From: an uncultured Flavobacteriales bacterium
GTDB taxonomy: Bacteria > Bacteroidota > Bacteroidia > Flavobacteriales_E > Vicingaceae
DNA length: 64,000 nucleotides
Assembly (NCBI GenBank): GCA_913056345.1
Contig: CAJXMH010000012.1
Location: forward strand, 1 to 64,000
Reading direction: 5' to 3'
The notes below the pieces were generated by a model. It did not search any database and was not told the origin of the DNA. It was given only the letters and a program-made list of their open reading frames with translations. A program made the position numbers and the translations under genes. This document shows, one piece after another, positions 1 to 64,000 of the stretch. How positions within the stretch are numbered: position 1 is the stretch's first letter; every line of letters begins with the position of its first letter.

Positions 1-96
1 ATTTTTGATCACACTTTAGCGGTTGTTCACCAATTTGATCTAGAGATTTTCCAAGATCCTTCGGGGGGCGATTTTAAAAATCTATTGACTAAATAG
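1..96 (+). CDS. C-terminal fragment of an unidentified protein
   Basis: The first reading frame is open from the window edge to a TAG at 94-96 and gives about 31 residues ending in FKNLLTK. It looks like the tail of a gene that starts before the window. There is not enough sequence to assign a family. The 25-bp gap to the next + strand gene suggests close spacing, possibly co-transcription. Confidence 0.4.
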   Translation: MFDHTLAVVHQFDLEIFQDPSGGDFKNLLTK

Positions 97-121
97 GTGC
101 TTTTTAGTATGTTTAGTTTTA

Positions 122-2800
122 ATGAAAACTTATCGTAACCGCCTACTTTTTATTTTTCTTTGCTTCATTATTAGCAAACCTATAGGTGCTCAAAGCTGGT
201 GTCAGAAAGCTAATTATCCGGGAAGTGGAAGGGTTAAAAATTTTGGTTTCGAGATTAATGGCAGTTTATTTGTTGGCTGTGGAGGTGCCTCGGGAACAAA
301 TTTCTCTGATTTTTGGAAGTATGATGCGTTACAGGATCAGTGGACACAAGTTGCTAATTTCCCCGGGTCTCCAAGGAGAAATGGAGTCAGTTTCTCCATA
401 GGTAATTATGGTTACGCGGGTATTGGCTTTAATGGTTCTACCCAATTTAGTTCTTTTTACCGTTACGATCCTGTTAATAATAGTTGGACAGCAAGGGCTA
501 GCTATCCTGGCAATGGTTTGAGAGGTACAATGGGAGCAGTTCTAAATGGAAAGGCATATGTAGGAGGAGGGACTGATAGTAGTGTAACTCCAAATTCAGA
601 TTTATGGGAATACGATCCGGTTAGTGATAATTGGACATTGATAACAAACAATTGGCCCTTAGGAGATAGAACCGGAGGAATGGCGATAGGTATTGGCCAA
701 TATGTATATTTTGGATTTGGCCAAAACACTTCACGAGACTTTAATGATTTATGGAGGTATGATCCATCTTCCAATCAATGGACCCAGATGGCATCATTAA
801 CCAATGGGCATAGATTTCACTCTATTGTTCTAAACTTCGACAGCCTGATAATATTGGGAGGAGGAAGGAGGTTAGGAGGTGCGGTCTTGGGAGATTTTTA
901 CAGCTATAATTATAATACAAATAGCTGGGCATCTTTTCCTGCACACATAGATTCTACTCGTTGGACTGCAGTCGGACTTTCAACTGATCAATATGGGTAC
1001 GTAATTTCGGGTGTTTCAAACCGAAACACGAACGTATTGAGTGGTCATTTAGACGATACATGGGAATTGGGAAGGCTTACCAGTGATATGGATAGCGTAA
1101 AAGTTTGTGATGCTGACTCTGTTATTATTAATGCTTCGCGTAGTTCAGCTAGCTACACTTGGCAAAACGGCAGTACTAACTCCAACTTTGTAGCCAGAAG
1201 TTCAGGCTTATATTGGGTAGACATCAATCAAAATGGTTGTCTTTACACAGACTCATTTATTGTTGATCTTGCAAATATCAATCTAGATTTAGGCAATGAC
1301 ACCACACTTTGCGCCGGCAACACTTTGACCTTAGACGCTCAAAACCCCGGAGCTACTTATCTATGGCAAGATAACTCTACAGTTTCCACTTTTACCGTTA
1401 CCCAAGCCGGTCAATATTACGTAGAAGTTGATTTGAATGGCTGTATAGAAAGGGACACCATCAATGTAAATTACAATCCAAACCCAACGGTTGATTTAGG
1501 CAGCGATACCACGCTTTGCGCTGGCAACACTTTAACGCTTGATGCCCAAAATCCCGGCGCTGCATATACTTGGCAAAATAATTCCACTGCTTCAACTTTT
1601 GCCGTTACTCAAGCGGGTCAGTATTACGTAGAAGTTGATTTGAATGGTTGTTTAGGAAGTGATACTATCAACGTGAATTTCGATCCAAATCCAACCGTTG
1701 ATTTAGGCAATGACACTACCCTTTGCCAAGGCAGCAGCTTGTCTCTAGATGCTACTAATGCCGGGTCTACTTATCTGTGGCAAGATAATTCAACATCATC
1801 CAATTACACAGTCAGTCAAGCGGGACTTTATTGGGTAGAAGTGGATCTGAATGGCTGCGTGGAGCGAGATAGTATCTTGGTGACCTATCAAAACCTACCG
1901 CAAGTCAACCTAGGAGCCGACACCACGCTTTGCGATGGTAACACTTTAACCTTAGACGCAACAAATCTGGGAGCTACTTATCTATGGCAAGATAACTCCA
2001 ATACTTCCGCCATTACGGTTACTCAAGCTGGTCAATATTTTGTAGAAGTGAACTTGAATGGCTGTATAGAAAGGGACACCATCAACGTAAATTACAATCC
2101 AAGTCCAACGGTTGATCTAGGCAATGATACCACCCTTTGCCAAGGCAGCAGCCTATCCTTAGATGCTACTAATGCCGTAGCCACTTATTTATGGCAGGAC
2201 AATTCTACTGCAGCTACTTTTAATGTCAATCAAGCAGGATTGTATTGGGCAGAAGTGGACCTGAATGGTTGCGTGGAGCGAGATAGTATTAGAATTGAAT
2301 TTGATACTCTTCCTCAAATTGAGATGGTTTCTGATTCTTTATTTTGTGAAGGAGAAGGTATCTTACTAGAGCCTTTATCTTCAAGTCCCGGACCATATTT
2401 GTGGCAAGATGGTAGCCTAGAGAAAACTTATTTTGCTACTCAAGCAGGAGAGTTTTATGCCATAATTTCCAATGTATGTGGAAGTGATACAGCAAGTATT
2501 AATTTATTTGCAGAAGATTGCCAGTGCTTATTTGTTTGGCCTAATGTTATCACCCCAAATGGCGATCGTATTAACGATGATTTTCTGCCTTTAAGTGCTT
2601 GTCCTTACGAGAGTTTTAGATTGTTGATTTTTAATCGGTGGGGAGAAAAAGTATTTGAATCTGAATCAGCCGGCATAGGTTGGGACGGCAGAAGTCAAGG
2701 ATACCAATCCCACGAAGGAGTTTATATTTATCGTTTTGAATATAGGAATGTCGGAACAGAATCAAAGGTAGAAGTAGGACATTTTACCCTAATTCGATAG
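122..2800 (+). CDS. Secreted Kelch-repeat, Ig-like-repeat protein with a CHU_C (T9SS type B) C-terminal domain
   Basis: This is a predicted exported surface protein of 892 aa. An N-terminal signal peptide ends near residue 24 (GAQS). Residues about 28-320 hold Kelch-type blades, seen as recurring FWKYDALQDQW- and LWEYDPVSDNW-like motifs. Residues about 322-800 are tandem Ig/PKD-like modules built on DLGNDTTLC...NGC, each with two conserved cysteines; the period is exactly 207 bp (69 aa) between starts at 1286, 1493, 1700, 1907, 2114 and 2321. The last 95 residues (VWPNVITPNGDRINDDF, then FNRWGEKVFES, GWDGR, GVYIYRF) are the gliding-motility-associated C-terminal domain that directs type IX secretion. 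A role in adhesion or as part of a surface layer is inferred from architecture only. The 3' end overlaps the convergent lipoprotein gene by 12 bp. Confidence 0.9.
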   Translation: MKTYRNRLLFIFLCFIISKPIGAQSWCQKANYPGSGRVKNFGFEINGSLFVGCGGASGTNFSDFWKYDALQDQWTQVANFPGSPRRNGVSFSIGNYGYAGIGFNGSTQFSSFYRYDPVNNSWTARASYPGNGLRGTMGAVLNGKAYVGGGTDSSVTPNSDLWEYDPVSDNWTLITNNWPLGDRTGGMAIGIGQYVYFGFGQNTSRDFNDLWRYDPSSNQWTQMASLTNGHRFHSIVLNFDSLIILGGGRRLGGAVLGDFYSYNYNTNSWASFPAHIDSTRWTAVGLSTDQYGYVISGVSNRNTNVLSGHLDDTWELGRLTSDMDSVKVCDADSVIINASRSSASYTWQNGSTNSNFVARSSGLYWVDINQNGCLYTDSFIVDLANINLDLGNDTTLCAGNTLTLDAQNPGATYLWQDNSTVSTFTVTQAGQYYVEVDLNGCIERDTINVNYNPNPTVDLGSDTTLCAGNTLTLDAQNPGAAYTWQNNSTASTFAVTQAGQYYVEVDLNGCLGSDTINVNFDPNPTVDLGNDTTLCQGSSLSLDATNAGSTYLWQDNSTSSNYTVSQAGLYWVEVDLNGCVERDSILVTYQNLPQVNLGADTTLCDGNTLTLDATNLGATYLWQDNSNTSAITVTQAGQYFVEVNLNGCIERDTINVNYNPSPTVDLGNDTTLCQGSSLSLDATNAVATYLWQDNSTAATFNVNQAGLYWAEVDLNGCVERDSIRIEFDTLPQIEMVSDSLFCEGEGILLEPLSSSPGPYLWQDGSLEKTYFATQAGEFYAIISNVCGSDTASINLFAEDCQCLFVWPNVITPNGDRINDDFLPLSACPYESFRLLIFNRWGEKVFESESAGIGWDGRSQGYQSHEGVYIYRFEYRNVGTESKVEVGHFTLIR
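1082..2525 (+). repeat. Tandem 207-bp intragenic repeats encoding Ig-like modules
   Basis: Five well-conserved units begin at 1286, 1493, 1700, 1907 and 2114, always 207 bp apart. A diverged unit precedes them (about 1082) and another follows (2321). Two unit types are visible: type a (CAGNTLTLDAQN or CDGNTLTLDATN) and type b (CQGSSLSLDATN), in the order a-a-b-a-b. Identity is high at the DNA level as well as the protein level, so the array is probably prone to recombination. Confidence 0.9.
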
Positions 2801-3532
2801 TGTTCTAACTTCGATGCTTTCCAATTTAATATTAGATAACTCCTCAAGCTTATTTTCTTGGTGTAATCGAGCAAGTGAAACTAAAGGAACATCTGACTTC
2901 GTGGGTTTGTAATTAACATAATCCACAAAGCGAATTCCTTGAACAAAGCGCTCATTGTAAGCTCTACGAAAACGCATGCCGCCGCCATTTACCTGAAAAG
3001 AGTAAGCGAGGTAATCCAAGCTGTAATCTTCTACATCAAACCAATAGATAAACTCATCTTGAAAGTCTTCACCACCACCTTCTTCTTTAAAACCGACTTG
3101 TATTTTATAGTATGCCTTTCCCTCAATTTTCTCTTTTCCTAGGTTTTCTTTAATTACCGCAGGGTCATTTAATTTATAAGGCAGCAAGGCAAAGTAAATC
3201 ACTGAATTGATAGATTCCATATATTTAAAAGCCATGCTATCAGCCACAGCTACTTTTGCACCATTTATTTTTCTCTGAAAGCCTTTTGGCAAATACACGT
3301 CTTGCACTAAAAGACTGCTGTCTTGATAAGTGCGACTCATTTTCCATTCCCCCTTTTTACGACTGACTTCGTAATGCTTGTCTCGAAAAGAAAAAGAAAT
3401 GTGCAACTGATTGAATCTATCCCCGCCGGCATACTCTATCGCTTGGGTTACAATCTGTTCAGCGCTTTGCTGATTTTGACAGGAGTAGAAGGGAAACGTT
3501 AGAAGAAAAAGGTAAAGGAAAATCTGCTTCAT
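2789..3532 (-). CDS. DUF6503 family lipoprotein
   Basis: A 247-aa protein with a lipoprotein signal ending at Cys18 (FPFYSC), so it is probably anchored in the periplasm or outer membrane. The body, with motifs such as YAGGDRF near the start and a beta-rich centre (FIYWFDVEDYSLDYLAY), resembles the DUF6503 family of Bacteroidota lipoproteins, whose function I do not know. The start codon overlaps the stop of the upstream S9-fusion gene as ATGA (3529-3532), so the two are probably translationally coupled. The lipoprotein may therefore act with the peptidase in the same compartment. The 3' end overlaps the convergent surface-protein gene. Confidence 0.7.
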   Translation of the reverse strand: MKQIFLYLFLLTFPFYSCQNQQSAEQIVTQAIEYAGGDRFNQLHISFSFRDKHYEVSRKKGEWKMSRTYQDSSLLVQDVYLPKGFQRKINGAKVAVADSMAFKYMESINSVIYFALLPYKLNDPAVIKENLGKEKIEGKAYYKIQVGFKEEGGGEDFQDEFIYWFDVEDYSLDYLAYSFQVNGGGMRFRRAYNERFVQGIRFVDYVNYKPTKSDVPLVSLARLHQENKLEELSNIKLESIEVRTLSN

Positions 3533-6500
3533 GGTTGATCTAGTTTTTCTAGAAAATCTTGTTTTAATAAATCAAAGATCAAAGCATATTTATAAGCCAA
3601 TTGTTCCAAACCGGCAAACCTGCCTGAGCTTCCGCCATGGCCGGAAGAGAGATCAGTTTTGAGTAAAATCAAGTTGTCATCTGTTTTATTAGCTCTCAGC
3701 TTAGCTACCATTTTTGCCGGTTCCCAATAGCCCACTCTTTGGTCGTTAATGCCGGTAAAAAACAACATGTTCGGATAATCTTGTGCTTTTACATTTTCAT
3801 ACGGACTGTACGACCTGATGTAATCAAAGTACTTCTTATCAGCCGGGTTTCCCCATTCTAAATATTCGCCTGTAGTAAGCGGTAATTCCTCATCCATCAT
3901 AGTATTAAGTACATCTACAAATGGAACATTTAAAATGATAGTGTGATACAAATCGGGACGCATATTGGCTACCGCACCCATTAATAAACCGCCGGCACTT
4001 CCGCCTGAAGCGACAATGTTGCCTTTTACTGCATAACCTTTGTCAATTAAGTATTCGGTGCAGTCTATAAAGTCAGTAAAGGTGTTTTTCTTTTTCAATA
4101 GTTTTCCATCTTCATACCATTTAAGACCTAATTCACCGCCTCCTCTCACATGGGCAATGGCAACAATGAATCCTCGGTGAATTAAACTGTAAAGCGTTGA
4201 GTTAAATCCAACTCCTGAACTTGACCCGTAAGACCCATAAGCAGTTAAATAGGTGCGTTTTAATTCATTTTTGTTGTTCTTTAAATATTTGCGGTATAAA
4301 ATAGTAATGGGAATTTCTTCTCCATCACGAGCCTTAGCAAATACTCTTCTTTGTTTTATCCATTTAGAAGCACGAAAGTTTTTTACCGTATCCTGACGAA
4401 CTTTTCGCTTTTCAAGAGTTGAGAGATTCATGCGATAAATGGTGGAAGGTGTTTTCATGCTCTCGTAGCCAAAAGTGAGTGAGTCAGTTTCTTTTTTGTC
4501 GTTGTAGGCTAAGTAAACAGAAAAGACGTCCTCGTCAAATTTAACTGCTTCAATTTCTTGAGTCTCGCGGTTCATAATCAAAAGCTTTTCTTCCATCTTA
4601 TCGCTTTCAATAAAAACTATATGCTTGGGGAAAGGCAAAAAGCTTTGTAGAATCCCATCTTTTTTCGGTTTGTAGAATGGCTTCCATTTTTTTGCCCGAC
4701 AGTCTGCTATTTTGCAGACCCTCAATTCAAAATCTTCGCGGTAATAGTTGCTTAAAACATAAAACTGATCTCCTTCATCATAAAGCCCATATTGTACATT
4801 TTTCTTTCGAGGCTCTACCAGTTTAAAAACTAATGAGTCCGTATGGGTGGGTAAAAAGTAAACTTCATTTCCTTCTTTTCCATCCGAGCTTAGGAAAATA
4901 AATTTTTTACTTCGCGACTTTGAGATACCAAGACTATAACGCAAATCAGCCTCTTCAAAGATCAGCTGATCCTCTTTTTGATTTTGGTAAAGCTTATGAT
5001 GTTTGATCTGGTAAGTACGGTTAGTTTTCTTTTCTTGAACGGTATACAGAAAGCTGCTGTCAGTTAACCAAACCATGTCGGACACTTGCAAAAGGCTATC
5101 GTCGAGAATTTTATTTTTCTTAATTCTTTTGAATTTAAGCAAATATTGATCGCTGCCCGTGGTATTTTCATAAAAGGCAATAATGTCTTGGCTAGGGTTG
5201 GGACTTAAGCCGCCTAGACTAAAATAAGGTTGATCTTCTGCCAATTTGTTCACATCAAAAAGGACTTCCCATTCTTTATCATCTTTTTTCTTTCTTCTGT
5301 AAATCGGGTATTGTTGGTCTTCTAGATACTGGGTAGAATAGTAATAGTCTTCAAGCCGTACTGGCATTGATTCATAAGTTTGGTCAATTCGACTCAACAT
5401 TTCTTTGTACAGGTTTCGCTGACTTTCGCGTAGTGGAATAAAATAGTTTTCACTGTAGGCATTTTCAGCTTTTAGATAGTTCATCACAGCCTGATTCGCT
5501 TTTGGGTTTTTTGTGTCTTTTAACCAAGCGTAGGGGTCAGTTAAAGTGTAACCGTGAATAGAAGTAGTTTGCGGAATCTGCTTAGCGATGGGCGGTTGCA
5601 AGCTTTCATCTCGAATGTGTTTGAGATGAAATTGCGCTTCCAAAGCGGTATCTTTCGAGATACTTTCAACCAAGCTATCCGGTACTTTTGACCAAGGCTT
5701 TTCTTCGTGATAGTTGTGCCAAAAGGTAGAATCATATTCAAGCGGATAATCAAATAGTTGATTGGAATTCAAATTGCCAAAAGCATCAACTCTTTTGATC
5801 TGAGGCTCTATTTGGTATTCAAAGTCGGTTAAATAGAATTCAGAGGTAGCCAAAAATGGAATTACTTCTTGCTTTAAAGTGTCTTCATAGAGAAATTCAT
5901 CTTCATGTTTTAAGTAAGTGGGAATGTATTTGCCACCTCTTTCTTCATAATCAATACTGACCTTAAAATCAAAATGATTAATGGTCATGGGATTGCAGGT
6001 GCACAAGAGGGGTTTAAAGTTTTTGGGTACCCAATATTCTAGGTGAACTACCGCAAAATTGTCTTTCTTTACCCAGATTTCTCCTTCCAGATTTTTCTTA
6101 TCCTTTATTTTTCGCCAAAGTTTTCTAGCTTGCTTAAACTTATTGTCTTTCAGTAGTTTGCGATAGTGTAATACTTCTGAAGTGTCTAGTTTGCTCGTAA
6201 ACTTCAACTGATAAAGCCATCCATATTCAGGAATGTTTATTTCCTTCAAGGCATACTTATAATTGTCTAGGCTTTTTTTGGCAAGGAAAGTAGATTTATA
6301 TTTTAACTCATCTTTGGTGAAAATGCCAAGTGGTCCGGCCTCAATGTTCGCTTTCACATCACTTACTCCATTATCCACGCTGGCACGACTGTTTACTATA
6401 ACTGCTCTTTCTTCTTTCAAGCTTTTGTCATGAAAATGATAGCGATGAAGTCGTTCACAACCCGACCTTCCCGTGCTTAGCGAACGTAAGTCAAAACTCT

Positions 6501-7041
6501 TTTCTTTGTAATAATCTTTCCAACGGTATTTCTTTTTTTGATAGCCACTTAATTCTAGCTTCACCGCAGCATCTGAGTAGCGGACAAACTCCCCTTTTTC
6601 TCTAAGTGATTCTCGGTAGTAGCCTTCCAAGCCATAATGCTCATCTGGGTAATTGTCTTCTAGATTTCTATGGATTTTTTTGAGTAAGGATTTCACTGTT
6701 TCCACTTTGGTAGGTTTTACTTCCACCATTTTTATTTTAACAGCTGTAGGTTCTAAGTGAATGCCTTCTTTCATTGCTTGTACTTCCGAAGCCTTTAATT
6801 TCTTTACCTGATACCCTAAAAATGAAAAGAGTAAAGAAGAATCAAGCTGGCTTTTTGAAATGCTAAAGCTAAATTTACCCTCTTCGTTGCTTACCGTAGC
6901 TACACCAATTGATCGCCCTACCACATAGGCAAAGGGGAGAGGGTCACCAATCTCGTCGTATATAGTATTTTCAATGCGAACGTTTTGTGCTGTTAAAGCA
7001 ATTGAGAGAACAACACTTAGGAAGAATAGAGCAGCTTTCAT
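3529..7041 (-). CDS. Carboxypeptidase-regulatory-like domain fused to an S9A oligopeptidase B-type peptidase
   Basis: A 1170-aa exported protein. After a signal peptide (residues 1-18, ending LTAQ), residues about 20-100 form a CarboxypepD_reg-like beta sandwich (NTIYDEIGDPLPFAYV, NEEGKFSFSIS). Residues about 100-480 resemble the long partner region found in Bacteroidota proteins with that domain. From about residue 490 a complete prolyl-oligopeptidase-family enzyme follows: the DPYAWLKD entry motif at 502-509, a beta-propeller, then the alpha/beta-hydrolase domain with RGGGELG, nucleophile Ser1015 (GGSAGG), Asp1100 (INDQR) and His1135 (SGHGG). Both parts normally occur as separate proteins, so this looks like a true fusion; no stop or frameshift is visible in the join. 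Oligopeptidase B family members cut short peptides after basic residues; that specificity is not shown here. Confidence 0.85.
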   Translation of the reverse strand: MKAALFFLSVVLSIALTAQNVRIENTIYDEIGDPLPFAYVVGRSIGVATVSNEEGKFSFSISKSQLDSSLLFSFLGYQVKKLKASEVQAMKEGIHLEPTAVKIKMVEVKPTKVETVKSLLKKIHRNLEDNYPDEHYGLEGYYRESLREKGEFVRYSDAAVKLELSGYQKKKYRWKDYYKEKSFDLRSLSTGRSGCERLHRYHFHDKSLKEERAVIVNSRASVDNGVSDVKANIEAGPLGIFTKDELKYKSTFLAKKSLDNYKYALKEINIPEYGWLYQLKFTSKLDTSEVLHYRKLLKDNKFKQARKLWRKIKDKKNLEGEIWVKKDNFAVVHLEYWVPKNFKPLLCTCNPMTINHFDFKVSIDYEERGGKYIPTYLKHEDEFLYEDTLKQEVIPFLATSEFYLTDFEYQIEPQIKRVDAFGNLNSNQLFDYPLEYDSTFWHNYHEEKPWSKVPDSLVESISKDTALEAQFHLKHIRDESLQPPIAKQIPQTTSIHGYTLTDPYAWLKDTKNPKANQAVMNYLKAENAYSENYFIPLRESQRNLYKEMLSRIDQTYESMPVRLEDYYYSTQYLEDQQYPIYRRKKKDDKEWEVLFDVNKLAEDQPYFSLGGLSPNPSQDIIAFYENTTGSDQYLLKFKRIKKNKILDDSLLQVSDMVWLTDSSFLYTVQEKKTNRTYQIKHHKLYQNQKEDQLIFEEADLRYSLGISKSRSKKFIFLSSDGKEGNEVYFLPTHTDSLVFKLVEPRKKNVQYGLYDEGDQFYVLSNYYREDFELRVCKIADCRAKKWKPFYKPKKDGILQSFLPFPKHIVFIESDKMEEKLLIMNRETQEIEAVKFDEDVFSVYLAYNDKKETDSLTFGYESMKTPSTIYRMNLSTLEKRKVRQDTVKNFRASKWIKQRRVFAKARDGEEIPITILYRKYLKNNKNELKRTYLTAYGSYGSSSGVGFNSTLYSLIHRGFIVAIAHVRGGGELGLKWYEDGKLLKKKNTFTDFIDCTEYLIDKGYAVKGNIVASGGSAGGLLMGAVANMRPDLYHTIILNVPFVDVLNTMMDEELPLTTGEYLEWGNPADKKYFDYIRSYSPYENVKAQDYPNMLFFTGINDQRVGYWEPAKMVAKLRANKTDDNLILLKTDLSSGHGGSSGRFAGLEQLAYKYALIFDLLKQDFLEKLDQP

Positions 7042-7555
7042 CTGCTAAAAATAAATAAAAAATCCCCTGCCAAACGACAGAGAGAATTCAAGAACTGAAT
7101 GAAGCAAGTGCTTTATTTTTGAACTACAACTCTTTGACTTAGTTACTGCTATACTTCCTAAATACCTAAGTTTTTGCATTTTCCTATATGGGAATTAGTT
7201 GAATCTCAACCACAAAGTTCACCATTAGGCTCAAAGAACACAAAGACTTAATCCTTAGAGAACTTAACGAAGCCTTAGCGTCTTTGGCGGTTAAAATAAA
7301 GCCTACAATTGTGATGTTTTAATATTCAGGTTTTTCTGTAAGTAGATTAGGTGAAATTCAATCACAAAGTTCACCATTAGACTCAAAGAACACAAAGACT
7401 TAATCCTTAGAGAACTTAGCGGATTCTTAGCGTTCTTAGCGGTTAAAGTAAAGCCTACAATTGTGATTTTTCAAGATTTTAGGTGTTTCTGTGCAGAACC
7501 ATAAAAAATCCCCTGACAAACAACAGAGGATTTTCAAATGAAACAAATGAATTAA
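7042..7555. repeat. Non-coding region with a duplicated palindromic repeat
   Basis: About 510 bp without a gene. A block of about 115 bp at 7200-7318 recurs at 7349-7467 with roughly 85-90% identity by eye; both copies contain CACAAAGTTCACCATTAG and AGCCTACAATTGTGAT. Each block is itself a long imperfect inverted repeat: the left AACCACAAAG faces the right CTTTGGCGGTT, and CATTAGGCTCAAAG faces AAGCCTTAG. A third pair, AATCCCCTG at 7061 and 7506, brackets the duplication. Repeats with this CACAAAG/CTTTG style occur widely in environmental Bacteroidota genomes, as far as I recall. No transposase is present. Confidence 0.75.
7504..7534 (-). terminator. Terminator of the fad operon
   Basis: On the - strand the sequence forms a stem of AAAATCC/GGATTTT plus CTG/CAG with one mismatch and a loop of about 8 nt, followed by a T-run. 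It lies 22 bp past the fadE stop. A weaker, decayed look-alike sits at 7058-7090. Confidence 0.65.
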
Positions 7556-9331
7556 CTAGTAGCAATACTTATTTTCATTGATCATTTTTTGAGCAATTTT
7601 TTGTCTCGCTTCCTTGCTGTTGAAAGGGTCAACTTTTGAGAAGCGTTTAATACCCATTAACATGGCTCTTTGTTCGTCACCTTCAGCAAAGGCATTAATG
7701 GCATCTTTCCCCCATTTGTGAATGCGATCCGCAGCATCGTAAATGTAGGTTTGCATCATTAACGTCTGCAGTTCTGTCTCTTTATCCATGCCCTTCATTT
7801 TTTCAACCCTGAGAATTAAGGATTCACAAACATAGGCTTCCATGGCAATGTCAGCAATGTTCATTAAGATCTCTTGTTCTTTTGCCAAAGAGGTGGTGAG
7901 TTGCTTAGCAGCTGCACCTGCGGTTAATAAAACAGCTTTTTTGAAGTTTTCAACTGTTCTTTTCTCAGCAGCAAAGAGTCCTGAATCATCTAAGTCAAAA
8001 TCCGGAATCTCCATCAACTCATCGGCTACTTTTTGTGCCGGACCTAAGAGATTAAGTTCACCTTGCATAGCTCTTTTCAGAATGATGTCTACCGTTAACA
8101 TGCGGTTGATCTCATTGGTGCCTTCAAAAATTCGGTTGATACGAGCATCGCGATACGCTCTTTCCATATCAGCTTCGGCTGAATAGCCCATGCCACCATA
8201 GATCTGTACTCCCTCATCTACCACATAGTCTAGCGTTTCAGAACCGTGAACTTTCAAAATGGCACATTCTGCAGCATATTCTCGCAAACCGGCCAAAACA
8301 GCCTTCTCTTTATCCATTCCTTCCGCTTTATGCGCTTCAATGGTGTCTTCAATGTTTTGGCTTAAGCGGTAAAGTGCCGATTCAGTAGCAAAAGACTTTA
8401 TTGCTTGTTCTGCCAACTTGAAGCGTATGGCACCATACTTAGAAATAGGTCTGCCGAATTGCTCGCGATCGTTTGCAAAGTTGATTGACCGACTAATGGC
8501 AGCCTTTGAGGCTCCTAAAGCTGCACCGGCTAGCTTTGCACGACCGATATTCAAGATGTTCAGGGCAATTTTAAAACCTTCACCTCGATCGCCCAAAAGA
8601 TTTTCTTTTGGCACTTTCACATCATTGAAGAAGATCTGACGAGTGGAAGAACCTTTAATCCCCATTTTCTTTTCTTCGGGATTCATGCTAATACCTTCAT
8701 AATCTTTTTCTAAGATAAAAGCACTAAGGTTTTCATCATCCTCAATTTTAGCGAATACGGTTAATACATCGGCAAAACCACCGTTGGTGATCCACATTTT
8801 TTGACCGTTCAAAATGTAATTGTCACCTTCCAAAACTGCTTTTGATTTACCAGAATTAGCATCAGATCCTGAACCCGGTTCAGTAAGGCAATAACAACCT
8901 TTCCATTCTCCGCTGGCCAATTTGGGAACATATTTTTGTTTTTGCTCCTCTGTACCATAATATAAAATCGGCAGTGTTCCGATTCCGGTGTGAGCTGAAA
9001 GAGCTACCGCGAAGGAATGCCCTGCTCCGGTAACTTCTGCGGTGAGCATTGAAGTCACGAAGTTTTTTCCGAAACCGCCATATTCTTCAGGTACTGATAT
9101 TCCGCATAATCCCAATTCACCGGCTTTCGTGATCAGTTCTTCCATCAATCCTTCTTCCAAGGCATCAGCCCGGTCTAAAGTGGGATAAATCTCTTGATCC
9201 AAAAAGTCCTGACTCGACTGAGCAATCATACGCTGTTCTTCGTCAAATTCTTCTGGAATGAAAATGTCTTTTGCGTCGGTTTCTGTAATCAGATACTCGC
9301 CGCCTTTGATGATTTTGTTTTTTGTTTCCAT
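7556..9331 (-). CDS. fadE: Acyl-CoA dehydrogenase (long-chain, FadE/VLCAD type)
   Basis: A 591-aa flavoenzyme that introduces the trans-2 double bond into acyl-CoA, the first step of beta-oxidation. The N-terminal helical domain is followed by the FAD-binding signatures CYCLTEPGSGSD and WITNGG and by DREQFGRPIS. The catalytic glutamate is Glu403 in IFEGTNEI. A C-terminal extension of about 170 aa, as in VLCAD/ACAD9-type enzymes, distinguishes it from short acyl-CoA dehydrogenases of about 380 aa. It is the last gene of the marR-fadN-fadA-fadE unit. The distance to fadA is about 500 bp because a four-helix-bundle gene lies between them. Electron transfer is expected to go to ETF, which is not in this window. 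Confidence 0.92.
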   Translation of the reverse strand: METKNKIIKGGEYLITETDAKDIFIPEEFDEEQRMIAQSSQDFLDQEIYPTLDRADALEEGLMEELITKAGELGLCGISVPEEYGGFGKNFVTSMLTAEVTGAGHSFAVALSAHTGIGTLPILYYGTEEQKQKYVPKLASGEWKGCYCLTEPGSGSDANSGKSKAVLEGDNYILNGQKMWITNGGFADVLTVFAKIEDDENLSAFILEKDYEGISMNPEEKKMGIKGSSTRQIFFNDVKVPKENLLGDRGEGFKIALNILNIGRAKLAGAALGASKAAISRSINFANDREQFGRPISKYGAIRFKLAEQAIKSFATESALYRLSQNIEDTIEAHKAEGMDKEKAVLAGLREYAAECAILKVHGSETLDYVVDEGVQIYGGMGYSAEADMERAYRDARINRIFEGTNEINRMLTVDIILKRAMQGELNLLGPAQKVADELMEIPDFDLDDSGLFAAEKRTVENFKKAVLLTAGAAAKQLTTSLAKEQEILMNIADIAMEAYVCESLILRVEKMKGMDKETELQTLMMQTYIYDAADRIHKWGKDAINAFAEGDEQRAMLMGIKRFSKVDPFNSKEARQKIAQKMINENKYCY

Positions 9332-9340
9332 ATTTTTTAT

Positions 9341-9363
9341 AGTATTGAGTATTGAGAAGTGAG
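9341..9363. repeat. Left inverted repeat of a possible gene cassette
   Basis: AGTATTGAGTATTGAG, then AAGTGAG, is the inverted counterpart of the sequence at 9778-9806 (CTCAATACTCAATACTC, then ATTTCTCAC). The two copies bracket the four-helix-bundle gene. A small hairpin (GTGAGT...ACTCAC) lies just inside at 9358-9377. Confidence 0.65.
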
Positions 9364-9392
9364 TCCTGCGAACTCACTTTCAACACTGTGGT

Positions 9393-9743
9393 TTATTTTA
9401 ATTTATTTATTAGTGCGTAATTCATTTTTTGTATTTCTTCAATCTTTTTGAGAAGTTGCTCAGTATCTGCTTCATTTGTAAATCCAAGTTGATTGGCAAG
9501 AATGAGTTGAGTTTCTACTTCGTAAGAAGAGCCATTCGATATATTTATAAATTGCCTAAACTCTGCTTCGCTTCTCCTGCCTGCACCTTCAGCGACATTG
9601 GAAGGAATAGAAATAGCTGCTCTTTTTAGCTGTGAGCTAAGGCCATATCTTTCGTCATCCGGAAAGCTTTTGACCAAAGCATAAACATCAGTCACGATTT
9701 CCATGCCTTTCTGCCATACTTTTAGCTCTTTAACTTTATGCAT
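9393..9743 (-). CDS. Four-helix-bundle protein (IVP/S23, TIGR02436-like)
   Basis: A 116-aa, mostly helical protein with the family hallmarks LKVWQKGMEIV near the N terminus, YGLSSQLKRAAISIPSNVAEG in the centre and a C-terminal coiled segment. Relatives were first described inside 23S rRNA intervening sequences, and many occur as isolated genes in Bacteroidota. Their molecular role is unknown. Here it sits between fadA and fadE on the same strand, in a spacer bounded by inverted repeats, which looks like a later insertion into a metabolic operon. Its length is normal for the family and the frame is intact. Confidence 0.85.
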   Translation of the reverse strand: MHKVKELKVWQKGMEIVTDVYALVKSFPDDERYGLSSQLKRAAISIPSNVAEGAGRRSEAEFRQFINISNGSSYEVETQLILANQLGFTNEADTEQLLKKIEEIQKMNYALINKLK

Positions 9744-9777
9744 TACCTATTTTCTTTAGCTCTGTACTTATATCTCT

Positions 9778-9806
9778 GTACTCAATACTCAATACTCATT
9801 TCTCAC
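9778..9806. repeat. Right inverted repeat of a possible gene cassette
   Basis: The sequence GTACTCAATACTCAATACTC followed by ATTTCTCAC is the reverse complement, with slight changes, of the 9341-9363 element. A shorter related piece (CTGTACTTATATCTCTGTAC) is adjacent at 9761-9780. Confidence 0.65.
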
Positions 9807-9827
9807 TACTGACTTCTCATTACCATT

Positions 9828-11012
9828 CTAAAGCATTTCAAAAATCCCAGCAGCACCTTGCCCCGTTCCTACACACATGGTTACCATGCCGTATTTCTTA
9901 TTTCTTCTCTTTAATTCATTGAAAATTTGCACAGACAATTTAGCTCCGGTACATCCTAAAGGATGACCCAAGGCAATAGCGCCCCCATTTACATTCAATA
10001 TCTCTGGATTAAGGTCTAACTCTCTTGTTACCGCGAGTGATTGTGAAGCGAATGCCTCATTTAATTCAATCAAGTCAATATCATTTAATTTCAGACCAGC
10101 TTGCTTCAATGCTCTTGGAATGGCTTCAACCGGACCAATTCCCATGATTCTTGGGTCAACTCCTGCGGTAGCGTAACTGACCAATCTGGCAATGGGTTTT
10201 AAGTTGTGCTTTTTCACCATTTCTTCCGAAGCCACCATGACGAAAGCTGCACCATCAGAAGTCTGTGAGGCATTTCCTGCCGTTACACTTCCCTTAGCAT
10301 CAAAAACCGGTCTTAGCTTTGCTAGAACTTCTTTTGAAGTATCTTTTCTTGGTCCTTCATCTTGATCGAAAGTGTAAGTGCGTTTTTGCTTTTTACCGTT
10401 TTCATCTAAGTAAACTTGCTCCACTTCAATCGGAACAATATCATCTTTGAAAGTGCCATTTTCATTGGCTTTTATCGCTTTCATGTGAGAATTATAAGCA
10501 AACTCATCTTGGTCTTCGCGACTAACTTTGTATTGCTGAGCAACTGCTTCGGCTGTAAGGCCCATACCCCAATAATAGGTTGGGTTGTCTTTGGCCACTT
10601 TGGCATTGGGAACGATTCTCCAGCCTCCCATGCTAATGGGCGACATAGATTCTACTCCTCCGGCAATAATGCATTGGTTCATGCCGTTTTTAATTTTCGA
10701 ATCGGCAATGGCGATAGTTTCCAAACCTGAGGAACAGTAACGGTTTACCGTCATTCCCGGGGTTTCAATGTGGTTTAGCCCCATAAGCGATACCAAACGG
10801 CCAATATTCAATCCTTGCTCAGCTTCGGGGGTAGCATTACCTACTATTACATCATCAATGTCTTCGGCACTAATGCCCTCAACACTGCCCACCAAATGAT
10901 TGATTACAGTGGCGGCTAGATCGTCTGGTCGGGTAAAACGTAAAGAACCCTTTGGCGCTTTCCCTACTGCTGTTCTGTATCCTGCAACTATATATGTGTC
11001 CATCTTTTTCAT
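9828..11012 (-). CDS. fadA: Acetyl-CoA acyltransferase (3-ketoacyl-CoA thiolase)
   Basis: A 394-aa thiolase that releases acetyl-CoA from 3-ketoacyl-CoA, the last step of each beta-oxidation round. The catalytic set is complete: nucleophile Cys93 in NRYCSSG, His350 in GGAIALGHPLGCTG and Cys380 in CVGTGQGAAG. Its length matches the family. It starts 2 bp after the fadN stop, so the pair is tightly coupled, as expected for partner subunits of a trifunctional-like complex. A second possible start is Met4. Confidence 0.95.
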   Translation of the reverse strand: MKKMDTYIVAGYRTAVGKAPKGSLRFTRPDDLAATVINHLVGSVEGISAEDIDDVIVGNATPEAEQGLNIGRLVSLMGLNHIETPGMTVNRYCSSGLETIAIADSKIKNGMNQCIIAGGVESMSPISMGGWRIVPNAKVAKDNPTYYWGMGLTAEAVAQQYKVSREDQDEFAYNSHMKAIKANENGTFKDDIVPIEVEQVYLDENGKKQKRTYTFDQDEGPRKDTSKEVLAKLRPVFDAKGSVTAGNASQTSDGAAFVMVASEEMVKKHNLKPIARLVSYATAGVDPRIMGIGPVEAIPRALKQAGLKLNDIDLIELNEAFASQSLAVTRELDLNPEILNVNGGAIALGHPLGCTGAKLSVQIFNELKRRNKKYGMVTMCVGTGQGAAGIFEML

Positions 11013-11014
11013 CT

Positions 11015-13423
11015 TTAATTTCTTAATACTTTTCCTTTCGTTACCATACTTTGTAGGCGTTCAAGGGTTTTCTTTTTGGTGCACAATTCCACGAATGCTT
11101 TTCTTTCTAGATCAAGTAGGTAGCTCTCAGAAACTTCCGTTCTTTCTGATAGGTCACCACCGGCAAGCACATAGCCTAATTTTTCAGAAATCAGTTGATC
11201 GTGCTCAGAGATGTAATTTCCTGATTTCATGGAATTGGCTCCCACGTAAACTAAACCTAGAGCTTCATTTCCAAGGACCTTAATATCTTTCCTTTCTGCA
11301 GGTTTGGTATACCCGACTTCGGCCATTTGCAAGGCCGCTTGCTTAGCTCTGGTTAATTGCAATTCGCGACTTACGATCACTTCATCTTTCTTAGCATCCA
11401 AATAACCGTGCTCAAAAGCTTCGTGCGCTGAGGTGGCTACTTTAGCCTGACCAATGGTTAAGAATCGTTCTCTAAAAGTGTTGGTTCTTATATCACCTTC
11501 TTTCAATTCATCTGATAAGCGAAGCGCAAATTCTTTGCTTCCGCCACCACCGGGAATCACACCAACCCCAAATTCAACTAGTCCCATGTAAGTTTCCGCA
11601 TGAGCGACTACTTTATCGGCGTGCATGGAAAGTTCACAACCTCCACCTAAAGCCATTTGATGGGTAGCAACTACTACCGGAATAGAGGAGTAGCGCACCC
11701 GCATCATGGTTTTTTGGAATTGCTTGATGGCAAATGAGAGTTCATCGTATTCTTGCTCCACGGCCATCATGAAGATCATCCCCACATTGGCTCCTGCTGA
11801 AAAATTCTGACCAGTATTGTAAATGGTCAGTCCTTCATATTCAGCTTCTGCAAGATCAATGGCTTTGTTAATACCTTGAATAATTTCTGAACCAATGGTG
11901 TTCATTTTGGTGTGGAACTCCAAGTTTAAAATGCCATCACCCAAGTCAACTAAGGTACAACCTTTGTTTTTCCACACAATGTTGTCGTCTCTTAAATTGT
12001 CAAGTACTACTAAGCCTTCCGTTCCGGGAATAGCTTGGTAGCTTTTTGAAGCTATGTCGTAATATTTCTTCTGCCCTTGTTCAACCTTATAGAAACTTTC
12101 AAAGCCAGCATCCAGCATTTCCTGAATCCAATCAGCTGCTTCATAACCTGCCGACTTCATTTTCTCTAAAGTGTCTTTCAGACCGAGCGCATCCCAGCTT
12201 TCAAAAGGGCCTAATTGCCATCCAAAACCAGCTCTCATACCATCATCGATGCGATAAAGCTCATCTGAAATCTCAGGAATACGATGCGTTACATATTGGA
12301 AAAGCGCGTAGAAGGTTTTGCGGTAAAAATCTCCCGCTTCTCCATCGCTGTTTACCATTAATTGGTAACGCTCTTTTAGATCATCAATCTTTTTAGCTTC
12401 TCCAATTACGTTAAAGCGGACTTTATCTTTTTCAGCATATTCAAGTGTTTCAAGGTTCAGGGCTAAAATTTTACTTTTTCCATCGTCTCCTTTTACTTTT
12501 TTGTAAAAACCCTGTCCTGATTTAGATCCTAGCCAATCGTTGTCAACCATTTTCTGAACGTATTCAGGAATGGCAAAAGTTTCTTTGGCTTCGTCATTCG
12601 GGCAATTTTCTTCTACTCCTTTAGCCACATGAACCAAAGTATCTAGTCCTACTACATCACAAGTTCTAAAAGTAGCTGACTTCGGTCTTCCTAAAACTGG
12701 TCCGGTTAAACTGTCTACTGCTTCTACTGAAAGTCCCATCTCTTTTACCGTATGGAAGAGAGACATAATGGAATAAACTCCGATTCGGTTGGCAATGAAT
12801 GCTGGAGTGTCCTTACACAGCACCGTTTTTTTGCCCAAGAACTTTCTGCCGTAATCCATTAAAAAGTCAACTAGGGTAGCATCTGTTTTACTGCTTGGAA
12901 TGATTTCTAACAATTCCAGATAACGCGGGGGGTTAAAGAAGTGCGTTCCTAAAAAATGTTTTTGAAAATCATCTGAACGAACTTCTAACATAGATTCAAT
13001 AGGAATTCCCGAAGTGTTCGAAGAAACAATACTTCCTTTTTTTCGATGTTCTTCAACTTGCTCAAAAACGGTTTTCTTAATGTCCAAGCGTTCTACTACC
13101 ACTTCCATTACCCAATCAACCTCGCTGATCTTTGCCATATCATCTTCAAAGTTCCCGGTAGAAATTAATTTGCTGAAACTTTTACTGTAGAGGGGAGAGG
13201 GGTTCGACTTGATAGCCGTTTGTAAAGCCTCATTCACTATTCGGTTTCTAACGCTTTTGTCCTCTTTACTTAAGCCTTTTGCTTTTTCCTTGTCATTCAG
13301 TTCTTTTGGAACAATGTCAAGCAACAGCACTTCCACGCCAATATTGGCGAAGTGGCAAGCTATTCTGGATCCCATTACTCCGGAACCTAAAATGGCTACT
13401 TTACTTATTCTTCTCTTTTTCAT
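11015..13423 (-). CDS. fadN: 3-hydroxyacyl-CoA dehydrogenase/enoyl-CoA hydratase (FadN type)
   Basis: An 802-aa bifunctional beta-oxidation enzyme. The NAD-dependent dehydrogenase comes first: Rossmann motif GSGVMG at 13-18 and the catalytic His161 in GTHFFNPP. The enoyl-CoA hydratase/crotonase module comes second, with GGGCELSMHADK around residue 596 and the GVGVIPGGGGS loop. This dehydrogenase-then-hydratase order is that of Bacillus FadN (YusL) and the reverse of proteobacterial FadB. The fadN-fadA-fadE gene order also matches the Bacillus operon. The start overlaps the marR stop as ATGA (13420-13423). Confidence 0.92.
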   Translation of the reverse strand: MKKRRISKVAILGSGVMGSRIACHFANIGVEVLLLDIVPKELNDKEKAKGLSKEDKSVRNRIVNEALQTAIKSNPSPLYSKSFSKLISTGNFEDDMAKISEVDWVMEVVVERLDIKKTVFEQVEEHRKKGSIVSSNTSGIPIESMLEVRSDDFQKHFLGTHFFNPPRYLELLEIIPSSKTDATLVDFLMDYGRKFLGKKTVLCKDTPAFIANRIGVYSIMSLFHTVKEMGLSVEAVDSLTGPVLGRPKSATFRTCDVVGLDTLVHVAKGVEENCPNDEAKETFAIPEYVQKMVDNDWLGSKSGQGFYKKVKGDDGKSKILALNLETLEYAEKDKVRFNVIGEAKKIDDLKERYQLMVNSDGEAGDFYRKTFYALFQYVTHRIPEISDELYRIDDGMRAGFGWQLGPFESWDALGLKDTLEKMKSAGYEAADWIQEMLDAGFESFYKVEQGQKKYYDIASKSYQAIPGTEGLVVLDNLRDDNIVWKNKGCTLVDLGDGILNLEFHTKMNTIGSEIIQGINKAIDLAEAEYEGLTIYNTGQNFSAGANVGMIFMMAVEQEYDELSFAIKQFQKTMMRVRYSSIPVVVATHQMALGGGCELSMHADKVVAHAETYMGLVEFGVGVIPGGGGSKEFALRLSDELKEGDIRTNTFRERFLTIGQAKVATSAHEAFEHGYLDAKKDEVIVSRELQLTRAKQAALQMAEVGYTKPAERKDIKVLGNEALGLVYVGANSMKSGNYISEHDQLISEKLGYVLAGGDLSERTEVSESYLLDLERKAFVELCTKKKTLERLQSMVTKGKVLRN

Positions 13424-13866
13424 GAGTTGGTTTTTTGATTTTTATATTCTTCGGTTAAACCGCTAATGTCTTGCATAACCTGATAGAAACAATCTAGATG
13501 CTGTGGGTCAATGTTTTTGATAATGTGTTCATTGAATTGACGAACTACCTGCTTTGCTATTTTTTTCTTTGCTCTACCGATTTCGGTTAAGCAGATGTTT
13601 ACTTGTCTTCCATCATGCTTGTCTTTAACCCGACAAATCAAACCTTCAGATTCCATGTTTTTTAGCATTCGACTGAGACTGGTCTTTTTCATACCCATCA
13701 AAGGGGCAATTTTTGTAGCTGGAGTTCCACCATTGTCTCCAATATTTAGCAACACAAAACCGGTTGCCTGAGTTAACTCATGTTCATCAGCAAGCTGATT
13801 ATAAAGGTTAACAATGGAATGCCATGCTAGCTTAATATGATAATCTACAGTTTCTTGTGGCTTCAT
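13420..13866 (-). CDS. MarR family transcriptional regulator of the fad operon
   Basis: A 148-aa winged-helix protein. The recognition region (TPATKIAPLMGMKKTSLSRMLKNMESEGLI) is followed by the wing motif DKHDGRQVNICLT, both typical of MarR proteins. It is the first gene of the fad operon, overlapping fadN by 4 bp. Two palindromes just upstream look like its operators, one at the likely transcription start, so autorepression of the whole unit is inferred. The inducer is probably an acyl-CoA or fatty acid, judging only from the genes it precedes. Confidence 0.9.
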   Translation of the reverse strand: MKPQETVDYHIKLAWHSIVNLYNQLADEHELTQATGFVLLNIGDNGGTPATKIAPLMGMKKTSLSRMLKNMESEGLICRVKDKHDGRQVNICLTEIGRAKKKIAKQVVRQFNEHIIKNIDPQHLDCFYQVMQDISGLTEEYKNQKTNS

Positions 13867-13868
13867 TT

Positions 13869-13884
13869 GTTATGCGTGCACAAC
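13869..13884. promoter_or_regulatory. Predicted MarR operator 1
   Basis: GTTATGCGTGCACAAC is an imperfect palindrome immediately upstream of the marR start codon and abutting a - strand -7 element (TATATTTG, 13891-13884). Its near identity to the perfect palindrome at 13908 supports specific binding by a dimer. Confidence 0.75.
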
Positions 13885-13907
13885 AAATATATTAATTATT
13901 CTTAAAA

Positions 13908-13923
13908 GTTATGCATGCATAAC
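13908..13923. promoter_or_regulatory. Predicted MarR operator 2
   Basis: GTTATGCATGCATAAC is a perfect 16-bp palindrome, 39 bp centre to centre from operator 1. It lies just upstream of a + strand TAnnTTTG element at 13932-13939, so it could also control rightward transcription. Confidence 0.75.
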
Positions 13924-13931
13924 AAAATTTG

Positions 13932-14016
13932 TATCTTTGTACCCAACAAGAGGTAGTAGACTTGTTAATTGGTTAGTAATTGAAGCAAAAAGGTGAGCCG
14001 CTCGGCTCGCCTTTTT
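13932..14016 (+). ncRNA. Candidate small RNA with its own promoter element and terminator
   Basis: A + strand -7 element, TATCTTTG (13932-13939), is followed about 75 bp later by a strong terminator. No reading frame of note lies between them, and both flanking genes are transcribed away from this spot, so the terminator serves no visible gene. The predicted transcript, about 13945-14016, can form a first stem (AACAAG/CTTGTT) and the terminator stem. No good -33 TTG is visible, and the perfect MarR palindrome covers that region. This is a prediction. Confidence 0.4.
13987..14016 (+). terminator. Strong intrinsic terminator between divergent genes
   Basis: AAAAAGGTGAGCC, loop GCTC, GGCTCGCCTTTTT: a near-perfect 13-bp stem with one G-T pair and a T-run. 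It follows the candidate small RNA. Confidence 0.85.
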
Positions 14017-14245
14017 GTGATTTAAGGCTGTAGTTACTTAATCGTCAGTTCTTAAAGCCTTGTTTGCTACTGTAGATTTGAAATCATTTTTCCTTTTAAG
14101 CATAATTCCTTCATTTAGATTCGCACTGATTTGTGCTTAAGAAGTTAATTCAGCTACAGGACTTTTTTAAAAAAGAATCAATTTAATTGTTCTCATTTTT
14201 CCCAAACTTCAATTTATATACTTTTGGTTTCTTTAAAGTCGCTTA
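14017..14245. other. Intergenic leader before the membrane protein gene
   Basis: No gene is visible here. A TAnnTTTG match, TACTTTTG at 14219-14226, lies 19 bp before the GTG start of the next gene and could be its promoter, although a TTG at the usual -33 spacing is missing. The rest is AT-rich without clear structure. Confidence 0.35.
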
Positions 14246-15865
14246 GTGGATAAGAAGCAAACCCAATATATATGGAACGCTCTTCTAGCAATTGCACTAT
14301 TGTTTGCAGTAGCTTTTATCTATTGGGTATTGGGCAGGAATGTCAACTTCGACGATGAGGGTTTTTATATGGTTCCTTATGTAAGTGATCAATATATTGA
14401 GCTGCTTCCTTCTCAACAATATAGTTTTCTCCTAAAGTGGATTCTTCCTGCTGAATGGATCAGTTTGTTCAATTTAAGATTGGTCAGGCTATTTTTTACA
14501 GTAGCTTCATCCTTGTATTTGGCTATAGCTTGTTACTTCTATCTGCTTAAACATAATGTGCGCATAAATAAGGCTTTCTTACTGTTATTAGTTCCTTTAC
14601 TAAGCCTGAGTAATTTCGTTTTTGGCCCCTTAGCTTTATCCTACAATAGTCAAACGCATGTATCACTATCAATTACAATGGGAGGGCTTCTGCTTGCCTA
14701 CAGCGCTAAAAGTCGGCAGGCTCATTTGATCTTGAGTGGTGTTTTTCTAGGACTTGCTTACTATGCAAAATTCACTTCAGGGATATCGGCTTTTTTATTG
14801 CTTAGCTTCTCCATACTTCTGGTTAAAGAATCATGGCTTGATAAGTCAAAGAAATTGATCTATTTGTTAATTGGTGTAATTGCAAGTCTTTGGATATTCA
14901 ATCATGTTTATTCATTTAATGATATTTTGTCTGATGGTTTGTCCTTATCGGAATTAAGTAATGCAGGTTATGACTTATGGAACCAAATAGAGAGACCATG
15001 GAGGTTTTTTATTAATAGTTTGAAGTACTTAATAGCGGGTGGTCTGATAGGTTTGACTTTTCTTTTCAAGAAAAATAAATGGACGATAGGTATTCTTACT
15101 ACAGCACTTGCAATAGGCTTACTAATCTATGAGCGTCAAAGTATAGTTTATGCAAAAGGATTTCCCATTTATCTCTTGCTGTTTGGTATTACCCTAGTAC
15201 CAACAATGGTAAAAAACCGAAAACATTTGCGAAGAGGGAGTTTGCAGATTCATTTAATGGTATTGATCTTATTAATAGTTTGCGGTGTATTAGGAACGAA
15301 CAATTTATGGATGGTAAGCTCTAATTTTTTCAGCTTATATCTTTTACTCGCTACATTATTTTTAGCGTTTAAGCTAAGGTCAAAATACCTGATTTTCTTT
15401 GTTGCTTTAACTTGCTTCGTGAATACCCTATACTACACTCATTTACCCTACAGGTCACCTGACCCGAAGTATGCGACTGTTGAAGTTGGTAATACAAGAC
15501 TAGGGCCTATCAAAATCTCTAAGGAACACGCCGAAATTTACCATCAATTTAAGGATATAGTTCGAGATAAAGAACTTACCAATGATGATTATCTAGGGAT
15601 TCTATGGAAATATCCAATGATCAACTTTTTGTTTGATATACCCTCACCTGCAGGTATAATTTGGGAATTAGAACAAATAGAACTGACAAGACACAATTAC
15701 TTTAACAGAAAAGATAAGGGTCGTCAGGTCCATTGGATCGTCATAAATGAAGATTCAACTCGTTCCCCGCTTTCACATGTAATTGAATTAACACGAGATA
15801 CCTCCTTTAAGGTCAGAAAGCAGTATTCTTTTAAAAAACAAGAGTGGTTCTACATTTCAAATTGA
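14246..15865 (+). CDS. Polytopic membrane protein, GT-C glycosyltransferase-like
   Basis: A 539-aa integral membrane protein with about 10-12 hydrophobic segments up to residue about 395 and a soluble C-terminal tail of about 130 aa. The first external loop carries an acidic pair (NFDDEGFY, residues about 34-41), which in GT-C enzymes such as PMT/ArnT holds the catalytic or metal-binding acids. I infer a lipid-linked-sugar glycosyltransferase, but no family motif beyond this is decisive. The start is a GTG, chosen because the first helix follows immediately. It is AT-rich compared with nearby metabolic genes and stands alone. Confidence 0.65.
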   Translation: MDKKQTQYIWNALLAIALLFAVAFIYWVLGRNVNFDDEGFYMVPYVSDQYIELLPSQQYSFLLKWILPAEWISLFNLRLVRLFFTVASSLYLAIACYFYLLKHNVRINKAFLLLLVPLLSLSNFVFGPLALSYNSQTHVSLSITMGGLLLAYSAKSRQAHLILSGVFLGLAYYAKFTSGISAFLLLSFSILLVKESWLDKSKKLIYLLIGVIASLWIFNHVYSFNDILSDGLSLSELSNAGYDLWNQIERPWRFFINSLKYLIAGGLIGLTFLFKKNKWTIGILTTALAIGLLIYERQSIVYAKGFPIYLLLFGITLVPTMVKNRKHLRRGSLQIHLMVLILLIVCGVLGTNNLWMVSSNFFSLYLLLATLFLAFKLRSKYLIFFVALTCFVNTLYYTHLPYRSPDPKYATVEVGNTRLGPIKISKEHAEIYHQFKDIVRDKELTNDDYLGILWKYPMINFLFDIPSPAGIIWELEQIELTRHNYFNRKDKGRQVHWIVINEDSTRSPLSHVIELTRDTSFKVRKQYSFKKQEWFYISN

Positions 15866-15942
15866 TAGGCCTTCCACAAAAGCAATAGTAATGGCTAGGT
15901 TAGAGGTGTGTCTGGGATTTAACTAAATCCACTCACTTCAGT

Positions 15943-17706
15943 TTAACCTCGATAACACTTTTCAATTTCATTTTTAAAGTTTTCCATCACTATTCTTCGT
16001 TTCACTTTCATCGTAGGAGTCATTTCTCCACTATCAATTCCCCATGCTGTGCCTGATATAATTATTTTCTTCACTCTTTCATACTGGGCAAAGTATTGGT
16101 TGTATTTTTCAACTTCTTCCATAATCCTGTCGTGAATGCTCTGGTTTTTCGCCATTTCAGCATCAGTAGTGTATGGAATCTCTTTGCGTTTGCACCATTC
16201 GATCAAGAATTCAAAAGAAGGTTGAATGATGGCAGCTGGATGTTTTTCTCCCTCTCCAATAACCATGATCTGTTCTATAAAAGAAGATTCTTTCATTTTA
16301 TTTTCAAGCAGTTGAGGTGCAACATATTTACCGCCTGAAGTTTTAAAGGTTTCTTTTTTACGGCCAGTAATCTTTAGGTATTCCCCTTCAACCATTTCTC
16401 CAAGATCACCTGTTTTAAACCATCCATCATCTGTGAATACCTCTTTGGTAGCTTCCTCTCTATTGTAATAGCCTAACATAACATTTGGACCCTTTACCTC
16501 AATCTCACCATCACTTGCAATACGAACATCAACATGTTCTAATGGCCTGCCGACGGTACCGATGCGCACTCCATCGTTGTTTTGCTCATTTACCGCAATA
16601 ACAGGAGATGTTTCCGTCAATCCGTAACCTTCCATAACTGGAATTTGAGCAGCTAAGAAAACTCGAGCTAAACGTGGTTGCAAAGCAGCGGCACCTGAGG
16701 CTACAGCTTTGGCATTTCCACCTAATGCTTCTCTCCATTTACTGAATATAATCTTATTGGCCATTTTAAGTTGCCATTCGTACCAAGCCCCATTTTTACC
16801 ATTAAGCTCATACCGTTGACCTAAGCCTAGAGCCCAAAAGAATAAGGCTCTTTTAATGCCGGTAAGTTCTTGGCCTTTTGCTACAATCTTGTCATAAACT
16901 TTTTCAAGTAACCTTGGCACAGCAGTGAAAACATCTGGTTTTACTTCTTTTAGATTTTCGCCAATGGTTTCAAGAGATTCGGCGTAGTAGATTGAAGTGC
17001 CTGTATATATATACATGTAAGTCACCATTCTTTCATACACATGACATAAAGGAAGAAAACTTAATGCTTTTGAATCCTCCGTAACCGGAAGTCTTTTTCT
17101 TGAGCTTACAGAGTTGGTAACAATATTTTTATGTGAAAGCATTACCCCCTTTGGTCTTCCTGTGGTTCCTGAGGTGTAGATCAAAGTGGCCAGATCGTCT
17201 TCTTTAACTTCAGCCTGGATGGCTTCCATTTTCTTGTAATTCGACTCATTTCCACTGCCTTTTTCTTTTAGGCTAGTCCATGGGTCACATTCTATTTTAT
17301 CAAAAGCGTAAATCTGCTTGAGAGATTTAATCTTCTCTTTTACCGCATTGACCTTATTGTATATTTCACGATCAGAAACGAAGCAAACCTTAACTCCCGC
17401 ATCGTTCATGATGAAGTCATAATCCTCTTTGGTAATTGTAGGGTAAATTGGGACATTGATCATGCCTGCCATTAAGATACCAAGGTCTACAATGTGCCAC
17501 TCAGGTCTGTTGTTTGAAATCACCGCCACTTTATCACCCGGCTCTAGCCCAAGTTCTAATAAACCTGATCCTACTTCCTTTGCTTGGTCAATAAATTCTT
17601 GGGTACTAATGCTTTTCCAATCGCCATTGATTTTTGCAGTAAGAGCATCTGATTTCGGATAGTGCTTAAGTTGGTGGTAGTGTAGGTCAAATATTCGCTT
17701 CAGCAT
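15943..17706 (-). CDS. fadD: Long-chain fatty acid-CoA ligase (AMP-forming)
   Basis: A 587-aa ANL-superfamily enzyme that activates fatty acids to acyl-CoA with ATP, feeding the fad operon encoded nearby. The P-loop is YTSGTTGRPKG (177-187). GYGLTETSP (A5), GWFKTGDLG and the hinge-to-lysine region TGRKKETFKTSGGKYV (A8) follow in order. Length and the long GGNAKAVASGAAAL-containing middle match eukaryote-like long-chain synthetases (FAA1/ACSL type). It is transcribed alone. The symbol is functional shorthand; orthology with E. coli FadD is not established. Confidence 0.9.
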   Translation of the reverse strand: MLKRIFDLHYHQLKHYPKSDALTAKINGDWKSISTQEFIDQAKEVGSGLLELGLEPGDKVAVISNNRPEWHIVDLGILMAGMINVPIYPTITKEDYDFIMNDAGVKVCFVSDREIYNKVNAVKEKIKSLKQIYAFDKIECDPWTSLKEKGSGNESNYKKMEAIQAEVKEDDLATLIYTSGTTGRPKGVMLSHKNIVTNSVSSRKRLPVTEDSKALSFLPLCHVYERMVTYMYIYTGTSIYYAESLETIGENLKEVKPDVFTAVPRLLEKVYDKIVAKGQELTGIKRALFFWALGLGQRYELNGKNGAWYEWQLKMANKIIFSKWREALGGNAKAVASGAAALQPRLARVFLAAQIPVMEGYGLTETSPVIAVNEQNNDGVRIGTVGRPLEHVDVRIASDGEIEVKGPNVMLGYYNREEATKEVFTDDGWFKTGDLGEMVEGEYLKITGRKKETFKTSGGKYVAPQLLENKMKESSFIEQIMVIGEGEKHPAAIIQPSFEFLIEWCKRKEIPYTTDAEMAKNQSIHDRIMEEVEKYNQYFAQYERVKKIIISGTAWGIDSGEMTPTMKVKRRIVMENFKNEIEKCYRG

Positions 17707-17772
17707 ATTGATTGGTTTTCGAGTAAAGATAAAACTAAAAAGAGATTATTTTGTCTATTTTAACTAAGAACT

Positions 17773-18258
17773 ATGGATAATATTAACTATTGGGTAAAAA
17801 ATTTAGAGTTGAAACCTCACCCCGAAGGTGGTTACTTTAAAGAAACATATCGATCAAAAACAAGCGGAGAATTTGCAGGATTTACTGATAAAAGAAACCT
17901 TTCAACCGGAATTTACTTTTTGCTAGAAAAAGGCAATTTTTCGGCTTTTCATCGGATAAAGTCAGACGAAATGTGGCATTTTTATGCCGGTGACCCTTTG
18001 GTTGTGCACATGATCGACGAAGAAGGAAATTACAATAAACAACTTATTGGTCCTAAACTGGATCAAGGTCAAACGTTACAGTTTGTGGTGCCTGCTGGTG
18101 TTTGGTTTGCTTCAGAGGTGATTGATCAGGGTAGTTATTCTTTGGTAGGGTGCACAGTTTCACCGGGTTTTGATTTTAATGACTTTGAATTGGCAGATAA
18201 AAATTTTGTAACAAAGTTTCCGGTCCACCGTACTTTAATACAAAAATTAGTAAGGTGA
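17773..18258 (+). CDS. Cupin_5 (DUF985) family protein
   Basis: A 161-aa single-domain cupin. The opening LELKPHPEGGYFKETYRS and the core FHRIKSDEMWHFYAGDPL are signatures of the DUF985 cupins, with His and Glu positions suitable for metal binding. The biochemical role of these proteins is not settled; some relatives have been proposed to act on sugars or small molecules. It precedes the siaB-like gene by 43 bp on the same strand, so co-transcription is possible. Confidence 0.85.
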   Translation: MDNINYWVKNLELKPHPEGGYFKETYRSKTSGEFAGFTDKRNLSTGIYFLLEKGNFSAFHRIKSDEMWHFYAGDPLVVHMIDEEGNYNKQLIGPKLDQGQTLQFVVPAGVWFASEVIDQGSYSLVGCTVSPGFDFNDFELADKNFVTKFPVHRTLIQKLVR

Positions 18259-18301
18259 TTTACATCCTTGTTAATTTGATAGAAGCTAACCAAAACCTAT
18301 T

Positions 18302-18832
18302 ATGAGCGCTGTATTACAAATACAAAAAAAGAAAGAACTGTTCGATTTGCCATTCAAGCAAAATGAGCTTGAGTTTTGGGGCCCTATTGATACAAGTTTT
18401 TCAAACTCATTTTTAGCTGTTGCCAAAGACTTTATAGGTCGCTCTTCCTTAGGCAAAGTAGACCAAAAAAAAGTTTTTACAGCACTTATAGAATTGATTC
18501 AAAATATTTCAGAATATTACGAAATAGCCTTTAAAAATGAGTCTTGTCCTGCTGATTCATACTTGAATTTAAAATATCAGGATGATAGAATAGAGGTAAC
18601 AACAGCCAATAAATTAAAAATTGAGGATGTAGCGCAGTTAACTAAATTATTTGACGAAATTTTTAATTTATCACATTCAGATCTAGATATTGCAAGAGCT
18701 AAAGCTATTGTTAAGGGCAAGAGTTTGGGTTTGATTATGATAAGAAGAATGAAAAATGCTTACTTTAATTATTCCATACAGCAAATTGGTAAAGACAATT
18801 GGTTGTTATTTGACTTAAGAATCGCAGCATGA
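18302..18832 (+). CDS. SiaB family protein kinase (DUF6272)
   Basis: A 176-aa cytosolic protein resembling SiaB-type GHKL kinases. ELIQN at 64-68 is an N-box-like Glu/Asn pair for Mg-ATP, and KGKSLGLIMIRRM (about 138-150) resembles the G-box end of the fold. In Pseudomonas, SiaB phosphorylates SiaC, and the SiaA phosphatase reverses this to control the diguanylate cyclase SiaD. Here the gene overlaps the SiaC-like gene as ATGA (18829-18832), so the kinase and its substrate are coupled. No SiaA or SiaD homologue lies in the window. Confidence 0.8.
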   Translation: MSAVLQIQKKKELFDLPFKQNELEFWGPIDTSFSNSFLAVAKDFIGRSSLGKVDQKKVFTALIELIQNISEYYEIAFKNESCPADSYLNLKYQDDRIEVTTANKLKIEDVAQLTKLFDEIFNLSHSDLDIARAKAIVKGKSLGLIMIRRMKNAYFNYSIQQIGKDNWLLFDLRIAA

Positions 18833-19209
18833 AAAAATTACACATTGAACCTTATTTACAGACACCTGAGGTAGACTTTGACCCTGAGAGCGGAGAACTA
18901 AAGATCACGGGAAAGTCATACCCTGCAGACGCTATTGAGTTTTACCAGCCTGTAATAGATTGGTGCAATGAATATGCAAAACAAGCCGCAAAAGAGACTA
19001 AATTGATCTGTGAGATAGAATATTTAAACTCTGCTTCCCAGAAACAATTGGTTGAGTTGCTAATGGCCTTTAAGCCATTGCATGACCAAGGAAAAAGTTT
19101 TGTTGTAAAATGGAAGTACGAAGAGGGGGACGACGATATTCTATCGGTAGGCGAATTGGTAGAACATGAATTAGGTCTGCCTTTCGATTATGAGGAAGTT
19201 ACTTTTTAA
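18829..19209 (+). CDS. SiaC family regulatory phosphoprotein (DUF1987)
   Basis: A 126-aa protein with the DUF1987 core: TPEVDFDPESGELKITGKSY, then AIEFYQPVIDW, then EIEYLNSASQKQL. The residue equivalent to the phosphorylated Thr of Pseudomonas SiaC (about position 68, from memory) appears to be Ser68 in LNSAS. The protein probably switches partners according to its phosphorylation state. It is preceded by its likely kinase. Its 3' end overlaps the convergent amidohydrolase gene by 11 bp. The downstream target cannot be read from the context. Confidence 0.85.
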   Translation: MKKLHIEPYLQTPEVDFDPESGELKITGKSYPADAIEFYQPVIDWCNEYAKQAAKETKLICEIEYLNSASQKQLVELLMAFKPLHDQGKSFVVKWKYEEGDDDILSVGELVEHELGLPFDYEEVTF

Positions 19210-20839
19210 TACCAAAAACTTGCTCTCCTGATACGTACGTTTTTTCAACTTTAGTTTCAAGAATTTGATTCTCTGGAATTTCCATAATGTCCTGATCTAG
19301 AATAATAAAATCAGCACTTTTACCTTTTTCCAAACTTCCTTTTTGCCCTTCTTCGAAATTTGAAATGGCAGCCCAAATAGTCATTCCCTTAAGAGCCTCT
19401 TCCCGACTTAGTGCATTCTCCTTTTGGAAACCTTCTTCGGGATATCCCTCAGCATCTTTTCTAAACACCGCAGCATAGAATGTTTTTAATGGATCAATAT
19501 CTTCGATTGGAAAATCTGTACCCAAAGCTATTATTCCATTTTGGTTGAGTAATTCTTTCCAGGCATAGGCTGTTTGAACTCTATCCTTACCTAAACGATC
19601 CTCTACCCAATACATGTCTGAAGTAGCATGCGTTGGCTGTACGCTTGGAATAATTGTAAACGCTTTAAATTTTTTCAGGTCATCTGCTGCTACTATTTGA
19701 GCATGTTCAATGCGCCATCTTCTGTCATTAGTGGACTTTAGAACATCACCGTAAATAGTAAGCATCAGCCTGTTTGCTCCATCACCGATGCAATGTGTAT
19801 TCATCTGAAATCCCTTGTTGTGTAGCACTCTAGCTTCTGCTTGGAGGTAAGCACTATCCTTTAAAAATAAACCTGTGTTACTAGGGTCATCATGGTAAGG
19901 GTCAATTAATTTGGCGCCTCTAGAGCCGAGTGCTCCGTCTGCAAAGTATTTGAATGCACGAACACTAAGACGATCAGTTAAGTACGGACCTTTTTCAAGA
20001 AATTGCTTTTTATTTGCCGCACTTGGCACTAACATGCCATAAACCTTCATTTTAAGTTTGCCACTTTTATGAAGGCTATCTATTGCATTCACCATTTCGT
20101 TTTCTAGCATGGCATCATCAACCGTAGTTAAACCTTTTTCAAAGCACATTTCTTGTGCTTTGATCAAAGCTCGCTCCATGTGCTCAAAGCTCATTTTGGG
20201 CATAGCATTTGAAACTGTAGAAATGGCATTATCGATTAATAGACCTGTTAGTTTTCCATCTTGTTTTTGATAGACACCTCCCTCAATCTCGCTTTTTTCA
20301 GTTATTCCTGCAAGATCAAGGGCCTTTTGGTTGGCAATGGCCGCATGTTCATCAATTCTTTTTAGCAGCACTGCTCGATTTGGAAAAAGACTGTCTAGCT
20401 TTTGCTTACTAGGAAACTCATTGGTGGACCAATCATTTTGATCCCAGCCTCTTCCAGTAATCCACTCATCCTGATTTGTTTTTGCAAAAGCTTGCGTGCG
20501 TTCAATCACTTCATCCCAGCTTTTTGTACCGATAAGATCAACTTGAAAAAAAGAATTTCCATACCAGAGAAAGTGACAATGCGCATCTATAAATCCCGGA
20601 TAAATGGGTCTCAGTCTAGCATCAATTTCTTTTTCTGCTTGGTAGCGGTTCTTTAGCTCATTATTAGGACCAATATCTATGATCTTCCCATCCTTAATGG
20701 CCATGGCTTCAGTCACCGTAAAATTTGCATCAACTGTATAAATTTTGGCGTTGTGGATTAAAATATCAGCTGTTTCGGTGTAATAGCATGAACTCATCAG
20801 CGAAGTGATTAGGATTATAAATACAAATTTATTCTTCAT
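19199..20839 (-). CDS. YtcJ-like amidohydrolase lipoprotein
   Basis: A 546-aa metal-dependent hydrolase of the amidohydrolase superfamily. A lipobox (LMSSC, Cys18) predicts a lipid-anchored exported enzyme. The N-terminal composite beta domain (ADILIHNAKIYTVD) is followed by the metal site GFIDAHCHF (His87, His89), and later by MNTHCIGDGA, RIEHAQ and ALGTDFPIED. This is the pattern of the YtcJ/NfdA-like group, whose substrates are mostly unknown N-acyl or amide compounds. It overlaps the upstream membrane protein gene as ATGA (20836-20839). Confidence 0.85.
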   Translation of the reverse strand: MKNKFVFIILITSLMSSCYYTETADILIHNAKIYTVDANFTVTEAMAIKDGKIIDIGPNNELKNRYQAEKEIDARLRPIYPGFIDAHCHFLWYGNSFFQVDLIGTKSWDEVIERTQAFAKTNQDEWITGRGWDQNDWSTNEFPSKQKLDSLFPNRAVLLKRIDEHAAIANQKALDLAGITEKSEIEGGVYQKQDGKLTGLLIDNAISTVSNAMPKMSFEHMERALIKAQEMCFEKGLTTVDDAMLENEMVNAIDSLHKSGKLKMKVYGMLVPSAANKKQFLEKGPYLTDRLSVRAFKYFADGALGSRGAKLIDPYHDDPSNTGLFLKDSAYLQAEARVLHNKGFQMNTHCIGDGANRLMLTIYGDVLKSTNDRRWRIEHAQIVAADDLKKFKAFTIIPSVQPTHATSDMYWVEDRLGKDRVQTAYAWKELLNQNGIIALGTDFPIEDIDPLKTFYAAVFRKDAEGYPEEGFQKENALSREEALKGMTIWAAISNFEEGQKGSLEKGKSADFIILDQDIMEIPENQILETKVEKTYVSGEQVFGIKK

Positions 20840-22113
20840 TTTAGCTTCTTGAAGGTAGGTAGTTTGCCAAGATCCACAAAGGTAAGGAGTAGTGCTAGAT
20901 AAAATGGAAGAATGACCACTTTATACCGCACCAATGCTCCCAATATGGGAACTGTACTGCCAATTAAAAGAGCTACAGGGAAGATGAGGGCAGCATAATA
21001 CCACGCCCATTGCTTTTGATTTCTATTTACTGCTTTCTTATTTAAAACAGCCAAAACAAGCAAAAGCAATAAAACAAGGTTTTCTGCAACAGACAATAGG
21101 GTTAAAACATTAAGCGTACTTGGGAAAACAGGCCTTAAAAAGACGTTATACAAAGCAAATGGGGTATACAGGATAAAATCGATCAATGATTCGTAGATGG
21201 GAATATTAAAATAACTGCTTGCATTGTGATCCATTGCGAGATCCGTAAAATTTTTCAATTTATCTTGTAGTATATCAATTATGTACTGTCCTGATATCAG
21301 AGTACTTATAAGGCCAACAGATATGACTTCTAAAAAGGAATTGAACCCAAAGTCCTTGTACCTTACTTTTTTTAGGGTCAAAGTTGAAAAGGTTAAGGGG
21401 ATTAGGACGATTGCTACGTAGACTTTTATTGTTAGTAGCAATAGGGTAAAAAAAAGTAGCGATCCAATATGCTTGAAATTTGGACGAACAAAGCTGCCTT
21501 GAGCAGACGTCAAAAAACCGCCCATAGCAAAAAAGAGGTAGCTTTCTTTTAACGCTCCGGATGTCCAAAGTAAAAGAGATGGGAAAAGGAGCATCAAGAT
21601 GTAAAGCCAGTTTTTCTTTTCGCCAAAGTGTGTTTTTAAAAAATAAAACAGCAAGATAGTACCCCAGAATCCTAAAAGAGTGAAAAAGAGCTGATGCACC
21701 CAAAACTGTCCTTGCGATAAGGGTAGTAAAAGTAAATGAATGCGAATAATACTTCTATTGTCATTGATGAAGTAGACCTTTTTTAAATCCCAATGCTGGG
21801 TCTGACTCAGCGCTTCAAGATGCGCAGCATTTGGCTTAAGCCATTGGTTGAAAAAGTCAAGCTGATCCACCTCAAGCTTTTTGCACGCACTTTCGATAGC
21901 AACTGCATCGTCAAAGTATTTGTAAATGTCTGCTGAACTTCTATCTGAATAGTAGTCGGTATAAAGCCACCATAAAAAAGCCGCAGCTAGAAGTTTTACT
22001 CCAAGACCGCCAATCAGCCAGCTAGTTTTTATTTCCAATTGAGCCCTTGACTTTACCAATAAAAAAAGAGTCAGTATAAGTAAAAAAATGGAAAAAAGAC
22101 TAGCCGAGATCAT
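20836..22113 (-). CDS. Polytopic membrane protein, possible sugar-polymer enzyme
   Basis: A 425-aa protein with about 10 hydrophobic segments. A loop near residue 60 carries YYSDRSSADIYKYFDDA. A later segment contains PSLLLWTSGALKES, a motif style I associate with uncharacterised Bacteroidota glycosyltransferase- or polymerase-like membrane proteins. No assignment is firm. It is the first gene of a two-gene unit with the amidohydrolase (4-bp overlap) and is divergent from purL. Confidence 0.6.
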   Translation of the reverse strand: MISASLFSIFLLILTLFLLVKSRAQLEIKTSWLIGGLGVKLLAAAFLWWLYTDYYSDRSSADIYKYFDDAVAIESACKKLEVDQLDFFNQWLKPNAAHLEALSQTQHWDLKKVYFINDNRSIIRIHLLLLPLSQGQFWVHQLFFTLLGFWGTILLFYFLKTHFGEKKNWLYILMLLFPSLLLWTSGALKESYLFFAMGGFLTSAQGSFVRPNFKHIGSLLFFTLLLLTIKVYVAIVLIPLTFSTLTLKKVRYKDFGFNSFLEVISVGLISTLISGQYIIDILQDKLKNFTDLAMDHNASSYFNIPIYESLIDFILYTPFALYNVFLRPVFPSTLNVLTLLSVAENLVLLLLLVLAVLNKKAVNRNQKQWAWYYAALIFPVALLIGSTVPILGALVRYKVVILPFYLALLLTFVDLGKLPTFKKLK

Positions 22114-22171
22114 TGCTTCAAAAATAGTTTATTTTAATCAGCCTTTGAGAAAGAAATGGCTTAGCACACTC

Positions 22172-22201
22172 TTGGCAAGCAGTTGAAAAGCCTTACTTTT
22201 G
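22172..22201 (+). promoter_or_regulatory. Predicted purL promoter
   Basis: TTG at 22172-22174, a 19-bp spacer, then TACTTTTG at 22194-22201: a full match to the Bacteroidota TTG...TAnnTTTG consensus, 29 bp before the purL ATG. Confidence 0.65.
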
Positions 22202-22230
22202 CACTTCCAAAATCATACTACATATAACCC

Positions 22231-24471
22231 ATGGATACAGCCGCCAATCAAACGGAAGTGACCGTTGAAACCGCCAAAGAATTAGGTCTTTTACCTGAGG
22301 AGTTTGATCAGATCAAGAAAATTTTAGGACGTACACCAAACTTTACGGAGTTGAGTATTTATTCCGTAATGTGGTCGGAGCATTGTTCATATAAAAATTC
22401 CATTAAGTGGTTGAAGACTTTACCCAAAGAAGGGCCACACATGTTGGCTGAAGCCGGAGAAGAAAATGCTGGTCTTGTTGACATTGGCGATGACTTAGCT
22501 TGTGCCTTTAAAATTGAATCGCATAATCACCCTTCGGCCTTGGAGCCTTATCAAGGAGCAGCAACCGGAGTAGGCGGAATAAATCGGGATATCTTTACCA
22601 TGGGTGCTCGTCCGGTGGCACAATTAAATTCTTTGCGTTTTGGATCTATTGACTTAGACCGCACCAAGTGGTTGTTAAAAGGAGTAGTAAAAGGCATTGG
22701 TGATTATGGAAACTCTTTTGGGATTCCAGTTGTAGGAGGTGAAGTGTTTTTTGATGAGTGTTACAACACCAATCCTTTGGTGAATGCCATGTCAGCAGGA
22801 ATTATGGATGCTGGTAAAATGATCTCTGCTACTTCTTATGGCGTAGGTAATCCGGTTTACATTGTAGGCTCCTCTACCGGTAAGGATGGAATACACGGAG
22901 CAGCCTTTGCTTCGAAAGATATTTCGGAAGACTCCATGGAAGATTTACCAGCTGTGCAAGTTGGTGATCCTTTTCAAGAAAAATTATTGCTAGAAGCTTC
23001 ACTTGAATTAGCAGAAACAGATGCCATAATTGGCATGCAAGATATGGGCGCTGCCGGCATTACTTGTTCAACTTCTGAGATGTCGGGCAAAGAAGGCTTT
23101 GGCATGACCATCGATTTGGATAAGGTGCCAACCAGACAAGCGGGTATGTTGCCTTTTGAAATTCTACTTTCAGAGTCGCAAGAGCGAATGCTTGTTGTGG
23201 TAAAGAAAGGAAGAGAAGCAGAAGTAGAAGCCATTTTTGAGAAGTGGGATTTGAACTGCGAGCAGATTGGAGAAGTAACCGAAGGAGGAAGATTAGAATA
23301 TTACATGGGTGGAGAAAAAGTAGCTGATGTTCCGGCAGAATCTTTGATTCTTGGAGGAGGTGCTCCGGTTTATGAAAGAGAATACAATGAACCTGCCTAT
23401 TATCAAGAGAATCAGAAATTCAAAATAGAAAACATTGAACAACCGAAAGACCTAAAAGCAGTTGCCAAGTTTTTGTACACGCATCCTAACATTGCTTCTA
23501 AAAAGTGGGTGATCGAGCAGTACGACAGCATGGTGGGTACGGTGAACATGAGCACCAATAAACCGACTGATGCCGGTATCGTAAACCTAAAAGGCTTGAA
23601 AAAAGCCTTGGCCTTTACAGTAGATTGCAATGCTCGTTATGTACATGCGGATCCGGAGCAAGGTTGTGCCATTGCGGTGGCAGAAGCAGCCAGAAATATT
23701 GTTTGTTCTGGGGGAGAGCCATCGGCCATTACCAATTGCTTGAACTTTGGAAACCCATACAGTCCGGAAGTTTATTGGCAATTTGTAGGAGCGATAAATG
23801 GAATGAGAAAGTCTTGTGAGAAGTTTAAGACACCGGTTACGGGTGGAAATGTAAGTTTCTACAACCAAAGTACCCAAGACGATAAAGATGTACCTGTTTT
23901 TCCAACCCCAACCATCGGTATGATGGGTATTGTACCCGACAAGACCAAAGTAACTAGCTTAGCCTTCCAAAATGAAGGTGACAAGATCTACATGTTGGGC
24001 GAATCGAGAAACGACATTAACTCTTCGGAGTATTTATATGCCTACCATAAAGTGAAACAATCTCCGGCTCCTCACTTTGATTTAGACGAAGAGTTTAGCT
24101 TACAGGCCAAATTGAAAGAATTGATTCATAATGACTTGGTGGTTTCTGCGCACGACTGTGCCGATGGAGGTTTGTTTATTTCTTTGTTAGAAGCAGCCAT
24201 GCCAAATAACCTAGGTTTTGAGGTTTCCTCAGATGATGAAGTTAGAAAAGACGCCTTCTTATTTGGTGAAGCTCAAAGTAGAGTGGTGGTTTCAGTAAGA
24301 GTAGAGCAAGAAGAAGCCTTTGTGGAAAGCTTATCCGCTTCGGATGTGCCGTTTAGTTTATTGGGCGAAGTAAAAGGTGACAGCATGTTGATTGACGAGG
24401 AAGACTTTGGAAAAGTTAATGAAGCTAAAGAGGCTTTCGAAAATGCTTTGGAAGGCTATTTGAATAGTTAG
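22231..24471 (+). CDS. purL: Phosphoribosylformylglycinamidine synthase subunit PurL
   Basis: A 746-aa enzyme of purine biosynthesis that converts FGAR to FGAM with ATP and ammonia. The length and the opening (LGLLPEEFDQIKKILGRTPNFTELSIYSVMWSEHC) fit the small PurL form, which needs separate PurS and PurQ. ESHNHPSALEPYQGAATGVGG is the ATP/substrate loop, and AHDCADGGL lies near the C terminus. The final 65 codons are repeated, with 89% identity, at 25956-26155 beyond the next gene. Confidence 0.95.
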   Translation: MDTAANQTEVTVETAKELGLLPEEFDQIKKILGRTPNFTELSIYSVMWSEHCSYKNSIKWLKTLPKEGPHMLAEAGEENAGLVDIGDDLACAFKIESHNHPSALEPYQGAATGVGGINRDIFTMGARPVAQLNSLRFGSIDLDRTKWLLKGVVKGIGDYGNSFGIPVVGGEVFFDECYNTNPLVNAMSAGIMDAGKMISATSYGVGNPVYIVGSSTGKDGIHGAAFASKDISEDSMEDLPAVQVGDPFQEKLLLEASLELAETDAIIGMQDMGAAGITCSTSEMSGKEGFGMTIDLDKVPTRQAGMLPFEILLSESQERMLVVVKKGREAEVEAIFEKWDLNCEQIGEVTEGGRLEYYMGGEKVADVPAESLILGGGAPVYEREYNEPAYYQENQKFKIENIEQPKDLKAVAKFLYTHPNIASKKWVIEQYDSMVGTVNMSTNKPTDAGIVNLKGLKKALAFTVDCNARYVHADPEQGCAIAVAEAARNIVCSGGEPSAITNCLNFGNPYSPEVYWQFVGAINGMRKSCEKFKTPVTGGNVSFYNQSTQDDKDVPVFPTPTIGMMGIVPDKTKVTSLAFQNEGDKIYMLGESRNDINSSEYLYAYHKVKQSPAPHFDLDEEFSLQAKLKELIHNDLVVSAHDCADGGLFISLLEAAMPNNLGFEVSSDDEVRKDAFLFGEAQSRVVVSVRVEQEEAFVESLSASDVPFSLLGEVKGDSMLIDEEDFGKVNEAKEAFENALEGYLNS

Positions 24472-24496
24472 TTCAGAGAGTTTACACAATTACAAA

Positions 24497-24524
24497 AAGG
24501 CCAAAACAATTTTGTTTTGGCCTT
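24497..24524 (+). terminator. Terminator after purL
   Basis: AAGGCCAAAACAATTTTGTTTTGGCCTT is a perfect inverted repeat 25 bp past the purL stop. It is symmetrical and may also serve the convergent gene at 24545. Confidence 0.85.
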
Positions 24525-24544
24525 CTTATTTGTGTTTGCTAAAT

Positions 24545-25789
24545 CTATTCCTTTTGTACCACAATTTTCGAAGAAAAACGCTGATTTTGGTAAAGTCCGC
24601 TTAGGATGTAAATACCGGACTCAAAATCACTCACATTTATTTCATTGCATGGCTTTTTTAAGGTTTTAACGATTTGTCCTTTTTGATTGTAAATACTGAC
24701 TTCCGAAATACTATGACAAACTGCAGGACTTATCTTGAAACTCTCATTTGTTGGATTGGGTGACAAACGTATGGTAGGAATTCTCTTTTTCTTTTCTGTA
24801 AGTGCAGTAATTTGATCGTAATTCGTGGTTTTGTAGATTTTTCCGCTGTCTCCGTAAATGATAACCATACCCCATTTATTAATGTAAGTATCTAAATATG
24901 AAAAGCTATTACCGTTTACGTGCTGTGCAATTGTATCAGGGTAAAAACTAAATCCATAATTATTTGAGTATAAAAAAACATTTCCATAATTGCCTATTAC
25001 TTCGCCACTTTTATCAGTCAAATGGTATCTCCAGGGCCGACGGGTATAAACGGTATCGTGTGGCTGCCAATTTGCCCCTTGGTTAAAAGTTATGTATTCT
25101 TCTCGAGGAAAACCATTGTAGTGAACACTAAAAGTATCTTGGCTAAAATAGTTCAAGTAATTTGGGCTATAAAAAGAGAAAGTAGTAGGAAGGTTAATGG
25201 TATCCCAGCTATTGGTTGTATCGGTACTTAAATATAAATTGTTGTAATCTGCTGCAATTATATTTCCACGGTTTATTTCGAATGCAGTAGAGTGTTGAAA
25301 CAAGACTTGTTTAACACCACTCTTGTAACTGATTAAAGATTGATTAGAATCAATACCTACTTTCAATGTGCCTATAAATTGTCTAGAATTAAGAAATCCT
25401 GCATCTTTACTTATTGAATCAACTAATAATTGTGAAGAGTCAATTTTTAATTTGATTATGTTTCCTTTTAAACCGTAATTACTTCCTGGCATTCGGTAGC
25501 CACTTCCAGTTAAAAGCAAAGTATCATTATTCTTCCTAAAACAACATAGTGATCTTTTATTAAGTAAGTTGCTATATATTAGACTATCCACCATACTCCA
25601 GCTATTACCTCCATCTAAAGTTTTAAGTAATTTATTTTCCTGAGTAGCGTAACCTTTCAGAGAGTCAATAAATAAAATAGAGTTCACTCGACCTGCAAAT
25701 GGCAAATTTATAGTTTGCCAATTAAGATTTTGCCCCAAACTCATTAAAGGTAGAAAAAGGGCTAAAAGGGTATAATTAATTTTTTCCAT
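24545..25789 (-). CDS. Secreted protein with a T9SS type A sorting domain
   Basis: A 414-aa exported protein. The signal peptide is residues 1-19 (MSLGQ). The body resembles BNR/YCF48-like beta-propeller proteins, with blades such as LKTLDGGNSWSMV and TFNQGANW. The C-terminal 75 residues (RLSPNPTNESFKIS, VSIYNQKGQIVKTL, GIYILSGLYQNQRFSSKIVV) are the type A sorting signal of the type IX system. The ligand or substrate is unknown. The gene is noticeably AT-rich and lies between purL and a second purL 3' end, which suggests it arrived with that segment. Confidence 0.85.
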   Translation of the reverse strand: MEKINYTLLALFLPLMSLGQNLNWQTINLPFAGRVNSILFIDSLKGYATQENKLLKTLDGGNSWSMVDSLIYSNLLNKRSLCCFRKNNDTLLLTGSGYRMPGSNYGLKGNIIKLKIDSSQLLVDSISKDAGFLNSRQFIGTLKVGIDSNQSLISYKSGVKQVLFQHSTAFEINRGNIIAADYNNLYLSTDTTNSWDTINLPTTFSFYSPNYLNYFSQDTFSVHYNGFPREEYITFNQGANWQPHDTVYTRRPWRYHLTDKSGEVIGNYGNVFLYSNNYGFSFYPDTIAQHVNGNSFSYLDTYINKWGMVIIYGDSGKIYKTTNYDQITALTEKKKRIPTIRLSPNPTNESFKISPAVCHSISEVSIYNQKGQIVKTLKKPCNEINVSDFESGIYILSGLYQNQRFSSKIVVQKE

Positions 25790-25927
25790 GATTAATTTTT
25801 TATAAAGTTAGTATAATCTACATTTTGCCCATAACAGGTGCTTGGCTTAGGATAAAAAAATGGCGATTAAGCCGGTTTTCCTTTTAAATAGGTTCGATTA
25901 ATAAATATAAGAATCTGAATAACAGTG

Positions 25928-26155
25928 TGAAAGGATGTTTTCTTGTTTTGGGAATTTCAAAGTAGAGTCGTGGTTTCAGTAAGAGCAGAGCAAGAAGAAG
26001 CCTTTGTGGAAAGCTTATCTGCTTCAGATGTGCCCTTTAGTTTATTGGGAGAAGTAAAAGGAGACAGCATGCTGATTGACGAGGAGAATTTTGGAAAGGT
26101 GAGTGAAGCGAAAGAAGCTTTTGAGAATGCCTTGGAAGTGTATTTGAATAGCTAG
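25928..26155 (+). pseudogene. purL: Duplicated, diverged 3' end of purL
   Basis: From CAAAGTAGAG at 25958 to the TAG at 26153-26155 the sequence aligns without gaps to the purL end (24274-24471). I count 22 base differences in 198 (about 89% identity), affecting 20 codons of which 16 are silent. Weaker homology continues upstream to about 25928. The reading frame stays open for about 70 codons but has no N-terminal part of PurL and no start signal, so a functional product is unlikely. The excess of silent changes shows that this copy diverged while part of an intact purL gene. Confidence 0.9.
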
Positions 26156-26157
26156 AA

Positions 26158-26409
26158 CTATTTGTAGATGTCTTTTCTGTGACCGATTTCAATTACATCG
26201 ATTAAGAGTAATTTGTCGTATACTTCGTAAATAATTCTGTAGTTCGCTACTCTTATTCTGAAAGCTTCTCGGCCTTTTAGCTTTTTACATGATTTTGGTT
26301 TGGGGTCTTTTGCTAGAGAAATAATGGAAGATTTGATCTTGGAGTAATAAGGTTCAGGAATTTTAGCAAGCTTTTTAATCGCCTTTCTTTCAATTCGAAC
26401 CTTGTACAT
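26158..26409 (-). CDS. RelE/ParE-family toxin
   Basis: An 83-aa basic protein with the RelE fold pattern: YKVRIERKAIKKLAKIPEPYYSKI, a central KLKGREAFRIRVANYRIIYEV, and the C-terminal VIEIGHRKDIYK. The GHRKDIY ending with conserved Arg and Tyr is typical of the ribosome-dependent mRNA interferases of this family. It overlaps the antitoxin gene by 1 bp at its start. Its stop lies 2 bp from the end of the purL fragment, in convergent orientation. Confidence 0.88.
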   Translation of the reverse strand: MYKVRIERKAIKKLAKIPEPYYSKIKSSIISLAKDPKPKSCKKLKGREAFRIRVANYRIIYEVYDKLLLIDVIEIGHRKDIYK

Positions 26410-26606
26410 TAGCCTTTCTTATAGTTTTCAATCTCCTCAAAGGCTTTGTCAGCATCTACAAATACCTGTTTTGACTTTTTAGACAGGTCATAAAGTTTAA
26501 TGTCTTCCAACATCTCTAAATCTTCCAACATCTTATTGTAATCTTCTATGGAAAGGATAACAGCTACCTTCTTGCCATCTTCATTTGTAATGTATTGATT
26601 TTTCAT
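26409..26606 (-). CDS. Antitoxin partner of the RelE-type toxin
   Basis: A 65-aa acidic protein. The N-terminal half (YITNEDGKKVAVILSIEDYNKMLEDLEMLED) matches the Phd/YefM-like antitoxin fold that binds DNA. The C-terminal half (KQVFVDADKAFEEIENYKKG) is the likely toxin-neutralising tail. It is transcribed first, followed by the toxin, as usual. An inverted repeat around its promoter probably serves as its operator. Confidence 0.8.
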   Translation of the reverse strand: MKNQYITNEDGKKVAVILSIEDYNKMLEDLEMLEDIKLYDLSKKSKQVFVDADKAFEEIENYKKG

Positions 26607-26621
26607 GCCTTACCTTATTGT

Positions 26622-26659
26622 CTTATCAAAGTTAAACATTCTGCAATTCATTTGATAAG
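26622..26659 (-). promoter_or_regulatory. Toxin-antitoxin promoter and inverted-repeat operator
   Basis: CTTATCAAA at 26622-26630 and TTTGATAAG at 26651-26659 are perfect 9-bp inverted arms 20 bp apart. The - strand -7 element TAACTTTG (26634-26627) lies inside the promoter-proximal arm, so binding of the toxin-antitoxin complex could block transcription. Confidence 0.6.
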
Positions 26660-26730
26660 GAGAAAGTAAAGCAACTTAAAAGCTTAGTCCGCTTTTTCTT
26701 TAATAAATGTCTTTTTTCTACCTTTAGCTC

Positions 26731-27426
26731 ATGACTTACGAAAAACGACTCAACCTCAAAGCCTGGGCAGAAGAAGATCGTCCAAGAGAGAAATTCTTAC
26801 TTAAAGGAAAAAGCAGTTTGTCAGATGCTGAGTTGATCGGTATCTTATTAGGTTCCGGCAGTCGCGATGAAACCGCGGTAGAGCTTGGTAAACGAATTTT
26901 GGCAAGTGTAGAACATCAGCTGAATACATTAGGTAAAATGGATGTAAAAGCGCTGATGGAGTTCAAAGGGATCGGAGAAGCCAAAGCCATCACCATTGCT
27001 GCGGCCATGGAATTGGGTCGACGGCGGAAAGCAGAAGAAATCATAGAAAAACCTAAGATCACCTCCTCCCAAACCGCTTACCAACAAATAGCCGACGTTT
27101 TAGAAGATTTACCGCATGAAGAATTTTGGGTTTTGTTGTTGAACCGCGCCAACCAACTTATTGAGAAACGCAATGTTTCTAAAGGCGGAGTAAGCGGCAC
27201 GGTAGCTGATGCCAAGCTGATTTTTAAGCCTGCCATAGAGAAACTAGCCTCTTCCATCATTATCTGCCACAATCATCCTTCAGGAAACTTGAAAGCCAGT
27301 CAAGCGGATCTTAAACTGACTCAAAAAATAGTGGAAGCAGGAAAAACTTTAGATATTGCCGTGCTTGATCACCTTATTGTGGGGAATCAAGCTTACCTTA
27401 GCCTCGCTGATGAAGGTCTAATGTAG
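26731..27426 (+). CDS. radC: RadC family JAB-domain protein
   Basis: A 231-aa protein. The N-terminal helix-hairpin-helix region (LMEFKGIGEAKAITIAAAMELG) is followed by an MPN/JAB metal site: His180 and His182 in HNHPSG and Asp193 in SQAD. RadC was once linked to DNA repair, but its real function is uncertain. The length is normal. The polysaccharide deacetylase gene starts 4 bp after the stop. Confidence 0.92.
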   Translation: MTYEKRLNLKAWAEEDRPREKFLLKGKSSLSDAELIGILLGSGSRDETAVELGKRILASVEHQLNTLGKMDVKALMEFKGIGEAKAITIAAAMELGRRRKAEEIIEKPKITSSQTAYQQIADVLEDLPHEEFWVLLLNRANQLIEKRNVSKGGVSGTVADAKLIFKPAIEKLASSIIICHNHPSGNLKASQADLKLTQKIVEAGKTLDIAVLDHLIVGNQAYLSLADEGLM

Positions 27427-27429
27427 AGC

Positions 27430-28737
27430 ATGTTATTAATTTATCTTTCGCAACTTACTCCCCGAAACCGTTATTTATTCAAGACGGCTTTCAACGTTTT
27501 TTTACAGCTTGACGACTATAAGTTAACTTCTGATAGTGAAGAGTTTATGGCATATTTAGGACCTAAGTTTTCCTATGCAAAAAAACCTATTGCTGATGAG
27601 TTGTTCTTTGAAGCTTATGGTTTATTGGAAAGTCGTGGCATTAAGGAACAAAGTATAAATTGTTTAGAATATCAAGAAGTGAAAACCCTCTTTCAAGTTT
27701 CAACTGGGGCTTTACCTTATGATGCTTTTTCTGCTGCTTTTTACTTACTCAGCAGATACGAAGAGTATCTCCCGCATTTAAGAGACAAATATGATCGCTT
27801 TACCATAAATGAAAGTTTAGCTTATCAGCACGGCTTTATTCAACAGGCGGTGGTAGATCGCTGGTTTTTGCAAGTAAAGTCAGTTTTAGTAAAAGAGTTT
27901 CCTGAACTTCCTTTTAAAGAACGAAAATACCGCTACTTGCCGACCTTTGATATTGATAATGCTTATGCTTTCCGTCAAAAGGGATTTATCCGTATTTTGG
28001 GCTCATTGTTAAAGCAAGTCTCTAAGTTTGATCTAAAGCAGCTGCAAAAACAAATTTCAGTGCTGATTGGCAAACGCAAAGACCCCTTTGATACGTTTAA
28101 TTACCAGCTTAATATTCAAAAGAAGTACAAGCTCAAACCCATCTATTTTTTTCTACTTGCAGATTATGGTTTAAACGATAAAAACCTCTCTCACGAAAAC
28201 CGGCACTTTCAGTCGCTCGTCAAATCAATTGCTGACTATGCTGAGGTCGGAATCCATCCATCATATGGCTCCAATAAACAAAAAGGGAAGTTAGCGCAGG
28301 AGATCAGGCGATTGGAGCGAACCGTAAAACGAGACATTCACCGCAGCCGTCAGCACTTTTTGAAATTAAGCTTGCCTGAGACCTACCGTAATTTAATAGA
28401 AGCAGACATACACGAGGATTACACCATGGGTTTTGCGGGAAATCTTGGCTTCAGAGCAGGGACTTGCACCCCTTATCCTTTTTACGACCTTGATGAAGAA
28501 GTAGAATGCAAACTCACCATTTACCCCTTTCAATTGATGGAAGCTACCTTTAAATATTATTTAAAAGTTTCACCTGAAAAGGCACTTGAGCTTTTAAAGC
28601 CAATAATAGATGAAGTAAAGGCTGTTAAAGGTACTTTTATAAGTCTTTGGCACAATGAAAGTCTAAGCAATGAAGATGAGTGGGAGGGTTGGAGAAACGT
28701 TTATGAAGGCATGGTAGCCTACGCTATTGAAAAATGA
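27430..28737 (+). CDS. Polysaccharide deacetylase family protein
   Basis: A 435-aa protein with a Bacteroidota-type N-terminal domain (residues about 1-160, DUF7033-like) ahead of a NodB-type deacetylase region. The metal and catalytic motifs are partly visible: YLPTFDIDNAYAF (the Asp pair), VGIHPSYGSN (His) and the later GFRAGTCTPYPF (Arg). Family members deacetylate N-acetyl sugars in cell-surface polysaccharides. No signal peptide is seen, so action in the cytoplasm or at the membrane is possible. It is probably co-transcribed with radC, though no functional link is evident. Confidence 0.82.
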   Translation: MLLIYLSQLTPRNRYLFKTAFNVFLQLDDYKLTSDSEEFMAYLGPKFSYAKKPIADELFFEAYGLLESRGIKEQSINCLEYQEVKTLFQVSTGALPYDAFSAAFYLLSRYEEYLPHLRDKYDRFTINESLAYQHGFIQQAVVDRWFLQVKSVLVKEFPELPFKERKYRYLPTFDIDNAYAFRQKGFIRILGSLLKQVSKFDLKQLQKQISVLIGKRKDPFDTFNYQLNIQKKYKLKPIYFFLLADYGLNDKNLSHENRHFQSLVKSIADYAEVGIHPSYGSNKQKGKLAQEIRRLERTVKRDIHRSRQHFLKLSLPETYRNLIEADIHEDYTMGFAGNLGFRAGTCTPYPFYDLDEEVECKLTIYPFQLMEATFKYYLKVSPEKALELLKPIIDEVKAVKGTFISLWHNESLSNEDEWEGWRNVYEGMVAYAIEK

Positions 28738-28789
28738 TTTTGATTGCCGTTGAAAACCGCTAAATTTAACCTCTCTAAAAATTAGCTGA

Positions 28790-29446
28790 ATGAATCAAGT
28801 GCACATCCTTACTGAAGAAAATAACTCTGTCTTAAGTCAATTTATTGCGGAGATAAGAGACGTTGAGATACAGAAAGATAGAATGCGTTTTCGAAGAAAT
28901 TTAGAGCGTGCAGGTGAGTTGTTTGCTTATGAGATCTCCAAAACCTTAGCCTACAAAAAGACCGAGATTACCACGCCTTTAGGAGTTTCTGATGAGCAGC
29001 TTATCCAAGAGCAACCGGTTTTGGTTACAATTTTGCGTGCAGGATTGCCCCTTCATCAAGGATTGCTTAACTACTTAGATCATGCTGATAACGGCTATAT
29101 TTCGGCTTACCGAAAACATCATAAAGACGGCACCTTTGATATTGAGTTGGAGTATTTGGCATGTCCTTCACTAGAAGGCCGAACGGTGATTCTCTGTGAT
29201 CCAATGCTTGCAAGCGGTTCATCTATGGTGCTGGCTTACAAGGCCCTTCTATCAAAAGGAAAGCCCAAGCATTGTCATGTAGTTTCCCTTATAGGGAGCA
29301 GCGAAGGTTTAGAATACACAAAGAAAAACCTTCCTGAAAATGCAACTATTTGGCTAGGCGCCCTCGATCATGAAATGACTGCCCAAAGCTATATTGTTCC
29401 GGGCTTGGGAGATGCAGGTGATCTGGCTTTCGGTACCAAGGAGTAA
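28790..29446 (+). CDS. upp: Uracil phosphoribosyltransferase
   Basis: A 218-aa enzyme of pyrimidine salvage that makes UMP from uracil and PRPP. The PRPP loop is ILCDPMLASGSSM. The uracil-binding end is GLGDAGDLAFGTKE. Length and motif order match the family. It starts a run of closely packed + strand genes; the next start lies 2 bp after its stop. Confidence 0.93.
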   Translation: MNQVHILTEENNSVLSQFIAEIRDVEIQKDRMRFRRNLERAGELFAYEISKTLAYKKTEITTPLGVSDEQLIQEQPVLVTILRAGLPLHQGLLNYLDHADNGYISAYRKHHKDGTFDIELEYLACPSLEGRTVILCDPMLASGSSMVLAYKALLSKGKPKHCHVVSLIGSSEGLEYTKKNLPENATIWLGALDHEMTAQSYIVPGLGDAGDLAFGTKE

Positions 29447-29448
29447 GT

Positions 29449-29883
29449 ATGCTGGAATTCAGCAAGGTATTGGGCCTATTGATTTTTAGCGCTCTCAAGT
29501 TTTTTTTAGCACCTTCAGCAGCGGTTATTGCGGGTTACACTTTCTGGGAAACTTTTCTGATCACGAGCTCAGGCGGATTATTGGGGTTTTTACTTTTTTT
29601 TAAATTCGGTGAGGTTTTGCAAAGAGGTTTCAAACTGATCATAAAAGCTAAACCAAAAAAGCGCTTTTCCAAAAGAAATAAAATGATCGTTAAACTAAAA
29701 CGCCGCTATGGGTTGTGGGGTTTGGCCATTTTAACACCTTTTTTATTAGGAGTACCCTTAGGAGCATTTTTGGCATCAGCCTATTATCGAAAACAAAAGG
29801 GTGCACTTTGGGTATTCTTTAGCTTTATCCTTCTGTGGTCATTTATTCTAACCTACTTTAGTGTATTCATTAAAACAACTTGA
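29449..29883 (+). CDS. Small integral membrane protein
   Basis: A 144-aa protein with about four hydrophobic segments and a basic middle stretch (KAKPKKRFSKRNKMIVKLKRR). The motif YGLWGLAILTPFLLGVPLGAFLA recalls small membrane proteins of the COG2426/DedA-like kind, but I cannot assign it. It overlaps the next gene by 4 bp and follows upp by 2 bp, so it lies in the same operon. Confidence 0.7.
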   Translation: MLEFSKVLGLLIFSALKFFLAPSAAVIAGYTFWETFLITSSGGLLGFLLFFKFGEVLQRGFKLIIKAKPKKRFSKRNKMIVKLKRRYGLWGLAILTPFLLGVPLGAFLASAYYRKQKGALWVFFSFILLWSFILTYFSVFIKTT

Positions 29884-30581
29884 TGCAAGCAAAAAGTTAC
29901 AAGCATTTATTTTTCGACCTTGATCGAACCCTTTGGGATTTTAACCGCAACTCAGCCGAAGCTATCGAGGAGCTTTTTTACAAGCATAAGTTAGACCAGA
30001 AATTGAGCGTAGAGTTTCCTGATTTTTTCAAGGTCTACAGCTTTATCAATGATGAGCTGTGGGCGCAATACCGTAAAGGAGAAGTGGTTAAAGATGAATT
30101 GCGGCAACAACGTTATTTATTGAGTTTCCAGCATTTTGGTTATGACGATGCCCCTTTGGCTTTGCAATTTAATGATGAGTATGTGAGCACCTCTTCATCA
30201 AAAACGCATTTATTGCCTCATGCTATAGAGGTTTTAGAGTATTTAAAGCAGAAGTATAACTTGCACATTATCACCAATGGTTTTGTAGAAGCACAAAATG
30301 TAAAATTGGATAATTGTGATATTCGAAAATATTTTACCACCATAATCATATCAGATGGGATGGGTTTCCGAAAACCTGACAAACGGATTTTTCACCACGC
30401 GATGAAAGAGGCAGGAGCAAAGTCGGCCAATAGTTTAATGATTGGGGACGACTACGGGCCTGATGTAATTGGCGCGAAAGCAGTGGGTATGGATCAAGTT
30501 TATCTTTGTGCAAAGCCTGTTTCAGGTCAAATAGCGACCTTTACTATTGCAAACCTAAAAGAACTGCTAGATATCCTTTAA
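29880..30581 (+). CDS. YjjG-like noncanonical pyrimidine nucleotidase (HAD family)
   Basis: A 233-aa HAD hydrolase. Motif I is FFDLDRTLWDF (Asp13, Asp15), motif II IITNGF, motif III around GFRKPDKRIF, and motif IV MIGDDYGPDV. The LDRTLWDF variant and the overall length fit the YjjG group, which dephosphorylates abnormal pyrimidine nucleotides. Its position after upp in the operon is consistent with pyrimidine handling. Confidence 0.85.
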   Translation: MMQAKSYKHLFFDLDRTLWDFNRNSAEAIEELFYKHKLDQKLSVEFPDFFKVYSFINDELWAQYRKGEVVKDELRQQRYLLSFQHFGYDDAPLALQFNDEYVSTSSSKTHLLPHAIEVLEYLKQKYNLHIITNGFVEAQNVKLDNCDIRKYFTTIIISDGMGFRKPDKRIFHHAMKEAGAKSANSLMIGDDYGPDVIGAKAVGMDQVYLCAKPVSGQIATFTIANLKELLDIL

Positions 30582-30622
30582 AAGGGGCGAACAAATTGCA
30601 AAAATTAGCGGTTGAAAAATCA

Positions 30623-31723
30623 ATGAAAGAAGAGAAAACACTTAAGATCGATGAGGCATGGGCAAAACAAAAGCCCTTTCATTTTTTTGGTCCTTGCAGT
30701 GCCGAAAGTCCTGAGCAACTAGCGGCAACCGCCAAGCAAGTAGCTGATATTGAAAATAATATCTTTAGAGCAGGAGTTTGGAAACCAAGAACCCGACCTG
30801 ATAGCTTTCAAGGTATTGGAGAAGATGCCTTGAGTTGGTTGAGCGAAATAAAAGCTGAATATAACTTAAAGGTTGCAACAGAAGTAGCCCACCCTGACCA
30901 TTTAGAGAAGGCTTTAAAGGCTGAGATCGATGTACTTTGGATTGGAGCAAGAACAACGGTTAACCCATTTACGGTGCAAGCTTTAGCTGATGCGTTGCAA
31001 GGAGTAGATGTTCCTATTTTTATAAAAAACCCCATTAATCCTGATTTGAGTTTGTGGATAGGAGCACTGGAGCGAATTAACAAAGCAGGAATTACTAAGC
31101 TTGGAGCCATTCATCGTGGCTTCCACTTAAACGACAATGGGCCGTACCGCAATATGCCTAACTGGAATTTAGCAGTTCAACTAAAGGCTGCTTACCCTAA
31201 TTTACCGCTGGTTTGCGATGCAAGTCACATCAGTGGTAGACCCAAACTCATTCCACAAGTGGCTCAAAAAGCACTTGATCTTGACATGGATGGTTTAATG
31301 ATCGAGACTCATCACAAACCCGATCATGCCCTGAGCGACAAGCAACAGCAGGTGACACCTAAGCAGTTAAAAATTATTTTACATGAGTTAGTAGAAAAGA
31401 AGTCTGCTTGCTTTGATCAGGAGTTTCAGAGTCAATTGGAACTCTTGAGAGCCAAGATTGATAAGGTAGATGATGACTTAATGGATCGGCTTGCTCATCG
31501 AATGGAGATTGTAAAGCAAATTGGCAAATACAAGAAAGAAAATCAGGTGACCATCCTGCAATTAGAGCGCTGGAAGGAAATAATGGATCGTGCGCTTAAA
31601 CTTGGAGATGCTCTTGGAGTGGAGGGTGATTTTATCAAGGATTTTTACAATGCCATACACGATGAATCCATTCGTCAACAAACCTTGATTCAAAATCAAT
31701 CCCATGATAGCCAAGACGCCTAA
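30623..31723 (+). CDS. Bifunctional DAHP synthase/chorismate mutase
   Basis: A 366-aa enzyme serving two steps of aromatic amino-acid synthesis. Residues about 1-265 are a class I-beta DAHP synthase: FFGPCSAES, GVWKPRTRPDSFQG, LWIGARTTVNPF, GAIHRGFH and CDASHISG. Residues about 280-360 are an AroQ-type chorismate mutase (LRAKIDKVDDDLMDRLAHRMEIVKQIGKYK). Here the mutase is C-terminal, the common Bacteroidota order and the reverse of Bacillus AroA. I place the start at the ATG at 30623 because the frame upstream lies inside the phosphatase gene. It overlaps the next gene by 20 bp. Confidence 0.9.
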   Translation: MKEEKTLKIDEAWAKQKPFHFFGPCSAESPEQLAATAKQVADIENNIFRAGVWKPRTRPDSFQGIGEDALSWLSEIKAEYNLKVATEVAHPDHLEKALKAEIDVLWIGARTTVNPFTVQALADALQGVDVPIFIKNPINPDLSLWIGALERINKAGITKLGAIHRGFHLNDNGPYRNMPNWNLAVQLKAAYPNLPLVCDASHISGRPKLIPQVAQKALDLDMDGLMIETHHKPDHALSDKQQQVTPKQLKIILHELVEKKSACFDQEFQSQLELLRAKIDKVDDDLMDRLAHRMEIVKQIGKYKKENQVTILQLERWKEIMDRALKLGDALGVEGDFIKDFYNAIHDESIRQQTLIQNQSHDSQDA

Positions 31724-32027
31724 GCCTCCTTATTATGCGGTGATCTTTACCTCAGTTTTGATTGAAGACACGGAGGAGTATCAAAAAGTATCTGCCGACT
31801 TAGAAGCCTTGGCTGAAAAACAAGACGGATTTTTGGGTTTCGAAGCAGCGCGCTCAGGGCTTGGCTTGTTTATTTCCTATTGGAAAGATGAGGAAGCCAT
31901 TCAGAATTGGAAAGCTGTGGCTAGTCATGAGATAGCTCAAAAGAGGGGCAGGGAAGAGTGGTATGATAAATTTCAGGTTCGGGTAGCGAAAGTGGAACGA
32001 GCTTATGGTTTTGAAAAAGATAGTTAA
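31704..32027 (+). CDS. Antibiotic biosynthesis monooxygenase (ABM) fold protein
   Basis: A 107-aa dimeric alpha-beta barrel-type protein. YYAVIFTSVLIEDTEEYQKV, GFLGFEAARS and ISYWKDEEAIQNWK are the usual ABM-superfamily strands and helices. These small proteins include heme-degrading and quinol monooxygenases, but many are uncharacterised, so no substrate is assigned. The start lies 20 bp inside the end of the DAHP synthase gene, which makes co-expression likely. Confidence 0.75.
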   Translation: MIAKTPKPPYYAVIFTSVLIEDTEEYQKVSADLEALAEKQDGFLGFEAARSGLGLFISYWKDEEAIQNWKAVASHEIAQKRGREEWYDKFQVRVAKVERAYGFEKDS

Positions 32028-32086
32028 TTAGGATTTCAAAGTTTAGTTAACGCAGGTAGGATTTCGTAAAACTTTTTCCCTTCTGT

Positions 32087-32746
32087 TTAATCAAATTCGG
32101 CAATCACTGTTTCGCCACCAATAACCTTATCGTTTATATTGGCTTTTATTTCACAGTCAAGAGGTAGGAAGAGGTCTACCCGCGAGCCAAATTTAATGAA
32201 GCCACATTCAGCGGATTGTTCCACCTTTTCATTTTCCTTGCCGTAAAACACAATACGACGGGCCAAAGCGCCAGCAATCTGTCGGAATAAAACACTTCTT
32301 CCTTTAGCATCTTCAACCACAACAGTAGTTCTTTCATTGTCAGTAGAAGATTTTGGATGCCAAGCTACCAAGTATTTACCGGGGTGGTATTTAAAATACT
32401 TTATAATTCCACCAATAGGGTAGCGGTTGTTGTGCACATTTAGTGGCGACATGAAAATGGAAATCTGCTTGCGCTTTTCATTCAAGTATTCGGTTTCTTC
32501 TGCTTCTTCGATCACCACAACCTTTCCATCACAAGGTGAAATAATCTGCTTCTCATTAACGACTAAATTCTTTTTGGGATCTCTGAAAAATTGCAGAATC
32601 ATGGTCAAGAGGAAGAGACTGATCGCGTAAGCCAGGTATTGAATGATCGGGTACTCAGAAGCAAATACATTAGCAAGCAGAGAGATGGCAATGCCAAATA
32701 CTACCACTACCACTAAACTTGCTCCTCCTTCTTTGTGAAATTTCAT
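32087..32746 (-). CDS. psd: Phosphatidylserine decarboxylase proenzyme
   Basis: A 219-aa enzyme of the short Psd class that makes phosphatidylethanolamine. Two N-terminal hydrophobic segments anchor it. The self-cleavage site that creates the pyruvoyl group is Gly187-Ser188 in KFGSRVD. VHNNRYPIGG is the conserved His motif. It is the last gene of the rsfS-ftsH-DUF2007-cdsA-psd run, next to cdsA, which supplies CDP-diacylglycerol for the same pathway. Confidence 0.92.
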   Translation of the reverse strand: MKFHKEGGASLVVVVVFGIAISLLANVFASEYPIIQYLAYAISLFLLTMILQFFRDPKKNLVVNEKQIISPCDGKVVVIEEAEETEYLNEKRKQISIFMSPLNVHNNRYPIGGIIKYFKYHPGKYLVAWHPKSSTDNERTTVVVEDAKGRSVLFRQIAGALARRIVFYGKENEKVEQSAECGFIKFGSRVDLFLPLDCEIKANINDKVIGGETVIAEFD

Positions 32747-32767
32747 AATGATTCAAAAATAGTGAAT

Positions 32768-33601
32768 CTATTGCCAGATTGATACGAGCTTTAAAAAAGT
32801 GTAAACCATAGGAGCTGATATAAAGATTCCATCAAAACGATCTAGCACACCACCATGCCCTGGCAGTAATTTACCTGAGTCTTTAATGTCTAAACTGCGT
32901 TTGAATAAGGATTCTACTAGATCTCCTAAGGAGCCAAATAGCACCACTATAGCTGCAATAGATAGCCATAGTGTTAGCGAGATAGTGGGAAACATAAGCG
33001 AATTTACATAACCAATTGCTAGCCCACTTATTGCTCCTCCAATACTGCCTTCCCAAGTCTTTTTAGGTGATATACGGGGAAATAATTTGTTACGGCCAAG
33101 GCTTCTTCCTACAAAATAAGCACCTGTGTCATTAGCCCAAAGTACAAAAAAGTAACCGATCAAAATTTCATAACTGTAGGTATTGCCATAAGAGAGGTCT
33201 TTGAAATAAGCTAACTCATGCAAGAGGGTAATGGGAACAGCAATGTAGATGATTCCCAAAAGAGTATTCGCAATATTAGGAATAGGTTGTGGACGGTTCC
33301 GGTATAGCTCAACAATAAAAATGATGAATACTATGGGAACTAGTAAAACCATCACATCAAGGTTCAAATTGATGATCTTAGAGAGTACTGAAATGGTAAA
33401 AAACAGAAGACCGGCAATCATACCAATATTCCTTTGCGGTTTTACTTTAGTCGGCTTGAAGAAAGCGTAAAATTCTCTTTGGCAAAGCAAGATCATTCCA
33501 AAAAAGAGTATAGATGATGCATATTCGCTCTGGATAATGGCGCCTAGCAACACCACCACAAAAACGACACTAGTAAGAATTCTTTCGGTAAGGTTTGTCA
33601 A
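32768..33601 (-). CDS. cdsA: Phosphatidate cytidylyltransferase
   Basis: A 277-aa polytopic membrane enzyme that makes CDP-diacylglycerol from phosphatidate and CTP. The C-terminal signature KRSLDIKDSGKLLPGHGG, followed by LDRFDG, is the CDS family motif, and SPKKTWEGSIGG precedes it. It overlaps the DUF2007 gene by 4 bp and is followed by psd, so phospholipid synthesis genes are grouped here. Confidence 0.93.
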   Translation of the reverse strand: MTNLTERILTSVVFVVVLLGAIIQSEYASSILFFGMILLCQREFYAFFKPTKVKPQRNIGMIAGLLFFTISVLSKIINLNLDVMVLLVPIVFIIFIVELYRNRPQPIPNIANTLLGIIYIAVPITLLHELAYFKDLSYGNTYSYEILIGYFFVLWANDTGAYFVGRSLGRNKLFPRISPKKTWEGSIGGAISGLAIGYVNSLMFPTISLTLWLSIAAIVVLFGSLGDLVESLFKRSLDIKDSGKLLPGHGGVLDRFDGIFISAPMVYTFLKLVSIWQ

Positions 33602-33807
33602 AACTCTGTTTTAGAAATCAGGTGCTTGGCTTTTAAAACATCCTCCCGGTTAACGTACAACTCAATTTCTCCAAATATGGGAGAATACATAGAGTCTTGT
33701 TTATTCACCACTACCGTTTGAATGCTTTCCTTTTCTAGAATTCCTTTAACTAATTCAACTAAATAGGAAGCTTTTGTACTAAATACTTTAACCCATTCAA
33801 TTTGCAT
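33598..33807 (-). CDS. DUF2007 family small protein
   Basis: A 69-aa protein with the ACT-like DUF2007 pattern: WVKVFSTKASYLVELVKGILEKESI, then VVNKQDS and a C-terminal VNREDVLKAKHLI. Members have been suggested to sense or bind small ligands, without proof. It lies between ftsH and cdsA, overlapping cdsA by 4 bp. That placement recurs in Bacteroidota, as far as I recall. Confidence 0.8.
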   Translation of the reverse strand: MQIEWVKVFSTKASYLVELVKGILEKESIQTVVVNKQDSMYSPIFGEIELYVNREDVLKAKHLISKTEF

Positions 33808-33821
33808 GGGTTAAAAGTAAT

Positions 33822-36023
33822 TCAATTAATGGAATTTTTTTCCTCTGAAGTAATTTCCTCCTCATCCTTCTTACTGGATTTAGCATCTTCGCTTTCACCC
33901 TTCCCATTAGCGGCTGTTTCTTCCTTTTTTTCTTTGTTTTCAGTTTCTGCTAATTTTTGGTCGGGCGACTTGCTTTGTTCTTGCTTTGCTCTGGCTATAT
34001 CTGCCTGATCTTCCTCCTTCATATTTGCCTTAAGCAATTCTTCTGATCTACTTTCATCTTCGTAGGCGCGCTTCCCAAATATCTTCTCTAAGTCATCTTT
34101 AAAGATCACTTCCTTTTCAAGTAAAAGCTCAGCTAACTCTTTGAGATGGTCTTGGTTGTCTTCTAAGATCTTTTTGGTTCTTTTATAAGCCTCGTCGACC
34201 ATTTTCTTAACCTCTTGGTCAATTTTTTCGGCTGTTTTTTCAGAATAAGGTTTTTGAAAGCTGTATTCATTTTGGCCACTCGAATCGTAGAAACTGATAT
34301 TTCCAATTTCATCATTTAAACCATAAACTGAAACCATTGCATATGCTTGCTTGGTTATCTTTTCAAGGTCACTCAAGGCGCCTGTAGAAACCTTTCCAAA
34401 GGTGATTTCTTCTGCTGCTCTTCCTCCAAGTGCTGCGCACATTTCGTCAAGCATTTGCTCTTTGGTGGTGATTTGACGCTCTTCAGGCAAGTACCATGCA
34501 GCTCCCAAACTTCTACCCCTTGGTACGATTGTTACTTTCACTAGAGGTGAAGCGTAGCGTGTTAGCCAGCTCACTGCCGCATGACCTGCCTCATGATAAG
34601 CAATGGTTTTCTTTTCTTCTTTGGTTATGATCTTGTTTTTCTTTTCTAAACCGCCAATCACTCTGTCTACTGCGTCAATAAAATCTTGCTGAACGATCTT
34701 TTTCTTTTTCTTTCTTGCTGCGATCAAAGCGGATTCGTTACAAATATTGGCAATATCTGCTCCTGAAAAACCTGGAGTTTGCTTTCCTAAGAAAGTTAAG
34801 TCTACAGAATCATCAATTTTAAGAGGCTTAACATGTACCTTGAAAATTTCAATACGCTCTTTAAGGTCAGGTAGATCAACGTGGATTTGTCGGTCAAATC
34901 TTCCTGGACGAAGCAAAGCACGGTCTAATACTTCAGCGCGGTTAGTTGCGGCAAGTAAGATTACTCCGCTGTTTGTGCCAAAACCATCCATTTCTGTTAA
35001 TAGCTGATTTAGAGTGTTTTCTCTCTCATCATTACCACCTTGAGCCATGCTTTTACCTCTTGCTCTACCAATGGCATCAATTTCATCAATAAACACGATG
35101 GCAGGCGCTTTTTCTTTTGCTTGTTTAAATAAGTCTCGCACACGAGAAGCTCCGACCCCTACAAACATTTCAACAAAATCGGAACCACTTAAGCTGAAAA
35201 AAGGTACTTGTGCTTCTCCGGCAACTGCTTTTGCAATTAAAGTTTTTCCTGTACCAGGAGGTCCTACAAGTAGCGCTCCTTTTGGAATTTTTGCTCCTAA
35301 CTCAGTGTAGCGTTTGGGGTTTTTCAAGAATTCAACAATCTCTTCAATTTCGGCTTTTGCTTCTTCAAGTCCTGCCACATCGTCAAAACTAATATTAACG
35401 TTCTTAGCTTTATCAAAAAGAGTGGCTTTGGATTTACCTATGTTGAAAATCTGGCCTCCCGGTCCTCCTGATCCTCCAGTCATTCTTCGCATTATAAATA
35501 CCCAGAATCCAATTATTAAGGCAATTGGAAGTAACCAGCCAATTAGTTCACCAGCCCAATTACTTCTTGTTTCATAATCTGGCCTAACCTGCTTGTCCTC
35601 TGGTAGGTTTTCATATACACGGTTCAAGTCACTGTTAAATTGGTCTATGGTGCCAATTTTTAAATAGAAGTGCGGCCCCTGACTACCCATAGCACCAATG
35701 CCGTTTTCACGAACAGCTTTATATTTTTCTTGCTGCAGGGCTTGTCCTTTAATAAATATTTCTACTCGAGAATCATTACCCGTAGTGACTACAAGTAAAC
35801 GCTCTACCTCCCCAGTTTTTATCATGCTGTCTACAAACTTGTTCCAGCTTACTTTTTTCTCTCCACCGCTAAATTGAAATAAGTTTAGGCCGATTAGCAC
35901 TACTCCTATAATGGCGTAGATCCAATAAAAATTAAAATTCTTTTTTGGTCCACCCCCTTTGTTTCCACCAGTTTTACTTTTACTAGTAGTTCTTTTTTGT
36001 GTTGTTTTCTTTTGTTCTGGCAT
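33822..36023 (-). CDS. ftsH: ATP-dependent zinc metalloprotease FtsH
   Basis: A 733-aa inner-membrane AAA protease for quality control of membrane proteins. Transmembrane segments lie at about 32-51 and 160-178 with a periplasmic domain between. The AAA module has Walker A GPPGTGKT (254-261), Walker B FIDEID (311-316) and the second region of homology ([20 protein letters not shown]). The zinc site is HEAGH (477-481) with Asp552 as the likely third ligand. The N-terminal 30 residues are Lys/Thr-rich and the last 75 or so form a charged Lys/Glu tail. It starts 8 bp after the rsfS stop. Confidence 0.96.
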
Positions 36024-36031
36024 TTCTTTCT

Positions 36032-36409
36032 TTAGTTTATCGCTTCAATCTGCTTCGTATCTGCATCAGCCCAAAGGCCTTCAAGGTTATAATGGGCTCG
36101 TTTATCTTTCTGAAAAACATGAGCAACTACATTAACGTAGTCTAACAACACCCATTCTAGGTTCGAAGTTCCCTCAATGTGCCAAGGTTTTTCTCCTAAG
36201 GCTTTTCTCACCTCTTCTTCAATTGAATCTTTAATGGCATCAACCTGAGTATTAGAGTTCCCCTCACAGATTACAAAAAAATCTGTAACGGCTCCGTCTA
36301 CTGTTTGCAAGTCTAGAACAACAATGTTTTCCCCTTTTTTTTCTTGTATCCCTTTAATTATACATGCTGACAATTCGTCTGATTTTTCTGGATTGTTGTT
36401 TTTAGCCAT
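36032..36409 (-). CDS. rsfS: Ribosome silencing factor RsfS
   Basis: A 125-aa protein of the RsfS/Iojap family that binds ribosomal protein uL14 and blocks subunit joining in starved cells. VVLDLQTVDGAVTDFFVICEGNSNTQVDAI and the end LLDYVNVVAHVFQKDKRAHYNLEGLWADA are typical. It is the first gene of the operon leading to ftsH, cdsA and psd. A - strand -7 element, TACTTTTG (36439-36432), lies 23 bp upstream of its start. Confidence 0.92.
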   Translation of the reverse strand: MAKNNNPEKSDELSACIIKGIQEKKGENIVVLDLQTVDGAVTDFFVICEGNSNTQVDAIKDSIEEEVRKALGEKPWHIEGTSNLEWVLLDYVNVVAHVFQKDKRAHYNLEGLWADADTKQIEAIN

Positions 36410-36492
36410 ATATTCGTTTACAAATTTGGTGCAAAAGTAAGCAAATCAATGTTCCGCTAAGTTGCGGATTTACTTGCCTTTCCTTTTAATAA

Positions 36493-37245
36493 ATGAGTTT
36501 TAGCGATTTTAGTTTTAAAGTTTATCATTTTTCTCAGCTTGAATCTACCAATATTCATGCCCGCAATTTAATTCATGCCAAAAGTGCAAAGGATGGAGAC
36601 CTTTTTATAAGCGCATACCAGTCAAATGGGAAAGGGCAGATAAAAAGTACTTGGCAATCCGAGCCGGGAAAGAATTTACTTTTCAGTCTTGTGCTAGAGC
36701 CGAATATTCAAATTCAGCATCAATTCTTTATCAGTATGGCAGTGGCCAACAGCCTAAGGGAGTTGATTCAACAACTTACAAACATGGCTTGCGAATTAAA
36801 ATGGCCAAACGATTTGATATTGAATGGATACAAAATTGGAGGAATTCTAATAGAAAATCATTTTTCGAAAGGACTTATAACGCATTGCATTGTTGGAGTA
36901 GGCTTAAATGTAAATCAAGTCGACTTTCCTGCAGATCTTAAACTTGCGAGTTCTTTGGCAAGGGAAACTAATAAAACTTACCGGCTGTCAACGGTTATGG
37001 AAAGTTGGAAGCCTGTTTTTGCTAGATACTACACTTTGATTAAAGCCCGAAAATGGCAAAAAATAAAGCAGATTTACCATGATAACCTCTTTTTAAAAGG
37101 AAGATTAGCCCGCTTTGAGGATACAGAAGGTGAGTTTGAGGCCGAAGTACAAGGAGTTAATGATCAAGGCTATCTTTTACTCAAGCGCTCCTCGGGAATC
37201 AAAGAATATGAATTAAAGCAAGTTCGATTTATAGCGAAAGCTTAG
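36493..37245 (+). CDS. birA: Biotin-[acetyl-CoA carboxylase] ligase
   Basis: A 250-aa enzyme that attaches biotin to the carboxylase carrier protein. The biotinyl-AMP loop appears as AYQSNGKGQIKSTWQSEPGKN with Lys where most family members have Arg-Gly-Gln, and KWPNDLILNGYKIGGILIEN follows. The DNA-binding domain of E. coli BirA is absent, so it does not act as a repressor. It is divergent from rsfS. Its last 17 bp overlap the convergent SRPBCC gene. Confidence 0.9.
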   Translation: MSFSDFSFKVYHFSQLESTNIHARNLIHAKSAKDGDLFISAYQSNGKGQIKSTWQSEPGKNLLFSLVLEPNIQIQHQFFISMAVANSLRELIQQLTNMACELKWPNDLILNGYKIGGILIENHFSKGLITHCIVGVGLNVNQVDFPADLKLASSLARETNKTYRLSTVMESWKPVFARYYTLIKARKWQKIKQIYHDNLFLKGRLARFEDTEGEFEAEVQGVNDQGYLLLKRSSGIKEYELKQVRFIAKA

Positions 37246-37633
37246 CAGCCTTGTCAACCAGCATCTCAAAGAAGTTCTTTAAAGGTTTTTCAACCATCAT
37301 TTTCATGAAAGCATTAATTTCTCCTTTAAAGATCATGTAAGTTTCTGTTTCTGACTCAGATTTTTGATCAAGGTAGATCTCAAGGTCAAATGGGAAAGGA
37401 ACTTTACCAAATGATTCAACAGTAATCTTATTGGGCGCTTCGGTGTCTTTGATCTTCAATCCTATTCTAGCCATCCCTTTGATGGTAAATTCGCATTGGT
37501 CTTTTTCAGAAGTCCACTTTTCGATCTTGTCTTCCGGCATCAACTTTTCAAAGTTGTTCATGTCGGTAAGAAATGAAAATAACTTTTCTGCACTATTTGG
37601 CGAAACGGCCTTTTTTGTTTCAATGGTTGTCAT
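37229..37633 (-). CDS. SRPBCC family protein
   Basis: A 134-aa protein with the START/Bet v1-like pattern (SAEKLFSFLTDMNNFEKLMPEDKI, then CEFTIKGMARIGLKI, then a C-terminal amphipathic helix). These proteins form a hydrophobic pocket; the ligand is unknown. I choose the ATG at 37633 because it overlaps the pyrE stop as ATGA (37630-37633). A longer frame from 37669 would reach far into pyrE. It is co-transcribed with pyrE. Confidence 0.8.
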   Translation of the reverse strand: MTTIETKKAVSPNSAEKLFSFLTDMNNFEKLMPEDKIEKWTSEKDQCEFTIKGMARIGLKIKDTEAPNKITVESFGKVPFPFDLEIYLDQKSESETETYMIFKGEINAFMKMMVEKPLKNFFEMLVDKAAKLSL

Positions 37634-38277
37634 ACGTATACCTTCCAATTTGCTGGATCTTCTCTCCAACTTTTTAGTGAACTAATATCTTCTTGATTAA
37701 TGTATCCTTTCTCGGCTGCCACTTCAATGAGCGAATGATAATCACTTAAAGTGTAAAGTGGACACTTGTATTTTTGGAAATTATTTTTTGCAAGTTCAAA
37801 GTTGTAGGTAAAAATGGCAACCATTCCTACCACATGGCAGCCTTTCTCTCTAAGGGCCTGAACAGCATTTAAACTGCTCATTCCTGTAGAGATCAGGTCT
37901 TCGATCACTACCACTCTTTGACCTGCTTCTACTTCTCCTTCAATCAAGTTTTGCAATCCATGCCCCTTGCTTGAAGAGCGAACATAAATGAAGGGAAGTT
38001 CCAACTCTTGGGCTACCAAAGCACCCTGAGCAATACCTCCGGTAGCAACGCCTGCAATCACATCAACCTGACCAAAATTTTCTTGAATGGTTTCGGCATA
38101 TTTCTGACGAATGAAGGTCCTTACTTTAGGAAATGAGAGTGTGCGTCTATTGTCACAATAAATAGGGGAATGCCATCCTGAAGCCCATTGGAAGGACTCT
38201 TTTTTACTCAGTTTGATGGCTTTTATTTGAAGCAAAAATTCCGCTACTTTAAGAGCCGTTTCTTTGTTATTTTGCAT
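37630..38277 (-). CDS. pyrE: Orotate phosphoribosyltransferase
   Basis: A 215-aa enzyme of pyrimidine synthesis that makes OMP from orotate and PRPP. The PRPP-binding loop is VVVIEDLISTGMSS, and DVIAGVATGGIAQGALVA and RSSSKGHG are also family motifs. Its ATG lies only 2 bp from the ATG of the divergent NUDIX gene, so its promoter must lie inside that gene. A good consensus promoter there predicts an mRNA that starts at or next to the ATG. Confidence 0.94.
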   Translation of the reverse strand: MQNNKETALKVAEFLLQIKAIKLSKKESFQWASGWHSPIYCDNRRTLSFPKVRTFIRQKYAETIQENFGQVDVIAGVATGGIAQGALVAQELELPFIYVRSSSKGHGLQNLIEGEVEAGQRVVVIEDLISTGMSSLNAVQALREKGCHVVGMVAIFTYNFELAKNNFQKYKCPLYTLSDYHSLIEVAAEKGYINQEDISSLKSWREDPANWKVYV

Positions 38278-38287
38278 ACATGCAAAA
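38270..38287. promoter_or_regulatory. Symmetrical start region of pyrE and the NUDIX gene
   Basis: TTTTGCATACATGCAAAA is an inverted repeat with 8-bp arms and a 2-bp centre. It contains both start codons pointing outward. On the - strand, TACTTTTG ends 6 bp before the pyrE ATG, with TTG 16-17 bp upstream of it. Confidence 0.6.
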
Positions 38288-38888
38288 GTATCAAGTTTTT
38301 ATCAAGCAAAACCAGCTTAGCTTCGTTGAAAAGGCCGAAAAGTATGAACAATCGGCCAACACTTTGTTCATAACTAGCCCTGAAAGTGAGGAGTTTGAAA
38401 TCATGGTAAAGGGTCTGCTTGAGCTACCTCAAAAACTAAATTTGCAGTTTGTAGTTGCCGACCCCACTAAGAGTTGGAAAGTGTTTAAACAACATTTTTC
38501 CCTTATTCAAGCGGCAGGTGGCAGGGTAACTAATTCAAAGGGCCAGATGCTTTGGATTAAGAGACTTGGAGTGTGGGACCTACCAAAAGGCAAAATTGAG
38601 CAAGGAGAAACCGTAGAGTTGGCAGCTGTTCGTGAAGTAGAAGAGGAATGTGGTATTGGTAAATTAAAAATTACTGCCCCCTTATCAACTACTTATCACA
38701 TGTATAAACTTAAAGAAGAAATCATACTTAAGGAGACCTTTTGGTTTGAGATGGAAACAGCCGATGATGCAGGTTTGATTCCACAAGAGGAAGAGGACAT
38801 TGAGGCGGCTGTTTGGGTTGAGCCTAATGACTTAGCTAATAAACTTTCTGATACTTACCCATCAATTAGCTCGCTTTTCAATAGCTAG
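38280..38888 (+). CDS. NUDIX hydrolase
   Basis: A 202-aa protein. The complete NUDIX box (G-x5-E-x7-REV-x-EE-x-G) lies at about residues 100-122 (GKIEQGE, then REVEEECGI). An N-terminal domain of about 85 residues precedes it. Such enzymes cleave nucleoside diphosphates linked to another group; the substrate is unknown here. Start codons of this gene and pyrE face away from each other with 2 bp between. The 3' end overlaps the SPFH gene by 4 bp. Confidence 0.88.
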   Translation: MQKYQVFIKQNQLSFVEKAEKYEQSANTLFITSPESEEFEIMVKGLLELPQKLNLQFVVADPTKSWKVFKQHFSLIQAAGGRVTNSKGQMLWIKRLGVWDLPKGKIEQGETVELAAVREVEEECGIGKLKITAPLSTTYHMYKLKEEIILKETFWFEMETADDAGLIPQEEEDIEAAVWVEPNDLANKLSDTYPSISSLFNS

Positions 38889-39835
38889 CTTGATTTCTCA
38901 GCCTCTGTGCCACCTTTTTTGAGATTCTTTGATTTCATCTGTTCGCCAATTTGGTTAGAAGCGGTAAAAGAGGCAATCATATTGTTAAGCATATCGCTGC
39001 CTGCTTGAGGAGCATTAGGCAACAAGATCAAATTACTATCTGTTTCCTCTCCCAGAGATTGAAGTGTATCGTAATGTTGGGTAACCACAATTAAAGCAGA
39101 TGCTTCCTGAGAATTGATGCCTACTTTATTCAGCACTTCCACACTTTCTTCTAAACCCCGTGCAATTTCTCTTCGCTGATCAGCTATCCCTTGACCTTGA
39201 AGTCTTTTACTTTCAGCTTCAGCACTTGCTTTAGCTACGATCTTGATTCGATCAGCTTCCGCCTCGAATTCCGCTGCCACTTTTTCTCTTTCAGAGGCAT
39301 TAATGCGGTTCATGGCCGACTTGACTTGCTCGTCAGGATCAATGTCGGTGACAAGGGTTTTAATGATGTCATAACCATAATCTTGCATGGCGTCATTCAA
39401 TTCACCCTTAACTGCAATCGCTATGTCATCTTTGCGCACAAATACATCATCCAATTTCATTTTCGGAACTTCAGCTCTTACCACATCAAAAACGTAGGAG
39501 GTAATCTGTGCATTAGAGTTTTCAAGTCTGTAAAAGGCATCGTAAACTTTACTTCTCACTACCTGAAACTGCACTGAGACTTTTAAACGTACAAAAACAT
39601 CATCTTTGGTTTTGGTTTCAACCAAAACGTCTAATTGCTGCACCTTGAGGTTGATGCGTCCCACTACTTGATCAATTATTGGTATCTTAAGTTGAAGCCC
39701 TGAATTTCGTGTGCTGTTAAAGCGTCCAAATCGTTCCACAATACCTGAGGTTTGTTGTTTTACCACGAAAAAAGTTCCCTTAACTAAAAAGAAGGCTATA
39801 ACTGAAAATAAGAGGAGACTAATGTAATTTTCCAT
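38885..39835 (-). CDS. SPFH/band 7 domain protein (stomatin-like)
   Basis: A protein of about 316 aa with one N-terminal transmembrane segment (ISLLLFSVIAFFLVKGTFFVV) and the band 7 domain: GIVERFGRF, SGLQLKIPIIDQV and TKTKDDVFVRLKVSVQFQV. A long helical region with AEFEAEADRIKIVAKASAEAESKRLQGQG follows. Such proteins assemble into membrane-bound rings and help organise membrane domains or proteases. The usual NfeD partner is not adjacent. The frame also permits a start 10 codons earlier (39865); I prefer the ATG next to the hydrophobic segment. Confidence 0.88.
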   Translation of the reverse strand: MENYISLLLFSVIAFFLVKGTFFVVKQQTSGIVERFGRFNSTRNSGLQLKIPIIDQVVGRINLKVQQLDVLVETKTKDDVFVRLKVSVQFQVVRSKVYDAFYRLENSNAQITSYVFDVVRAEVPKMKLDDVFVRKDDIAIAVKGELNDAMQDYGYDIIKTLVTDIDPDEQVKSAMNRINASEREKVAAEFEAEADRIKIVAKASAEAESKRLQGQGIADQRREIARGLEESVEVLNKVGINSQEASALIVVTQHYDTLQSLGEETDSNLILLPNAPQAGSDMLNNMIASFTASNQIGEQMKSKNLKKGGTEAEKSS

Positions 39836-39888
39836 GCTGCTTGTTTTAATGTATGGGATTATCAAATATACCGAAAAGCACCTTTGGC

Positions 39889-41259
39889 TTAAGGTTGTCG
39901 ATTTATTTGGTACAGCATTCTTTCAACATCAGCAGGACCCGGTGCAAATGCTTTTATCATTTTACCGTCTGGATCAATTAAGTAATAGGAGGGGACTGCT
40001 TTTACTTCATACTTTTCTCTCAATTCATAGTCATTGCCATAATGAAGAAAGGGCCAGTTGTAAGTATTTTCAGCTTTCACTTTTTTGTAAAAAGATTTCT
40101 CTTCGTCTAGGTTTATACTCACAAATTGAACTTTCTCTCCATACTTTTCCTCTAATTTCTGCATGATCTTCAGATCTTTCAAGCTAGGAATCGACCAATC
40201 TGCCCAAAACCCTAAGTACAGGTGTTTTCCTTTATAGTCACTGAGGTTTACTAGTTCATCCTTACTGTTGTACAAACTAAAAGTTGGAGCAGCTTTATTT
40301 TGCGCAAAAGCCTCAAGGTGTTCAATTACTGAAACTGCCGCATTCTTGTTTTCTTGACTACTTGCCTTTTTACTTAGCTGTTGAAGCATTGCCAGATTAC
40401 TTTCGGGCTCAATTACCTTATCATGATAAACCTCTAAAAGTCCATTTATGAAGTATAGTTCAGCTAATTCTATTTGCTGGAAACCTTTCTCTGCTTGAAT
40501 TAGTGCTAAGCTCTTGCCCATATCTTTTTCAAACATGATCAACTTAAGCAGTTCAGCCCCATTTTTTGTAATACAGAACTGTCCAAAGTCTTTTTGGTAG
40601 AATTGGCTGAAGAAATTCATGTATTCTTTGTGATGGTGCAAAACTTCTTTTCCCTTCAGGTATTTTTCGAAAAGGGTTTGATTGGAGACGCGATTGATAT
40701 CCTCAAGATTTGCTAAGGCGTAAGTTGCATAATCTGCCATAAACTTTGGGCTTTGATATTTAGCTTCAGTATTCATTTTTGAAATGAATTCATTTATAGC
40801 TTCTTGCGCTGCATTTACCACAAACTTTTCATAATGCTCAGTAAAAAAAGTTTGATAAGCTCGATTAAAGGATTTGATCTTTTGATTAAGCTCCTGTGGC
40901 TTTGGGAAAGCAAGCTTAAGGTCTAAAAGTTTGTTGTAGGCCTTTCCTTGATTCTTATCTGCATCATAAGCTAAAGTTAAATTGTAAACCTCACCGCTTT
41001 CTGCAAAAAAACTACTCACCTTATCTTCAATCTTAATTAACAGCTGCTTAGTGCTTGATAACTCCAATTCAAGCCTGAATTTCTCTTTTTCGATAGTAGT
41101 TTCTGCTAGGGTTTCTTTTTCATTGGTTAGGTAATTGCTTACGGCAAGCACTTTTAGCTTTTTACCATTAAAGCCTGCTACTTGTCCCTGAATTACCACA
41201 CTTTGGCTTTTAAGCTGCACGGCGCTTAAAAGAAACAAGATTACCAGCAATAAGCGCAT
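39889..41259 (-). CDS. TlpA-like thioredoxin-fold protein lacking the CxxC site
   Basis: A 456-aa exported protein. The signal peptide MRLLLVILFLLSAVQLKSQ starts at 41259, 1 bp after coaD ends; longer frames upstream lie inside coaD. Residues about 20-110 resemble the DUF4369 beta domain often found before Bacteroidota thioredoxins. The C-terminal 130 residues follow the TlpA/redoxin plan, including FSLYNSKDELVNLSDYKGKHLYLGFWADW and the cis-Pro region VKAVPSYYLIDPDG. The active-site WCxxC is replaced by W355-S-I-P-S359, so both redox cysteines are serine. It cannot do normal disulfide chemistry and may act in binding or as a structural protein. Confidence 0.85.
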   Translation of the reverse strand: MRLLLVILFLLSAVQLKSQSVVIQGQVAGFNGKKLKVLAVSNYLTNEKETLAETTIEKEKFRLELELSSTKQLLIKIEDKVSSFFAESGEVYNLTLAYDADKNQGKAYNKLLDLKLAFPKPQELNQKIKSFNRAYQTFFTEHYEKFVVNAAQEAINEFISKMNTEAKYQSPKFMADYATYALANLEDINRVSNQTLFEKYLKGKEVLHHHKEYMNFFSQFYQKDFGQFCITKNGAELLKLIMFEKDMGKSLALIQAEKGFQQIELAELYFINGLLEVYHDKVIEPESNLAMLQQLSKKASSQENKNAAVSVIEHLEAFAQNKAAPTFSLYNSKDELVNLSDYKGKHLYLGFWADWSIPSLKDLKIMQKLEEKYGEKVQFVSINLDEEKSFYKKVKAENTYNWPFLHYGNDYELREKYEVKAVPSYYLIDPDGKMIKAFAPGPADVERMLYQINRQP

Positions 41260-41260
41260 G

Positions 41261-41716
41261 TTAAAATTTAATGTTGGTCGGTAAAAATTGTGAGGCATCT
41301 CCATCATTACGAATTATATCACGCACAATAGTTGAGTTTATTGCTGCATGTTCCAATTCAGTGAATAAAAAGACGGTTTCAATTTCAGGAGCCAGCTGGC
41401 GATTCATTTGAGCAATGGAGTGTTCGTATTCAAAATCCATTTGATTGCGTAGGCCCCTTAGCAGGTAGTTGGCTCCGATTTTGCGACAGTAATTCACCGT
41501 TAGTGTGTTGTAAATATCTACCACGATCTTATCACTCTCAAATGCTCCTTTTATCCAATTTTTACGCTGGTCAAGATCAAACATGTATTTTTTCTGTGAG
41601 TTATTGCCTATTGCAACCACGATTCGGTCAAAGAGGGGTAAGGCTCTCTCAACAACAGATACATGGCCTAGGGTTATGGGATCAAAAGATCCAGGAAAAA
41701 CGGCTACTCTTTTCAT
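41261..41716 (-). CDS. coaD: Phosphopantetheine adenylyltransferase
   Basis: A 151-aa enzyme of coenzyme A synthesis that makes dephospho-CoA from 4'-phosphopantetheine and ATP. The nucleotidyltransferase motif is GSFDPITLGH (9-18), and NYLLRGLRNQMDFEYE and STIVRDI follow in order. It overlaps the rsmD gene by 4 bp, a pairing that is common in bacteria. Confidence 0.94.
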   Translation of the reverse strand: MKRVAVFPGSFDPITLGHVSVVERALPLFDRIVVAIGNNSQKKYMFDLDQRKNWIKGAFESDKIVVDIYNTLTVNYCRKIGANYLLRGLRNQMDFEYEHSIAQMNRQLAPEIETVFLFTELEHAAINSTIVRDIIRNDGDASQFLPTNIKF

Positions 41717-42255
41717 TCGCTTGGTGATTCAAAAAAAGTAAAGTTAACATTTCCGTATTTTCTTTGATTATTAAAGCATGGGTGCTTGCTGAAATCACTA
41801 TGTTTATCGTGCTCTAGGATCAATAACCCACCCTCGTTTAAGAGCTTTCGCTCAAAAACCAAATCGATCAGTTTTTCTAAACCTTCCATGGCATAAGGTG
41901 GATCGGAAAAGATCAGGTCGTACCTCTCTTTGGTTTGGTTGAGGTATTTGAATAGATCTGCTTTGCGTGCCACTAACTGCTTAAACTCTAGGTTTGCTGC
42001 AGTTTTTTTTATGTATGCGATACAAGGATAATGAGCATCTATACAATGTACTTTTGCAGCACCTCTAGAGCAAAACTCATAGGCAATATTGCCGGTTCCG
42101 GAGCAAAGGTCTAGCACTTCTAAGCCACTGATTTCAAGCCTATTTTGCAATAAATTGAATAATCCTTCTTTGGCAAAGTCTGTAGTTGGCCGCACAGGTA
42201 GTTTTTTTGGAGCCTGAATTTTTCTGCCCTTGTGGCTACCTCCTATGATTCGCAC
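41713..42255 (-). CDS. rsmD: 16S rRNA (guanine-966-N2)-methyltransferase RsmD
   Basis: A 180-aa SAM-dependent methyltransferase. The opening MRIIGGSHKGRKIQAP and the RPTTDFAKEGLFN motif are family-specific. The SAM loop is VLDLCSGTGNIAYEF and the catalytic motif SDPPYAM. It modifies G966 (E. coli numbering) during 30S assembly. It overlaps the DUF3822 gene by 13 bp and coaD by 4 bp. Confidence 0.93.
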   Translation of the reverse strand: MRIIGGSHKGRKIQAPKKLPVRPTTDFAKEGLFNLLQNRLEISGLEVLDLCSGTGNIAYEFCSRGAAKVHCIDAHYPCIAYIKKTAANLEFKQLVARKADLFKYLNQTKERYDLIFSDPPYAMEGLEKLIDLVFERKLLNEGGLLILEHDKHSDFSKHPCFNNQRKYGNVNFTFFESPSE

Positions 42256-43100
42256 AAATACTGGTTGAAAAGATTAAAGAAGTGCGATTCTCCAAGCTGA
42301 CTTAAAACTTGCGATTCTTGAATCACCTTTGGTCTGCTGATCAGCTCTAGTTTTCGAATGTATGTAAAGAGCATACGGTAAATTGGTGAATCTTTTTCCA
42401 CCATACCCGATAGTTTTAGCTCTAAGGTTTCACGGTCAAGTTCTAGCTGCTCTAGTGTGTATAAAAAGAAGTACATAAAGTCTTCAACGGTGGCATATTT
42501 GAACTGGTTGTATAAGTGTAATTTTCCATCTTTGTATATTCCAATTTGGAAATGGTTCTGATGAACTTCCAGGTAAACAGTTTCTTTTGCCGCCTGCTTC
42601 CGATTTGCGGTATACTCTAAAAAAGGGGCACTTTCGTGAATGATCTGCCCAAGATTGAAGCGCGATTGAAATAAGTTTTTGATCAAAAATGGAAACTCAA
42701 AAGCCAGCTGAATAGAGGCTCCTTCTATCGCATGGGTGAGAAGATCAGATTTTGCAATAGGACGTTTGTGATTGTATTCAAAAAAGTCCATAGCTGCCTC
42801 TTCAGAAAACAAGGCCGATGGAACTTGCACAAAGTAAGGTGAACAGACTGTAAGGCTTACTTTTTTATGATTTCGATCTAAATGATTAAGTATTGATCTT
42901 AATGGCTCTAAAGTAGTTCCCCACTCTTGATGATCTCCTATGGAATAGGATTCAAGGCCAACAAATTGATTTTCTGTTGGAGCAAGATAGCAGGCGTGTA
43001 AGTTCTTTTTATCGACTTGAAGAAAAAGGTGAAGTTTTGATTTCTGATCAATGTAAGCTTGATCAAAATACTGCTTTTGCAGCACTTTCTTTGCCGACAT
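42243..43100 (-). CDS. DUF3822 family protein
   Basis: A 285-aa protein that fits the Bacteroidota DUF3822 family, which has an actin/ASKHA-like look (SKLHLFLQVDKKNLHACYL, then ETVYLEVHQNHFQIGIYKDGKLHLYNQF). Function is unknown. The family is typically found beside rsmD and coaD, as here (13-bp overlap with rsmD and 5-bp gap after the upstream gene). Confidence 0.8.
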   Translation of the reverse strand: MSAKKVLQKQYFDQAYIDQKSKLHLFLQVDKKNLHACYLAPTENQFVGLESYSIGDHQEWGTTLEPLRSILNHLDRNHKKVSLTVCSPYFVQVPSALFSEEAAMDFFEYNHKRPIAKSDLLTHAIEGASIQLAFEFPFLIKNLFQSRFNLGQIIHESAPFLEYTANRKQAAKETVYLEVHQNHFQIGIYKDGKLHLYNQFKYATVEDFMYFFLYTLEQLELDRETLELKLSGMVEKDSPIYRMLFTYIRKLELISRPKVIQESQVLSQLGESHFFNLFNQYLCES

Positions 43101-43105
43101 GCCAA

Positions 43106-43687
43106 CTACTTCCAGTTGCCCGTTGTAATGGGCTCGGTTAGCGAACCTACTTGAATACGTGCATCCAAATCTACGTTTTCGCTTTTTGTGCTCAGACCTT
43201 TGTAAATCTCACCGTAAGTAGTGTAGACTTCAAATACGTTCACATTTACTTTGTTCTTTTCAATCACATCAGCCTTCATTTTGAACTCAGAACCATTGCT
43301 GAAAGGAACGATCTTCAATGAATCTACAGCAAAATCTTCTTCAAAAATGGTGCGAGCAGGAACAAGCAAGGTGTCTCGAATAACAATACCCTGAGCCACT
43401 GCCTCAGCTTCCGTTAATGTATCAGGTACGTTACCAATGGCTTTCACTATAGTAAGAGAATCATTGTTTAAGAAGTTAAATAGTTCGGCAAAACTTCCTG
43501 CATAACGGCCATTTTCGTTTTTAAACTCTTTTTGGGCATCCACCACGTACTCAAGTCTTTCATGAACTACTTCTTGTCTACTTTTAGCTTCTTCCTTAAA
43601 AGCTATTTTATTTTGAATACCATCATAGATGAAATAAGCTAAAACTGCAGATACAGCTACTAAAGCAAGTTGTATTACGATCTTCAT
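43106..43687 (-). CDS. Single-pass membrane protein of pilin-like layout
   Basis: A 193-aa protein with one N-terminal transmembrane helix (VIQLALVAVSAVLAYFIY) and a continuing charged helix, then DAQKEFKNENGRYAGSFAELFNFL, which recalls the pseudopilin pattern of an N-terminal helix followed by a Gly-Tyr turn. No prepilin peptidase site is obvious. The rest is beta-rich and hydrophilic. It heads the DUF3822-rsmD-coaD operon. Function is unknown. Confidence 0.7.
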   Translation of the reverse strand: MKIVIQLALVAVSAVLAYFIYDGIQNKIAFKEEAKSRQEVVHERLEYVVDAQKEFKNENGRYAGSFAELFNFLNNDSLTIVKAIGNVPDTLTEAEAVAQGIVIRDTLLVPARTIFEEDFAVDSLKIVPFSNGSEFKMKADVIEKNKVNVNVFEVYTTYGEIYKGLSTKSENVDLDARIQVGSLTEPITTGNWK

Positions 43688-43801
43688 GGAGTATTTGGTT
43701 TAAAAATTTTCATCGGTCACAAATCTACAATTTTTTTATGTCTGTCAAATCCCCTGTGAGCATTGAATTAAGGTTAATTTTGATCAGAAGCGTGAAGCTA
43801 G

Positions 43802-45229
43802 ATGAGCAGTAAGTTTAAAAAGGTTTTTTACGAATACTTACCGGCGAGCCCTACCCATGATCAGGTAGACTTGATCCAGCGGATGGAGCGCTTTTTATTT
43901 CAGGCAATAGAAAGGCCTGCATTTATTGTACGTGGTTACGCAGGTACCGGAAAAACCACAGCAATTGGAGCTTTGGTCAAAACCTTACCACAATTTCGTT
44001 ATAAGTCAGTTTTACTCGCTCCAACAGGAAGAGCTGCTAAAGTTCTGGCAAAGTTTTCCCGTAGAGAGGCCTTCACCATCCACAAAAAAATTTACCAAAG
44101 CCGTAAGGGATTTAACGGCCAAATGCAGTTCGAATTAGCCGCTAATTTGCACACCAATACGGTTTTTATGGTTGATGAAGCCTCCATGATCTCAGATCAG
44201 GGTGGAATTCGACAGCGAGGCTGGCAAAGTAGTAGCCTACTGGAAGATCTGATCGAGTATGTTTACTCAGGAAAAAATTGTCGCTTGGTATTTATTGGTG
44301 ATATTGCCCAATTGCCTCCCGTTGGCAGTGAGCTCAGTCCTGCGCTTGATCCAAAGTATTTACAGCGAAACTTTAATTTGAGCTTGAAGGGGGTTGAATT
44401 AAAACAAGTACTTCGTCAAGATGCTGCTTCAGGTATTTTGCACAATGCAACTCGCTTACGGGAAGAAATTGAGAGAGAAGAGCCTAAAATTGCCTTTGAT
44501 GTAGAGGGTTTTGAGGATGTGCGTCGAATTAATGGGATGGAATTAGAAGATGAACTGCATCAAGCTTATGCTGATTTTGGTGATGAAGAGGTAATGTTGA
44601 TTACACGCTCTAATAAACGCGCAAATGATTTTAATCAGCAAGTGCGTATTCGCATCAGGGGGCAAGAAGAAGAGCTCTCCACGGGAGACTATATAATGGT
44701 TGTGAAGAACAATTATTTTTGGTTAGGGGATAATGCTGCCGCAGGCTTTATAGCCAATGGAGACATAGCCGAGATCATGGCTTTGGGCAGTTACGAAGAG
44801 CTGCACGGTTTTCGGTTTGCAAATGCTACTTTACGTTTACTCGATTACCCAAATCAACCAACTGTAGAAGCTAAATTATTGGTGGAAGTGATTCAAGCTG
44901 AAAGCCCTTCACTTGGAAAAGAAAGAAGCCGCGAATTGTACCAATCTGTTTTGGCAGATTATGCTGATTTGTCTTCCAAAAAGAAGCAGCTAGAAGCAGT
45001 AAAAAAGGATCCTTATTTCAATGCATTGCAAATTAAGTTTGCCTATGCTGTTACTTGCCATAAGTCTCAGGGTGGGCAGTGGAAAGCAGTTTTTGTGGAT
45101 CAAGGCTACCTAACTGAAGAAATGGTTGACAAAGAATACATGCGGTGGTTATACACTGCAGTTACTAGGGCAACAGAACGACTCTATTTAGTGAACTTTC
45201 ATCCAGCGTTTTTCTCTCAAGAAGCTTAA
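43802..45229 (+). CDS. RecD-like ATP-dependent DNA helicase
   Basis: A 475-aa SF1B helicase. Walker A is GYAGTGKTTAIGAL (about 48-55), motif II is MVDEASMISD, motif III is VFIGDIAQLPPVGS, and motif VI is YTAVTRATERLYLV, preceded by FAYAVTCHKSQGGQW. It is shorter than full RecD2, lacking the long N-terminal region, and is the form common in Bacteroidota. No RecB/RecC genes are adjacent. A role in repair or replication-fork maintenance is inferred. Confidence 0.88.
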   Translation: MSSKFKKVFYEYLPASPTHDQVDLIQRMERFLFQAIERPAFIVRGYAGTGKTTAIGALVKTLPQFRYKSVLLAPTGRAAKVLAKFSRREAFTIHKKIYQSRKGFNGQMQFELAANLHTNTVFMVDEASMISDQGGIRQRGWQSSSLLEDLIEYVYSGKNCRLVFIGDIAQLPPVGSELSPALDPKYLQRNFNLSLKGVELKQVLRQDAASGILHNATRLREEIEREEPKIAFDVEGFEDVRRINGMELEDELHQAYADFGDEEVMLITRSNKRANDFNQQVRIRIRGQEEELSTGDYIMVVKNNYFWLGDNAAAGFIANGDIAEIMALGSYEELHGFRFANATLRLLDYPNQPTVEAKLLVEVIQAESPSLGKERSRELYQSVLADYADLSSKKKQLEAVKKDPYFNALQIKFAYAVTCHKSQGGQWKAVFVDQGYLTEEMVDKEYMRWLYTAVTRATERLYLVNFHPAFFSQEA

Positions 45230-45286
45230 ACAATCTTGATTAATTGCCGTTGTTGTACTTAAATTTAACTTCTAAAAAACCAAGCT

Positions 45287-45796
45287 ATGAGTAATATTAA
45301 ATTCAAAGGAGATCCAATACAAGTAAGCGGTAAAATTCCTGAAGTAGGAGCTAAAGCTGAAGATTTTTCTTTTGTAAAAGAAGATCTTTCAGAAGGCAGT
45401 TTAAGCGATTATGAAAACAAAGTAAAAGTGATCATTGCTTTACCTAGTTTAGACACAGGTATTTGCCAAATGGAAACACGTGCATTCAATGAAAAATTAA
45501 ATGCTAAGGATGGAGCAGTTGGATTGGTAGTTTCACGCGACCTACCTTTTGCTATGAAACGTTTTTGTGCAGCAGAGGGAATTGAAAGTGTTGTACCTGC
45601 ATCGGATTTTAGATACAGCGATTTTGCTAGTCAGTATAATGCCGAAATGATTGACGGCCCCTTAAAAGGTCTTTTAGCGCGTGTTGTATTCGTGATTGAT
45701 CAGAACAATGAGATCAAATACAAAGAAGAAGTGGATGACATCACGCATGAGCCGAATTATGATGAAGCTATGAAGGCAGTAGATTCACTACTCTAA
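45287..45796 (+). CDS. tpx: Thiol peroxidase (Tpx)
   Basis: A 169-aa atypical 2-Cys peroxiredoxin that reduces hydrogen peroxide and alkyl hydroperoxides with thioredoxin. The peroxidatic residue is Cys60 (LDTGICQMETR) and the resolving one Cys94 (KRFCAAEGI), the same spacing as in E. coli Tpx. The length is normal. It is monocistronic on the + strand and convergent with the alpha/beta hydrolase gene. Confidence 0.93.
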   Translation: MSNIKFKGDPIQVSGKIPEVGAKAEDFSFVKEDLSEGSLSDYENKVKVIIALPSLDTGICQMETRAFNEKLNAKDGAVGLVVSRDLPFAMKRFCAAEGIESVVPASDFRYSDFASQYNAEMIDGPLKGLLARVVFVIDQNNEIKYKEEVDDITHEPNYDEAMKAVDSLL

Positions 45797-45805
45797 AAGT
45801 TTAAG

Positions 45806-46477
45806 CTATTTAGTTAACTCGAGGCGGAGATCTTTTTCAACAATGTTGGAAATTTTCTCCGCTTCGTTGTAAATGGTATAGTGAGTCCCCCCTTTTATGG
45901 TTAGCGCCTGATCAATATTTTTGATCGGAAAGACAAGATCCTCTGTGCCATGCAAGTGTAAAAAAGGAGTTTCTAATGCCTCAATTCCTTTCCATTTGGC
46001 AATTGCTTTTACACCCCAATTAATGAAATCAATATTGGCCGACCTCACCATTTTGTGAAAGAGTTCATTTCCTTCAGCGGTTGCTCTATCGTAAAAGGGT
46101 TTTAGGGTAATGCTGGCTTCAATGGCAAATTTTGCTGCCGTTTTGCTTTGTTCAGGCAAACGATCCAACCAAGCCATGTATTTTGGCATTTCCGCTGCAC
46201 TTTTTACGGTAGAGATCAAATAGAGCTTTTTAACCTTTCTAATTTGAGCAATTTCAATGCTCATAATTCCACCTAAGCTCACACCTAAAAGTGAAACCTC
46301 CTCGTCCTCTGGAATCACACTTGCTAGCCTTTTGGCATAATCCTTTATAGTTTCTTTTCCCTCTGGTTTAATCCAATCAATAGGATGTAGCTCAGCGCTA
46401 GGAAGGTTCAATTTACCAAACAAGCGGTGGTCAAGGCCTAGACCGGGGATGCAATAAAGGGGGATTTTTTTATTCAT
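45806..46477 (-). CDS. Alpha/beta hydrolase
   Basis: A 223-aa single-domain hydrolase. The nucleophile is Ser67 in GVSLGG. The acid is probably the Asp of HGTEDLVFP and the base the His of GGTHYTIY. The oxyanion region is PGLGLDHRLF. No signal peptide is seen. Substrate unknown. It lies between tpx and icd and is transcribed on the - strand after icd with a 35-bp gap, so co-transcription is possible. Confidence 0.82.
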   Translation of the reverse strand: MNKKIPLYCIPGLGLDHRLFGKLNLPSAELHPIDWIKPEGKETIKDYAKRLASVIPEDEEVSLLGVSLGGIMSIEIAQIRKVKKLYLISTVKSAAEMPKYMAWLDRLPEQSKTAAKFAIEASITLKPFYDRATAEGNELFHKMVRSANIDFINWGVKAIAKWKGIEALETPFLHLHGTEDLVFPIKNIDQALTIKGGTHYTIYNEAEKISNIVEKDLRLELTK

Positions 46478-46512
46478 ACCACAAAAGTAAGCGCTTTCTA
46501 TTTTGCTCGCTT

Positions 46513-48732
46513 TTAGATCTGATCAATTATGGCATTTAGTCTTAAAGAGGGACGCATGGCTTTGGCCACTTTTTCTTTATCTGGATAGTAGTAGCCTCCG
46601 AGATCGACTTTTTTACCCTGCACCAAATTCAGTTCCGATAAGATTTCCTCCTCATTTTCCCTTAACTCTTTGGCCACTTTCTTAAAACGCTCTTGTAATT
46701 CCTTTGACTCTGTTTGCTCTGCCAAGGACTCAGCCCAGTATAGAGCCAAGTAGAAGTGACTCGCCCGATTGTCAGGCTCGTTTACTTTGCGTGAAGGCGA
46801 CTTTCCTTGCATTAGATACTTGGTCGTTGCTTGATCTAGACAGTCGGCCAAAATCTTAGCTTGCTGATTGCCGCTGCTTTCTGCCAAATGTTCCAAGGAT
46901 GGAACCAGGGCTAAAAATTCTCCTAAGGAATCCCAACGCAGGTGATTTTCCTTGACAAACTGCTGCACATGCTTTGGGGCAGACCCACCGGCGCCAGTCT
47001 CAAATAATCCCCCACCATTTAGGAGGGGAACAATGGATAACATTTTGGCTGAGGTTCCCAATTCCAAAATAGGGAAGAGGTCGGTAAGGTAATCTCTGAG
47101 CACATTTCCGGTAACCGAAATGGTGTTTTTTCCTGCTTTCACCCTTTCTAAAGTATAACGGCTAGCTTCCTTCGTGCTCATGATCTTAAGCACCAAGTCC
47201 TCGGTATCGTGATCTTTCAGATAATAACGCACCTTTTTGATCAATTCCGCATCGTGAGCCCGATTTTCATCTAACCAAAAAACCGCCGGCCATCCGGTAG
47301 CGCCCGCTCGCTTCACGGCCAGGCCAACCCAATTCTCTACCGCATCATCTTTAGTTTGGCACATCCGCCAGATGTCTCCAGCTTCAACTTTATGTTTCAT
47401 TAACAGCTTGCCTTCTTGGTCAATCACTTTTACGATACCTTCTTTTTTCAGCTCAAAGGTTTTATCATGAGAGCCATATTCCTCCGCTTTTTTGGCCATT
47501 AATCCAACGTTGGGAACCGTGCCCATAGCTGTTGGGTCAAAGGCACCATGTTTCTTACAAAAACTGATGGTTTCTTGGTACAAGTCGGCATAACTGCTGT
47601 CGGGAATAATGGCTTTCGCATCTTGCGGTTCACCCTGCTTGTTCCACATTTTACCTGAGGTACGGATCATGGCCGGCATAGAAGCATCAATGATCACATC
47701 AGACGGAACGTGCAAATTAGTGATCCCTTCATCTGAATTTACCATGGCTAGGTCTGGGCCTTTTTCCATGGCTTTTTCAAGGTCTTTTTCAATCGCTTCT
47801 CGCTCTGCGGGAGGAAGCACTGTGATTTGATTTAATAAACTCTTTAAACCATCGTTGGGGTTCACGGCTGCAGCAGTTAGTGCTTTGGCATGCTTTTCAA
47901 ATACCTTTTCAAAATAGCTGCGGACGGCATGGCCAAAAATGATAGGATCGGATACCTTCATCATAGTAGCCTTCATATGCAAAGAGTAAAGCACACCTTC
48001 TTTTTTTGCCTCCTCTTTTTGCTGTTTCAAAAAGCGTAAGAGTGCTTTTTTGCTCATGAAAGCACCGTCGATCACCTCACCGGCTTCTAAGCTAAGGTTG
48101 GCTTTCAGCACGCTTACTTCACCCTCTGAGCTGTGTAATTCAATATTTACTTTAGTCGCTGCTTTTAAGGTATGCGATTTTTCATTGGCCATGAAATCAC
48201 CTTTGCGCATACTTGCTACATGGGACTTAGAGTCTTTATTCCATTCCCCCATACGATGGGGATTTTTTTGAGCATAGGCTTTCACAGCTTTAGGTGCTCT
48301 GCGGTCTGAGTTACCTTCTCGAAGCACTGGATTTACCGCACTCCCTTTTACTTTATCGTATTTCCGCTTTATGGTTCTTTCTATTTGACTTGTCGGTATT
48401 TCGGGATAATCCGGTAAGGCAAAACCTTCGGCTTGCAATTCTTCAATAGCCGCTTGTAATTGAGGCAAGGAGGCGCTGATATTGGGCAGTTTAACAATGT
48501 TCGCTTTGGGGCTTTTGGCCAGTTTGCCAAGATCTTTTAAGTTGTCGTTTACTACTTGCTCTGGTTTTAAATATTCAGGGAAGGCAGCCAAAATCCTTGC
48601 TGCTAATGAGATGTCACTACTTACAACCGATACGCCGACTGCCTTGGTAAAACTTCGTACCACGGGTAAAAAGGAATAAGTAGCCAAGGCAGGAGCCTCA
48701 TCAGTTTCGGTGTAAATAATACGATCTGTCAT
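46513..48732 (-). CDS. icd: NADP-dependent isocitrate dehydrogenase, monomeric type
   Basis: A 739-aa enzyme that oxidises isocitrate to 2-oxoglutarate with NADP. The size, the opening ([24 protein letters not shown]) and motifs such as [17 protein letters not shown] (with [10 protein letters not shown] here) and [21 protein letters not shown] belong to the monomeric IDH family, unrelated in fold size to the 400-aa dimeric form. It feeds the same cycle as the aconitase encoded at 58962. Confidence 0.95.
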
Positions 48733-49268
48733 AAGTTGAGTAGCTTTTGTGGGATTTGTTATGAAAAGGTAAAGTTAAGCCCTGGCGTTGCTACTTTTAA
48801 TTATTTGGTGGAGATTATCAGAGAGGAGTGAGATAAGAACATGTGGAAGAAGGCGAGAGGTGGATTGATTCGATTTGTAGTATACCCATACGAAATTAAA
48901 AAGCGCTGTCATGGCAAGGACGAAGGTTGAGGCCTGCTAGCTCCTGGCAGTTAATGTAGCGCTTTGCTAGCGCTTCTGTTTGAATTCAGTGATCATGAAA
49001 AGATCGCTTTGTCGTGCCTCCTCGCGATGACGTTTCAATTTAAAGTCATTGCGAGCGAAGCGAAGCAATCTCTCAATTAACTTTTGTGAGATTCATAATT
49101 AAAAGCTTTGTTATGGCGAGAAAGAAGGTTGAGGTCTGATATAGCTGCAGGCAGGTAATTTAGCGCTTTGCTGTATAGGTATTACAACTTTGGAATCTAT
49201 TGATAAATCCAAACAAAAAGGCCGGTAGTTTCATAACCACCGGCCTTTGTTCTTGTATGATTCAACTA
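48733..49268. repeat. Non-coding region with interspersed repeats
   Basis: About 535 bp with no gene. An imperfect palindrome at 49001-49074 pairs AGATCGCTTTGTCGTGCCTC with a right arm containing GTCATTGCGAGCGAAGCGAA. The right arm matches the TCATTGCGAG...GAAGCAATCTC repeat seen in many bacterial genomes. On either side lie two related stretches of about 80 bp (about 48898-48985 and 49108-49183), both containing GAAGGTTGAGG and TAGCGCTTTGCT. Confidence 0.7.
49217..49248 (-). terminator. Terminator after the M16 peptidase gene
   Basis: AAAGGCCGGT with its complement ACCGGCCTTT, 12-nt loop. On the - strand the stem is followed by a T-run and lies about 20 bp past the stop of the peptidase gene. 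Confidence 0.8.
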
Positions 49269-52208
49269 TTAATACCCGAACACTTCTTCTAAACTCAACT
49301 GAGTTAAGGGTCCGTATTCTTTCAAGGCCGCCATGTCTACCTTATCTTCTTTACCAATTACCATTATGTTGTACTCACTGTCTTTTACATAAGCTTGGTG
49401 AAAAGCTCTCAGGTCGTCCATGCTCATGGTGGGAATGGCTTTGTATACATCTGCTCTAATGTCATAATCAAGTCCTCGTTTCAAGGCGTTTTCATAGTTC
49501 CAAAGCTTGCTAGAGCGGGTAATACGTTCGGTTCTGATTTTCTCCAAAGCTGCTTTCTTAGCTAATTCAAAACTTTTTTCAGATTCTGGCATGTTATTCA
49601 ACAGGTCTGTCATGCCCGCCATAGCTTCCTTCAGTTTGTCAGCTTGGGTGCCAATGTAGGCCATAACGTAGTGCGATTTAGCCGTATCACCAGGTGAGCG
49701 GAACACAGAATAGACAGAGTAAGCTAATGCCTTAGATTCTCTCATTTCTTGGAAAACAATAGAACCCATTCCACCGCCAAAATACTCATTGTAAATGGCC
49801 GCGGCCGCTACCGTTTCCGGATTGTAAAGCTCTTTTTTCGACATCATGTAGATCTCAGCCTGCTTCATGTCATAATCCACAAAGTAAACCTTGTTACCAT
49901 CGTTTTCTTGCTCCACAAAATCAATTCCATCAGGTAGCTCTTTTAAAGTAGCGGGAGCTTGGTGTATTTTTTTAATGTTTTCTGCAAGCTCTTGATTGCT
50001 TTGCGGTCCATAATAAAGTACACGGTGCTCATATTGATTAAGCGATTTGATTTTCTCAGTCAACGCTTCTGCCTCAAGAGCCTTCAATTCTGATTCAGAT
50101 AGAATGTTTTTGAACGGAGATTCAGGTCCATATTGGGCATAAGCAGCCATAGCACCAAACAAAATGTTGCCTTTATTCAACTTAGCATCTTTTCTTCCTT
50201 TCAATACATTGTCAACCATTTTAGCAAGCGCCTCTTCGTCTGGTTTTGCATTGGCGAGTAGGTGCTCAAATAGCTTTACTCCGTCTTCAAAATTTTCATT
50301 CAGGCCTGATAAGGTAACGTAAATACGCTCGTTTGAAGCAAATACATCAAACTCACAGCCAATCTTGTAAAATTCTTGCTGGATTTCAGAAGGGCTATAA
50401 TCCGAAGTGCCTAAGAAAGGGAGATATTCAATTGCCACTCCCATTTCCTTATCTTGGTTGGTTCCCATATCAAAAAGGTAGTACAGCGAAAACAAGTCGT
50501 TACTTGTGTTTTCTATACTTCTAACGGTAATACCATTATCTAGGCTAGACTCATTAATGTCTTTTTTGTAATCCAAGAAAAGCGGCTCGATCTCCTTTAC
50601 TGCCATATTGCTTACTTCTTTGAGGAAAGGAGAGGCGTCATCTCGGTTCACCTTGATTGGAGTGATCTTTGGTTTTTCAACTTCTTTTACGCTTTTGTCT
50701 TCACCAGTTTTTTTATAAACCACTACGTAATTGTTGCCATAGTGCTCATTTGCAAAACTTACGATGTCTTCTTTGGTGTATTTACTCAATGCATCAATTT
50801 CGCCTACTTCTTCTTCCCAGTCGCGTTTTTGAATAAAGGCATTAACCATCATGCTAGTTCGACCTCGGTTATATTCCATTTGTCTGATTCTGCCAAGCTT
50901 CATATCATTAATGCAAGCTTGTGGCAGCCAATCAGGGAAAGCTCCTGCTTTCAGGCTGTCTATTTGAGCAAGCAATAGATCTTTTACTTCCTCTAGACTT
51001 TGGCCCTGCTTTGCAGATCCATAAAACATGTGTGCAGAATAATCACTTAGAATATAAGTAAAGGAGCTCGCACCCAATACTTTTTGCTCTTGGTTCAAGT
51101 TAAGGTCGATTAAACCAGCGCTGCGGTTAGATAAGATCATGTCGCACATTTGAATCAATTCAGACTCTCTGCTATCTACCCCATCAAATCGATAAGCTAA
51201 TCTCATAAACTCAGCATCTGGTCCTTTTACTTCTATTTCAATAGGTTTGGTGATCGGAGCTTCCTCGGCTACTTGAAATTTTGGCACTTCTTTGGCTTCA
51301 AAACTGCCAAATTTCTCTTCGATCATTTCAATTACCTGATCAGGATCAAAATCACCCGCCAAGCAAATGGCCATGTTATTAGGAACATAATAGGTGTTGA
51401 AATATTCTTTTATGGCTTGAATAGAAGGATTCTTTAAATGATCTATGGTACCAATAGTGGTTTGTTGACCATATTGGTGGTTAGGAAAGAGGTTCTCTAA
51501 GGTAGCATACCATACTTTTCTTGAATCACTGTCTAAAGTTCTATTCTTTTCTTCATAAACTGCTTCTAACTCTGTGTGGAACAACCGCATTTGTGGACTT
51601 CTAAAACGCTCAGCTTCCACGTTTAACCACTTTTCTAATTGATTAGTTGGAATGTCGTTAACATAAACTGTTCGCTCTTGAGAGGTGTAGGCATTAGTTC
51701 CTTTTGCTCCCATTTCGGATACCATTTTGTCATATTCGTTAGCAATAGCAAAAGTGGAGGCTACTTGAGAAATACTGTCGATTTGCGCATATAATGCTTC
51801 TCTGCTTGTGGCGTCAGTAGTTGCTCGGTAAACTTCGTACAAACTATCGATTCGTAGCAGAAGAGGTGCTTCCTTCTCGTAATCAGTGGTACCATATAGG
51901 TCAGTTCCTTTAAAAAGCATGTGTTCAAGGTAGTGCGCCAAACCAGTTGCATCTGCAGGATCGTTCTTACTACCTGCTCGTATAGCAATTGAAGTTTGAA
52001 CCCTTGGTGCTTCTTGATTTACTGATAAGTAAACCTTTAAGCCATTTTCTAAAGTGTAGATCCGTGTTTTGGATGGATCATTCTCGATCGTTTCGTATTC
52101 CGCTTGATTTGCTTCTTGGTTTGTCTCGTTTTTTGTGTCTCCGCAAGAAACAGCTAAGAATACAAGGGCAATAAATAAATTGCCTAGGGTAAAGGATTTG
52201 ATTTTCAT
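49269..52208 (-). CDS. M16 family zinc peptidase lipoprotein
   Basis: A 979-aa exported peptidase with a lipobox at Cys22 (FLAVSC). The first M16 unit has the inverted zinc motif HYLEH (92-96) and a downstream Glu in AVYEEKNRTLDSD. A second catalytic-domain-like half follows (from about residue 530), giving the usual two-by-two domain arrangement of pitrilysin-type enzymes. The protein probably degrades peptides in the periplasm. It stands alone between a repeat region and dnaX. Confidence 0.92.
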   Translation of the reverse strand: MKIKSFTLGNLFIALVFLAVSCGDTKNETNQEANQAEYETIENDPSKTRIYTLENGLKVYLSVNQEAPRVQTSIAIRAGSKNDPADATGLAHYLEHMLFKGTDLYGTTDYEKEAPLLLRIDSLYEVYRATTDATSREALYAQIDSISQVASTFAIANEYDKMVSEMGAKGTNAYTSQERTVYVNDIPTNQLEKWLNVEAERFRSPQMRLFHTELEAVYEEKNRTLDSDSRKVWYATLENLFPNHQYGQQTTIGTIDHLKNPSIQAIKEYFNTYYVPNNMAICLAGDFDPDQVIEMIEEKFGSFEAKEVPKFQVAEEAPITKPIEIEVKGPDAEFMRLAYRFDGVDSRESELIQMCDMILSNRSAGLIDLNLNQEQKVLGASSFTYILSDYSAHMFYGSAKQGQSLEEVKDLLLAQIDSLKAGAFPDWLPQACINDMKLGRIRQMEYNRGRTSMMVNAFIQKRDWEEEVGEIDALSKYTKEDIVSFANEHYGNNYVVVYKKTGEDKSVKEVEKPKITPIKVNRDDASPFLKEVSNMAVKEIEPLFLDYKKDINESSLDNGITVRSIENTSNDLFSLYYLFDMGTNQDKEMGVAIEYLPFLGTSDYSPSEIQQEFYKIGCEFDVFASNERIYVTLSGLNENFEDGVKLFEHLLANAKPDEEALAKMVDNVLKGRKDAKLNKGNILFGAMAAYAQYGPESPFKNILSESELKALEAEALTEKIKSLNQYEHRVLYYGPQSNQELAENIKKIHQAPATLKELPDGIDFVEQENDGNKVYFVDYDMKQAEIYMMSKKELYNPETVAAAAIYNEYFGGGMGSIVFQEMRESKALAYSVYSVFRSPGDTAKSHYVMAYIGTQADKLKEAMAGMTDLLNNMPESEKSFELAKKAALEKIRTERITRSSKLWNYENALKRGLDYDIRADVYKAIPTMSMDDLRAFHQAYVKDSEYNIMVIGKEDKVDMAALKEYGPLTQLSLEEVFGY

Positions 52209-52306
52209 GTAATTAAAAATAAAAGTAAATAGAATATTGGTAAAAGTATGGAAAGAAATTGAAACTCTTCTATCGCTTCTCGATTGCTAAATAATTGTAA
52301 TTCAGT

Positions 52307-54169
52307 TTAGAAGATATCTAGGTCAAATTCCCTCTTCAATTGGATTAAAGCAGGGTTTTCTTCAGCCAGTTTATTAAACTTTTCTTCAGGAGTAAATGCC
52401 TTACGTTGTTTTTGATTTTTAATGACTTCGAAAGAGAGTTCGATCAGCCCATTTTTTAATTTTTTACGCAAGTACTCATGGATGTCAGCTAAACGAACAC
52501 CCATCTCTTCTAACTGACTTTTATTGTCAAGCAGTAAGTGTATTTTGCCGCTTTCAATGTCAATGTTTAGCTCGTGAGCGGTCATTGCAGCATAAATGAT
52601 TGAATTGCCCTCATCATTTTTCTTTTTAATCTTTTCGGCTAAAGTTTTCCAGGTAGCTAAAAACTCTTCTTTACTGAAGGCTTCTCGTAAGTCAGAAGAG
52701 TAGGCTTCTTTTTTAGCTTGCTCGGCTTTTTCTTCTTGCTCTTTGGTTAGCTTATTAATGGAAAGTGAAGAGGTTTTGGCTCTTTGAGCTTTTAATTTGG
52801 CCAGTTTTTCAGCTTTTGAGGCTTTATCTTTAGTTGACTGATGCTCTGTAGTTGGAGCATTGGGTTCAACCTCTTGTCTATCAGCAACCTTTGGCTCTTC
52901 TTCCTTTACCTCTTTTTCTATTGCAGGTTTTTGCAGCGGCGCTTCTGGTTCAATTTTTTCTTCGGATATGCTAGTGTTCGTGTTTTCTGAATTGCTTTTC
53001 TGCTCATCAACTGTTTTAGCAGATGGTGCGAGTTCTTCCGGGGATTTTATTCTAGGCTTTTTTTTTTCAGCAACAGCTTCACCAATTGAAGCAATCTGCA
53101 TCAGGCTAAGCTCAACTAGTAAACGTTGGTTTTTACTGTTGCGGTATTCAATGTCGCATTTGCGACACACCTCAAGGGCTTGTTTTAAAAAGGAAACCTC
53201 ACAAGTCAATGCTTGCTCTCTGTATTTAGCCTGTACGTTTTTGCCTACTTCCAGCAGCGGCAGGGTTTTTTCATCTTGGCAAACCAAAAGGTTACGCATG
53301 TGTGATGCAATGCCATTGATAAATAAATGGCCGTCAAATCCCTTTTTGAGCACTTCGTTGAAAAGCAGTAGACAAGCTGATAGATCCTGGTTTAAAAAAT
53401 GATTGGTGCATCGGAAATAGTAATCGTAATCGAGAATGTTAAGGTTTTCGATCACCGCTTCGTAGCTCAGTTTTTTGCCCGAAAAGCTTACCAACTGATC
53501 GAAAATAGAAAGCGCATCCCTAAGCGCTCCATCAGCTTTTTCTGCAATCATATGAAGCGCTTCTTCTTCTGCCTCAATGCCTTCTTTTTTTGCAATACCA
53601 TTTAAATGTTCTGCAATATCATCTACCCCAATACGATGAAAGTCAAAAATTTGGCAACGCGAAAGTATGGTGGGGATGATCTTATGCTTTTCAGTGGTAG
53701 CTAATATGAAAATAGCATGCTTAGGTGGTTCTTCGAGTGTTTTCAAAAAAGCATTGAAGGCCGCTTTTGAAAGCATGTGCACCTCATCTATGATGTAAAC
53801 TTTGTGGCTGCCAATTTGGGGAGCAAAGCGTACTTGATCCGTAAGGTTCCGTATGTCATCAACAGAGTTATTCGATGCCGCATCCAGTTCGTAAATGTTT
53901 AAGCTATTGCCTGCATTAAATGACTGGCATGAGTCACACTCATTGCAAGCCTCGATTTGCTCTGTTCTATTAGAACAATTAATGGTTTTCGCTAATATTC
54001 GAGCACAGGTGGTTTTTCCAACTCCTCTAGAGCCACAAAACAAAAAGGCTTGAGCCAAATGGTTAGTTTTGATGGCGTTTTTCAGAGTGTTGGTAATCGA
54101 CTGTTGCCCAACAACCGTGCTGAAAGTAGACGGTCTGTACTTACGTGCTGAAACAATGAAATTATCCAT
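52307..54169 (-). CDS. dnaX: DNA polymerase III subunit gamma/tau
   Basis: A 620-aa clamp-loader subunit. Walker A is GSRGVGKT (46-53). A zinc site is formed by Cys65, 75, 78 and 81. DEVHMLSKAAFNAFLKTLEEPP follows, and the AAA part extends to about 365. Residues about 370-480 are a Lys/Glu/Pro-rich linker, and the last 140 are the tau C-terminal region. A - strand -7 element, TACTTTTG (54191-54184), lies 15 bp upstream. No frameshift signal for a short form was recognised. Confidence 0.93.
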   Translation of the reverse strand: MDNFIVSARKYRPSTFSTVVGQQSITNTLKNAIKTNHLAQAFLFCGSRGVGKTTCARILAKTINCSNRTEQIEACNECDSCQSFNAGNSLNIYELDAASNNSVDDIRNLTDQVRFAPQIGSHKVYIIDEVHMLSKAAFNAFLKTLEEPPKHAIFILATTEKHKIIPTILSRCQIFDFHRIGVDDIAEHLNGIAKKEGIEAEEEALHMIAEKADGALRDALSIFDQLVSFSGKKLSYEAVIENLNILDYDYYFRCTNHFLNQDLSACLLLFNEVLKKGFDGHLFINGIASHMRNLLVCQDEKTLPLLEVGKNVQAKYREQALTCEVSFLKQALEVCRKCDIEYRNSKNQRLLVELSLMQIASIGEAVAEKKKPRIKSPEELAPSAKTVDEQKSNSENTNTSISEEKIEPEAPLQKPAIEKEVKEEEPKVADRQEVEPNAPTTEHQSTKDKASKAEKLAKLKAQRAKTSSLSINKLTKEQEEKAEQAKKEAYSSDLREAFSKEEFLATWKTLAEKIKKKNDEGNSIIYAAMTAHELNIDIESGKIHLLLDNKSQLEEMGVRLADIHEYLRKKLKNGLIELSFEVIKNQKQRKAFTPEEKFNKLAEENPALIQLKREFDLDIF

Positions 54170-54285
54170 AATGCTTAGGTTAACAAAAGTACAATTTTGA
54201 ACCGCTAAACTGATAGGAAGTTATAAACAGCTGCTTACTTTTGTAAGCCACTCTCTTTAAGCTTTCTCGAAAAAGATTAATTCCT

Positions 54286-54293
54286 TATTTTTG
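54286..54293 (+). promoter_or_regulatory. Predicted -7 element of the rpsF operon
   Basis: TATTTTTG matches TAnnTTTG, 40 bp before the rpsF ATG. A short palindrome (CCCAATTTTGGG, 54298-54309) follows in the leader. A second match, TACTTTTG at 54236-54243, may be an upstream start. Confidence 0.5.
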
Positions 54294-54333
54294 CCGCCCC
54301 AATTTTGGGAAAATAACTAATAAACGTTTAACA

Positions 54334-54687
54334 ATGAGCAATCATTATGAGACTGTTTTCATTTTAACTCCCGTTTTGTCTGCAGACCAGGCAAAGGAAA
54401 CAGTTGCACTGTACAAAAAAATGCTTCAAGATAATGGAGCAAAAGTTGTGAATGAGGAGCATTGGGGCATGAAAAAATTGGCCTATCCCATTCAAAAGAA
54501 GTCAACCGGTTTTTACCAACTTTTTCAATACGAAGCTGAAGGTGATTTTATCGCCAAGTTGGAATTAGCATTCAAACGTGATGAGCGCGTTATGCGATTC
54601 CTAACAGTGAAGCTTGATAAGCACGCTCAAGCGTATGCTAAAAAGCGAATTGAAAGAAAAAAATCAACTGCTAAGGCAGAGAAATAA
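54334..54687 (+). CDS. rpsF: 30S ribosomal protein S6 (bS6)
   Basis: A 117-aa protein. The opening [29 protein letters not shown] and the [24 protein letters not shown] core are typical of bS6, which pairs with bS18 on the 30S platform. It is the first gene of the S6-S18-L9 operon. No Shine-Dalgarno sequence precedes it, as usual in this phylum. The C-terminal 15 residues are Lys-rich. Confidence 0.96.
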
Positions 54688-54704
54688 TTTAAAAGTAGAA
54701 CACC

Positions 54705-54974
54705 ATGGCTGAAAATTCATCAGAAATTAGATACCTCAATCCACCTGCGATTGACGTTAAAAAAGAGAAATATTGTCGATTCAAAAAGAATCGCATTAAA
54801 TACATTGACTTTAAGGATCCTGACTTCTTGCTACAGTTTGTTAATGAACAAGGAAAACTTCTTCCAAGAAGAATTACTGGAACATCTTTGAAATATCAAA
54901 GAAAAGTAGCTCAGGCAATTAAAAGAGCGCGTCACCTTGGTTTGATGCCTTATGTAACTGACTTATTAAAATAA
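54705..54974 (+). CDS. rpsR: 30S ribosomal protein S18 (bS18)
   Basis: An 89-aa protein. [19 protein letters not shown] and [20 protein letters not shown], then [13 protein letters not shown], are the bS18 signatures. It binds bS6 and 16S rRNA. It lies between rpsF (17-bp gap) and rplI (13-bp gap); no single-strand-binding or priB gene is inserted here. Confidence 0.96.
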
Positions 54975-54980
54975 AGGAGG
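54973..54980 (+). promoter_or_regulatory. Strong Shine-Dalgarno site before rplI
   Basis: AAAGGAGG, 7 bp before the rplI ATG, directly after the rpsR stop. Such a site is unusual beside the other starts in this window, which lack it. Confidence 0.7.
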
Positions 54981-54987
54981 ATAAACC

Positions 54988-55437
54988 ATGGATATTATTT
55001 TAAGAGAAGACATCGAGAACCTTGGATTCAGAGATGAGTTAGTAACTGTTAAACCTGGTTATGCTAGAAACTTTTTGATTCCTCAAGGAAAGGCCGTTGC
55101 CGCAACCACCTCTAACCGCAAAGTGTGGGAAGAAAACATGCGTCAGCGCAGTCATAAGGAAGCCAAGATTAAAGAAACTGCTGAAAAAACTGCAAAAGCA
55201 CTAGAATCTGCCGAGATTAAGGTGGGAGCTAAAGTAGGTGAAGCAGGTAAGAAGATCTTCGGTTCTGTTAACAACATCCAACTTGCCGATTCGATCAATA
55301 AGGCAGGCCACGAAGTTGATAAGAAGAACATCAAGATTCTTGGTTCTCAAATTAAAGAGATTGGTACTTATCAAGCGGAGATTCGTTTACATAAAGACGT
55401 AAGCGTTACCATCGATTTTGAGGTAGTCGCTGAATAA
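54988..55437 (+). CDS. rplI: 50S ribosomal protein L9 (bL9)
   Basis: A 149-aa protein. The N-terminal domain (DIILREDIENLGFRDELVTVKPGYARNFLIPQGKA) is followed by a long connecting helix and a C-terminal domain with KIFGSVNNIQLADSI. Members bind 23S rRNA at the base of the L1 stalk. It is the last gene of the operon and is followed by a terminator. Confidence 0.96.
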   Translation: MDIILREDIENLGFRDELVTVKPGYARNFLIPQGKAVAATTSNRKVWEENMRQRSHKEAKIKETAEKTAKALESAEIKVGAKVGEAGKKIFGSVNNIQLADSINKAGHEVDKKNIKILGSQIKEIGTYQAEIRLHKDVSVTIDFEVVAE

Positions 55438-55454
55438 GCTGAGATAGATTTAAT

Positions 55455-55488
55455 AAAAAGCGTTTTCCGCAAGGGAAGCGCTTTTTTT
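55455..55488 (+). terminator. Terminator of the ribosomal operon
   Basis: AAAAAGCGTTTTCC, short loop, then GGGAAGCGCTTTTTTT: a stem with a few mismatches and a T-run, about 20 bp after rplI. It abuts the stop of the convergent gene. Confidence 0.75.
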
Positions 55489-57562
55489 ATTTAATGCCAC
55501 TGATAGTAATCTTGAAATTGTCGAGCTCGCAGTGCTTCTTATCCTTGTTCCATAAAAAGACCGTCAGTTCTTTGGCTTTTTTAATTTCTGAGTGCTTAAC
55601 CACTACTTGGTGATTGACAGACCACCAATTTGAGTACGATTTCAGCTGCTTATTTACATCCAAGCCAATCCATTTTACAGCGCCTTCTGGCTTATCAAAA
55701 CTTGCAACTATCAAGGCTTCAGTTGGTTCTTCGACATAAAGGTCTAGCTTGAATTCTAGTAAGTAAGTAGAGTAAGATCCTAGCTTTAAGGTGTCAACCG
55801 GAATCTTTAAGGTAGCGGAATATTCGTAGACTTTATTTACGGTTTTCCTTGAGGATTCCGTACTTTTTAAATCGGCTTCATTAAGCTGCCAGCCGTCAAC
55901 GTTTTCTTCAAAGCTATGAAGGGAGTAGAACAAAGTGTCACTTTCACTTGGGTCTAGCAGCAAGCGTTCAATTGGGTAAATGGTCATCTGTGGGTCTTCA
56001 TTCCTAAAAATGGCCTTTTCGTCAGTTAAAGTTTGAACGTAAAAAGGCAATTCACTTTCAATTAAAAAAGAAAGTGATCTACCAAACCAGGTGGTGAGGA
56101 TGTATTTTTCCCTCTCGGGCTTTAGTGTGTCAGGGTCAAAGTCATTATAAGCTAGAAATTGGGTGCTTTGAGCTTCAAAGCCAGTGTAATAGTTTCCAAT
56201 TCTCGCTTGGACGGGATTGGTGATTACATATTTTGGTTCTTTTTCGTCAATCAATTGCTCATAGATCATGGAGCGCAGTTCAGGGTATTTTGACTTTTGT
56301 TGTTTCACAACCTGCTTTGCAGAAAGTGCCAATAAGCTTGTTATAAACAATGCTTTAAGGAGGTTTTTTAGATTAGTTGTTGCTTTTTCTTGAAGTATTA
56401 AATAGACTATCAGAATACTGAAACTTCCAAGGTAAGCCCACCAAAAAGAGCGTCCACCTAAATAAAATGTAAGAAGCAAAACGCCAATGTAAACGATGAA
56501 ATGGTACCATTTAAGGGCTTCTTTCTGGGTTAAAAGCCCTCCGATATATAAAGCAGCAGCAATCGCAACCATTGGAATAACAAATAAGTAATGCCTTATG
56601 TCTAAACACATGGGATTGTAGGCTTTCAGCGAAATGCTCATGAAACAGGCAGAGAGTAGCAAGGTAATGGCACTAAGGCTGAAAAACTGCAAGGGTTTCT
56701 CAAACTTGAACCAACTACTTTTGATGGAGAAAAAATAGGGTGCTAGGAGTAAGAAAGGAAAAAGTAAACCTTCTCTATAGCTCATACCCCAAAAGCCACT
56801 GCTTAGCCTTTTTACTAAGATTTTCAAGGATTGGCTGCCGTAGCTGCATCGATTCAGGTAGCTATTAGTTTCTAGTGCTTTAAAACGGATAAAAGCATCA
56901 TCAAAAAAGAAAAAGCAAGCACCAAAATAAAGTAATAGCAATGAAAGTCCTGTTCCAAGTGCATATAACCAGAATTTCTGGTTGCGTTTTAGTCTTAAGT
57001 CATTGATTAAAATAAACAAAAGCCAAGGTAAAAGAAGCAAAATGGTTCCCTTACTATTAAAGCCTATAAAGAGGGCAAAGGCTAATAAAAAGCCATTTTG
57101 TTTATGGTTAGAGCTTTGTGAAAAGTACTGACGGTAAGCTGCGAGATAAGCAAAACATGCCCCCATAGTTACGGCCAAGTCTGGCATTAATTTATCGCTG
57201 TAGAATAAGAACCATTCTGAACCCAAAGTCAAGGCTAGTCCAATGGCAAGTGTAATTGGTGAATGGGTTTTTAAAAGTTGGTAAACTACCCATAAACAGC
57301 TAGCTGAAAATAACATACTTGGCAGGGAGGAAGCTAGATCTTGAATACCCAATAAGGAATAACTAAGGGCAGTAAAAGCCAATAAAACTAGCCGAAAAGA
57401 AAAGTGGTCGTTTTGATTGAATTGCCCTTCATTGAGCTCTTTAGCTAAATGGGCATAGTGCATATCATCAAAACCAAAATGTCCTGAATAGCCCACAATA
57501 TGAGCCAAAGCAAGTAAGGCTAGGGCTGCCATGAAAAGGAATAGAGAAGCATTTTTTCTCAT
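55487..57562 (-). CDS. Glycosyltransferase family 39-like membrane protein
   Basis: A 691-aa protein. Residues about 5-420 contain about 11 hydrophobic segments. The first periplasmic loop has GHFGFDDMHYAHLAKEL (about 28-44), with the acidic motif of GT-C/ArnT-like enzymes that move sugars from lipid carriers. SEWFLFYSDKLMPDLAVTMGACFA is the following family-like loop. The C-terminal 270 residues are soluble and beta-rich. The acceptor is unknown. It is transcribed alone, ending at the ribosomal operon terminator. Confidence 0.75.
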   Translation of the reverse strand: MRKNASLFLFMAALALLALAHIVGYSGHFGFDDMHYAHLAKELNEGQFNQNDHFSFRLVLLAFTALSYSLLGIQDLASSLPSMLFSASCLWVVYQLLKTHSPITLAIGLALTLGSEWFLFYSDKLMPDLAVTMGACFAYLAAYRQYFSQSSNHKQNGFLLAFALFIGFNSKGTILLLLPWLLFILINDLRLKRNQKFWLYALGTGLSLLLLYFGACFFFFDDAFIRFKALETNSYLNRCSYGSQSLKILVKRLSSGFWGMSYREGLLFPFLLLAPYFFSIKSSWFKFEKPLQFFSLSAITLLLSACFMSISLKAYNPMCLDIRHYLFVIPMVAIAAALYIGGLLTQKEALKWYHFIVYIGVLLLTFYLGGRSFWWAYLGSFSILIVYLILQEKATTNLKNLLKALFITSLLALSAKQVVKQQKSKYPELRSMIYEQLIDEKEPKYVITNPVQARIGNYYTGFEAQSTQFLAYNDFDPDTLKPEREKYILTTWFGRSLSFLIESELPFYVQTLTDEKAIFRNEDPQMTIYPIERLLLDPSESDTLFYSLHSFEENVDGWQLNEADLKSTESSRKTVNKVYEYSATLKIPVDTLKLGSYSTYLLEFKLDLYVEEPTEALIVASFDKPEGAVKWIGLDVNKQLKSYSNWWSVNHQVVVKHSEIKKAKELTVFLWNKDKKHCELDNFKITISGIK

Positions 57563-57602
57563 GCCGTCGAATTAGCTACAATTTTACAAAAAAGAAAAGA
57601 AG

Positions 57603-58841
57603 CTATTCGTAACGCAAAGATTCGATCGGATCTAATTTAGCTGCCTTGTAGGCAGGGTAAATACCTGAGATCAGTCCAACGAACACGCACAGACTGATAC
57701 CAAGAAGCATCCAATCCCACGGAATAATAAAACCACTGCCAACAAATTGTGCTACGAGATTGCCGATTAATATACCGAGCACTATCCCTAGCAAACCGCC
57801 TAATTGACAGATTACGACAGCTTCGATCAAAAACTGATTCCGAATTGTAGCTGCTGCTGCTCCAATGGCTTTTCTTATTCCAATTTCTCTGGTTCTTTCC
57901 GTTACGGAAACGAGCATAATGTTCATAAGTCCAATAGCTGCTCCAAGCAGGGTTATAATGCCAATCACTGTTGCAGAAAGCGTGACTTTGCTTAAGTTCT
58001 CTATTAAGAGTTGAGAGATGTTGTCACTCCTGCTAATTTCAAAGCTGGCTTCTTCCCCTGCTCGATCTCCTCTTACGATTCTGAATAAGCCCATCGCTTC
58101 ACCTGTAGCAGGATCAAGGTCCTCAGGGTTAGTCGTCATGACATTAATCAAGAAGTTAGGTTCGGTAGCAGCAAAATATTGCCGTGCATTGGTTAAGGGA
58201 ATAAAAGCGTTCTTATCAGCGCTAAAGCCGATACTGCTTCCTTTCTCTTCAAGCACTCCTATTACCCTGTATTTGCCGCTTCCAATAGAAATTATTTGAT
58301 CAATTGGGTTAGTAGATGGAAACAATTCTTTTTTAATGCTACTGCCAATGATCACTCCATGCGTTCCGTAGCGTATGTCGTGCGGAGAGAAGTTTCTTCC
58401 TTGGGCTAATTTATAACCATTAGTTAGAAGATAGTTTTCATCGACTCCAAATACAAAAATATTGGGCTTTGTTTTTTGTGATTGGAATTTAAGAGTCGCA
58501 AATGCAGTAGCTCTCATAGAGACTGAGACCGTTGCAGGGAAATCAAACCGTTCTTTAAAAGCTATTGCCTCATCATAACTTACCCTTTCGTATACTTTCG
58601 CTTTCTTGCCTCCTCGACCGGCTCTAATGCCTGAGCCATAGTTTCTTATTGCTAAAGTGTTGGAGCCCATGCTGCTAAAATTGTCTGTAATGGATGATTC
58701 CATTGCGTCTATAGAAGTAAGGATGCCAACCAAAGCCGTAATGCCAACTGCTATGATCATGATGGTTAAGATTGTCCGAAGCAATTGTGCCTTGATTGAC
58801 TTAATAGCTTCCCTTATGTTTTCTTTAAGCAATTTAAACAT
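57603..58841 (-). CDS. ABC transporter permease, MacB/FtsX type
   Basis: A 412-aa protein with one N-terminal transmembrane helix ([19 protein letters not shown]), a periplasmic MacB-like domain of about 230 aa, and three C-terminal helices with the [24 protein letters not shown] and DPIESLRYE motifs of this permease group. Such proteins work in efflux or mechanotransmission with a separate ATPase, which is not adjacent. It is the last - strand gene before the aconitase gene. Confidence 0.9.
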
Positions 58842-58961
58842 ATTGCAAGGTTAAGCATAAGCGCGCATAAGGCATATCAAGTATGGGATGAGCGGTTTAT
58901 TTTTCGCTTCAAAATGGTTAATTTTGCTACCCACTTAATAAATAAACAAACCAATATTCCT

Positions 58962-61223
58962 ATGGCTTTTGACATTGATATGATAAAAGGGGTTTATGAT
59001 AAAATGCCCGAAAGAGTTAAGGCTGCAAGAGAGATCTTGAAACGTCCTTTAACCCTAACTGAAAAAATTCTATATTCTCACCTGGACCAAGGTAATCCCA
59101 CCGAAGAGTACGAACGGAAAAAATCTTATGTAGACTTTAAACCTGATCGAGTAGCGATGCAAGATGCTACTGCACAAATGGCTTTGTTGCAGTTTATGCA
59201 AGCCGGAAAAGACAAAGTTGCTGTGCCTTCTACTGCTCATGCCGATCACTTAATACTGGCTAAAAATGGAGCAGATAAGGACCTTCAAGATTCTTTGAAT
59301 AAGAATAATGAAGTCTTTAACTTTTTAAGTTCTGTTTGCAATAAATATGGAATCGGTTTTTGGAAGCCTGGTGCTGGTATTATTCACCAAGTTGTATTGG
59401 AGAATTACGCATTCCCAGGTGGAATGATGATCGGTACTGATTCCCATACCGTAAATGCGGGTGGACTAGGAATGGTTGCTGTAGGTGTTGGTGGAGCAGA
59501 CGCTGTGGATGTAATGGCAGGAATGCCATGGGAACTTAAGTTTCCTAAGCTCATTGGCGTTAAGCTCACTGGTAAATTAAACGGATGGACTTCACCTAAG
59601 GATGTAATTTTAAAAGTTGCTGGAATTTTAACCGTAAAAGGCGGAACCGGAGCTATTGTAGAATATTTTGGTGAAGGGGCCAAAAACCTTTCGTGTACAG
59701 GTAAAGGAACCATTTGTAACATGGGAGCTGAAATTGGAGCAACCACTTCTACATTCGGTTATGATGATTCCATGAGAAGGTATCTAAGAGCTACAGGAAG
59801 AGCAGATGTGGTGGAAATGGCTGACGAAGTAGCAGAGCATTTAACTGGTGATGATGAGGTATATGCCAATCCAGAGCAATACTTTGATGAAGTAATCGAA
59901 ATTGATCTTGATACGTTAAGTCCACATTTAAATGGACCCTTTACCCCCGATCTAGCCACCCCTGTTGCTGAAATGGCTGAAAAAGCTAAAGCCAATGATT
60001 GGCCAACAGAAATCGAATGGGCTCTGATCGGTTCTTGCACCAATTCTTCTTACGAGGATTTGACGCGTGCAGCTTCTATTGTGGATGATGCCTTTGCTCA
60101 AGGAGTAAAACCCAAATCAATTTTGGGAATTAATCCTGGTTCTGAACAAGTGCGCTTTACAGCAGAAAGAGACGGTTTGATGGATACCTTCAAGAAATTC
60201 GAAACCGTTAAGATCTTTACCAATGCTTGTGGTCCCTGCATCGGTCAATGGGATCGTGAGGGTGCTGAGAAAGAAGAAAAGAACTCAATTGTTCATTCTT
60301 TCAATCGAAATTTTGCCAAAAGGGCAGACGGAAATCCAAACACACACGCTTTTGTAACTTCACCTGAAATGGTAGCTGCTATTGCTATTAGTGGAAGATT
60401 AGACTTTAACCCGATTACGGATAAATTAACCAACGAGAAAGGAGAAGAGGTGTTGTTGAAAGAACCTACAGGAATGGAATTACCTGATAAAGGTTTTGCG
60501 GTTGAGGATAACGGTTATCAAGCTCCTGCAGAAGATGGCAGTAATGTATCAGTAGATGTAGCTCCTGATTCAGATCGTCTACAATTACTTACACCATTTG
60601 AGCCATGGAATGGAGAAAATATAACAGGCATGAAGCTGCTGATCAAGGCTTTTGGCAAGTGTACCACCGACCATATTTCTATGGCTGGTCCTTGGTTGCG
60701 TTACCGTGGGCATTTGGATAACATTTCAGACAATTGTCTGATTGGCGCAGTTAACGCTTTCAATAAGGAAACCAACAAAGTTGTTAATCAATTGACTGGT
60801 GAAGAAAGTGAAGTGCCTGCTGCAGCACGCGATTATAAAAAGAATGGAGTACCTACCATCGTAGTGGGTGATCACAATTACGGTGAAGGTTCCTCTCGAG
60901 AGCATGCTGCCATGGAACCAAGACATTTGGGTGTAAAAGCGGTAATTGTTAAATCTTTTGCACGTATTCACGAAACGAACTTGAAAAAGCAAGGAATGCT
61001 TGGTTTAACCTTCGCTAATGAAGCTGACTATGACAAGATCAAAGAGGATGATACCTTTAATTTCTTGGATCTAGACCAGTTTGCGCCTGACAAGCAATTA
61101 ACCCTTGAGATTGTCCATCAAGATGGTTCAAAAGAGGAGATCAAATTGAACCATACATACAATGCACAGCAAATTGGATGGTTTAGAGCAGGTTCTGCAC
61201 TTAACATGATTAGGAAACAGTAA
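58962..61223 (+). CDS. acn: Aconitate hydratase
   Basis: A 753-aa iron-sulfur enzyme that converts citrate to isocitrate in the TCA cycle. The [4Fe-4S] cysteines are seen in [11 protein letters not shown] and [42 protein letters not shown] and the C-terminal [17 protein letters not shown] swivel motif are typical of the mitochondrial-type family. I chose the ATG at 58962 ([10 protein letters not shown]) because the 16 codons upstream look non-conserved; the frame is open from 58914. A terminator follows. Confidence 0.93.
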
Positions 61224-61245
61224 TTAGATAACATTATAATTCCCC

Positions 61246-61277
61246 AAAACCCTGAGCTTTTCGGCTCAGGGTTTTTT
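61246..61277 (+). terminator. Terminator after the aconitase gene
   Basis: AAAACCCTGAGC, short loop, GCTCAGGGTTTTTT: a near-perfect 12-bp stem followed by T residues, about 20 bp past the stop. Confidence 0.9.
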
Positions 61278-61349
61278 GTTGGTTTCTAGCTTTAGATAAT
61301 TATTAATAATTTCGGAACAATCTTTGGTTTAAGCTGAAAAAATAAAAAC

Positions 61350-62597
61350 ATGAAAAAGATCAATTTACTCATTGCAACCACGTTTGCATTTCTAAGTTAC
61401 ACCTCTGCTCAAGAGTCTAATAATTTAGTAGAAAATCCAAGTTTTGAAGAGGTAGCAAAAAAAATAAAAGAAGCAGGACAGATTGGTTATGCGGCTCCTT
61501 GGAGCTCTGCCACTATGAATCCGGTAGATCTATATTCCGCTGATGCCAAGAATGATGAATTTGGAGTGCCTGAAAATAAATACGGTAAAGAAAAGGCCCG
61601 AACGGGAAGTAATTATGTTGGCGTATCTTTTTATGGCTATAGAGGCAGAAGAGCAAGAACTTACCTACAGACTAAACTAAAAAAGCCATTAGAGGCAGGG
61701 AAGTCTTATTGTGTGAAGTTTTTTGTAAGCATGTCAGATATGTCAAAATTCGCATCAAATAATATTTCTGCTCACCTTAGCAAGGAAGAGATAAACGAAA
61801 TGAATGAAGCCAACTTAAAACTAGAGCCACACGTGCAGAGCATTACCAATAAAATTTATGAGCAGCAATTTTTATGGAAGCCTGTGTGCACAACTTATGA
61901 AGCTGATGGGGGTGAGCAGTTTCTAGTTATCGGAAACTTCAAGTCTGATGAAGAAACCCTCACAGAAAAGATCAGGCTATCTAGAGAATTTTCAGGCCGT
62001 CAGATCTATGATGCCTATTATTTTATTGATGATGTATCAGTTATCGATACAGAAAAGCAGCAAGAGGATTGCATGTGCGACGAAATCGCAGGTGGTCAAA
62101 TGGAAGTAGAGTACAAGAGCTTCGGTTCAACACCTGATAAAAGTGCAAACAAGAAAACCTTGTACAATTCTGATGGAACGGTTGGCAAGGAAAAAGAAGG
62201 AGAAGGGGCAGAAGAGACAGCTCAAGGGGAGGTTGCTTCTAAGCCTGAATCGGGAAAAAAGTCAGAGGCAGCTAAACCATTTAGCGTAGCTACAACATCC
62301 ATTTTCTTTGATAGTAAGAAGTCAGATCCCAAATCCGCTGAAATGAAGAAGCTAGAAAAGGTTGCGGATGTTTTATCAAAAAATGCTGCCACTAAGATCG
62401 TGGTGATTGGTCATTATGATGAAAGTGAATCGGAGGTCAGTTTTTTAGGAAAGAGAAGAGCACTTGCTGTTAGGAAGGCACTTGAGGCACTCGGGATTGC
62501 AGAAGCAAGAATGAAACTTGAGAGTGATGAAACCGGAAATCCACATCCGTCTGGCCAAACAGATAAAAACCAAAGAGTTACTTTCAAGATTCAGTAG
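61350..62597 (+). CDS. OmpA-family outer-membrane/periplasmic protein with a CBM-like N-terminal domain
   Basis: A 415-aa exported protein. After the signal peptide (ends TSAQ, residue about 20), residues 25-235 form a beta-sandwich domain: NLVENPSFEEV, YVGVSFYGYRG, GKSYCVKFFVSMSD, YYFIDDVSVI. This is like the galactose-binding folds of other Bacteroidota envelope proteins. A Glu/Lys-rich linker (about 275-310) follows. The last 105 residues are an OmpA-like peptidoglycan-binding domain (SIFFDSKKSDPKSAEMKKLEKVADVL, VIGHYDES, KRRALAVRKAL, NQRVTFKI). The usual Asp of HTD is preceded by Tyr here. It precedes a related gene by 3 bp. Confidence 0.85.
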   Translation: MKKINLLIATTFAFLSYTSAQESNNLVENPSFEEVAKKIKEAGQIGYAAPWSSATMNPVDLYSADAKNDEFGVPENKYGKEKARTGSNYVGVSFYGYRGRRARTYLQTKLKKPLEAGKSYCVKFFVSMSDMSKFASNNISAHLSKEEINEMNEANLKLEPHVQSITNKIYEQQFLWKPVCTTYEADGGEQFLVIGNFKSDEETLTEKIRLSREFSGRQIYDAYYFIDDVSVIDTEKQQEDCMCDEIAGGQMEVEYKSFGSTPDKSANKKTLYNSDGTVGKEKEGEGAEETAQGEVASKPESGKKSEAAKPFSVATTSIFFDSKKSDPKSAEMKKLEKVADVLSKNAATKIVVIGHYDESESEVSFLGKRRALAVRKALEALGIAEARMKLESDETGNPHPSGQTDKNQRVTFKIQ

Positions 62598-62600
62598 GTC

Positions 62601-63620
62601 TTGAATAAACTTGCCCTCTTACTAATCAGTTTAATTGGGCTGAGTTTAGGCGCTCAAAATCTTGTTCCAAATGGAGGGTTTGAGTCATACCTTAATTGCC
62701 CGGACGGGCTCAAACAACTAGAATTAGCTGAGCCATGGAGGCAGGCCAATGCAGGTTCTCCTGAATTCTTTCACGAATGTGGCTTTAAAGCACCTGTTGA
62801 GCCATTTTCGGGTTTGGGTATGGCAGGTGCCATTTTCTTCGATAATTCAAGGAGTGGAGTAGAATATTTGCAGCTAGAGCTTTTAGATAGCCTTCAAGCA
62901 GGAGTAGATTATTGTTTGAGTTTTCATCTTTTAGCCGATGAACGAAATGCTGTAATGATCGATAGAATAGGAATGCACTTGGCGCGAAAAGCACTGAAAA
63001 CGCCAAATTGGGAGCCCTTTATTGTATTTCCGCAGTTATACACTAAAAAAGTTATTTCAGATACTGAAATGTGGTCCAAGGTAGCGGGGGAGTTCCGAGC
63101 AAGGGGTGGTGAACGCTTTCTGACAATCGGAAACTTCGTAGAGTCTTGGTATGTTGAAGAACATGTTAACTCACAGGGCAGACAGCGATTTAGTTATTAC
63201 TATGTTGATGAAGTAGCAGTTTGGCCTAAAAAGCTAGCTTGTTCCAATCCTCCTTTGTCAAAAGTTGATGATCAAAATGCCGAAAAAATTCCCAACAAAC
63301 ACTTAGTATTATTTGATCAGGATCAGGCTTTCATAAATGAAGAGGAAATGAAGAAGCTGAATGGTTTTCTTGAAAAAGTAAAAAAGAACAAACCAAAGCA
63401 ATTAAAGCTGATCGGGCATACTGATTCTGATGCTGATATTCTTTATAATATTGAATTATCAAAGAGAAGGGTAGAGGCGGTAGACAAGGTTTTAAAGCGT
63501 AAATTAGGGGTTTCGACCTATTTACTTTGGGAAGGGGAGACAAAACCTGTTAATCGAAATGATGGCGATGTAGAGAAAGCACTAAATAGGAGGGTTGAAA
63601 TTATTTTAATAGAAGAATGA
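62601..63620 (+). CDS. OmpA-family protein, paralogue of the preceding gene
   Basis: A 339-aa exported protein with the same plan as its neighbour: signal peptide (MNKLALLLISLIGLSLGAQ), a sandwich domain that begins NLVPNGGFESYLNCPDG and ends YYYVDEVAVWP, and a C-terminal OmpA domain (LKLIGHTDSDADILYN, LSKRRVEAVDKVL, LNRRVEIILIE). The start is a TTG at 62601; only this codon includes the signal peptide. The linker is shorter than in the first gene. It overlaps the next gene by 4 bp (ATGA). Confidence 0.85.
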   Translation: MNKLALLLISLIGLSLGAQNLVPNGGFESYLNCPDGLKQLELAEPWRQANAGSPEFFHECGFKAPVEPFSGLGMAGAIFFDNSRSGVEYLQLELLDSLQAGVDYCLSFHLLADERNAVMIDRIGMHLARKALKTPNWEPFIVFPQLYTKKVISDTEMWSKVAGEFRARGGERFLTIGNFVESWYVEEHVNSQGRQRFSYYYVDEVAVWPKKLACSNPPLSKVDDQNAEKIPNKHLVLFDQDQAFINEEEMKKLNGFLEKVKKNKPKQLKLIGHTDSDADILYNIELSKRRVEAVDKVLKRKLGVSTYLLWEGETKPVNRNDGDVEKALNRRVEIILIEE

Positions 63621-64000
63621 AAAAACTTAGGGTTCTCTTTTTCTTTAGTTTGTTTTTTTCTGTTCAGCTAAGCGCTCAAACCATTGACTTAAAAACTGCT
63701 GAGCAGCAGCTAGACTTGCAATTAAGTCAATACCGGAGTCAGAATCAATTGCCAGATATTACCTTGTCAGAGAAACTCAATGCAGTGGCATTCGAACAAG
63801 CAGAGTATATTTTAGATCTTGGTAGACTGACTCACACTCAAGAAAAAGAAGAAAAGGAATCCTTAGCCGATCGATTAAGTTTTTTTGAGGCCCCTTTTGC
63901 AGATGCGGGAGAACTAATACTTGATATTAAGGTTGGCTCAAAATATGACCTAAGTCCTGATGGCACCGCAGTTGAGGTAAAAAGCGAAACATCGCTGATC
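63617..64000 (+). CDS. Secreted protein, N-terminal part, possible CAP (SCP) domain
   Basis: The frame starts with ATG at 63617, overlapping the previous stop (ATGA), and runs open to the window edge (128 codons). A signal peptide (KLRVLFFFSLFFSVQLSAQ) is followed by DLKTAEQQLDLQLSQYRSQ, then LNAVAFEQAEYILDLGRLTHTQ and LADRLSFFEAPFADAGELIL. The spacing of the His in LTHTQ and the later GEL resembles the CAP/SCP fold of secreted proteins, but a full domain cannot be seen. Co-transcription with the two OmpA genes is likely. Confidence 0.65.
   Translation, partial: MKKLRVLFFFSLFFSVQLSAQTIDLKTAEQQLDLQLSQYRSQNQLPDITLSEKLNAVAFEQAEYILDLGRLTHTQEKEEKESLADRLSFFEAPFADAGELILDIKVGSKYDLSPDGTAVEVKSETSLI

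Follow-up and report, generated by a model that had tools for sequence, protein, structure and literature searches.

The stretch of DNA analysed here (64,000 nucleotides, referred to as the window) carries a gene in which two proteins that are usually apart are truly fused, an exported CarboxypepD_reg / LolA-like module, the second name being given by fold, and an oligopeptidase B (OpB). The 1170 residues lie in one ATG-to-TGA frame running from 7041 to 3529 on the minus strand with no internal stop, and the claim of a single intact frame is thus borne out. In Pfam the protein matches CarbopepD_reg_2 at residues 26-106, Peptidase_S9_N at 484-883 (E 8e-77, 259 bits against a curated cut-off of 24) and Peptidase_S9 at 946-1160 (E 6e-61, 206 bits against a cut-off of 22.6), and the same search leaves residues 107-483 without any match. 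The Pfam domains, together with the fused relatives found in other genomes, confirm the original prediction that two usually separate proteins have been joined. The parts of the gene are as follows.

3529..7041, minus strand: fused gene, exported CarboxypepD_reg / LolA-like module plus OpB, 1170 aa
6988..7041, minus strand: signal peptide, residues 1-18, identified by inspection, with a predicted signal peptidase I site between LTA and Q19
6724..6966, minus strand: CarboxypepD_reg-like domain, residues 26-106 (Pfam PF13715, profile, Foldseek)
5806..6705, minus strand: putative LolA/LolB-like half-barrel domain, residues ~113-412 (AlphaFold model and Foldseek)
5629..5733, minus strand: helical tail that closes the partner at its C-terminus, residues 437-471, last residues LEAQF (tail of free partners)
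5593..5628, minus strand: link of ~12 residues (472-483), the join of the two proteins
4393..5592, minus strand: N-terminal segment and beta-propeller of OpB (Peptidase_S9_N), residues 484-883 (Pfam)
5149..5151, minus strand: Asp631, propeller side of the TbOpB-like closing pair (SpOpB R151 / TbOpB E172 position; alignment)
3562..4206, minus strand: catalytic alpha/beta-hydrolase domain of OpB (Peptidase_S9), residues 946-1160 (Pfam, structure search, superposition)
3997..3999, minus strand: catalytic Ser1015 in GGSAGG (aligned with the triad)
3865..3867, minus strand: Glu1059, equivalent to SpOpB Glu576, P1 Arg/Lys recognition (alignment)
3742..3744, minus strand: catalytic Asp1100 (aligned with the triad)
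3736..3738, minus strand: Arg1102, catalytic side of the closing pair (SpOpB Q619 / TbOpB R650 position; alignment)
3637..3639, minus strand: catalytic His1135 (aligned with the triad)

The N-terminal half begins with a signal peptide whose cleavage is predicted between Ala18 and Gln19, which agrees with the export signal claimed earlier. An A/S-Q site occurs at residues 18-25 in all 12 N-fused proteins that were read, as expected from the Bacteroidetes Q-rule, according to which Gln follows the signal peptidase I site (PMC5837995). The first domain matches PF13715 with E 4e-7 at 30.5 bits, slightly under the curated cut-off of 32.2, and the same family is detected at E<=0.5 in all 17 aligned fused and free-standing relatives, the best value being 1e-18. 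It resembles the N-terminal extension of SusC both by profile (E 9e-7) and by fold (Foldseek 9hfj, E 3.5e-5, TMt 0.78).

For residues 107-480, profile searches of Pfam, NCBIfam and the PDB find no family. An AlphaFold model of residues 20-483, built with six sequences (pLDDT 69.7), suggests a second domain of the LolA/LolB type: Foldseek retrieves 3buu, 9tp6 and 9tpm with E 1e-6 to 2e-6 and prob 1.00, at a TMt of just 0.35-0.40 and with a query model of pLDDT ~70. The best fold matches of residues 107-430 are Porphyromonas gingivalis LolA3 (9tp6) and LolB (9tpm), and the neighbours in general are lipid- or acyl-binding half-barrels (LolA, LolB, ApoB, vitellogenin, RseB). No match to LolA or LolB was obtained from the sequence of this domain in profile searches or Pfam; it is therefore called LolA-like by fold alone, and the window protein is not filed as a LolA/LolB member, having no detected sequence similarity to the LolA and LolB of Bacteroidota.

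Many genomes of the class encode free-standing proteins of ~400-450 aa that carry these two domains, likewise in this order, over the full length. Three such proteins (L045, L054, L055) end in FWxxY...L(E)xxxPLxxQF, a tail shared with the fused proteins, in which LExQF at residues 467-471 is conserved and is followed by ~12 residues and then OpB. The free proteins stop where the window protein runs on into OpB, and their identity to it is just 18-25%. Since free partners end in the motif that precedes the join, the fusion joins two complete proteins, and the N-terminal half is a whole stand-alone Bacteroidota protein. What this adds to the original prediction is that the stretch of ~370 aa behind the first domain is probably LolA/LolB-like in fold and that the partner is a complete known stand-alone family. 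The join itself had been expected at 5560-5600; it does exist, and is placed slightly 5' of that, at 5593-5628.

The best solved relative of the catalytic half is Serratia OpB (SpOpB, 7ywp), found over residues 482-1158 by a sequence search against solved structures. In a model of the full-length fused protein (pLDDT 76.9), the OpB half superimposes on the closed Serratia enzyme with a TM of 0.95 and an rmsd of 1.9 A. Ser1015, Asp1100 and His1135 fall on the catalytic triad in the alignment, where they never vary, so the triad is complete, as had been noticed from the sequence. The equivalent of Glu576 is kept in all 13 N-fused sequences that cover the site. The window enzyme shares with SpOpB both Pfam domains, the triad, the P1 Glu576 position and the fold; it differs from SpOpB in an added exported N-terminal half of 480 residues, in the absence of the R333-D460 contact and in Leu1061 at the position of Glu578, where most OpBs have Asp or Glu. 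The NCBIfam model PRK10115 (oligopeptidase B equivalog) gives 561.5 bits, below its curated cut-off of 1313, and the protein is therefore filed as an S9A OpB-type enzyme outside that equivalog.

Two kinds of residue pair close bacterial OpBs over the triad, E/D-R in TbOpB-like and R-Q in SpOpB-like enzymes, and only small substrates are admitted (PMC9917282). Asp631 and Arg1102 of the window enzyme form a D-R pair in common with the group of Trypanosoma brucei TbOpB (4bp9), unlike most Bacteroidota OpBs, which are of the R-Q type. The pair is R-Q in 78 and E-R in 13 of 94 free OpBs, and D-R in eight and N-N in one of the nine core fused sequences covering both sites; these counts, and those for the contact below, come from sets of related sequences and are thus not independent. 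The R333-D460 contact of SpOpB appears as R-D or R-E in 81 of the 94 free OpBs and is kept in none of 14 fused sequences (it is K-D in G381); the window residues at the two positions are S813 and G943. The core fused enzymes thus have a D-R closing pair of the TbOpB type and, for the most part, no R333-D460 contact, which is new here. Four divergent fused proteins have neither closing pair, and their activity may be changed.

The same domain order was found at no fewer than 13 further loci, so that 14 or more genomes share it when the window is counted. Among 100 related genomes, the search revealed four full-length fused relatives at 43-46% identity (G036, G033, G044 and G040), a further one cut by a contig end and carrying one stop (G026), and a divergent set at 29-31% identity (G027, G012, G037, G043). 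In 46 genomes of the order, the fused form occurs in 10 and a free OpB in five (one of them a fragment), G043 having both; the other 32 gave no match at E 1e-80. Contigs of the cultured Cryomorpha ignava QSSC 1-22, the vent MAG HyVt-532 and a Flammeovirgaceae MAG also carry the fused form, and G381, from another family, has one more fused gene and has retained a free OpB. Of 395 genomes sampled evenly across the class, 160 contain an OpB-type match, and the N-fused form occurs in three (G000, G012, G381). The N-fused form is rare and patchy and is firmly established. In some genomes, frames of 850-960 aa around OpB looked like upward extensions of the frame and not like fusions (L025 and L026 were examined).

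When trees are built from the catalytic domain, a single branch sets the N-fused sequences apart from all others, requiring one change. The SH-aLRT support of this branch is 84 with 13 rows and 89 with 14 rows, and reaches 99 for the 10-member core. This fits one old fusion event, as far as the trees can tell; a clade that includes the divergent four is not proven because those four sit at the midpoint root. The fused gene can also be lost, as follows from the sister genome G011, which keeps only a decayed 3' remnant, new here, that matches residues 1044-1166 in two frames at 59-68% identity (L145:2927-3297). The remnant lies between an rlmF-like methyltransferase and an SPFH protein, with neighbours as in G026, G033 and G036.

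OpB was also found joined to a CarboxypepD_reg domain in the opposite order. A 1516-aa frame in G093 contains a signal peptide, OpB at 31-703, CarboxypepD_reg at 711-792 and DUF5686 at 807-1485 (E 9e-221). The layout is repeated in G129 and G342, the frames being 1516-1518 aa long, and in G321 the frame is cut by the contig end. The three uncut genes are located as follows.

L143:1134-5684: OpB + CarboxypepD_reg + DUF5686 fusion of G093
L164:2401-6951: OpB + CarboxypepD_reg + DUF5686 fusion of G129
L162:841-5397: OpB + CarboxypepD_reg + DUF5686 fusion of G342

These fusions are spread over two families of the class, and their OpB domains form a tree group of their own (support 91), apart from the N-fused clade. 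On this phylogenetic evidence, the reverse-order OpB-DUF5686 fusion is an independent second event and is new here. As in the window protein, OpB and CarboxypepD_reg share one chain; in contrast to it, OpB comes first and DUF5686 last, while the window protein has no Pfam match to DUF5686 (PF18939) and no barrel. In proteins of the DUF5686 family, too, CarboxypepD_reg comes first, and the region behind it is weakly similar by profile to the partner's second domain (E 6e-6 to 8e-4); the profile of that second domain finds no match within the reverse-order fusions themselves. In G044 the fused gene is also followed, after 160 nt, by a DUF5686 gene, and a similar gene occupies the same place in G040.

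Around free OpBs, a survey of neighbourhoods detected no general operon with the partner. The survey gave partner-like matches near them in only a few cases: TonB receptors (L012, L080, L121), a CarboxypepD_reg gene right beside OpB (G043), a protein in which CarboxypepD_reg is combined with another second part (L020), and a distant DUF5686 gene (L119). In G043 a free OpB, cut by the contig end, is followed 132 nt later on the same strand by a CarboxypepD_reg protein of 590 aa (L144:1226-4542), and that genome also has the fused gene with its pre-join stop. All in all, the case that OpB and the CarboxypepD_reg / LolA-like module belong together is moderate, not strong.

The protein is most likely a periplasmic peptidase whose N-terminal module would tether it near the outer membrane or bind hydrophobic ligands. 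In its specific form, we consider on balance probable an exported two-part serine oligopeptidase for short Arg/Lys peptides that is tethered near the outer membrane by the N-terminal module. Signal peptidase I would release the fused protein into the periplasm with an N-terminal Gln; we infer this release because the cleavage signal fits the Q-rule and Pfam detects no secretion tail in the window protein. The OpB half is expected to open and close like other S9A enzymes, through D631-R1102 by analogy with TbOpB-like enzymes, and to cleave short peptides after Arg or Lys. The weakest step of the scheme is that the N-terminal module would keep the enzyme at the inner face of the outer membrane or dock it on a partner; in the DUF5686 outer-membrane family, a periplasmic module that this one resembles stands in front. 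Peptides entering through outer-membrane transporters would then be cut at the point of entry. A broader and clearly tentative idea is that OpB-type peptidases are working parts of a Bacteroidota outer-membrane device, to which the CarboxypepD_reg / LolA-like module docks them from the periplasmic side. If this is so, the module would do the docking whether free, fused in front, or at the front of DUF5686, and the arrangement would give an initial hint at what DUF5686 and the ~420-aa partner family do.

Two other readings of the N-terminal half, both of which we regard as improbable, compete with the tethered oligopeptidase. The LolA-like half could be a substrate receptor that hands acylated or hydrophobic peptides, for instance from lipoproteins, to OpB, which would make the protein a lipopeptide-processing enzyme. 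The lipid- or acyl-binding neighbours of the modelled fold would suit such a role, as would the grouping of the fused enzymes in a clade apart, in which particular sites at the domain interface have changed; however, the loops at the opening of the modelled domain are of low confidence, and an enzyme that takes only small substrates (PMC9917282) hardly favours it. Equally doubtful is a passive fusion, in which an OpB gene landed behind that of an exported protein and the partner merely gives a signal peptide. The original prediction took the fusion to export a family more often found in the cytosol or as a separate secreted enzyme, and the idea that it moves an otherwise cytosolic family outside is not supported: free-standing OpB genes of the phylum often carry a signal peptide or a lipobox, and signal peptides are predicted in 78% of Bacteroides POP homologs (PMC4522959). 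Export alone is therefore not the purpose of the fusion. The existence of exported free OpBs, which do not need the partner, speaks for a passive origin, and so do the patchiness of the fused gene, its decay in G011 and the lower conservation of the N halves among the fused proteins (~36% identity vs ~53% for the C halves). Yet 14 genomes from no fewer than two families have kept the full partner, C-terminal tail included, although identity is ~45%, and OpB and a related module were joined once more, in the reverse order.

That a sequencing or assembly error joined two neighbouring genes has a vanishingly small probability, as the single in-frame stops in G026 and G043 and the frameshift near a poly-A run in G037 are set against intact fused frames in many independent assemblies, a cultured strain among them, and the fused order at the further loci excludes a chance or assembly join. 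The lesions are isolated defects or assembly errors: an in-frame TAA in G043, a divergent relative and a MAG, that falls a few residues short of the join and is followed by no nearby ATG; a single in-frame TAA inside the N-terminal half in the MAG G026; and the frameshift in G037. Split relatives with a stop at the join, or reads showing a frameshift error there, had been named as evidence against the fusion, and for the most part neither objection holds; the relatives are fused, in independent assemblies and one isolate, and the G043 stop is the one partial counterpart. No relative with two clean adjacent genes in the same order was found among those searched.

Among open-licence papers, none was found on DUF5686, on a CarboxypepD_reg-OpB fusion or on a periplasmic OpB of Bacteroidota. 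DUF5686 is by name a domain 'of unknown function', and Pfam has no domain for the second part of the free-standing partner family. Fusions in two opposite orders tie both to a well-understood peptidase, so that a simple assay could test their role. As a natural experiment, the fused clade also bears on S9A closure, combining a TbOpB-type salt bridge with loss of a contact common in free OpBs. For annotation, it should be kept in mind that such genes may carry the peptidase label alone or the regulatory-domain label alone.

Around the fused genes, no operon or conserved neighbour points to a pathway. In the window, the fused gene is followed by this gene:

2789..3532, minus strand: DUF6503 putative lipoprotein gene (Pfam), with a 4-nt ATGA overlap at 3529-3532

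The coupling proposed for these two genes is real as far as the overlap is concerned, but the linkage is not conserved: no DUF6503 gene adjoins the other fused genes, and the one in G026 is on a different contig. DUF6503 was accordingly dropped as a functional partner. Nor is there support for the impression that DUF6503 and the second domain of the partner are both LolA-like, a profile comparison giving just 0.8-3.6% probability. Further along, at 122-2800 of the window, lies what we take by eye to be a kelch-like protein of 892 aa in which immunoglobulin-like segments are repeated and the C-terminus is of the gliding-motility type. Upstream of the fused gene, the intergenic region contains two tandem 148-nt direct repeats (7179-7326 and 7331-7478, 85% identical); with up to 3 mismatches allowed, their core pattern is found at no other place in the genome. 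This region is flanked by a 37-nt repeat (7055-7091 and 7501-7537, 84% identical), possibly a terminator-like sequence.
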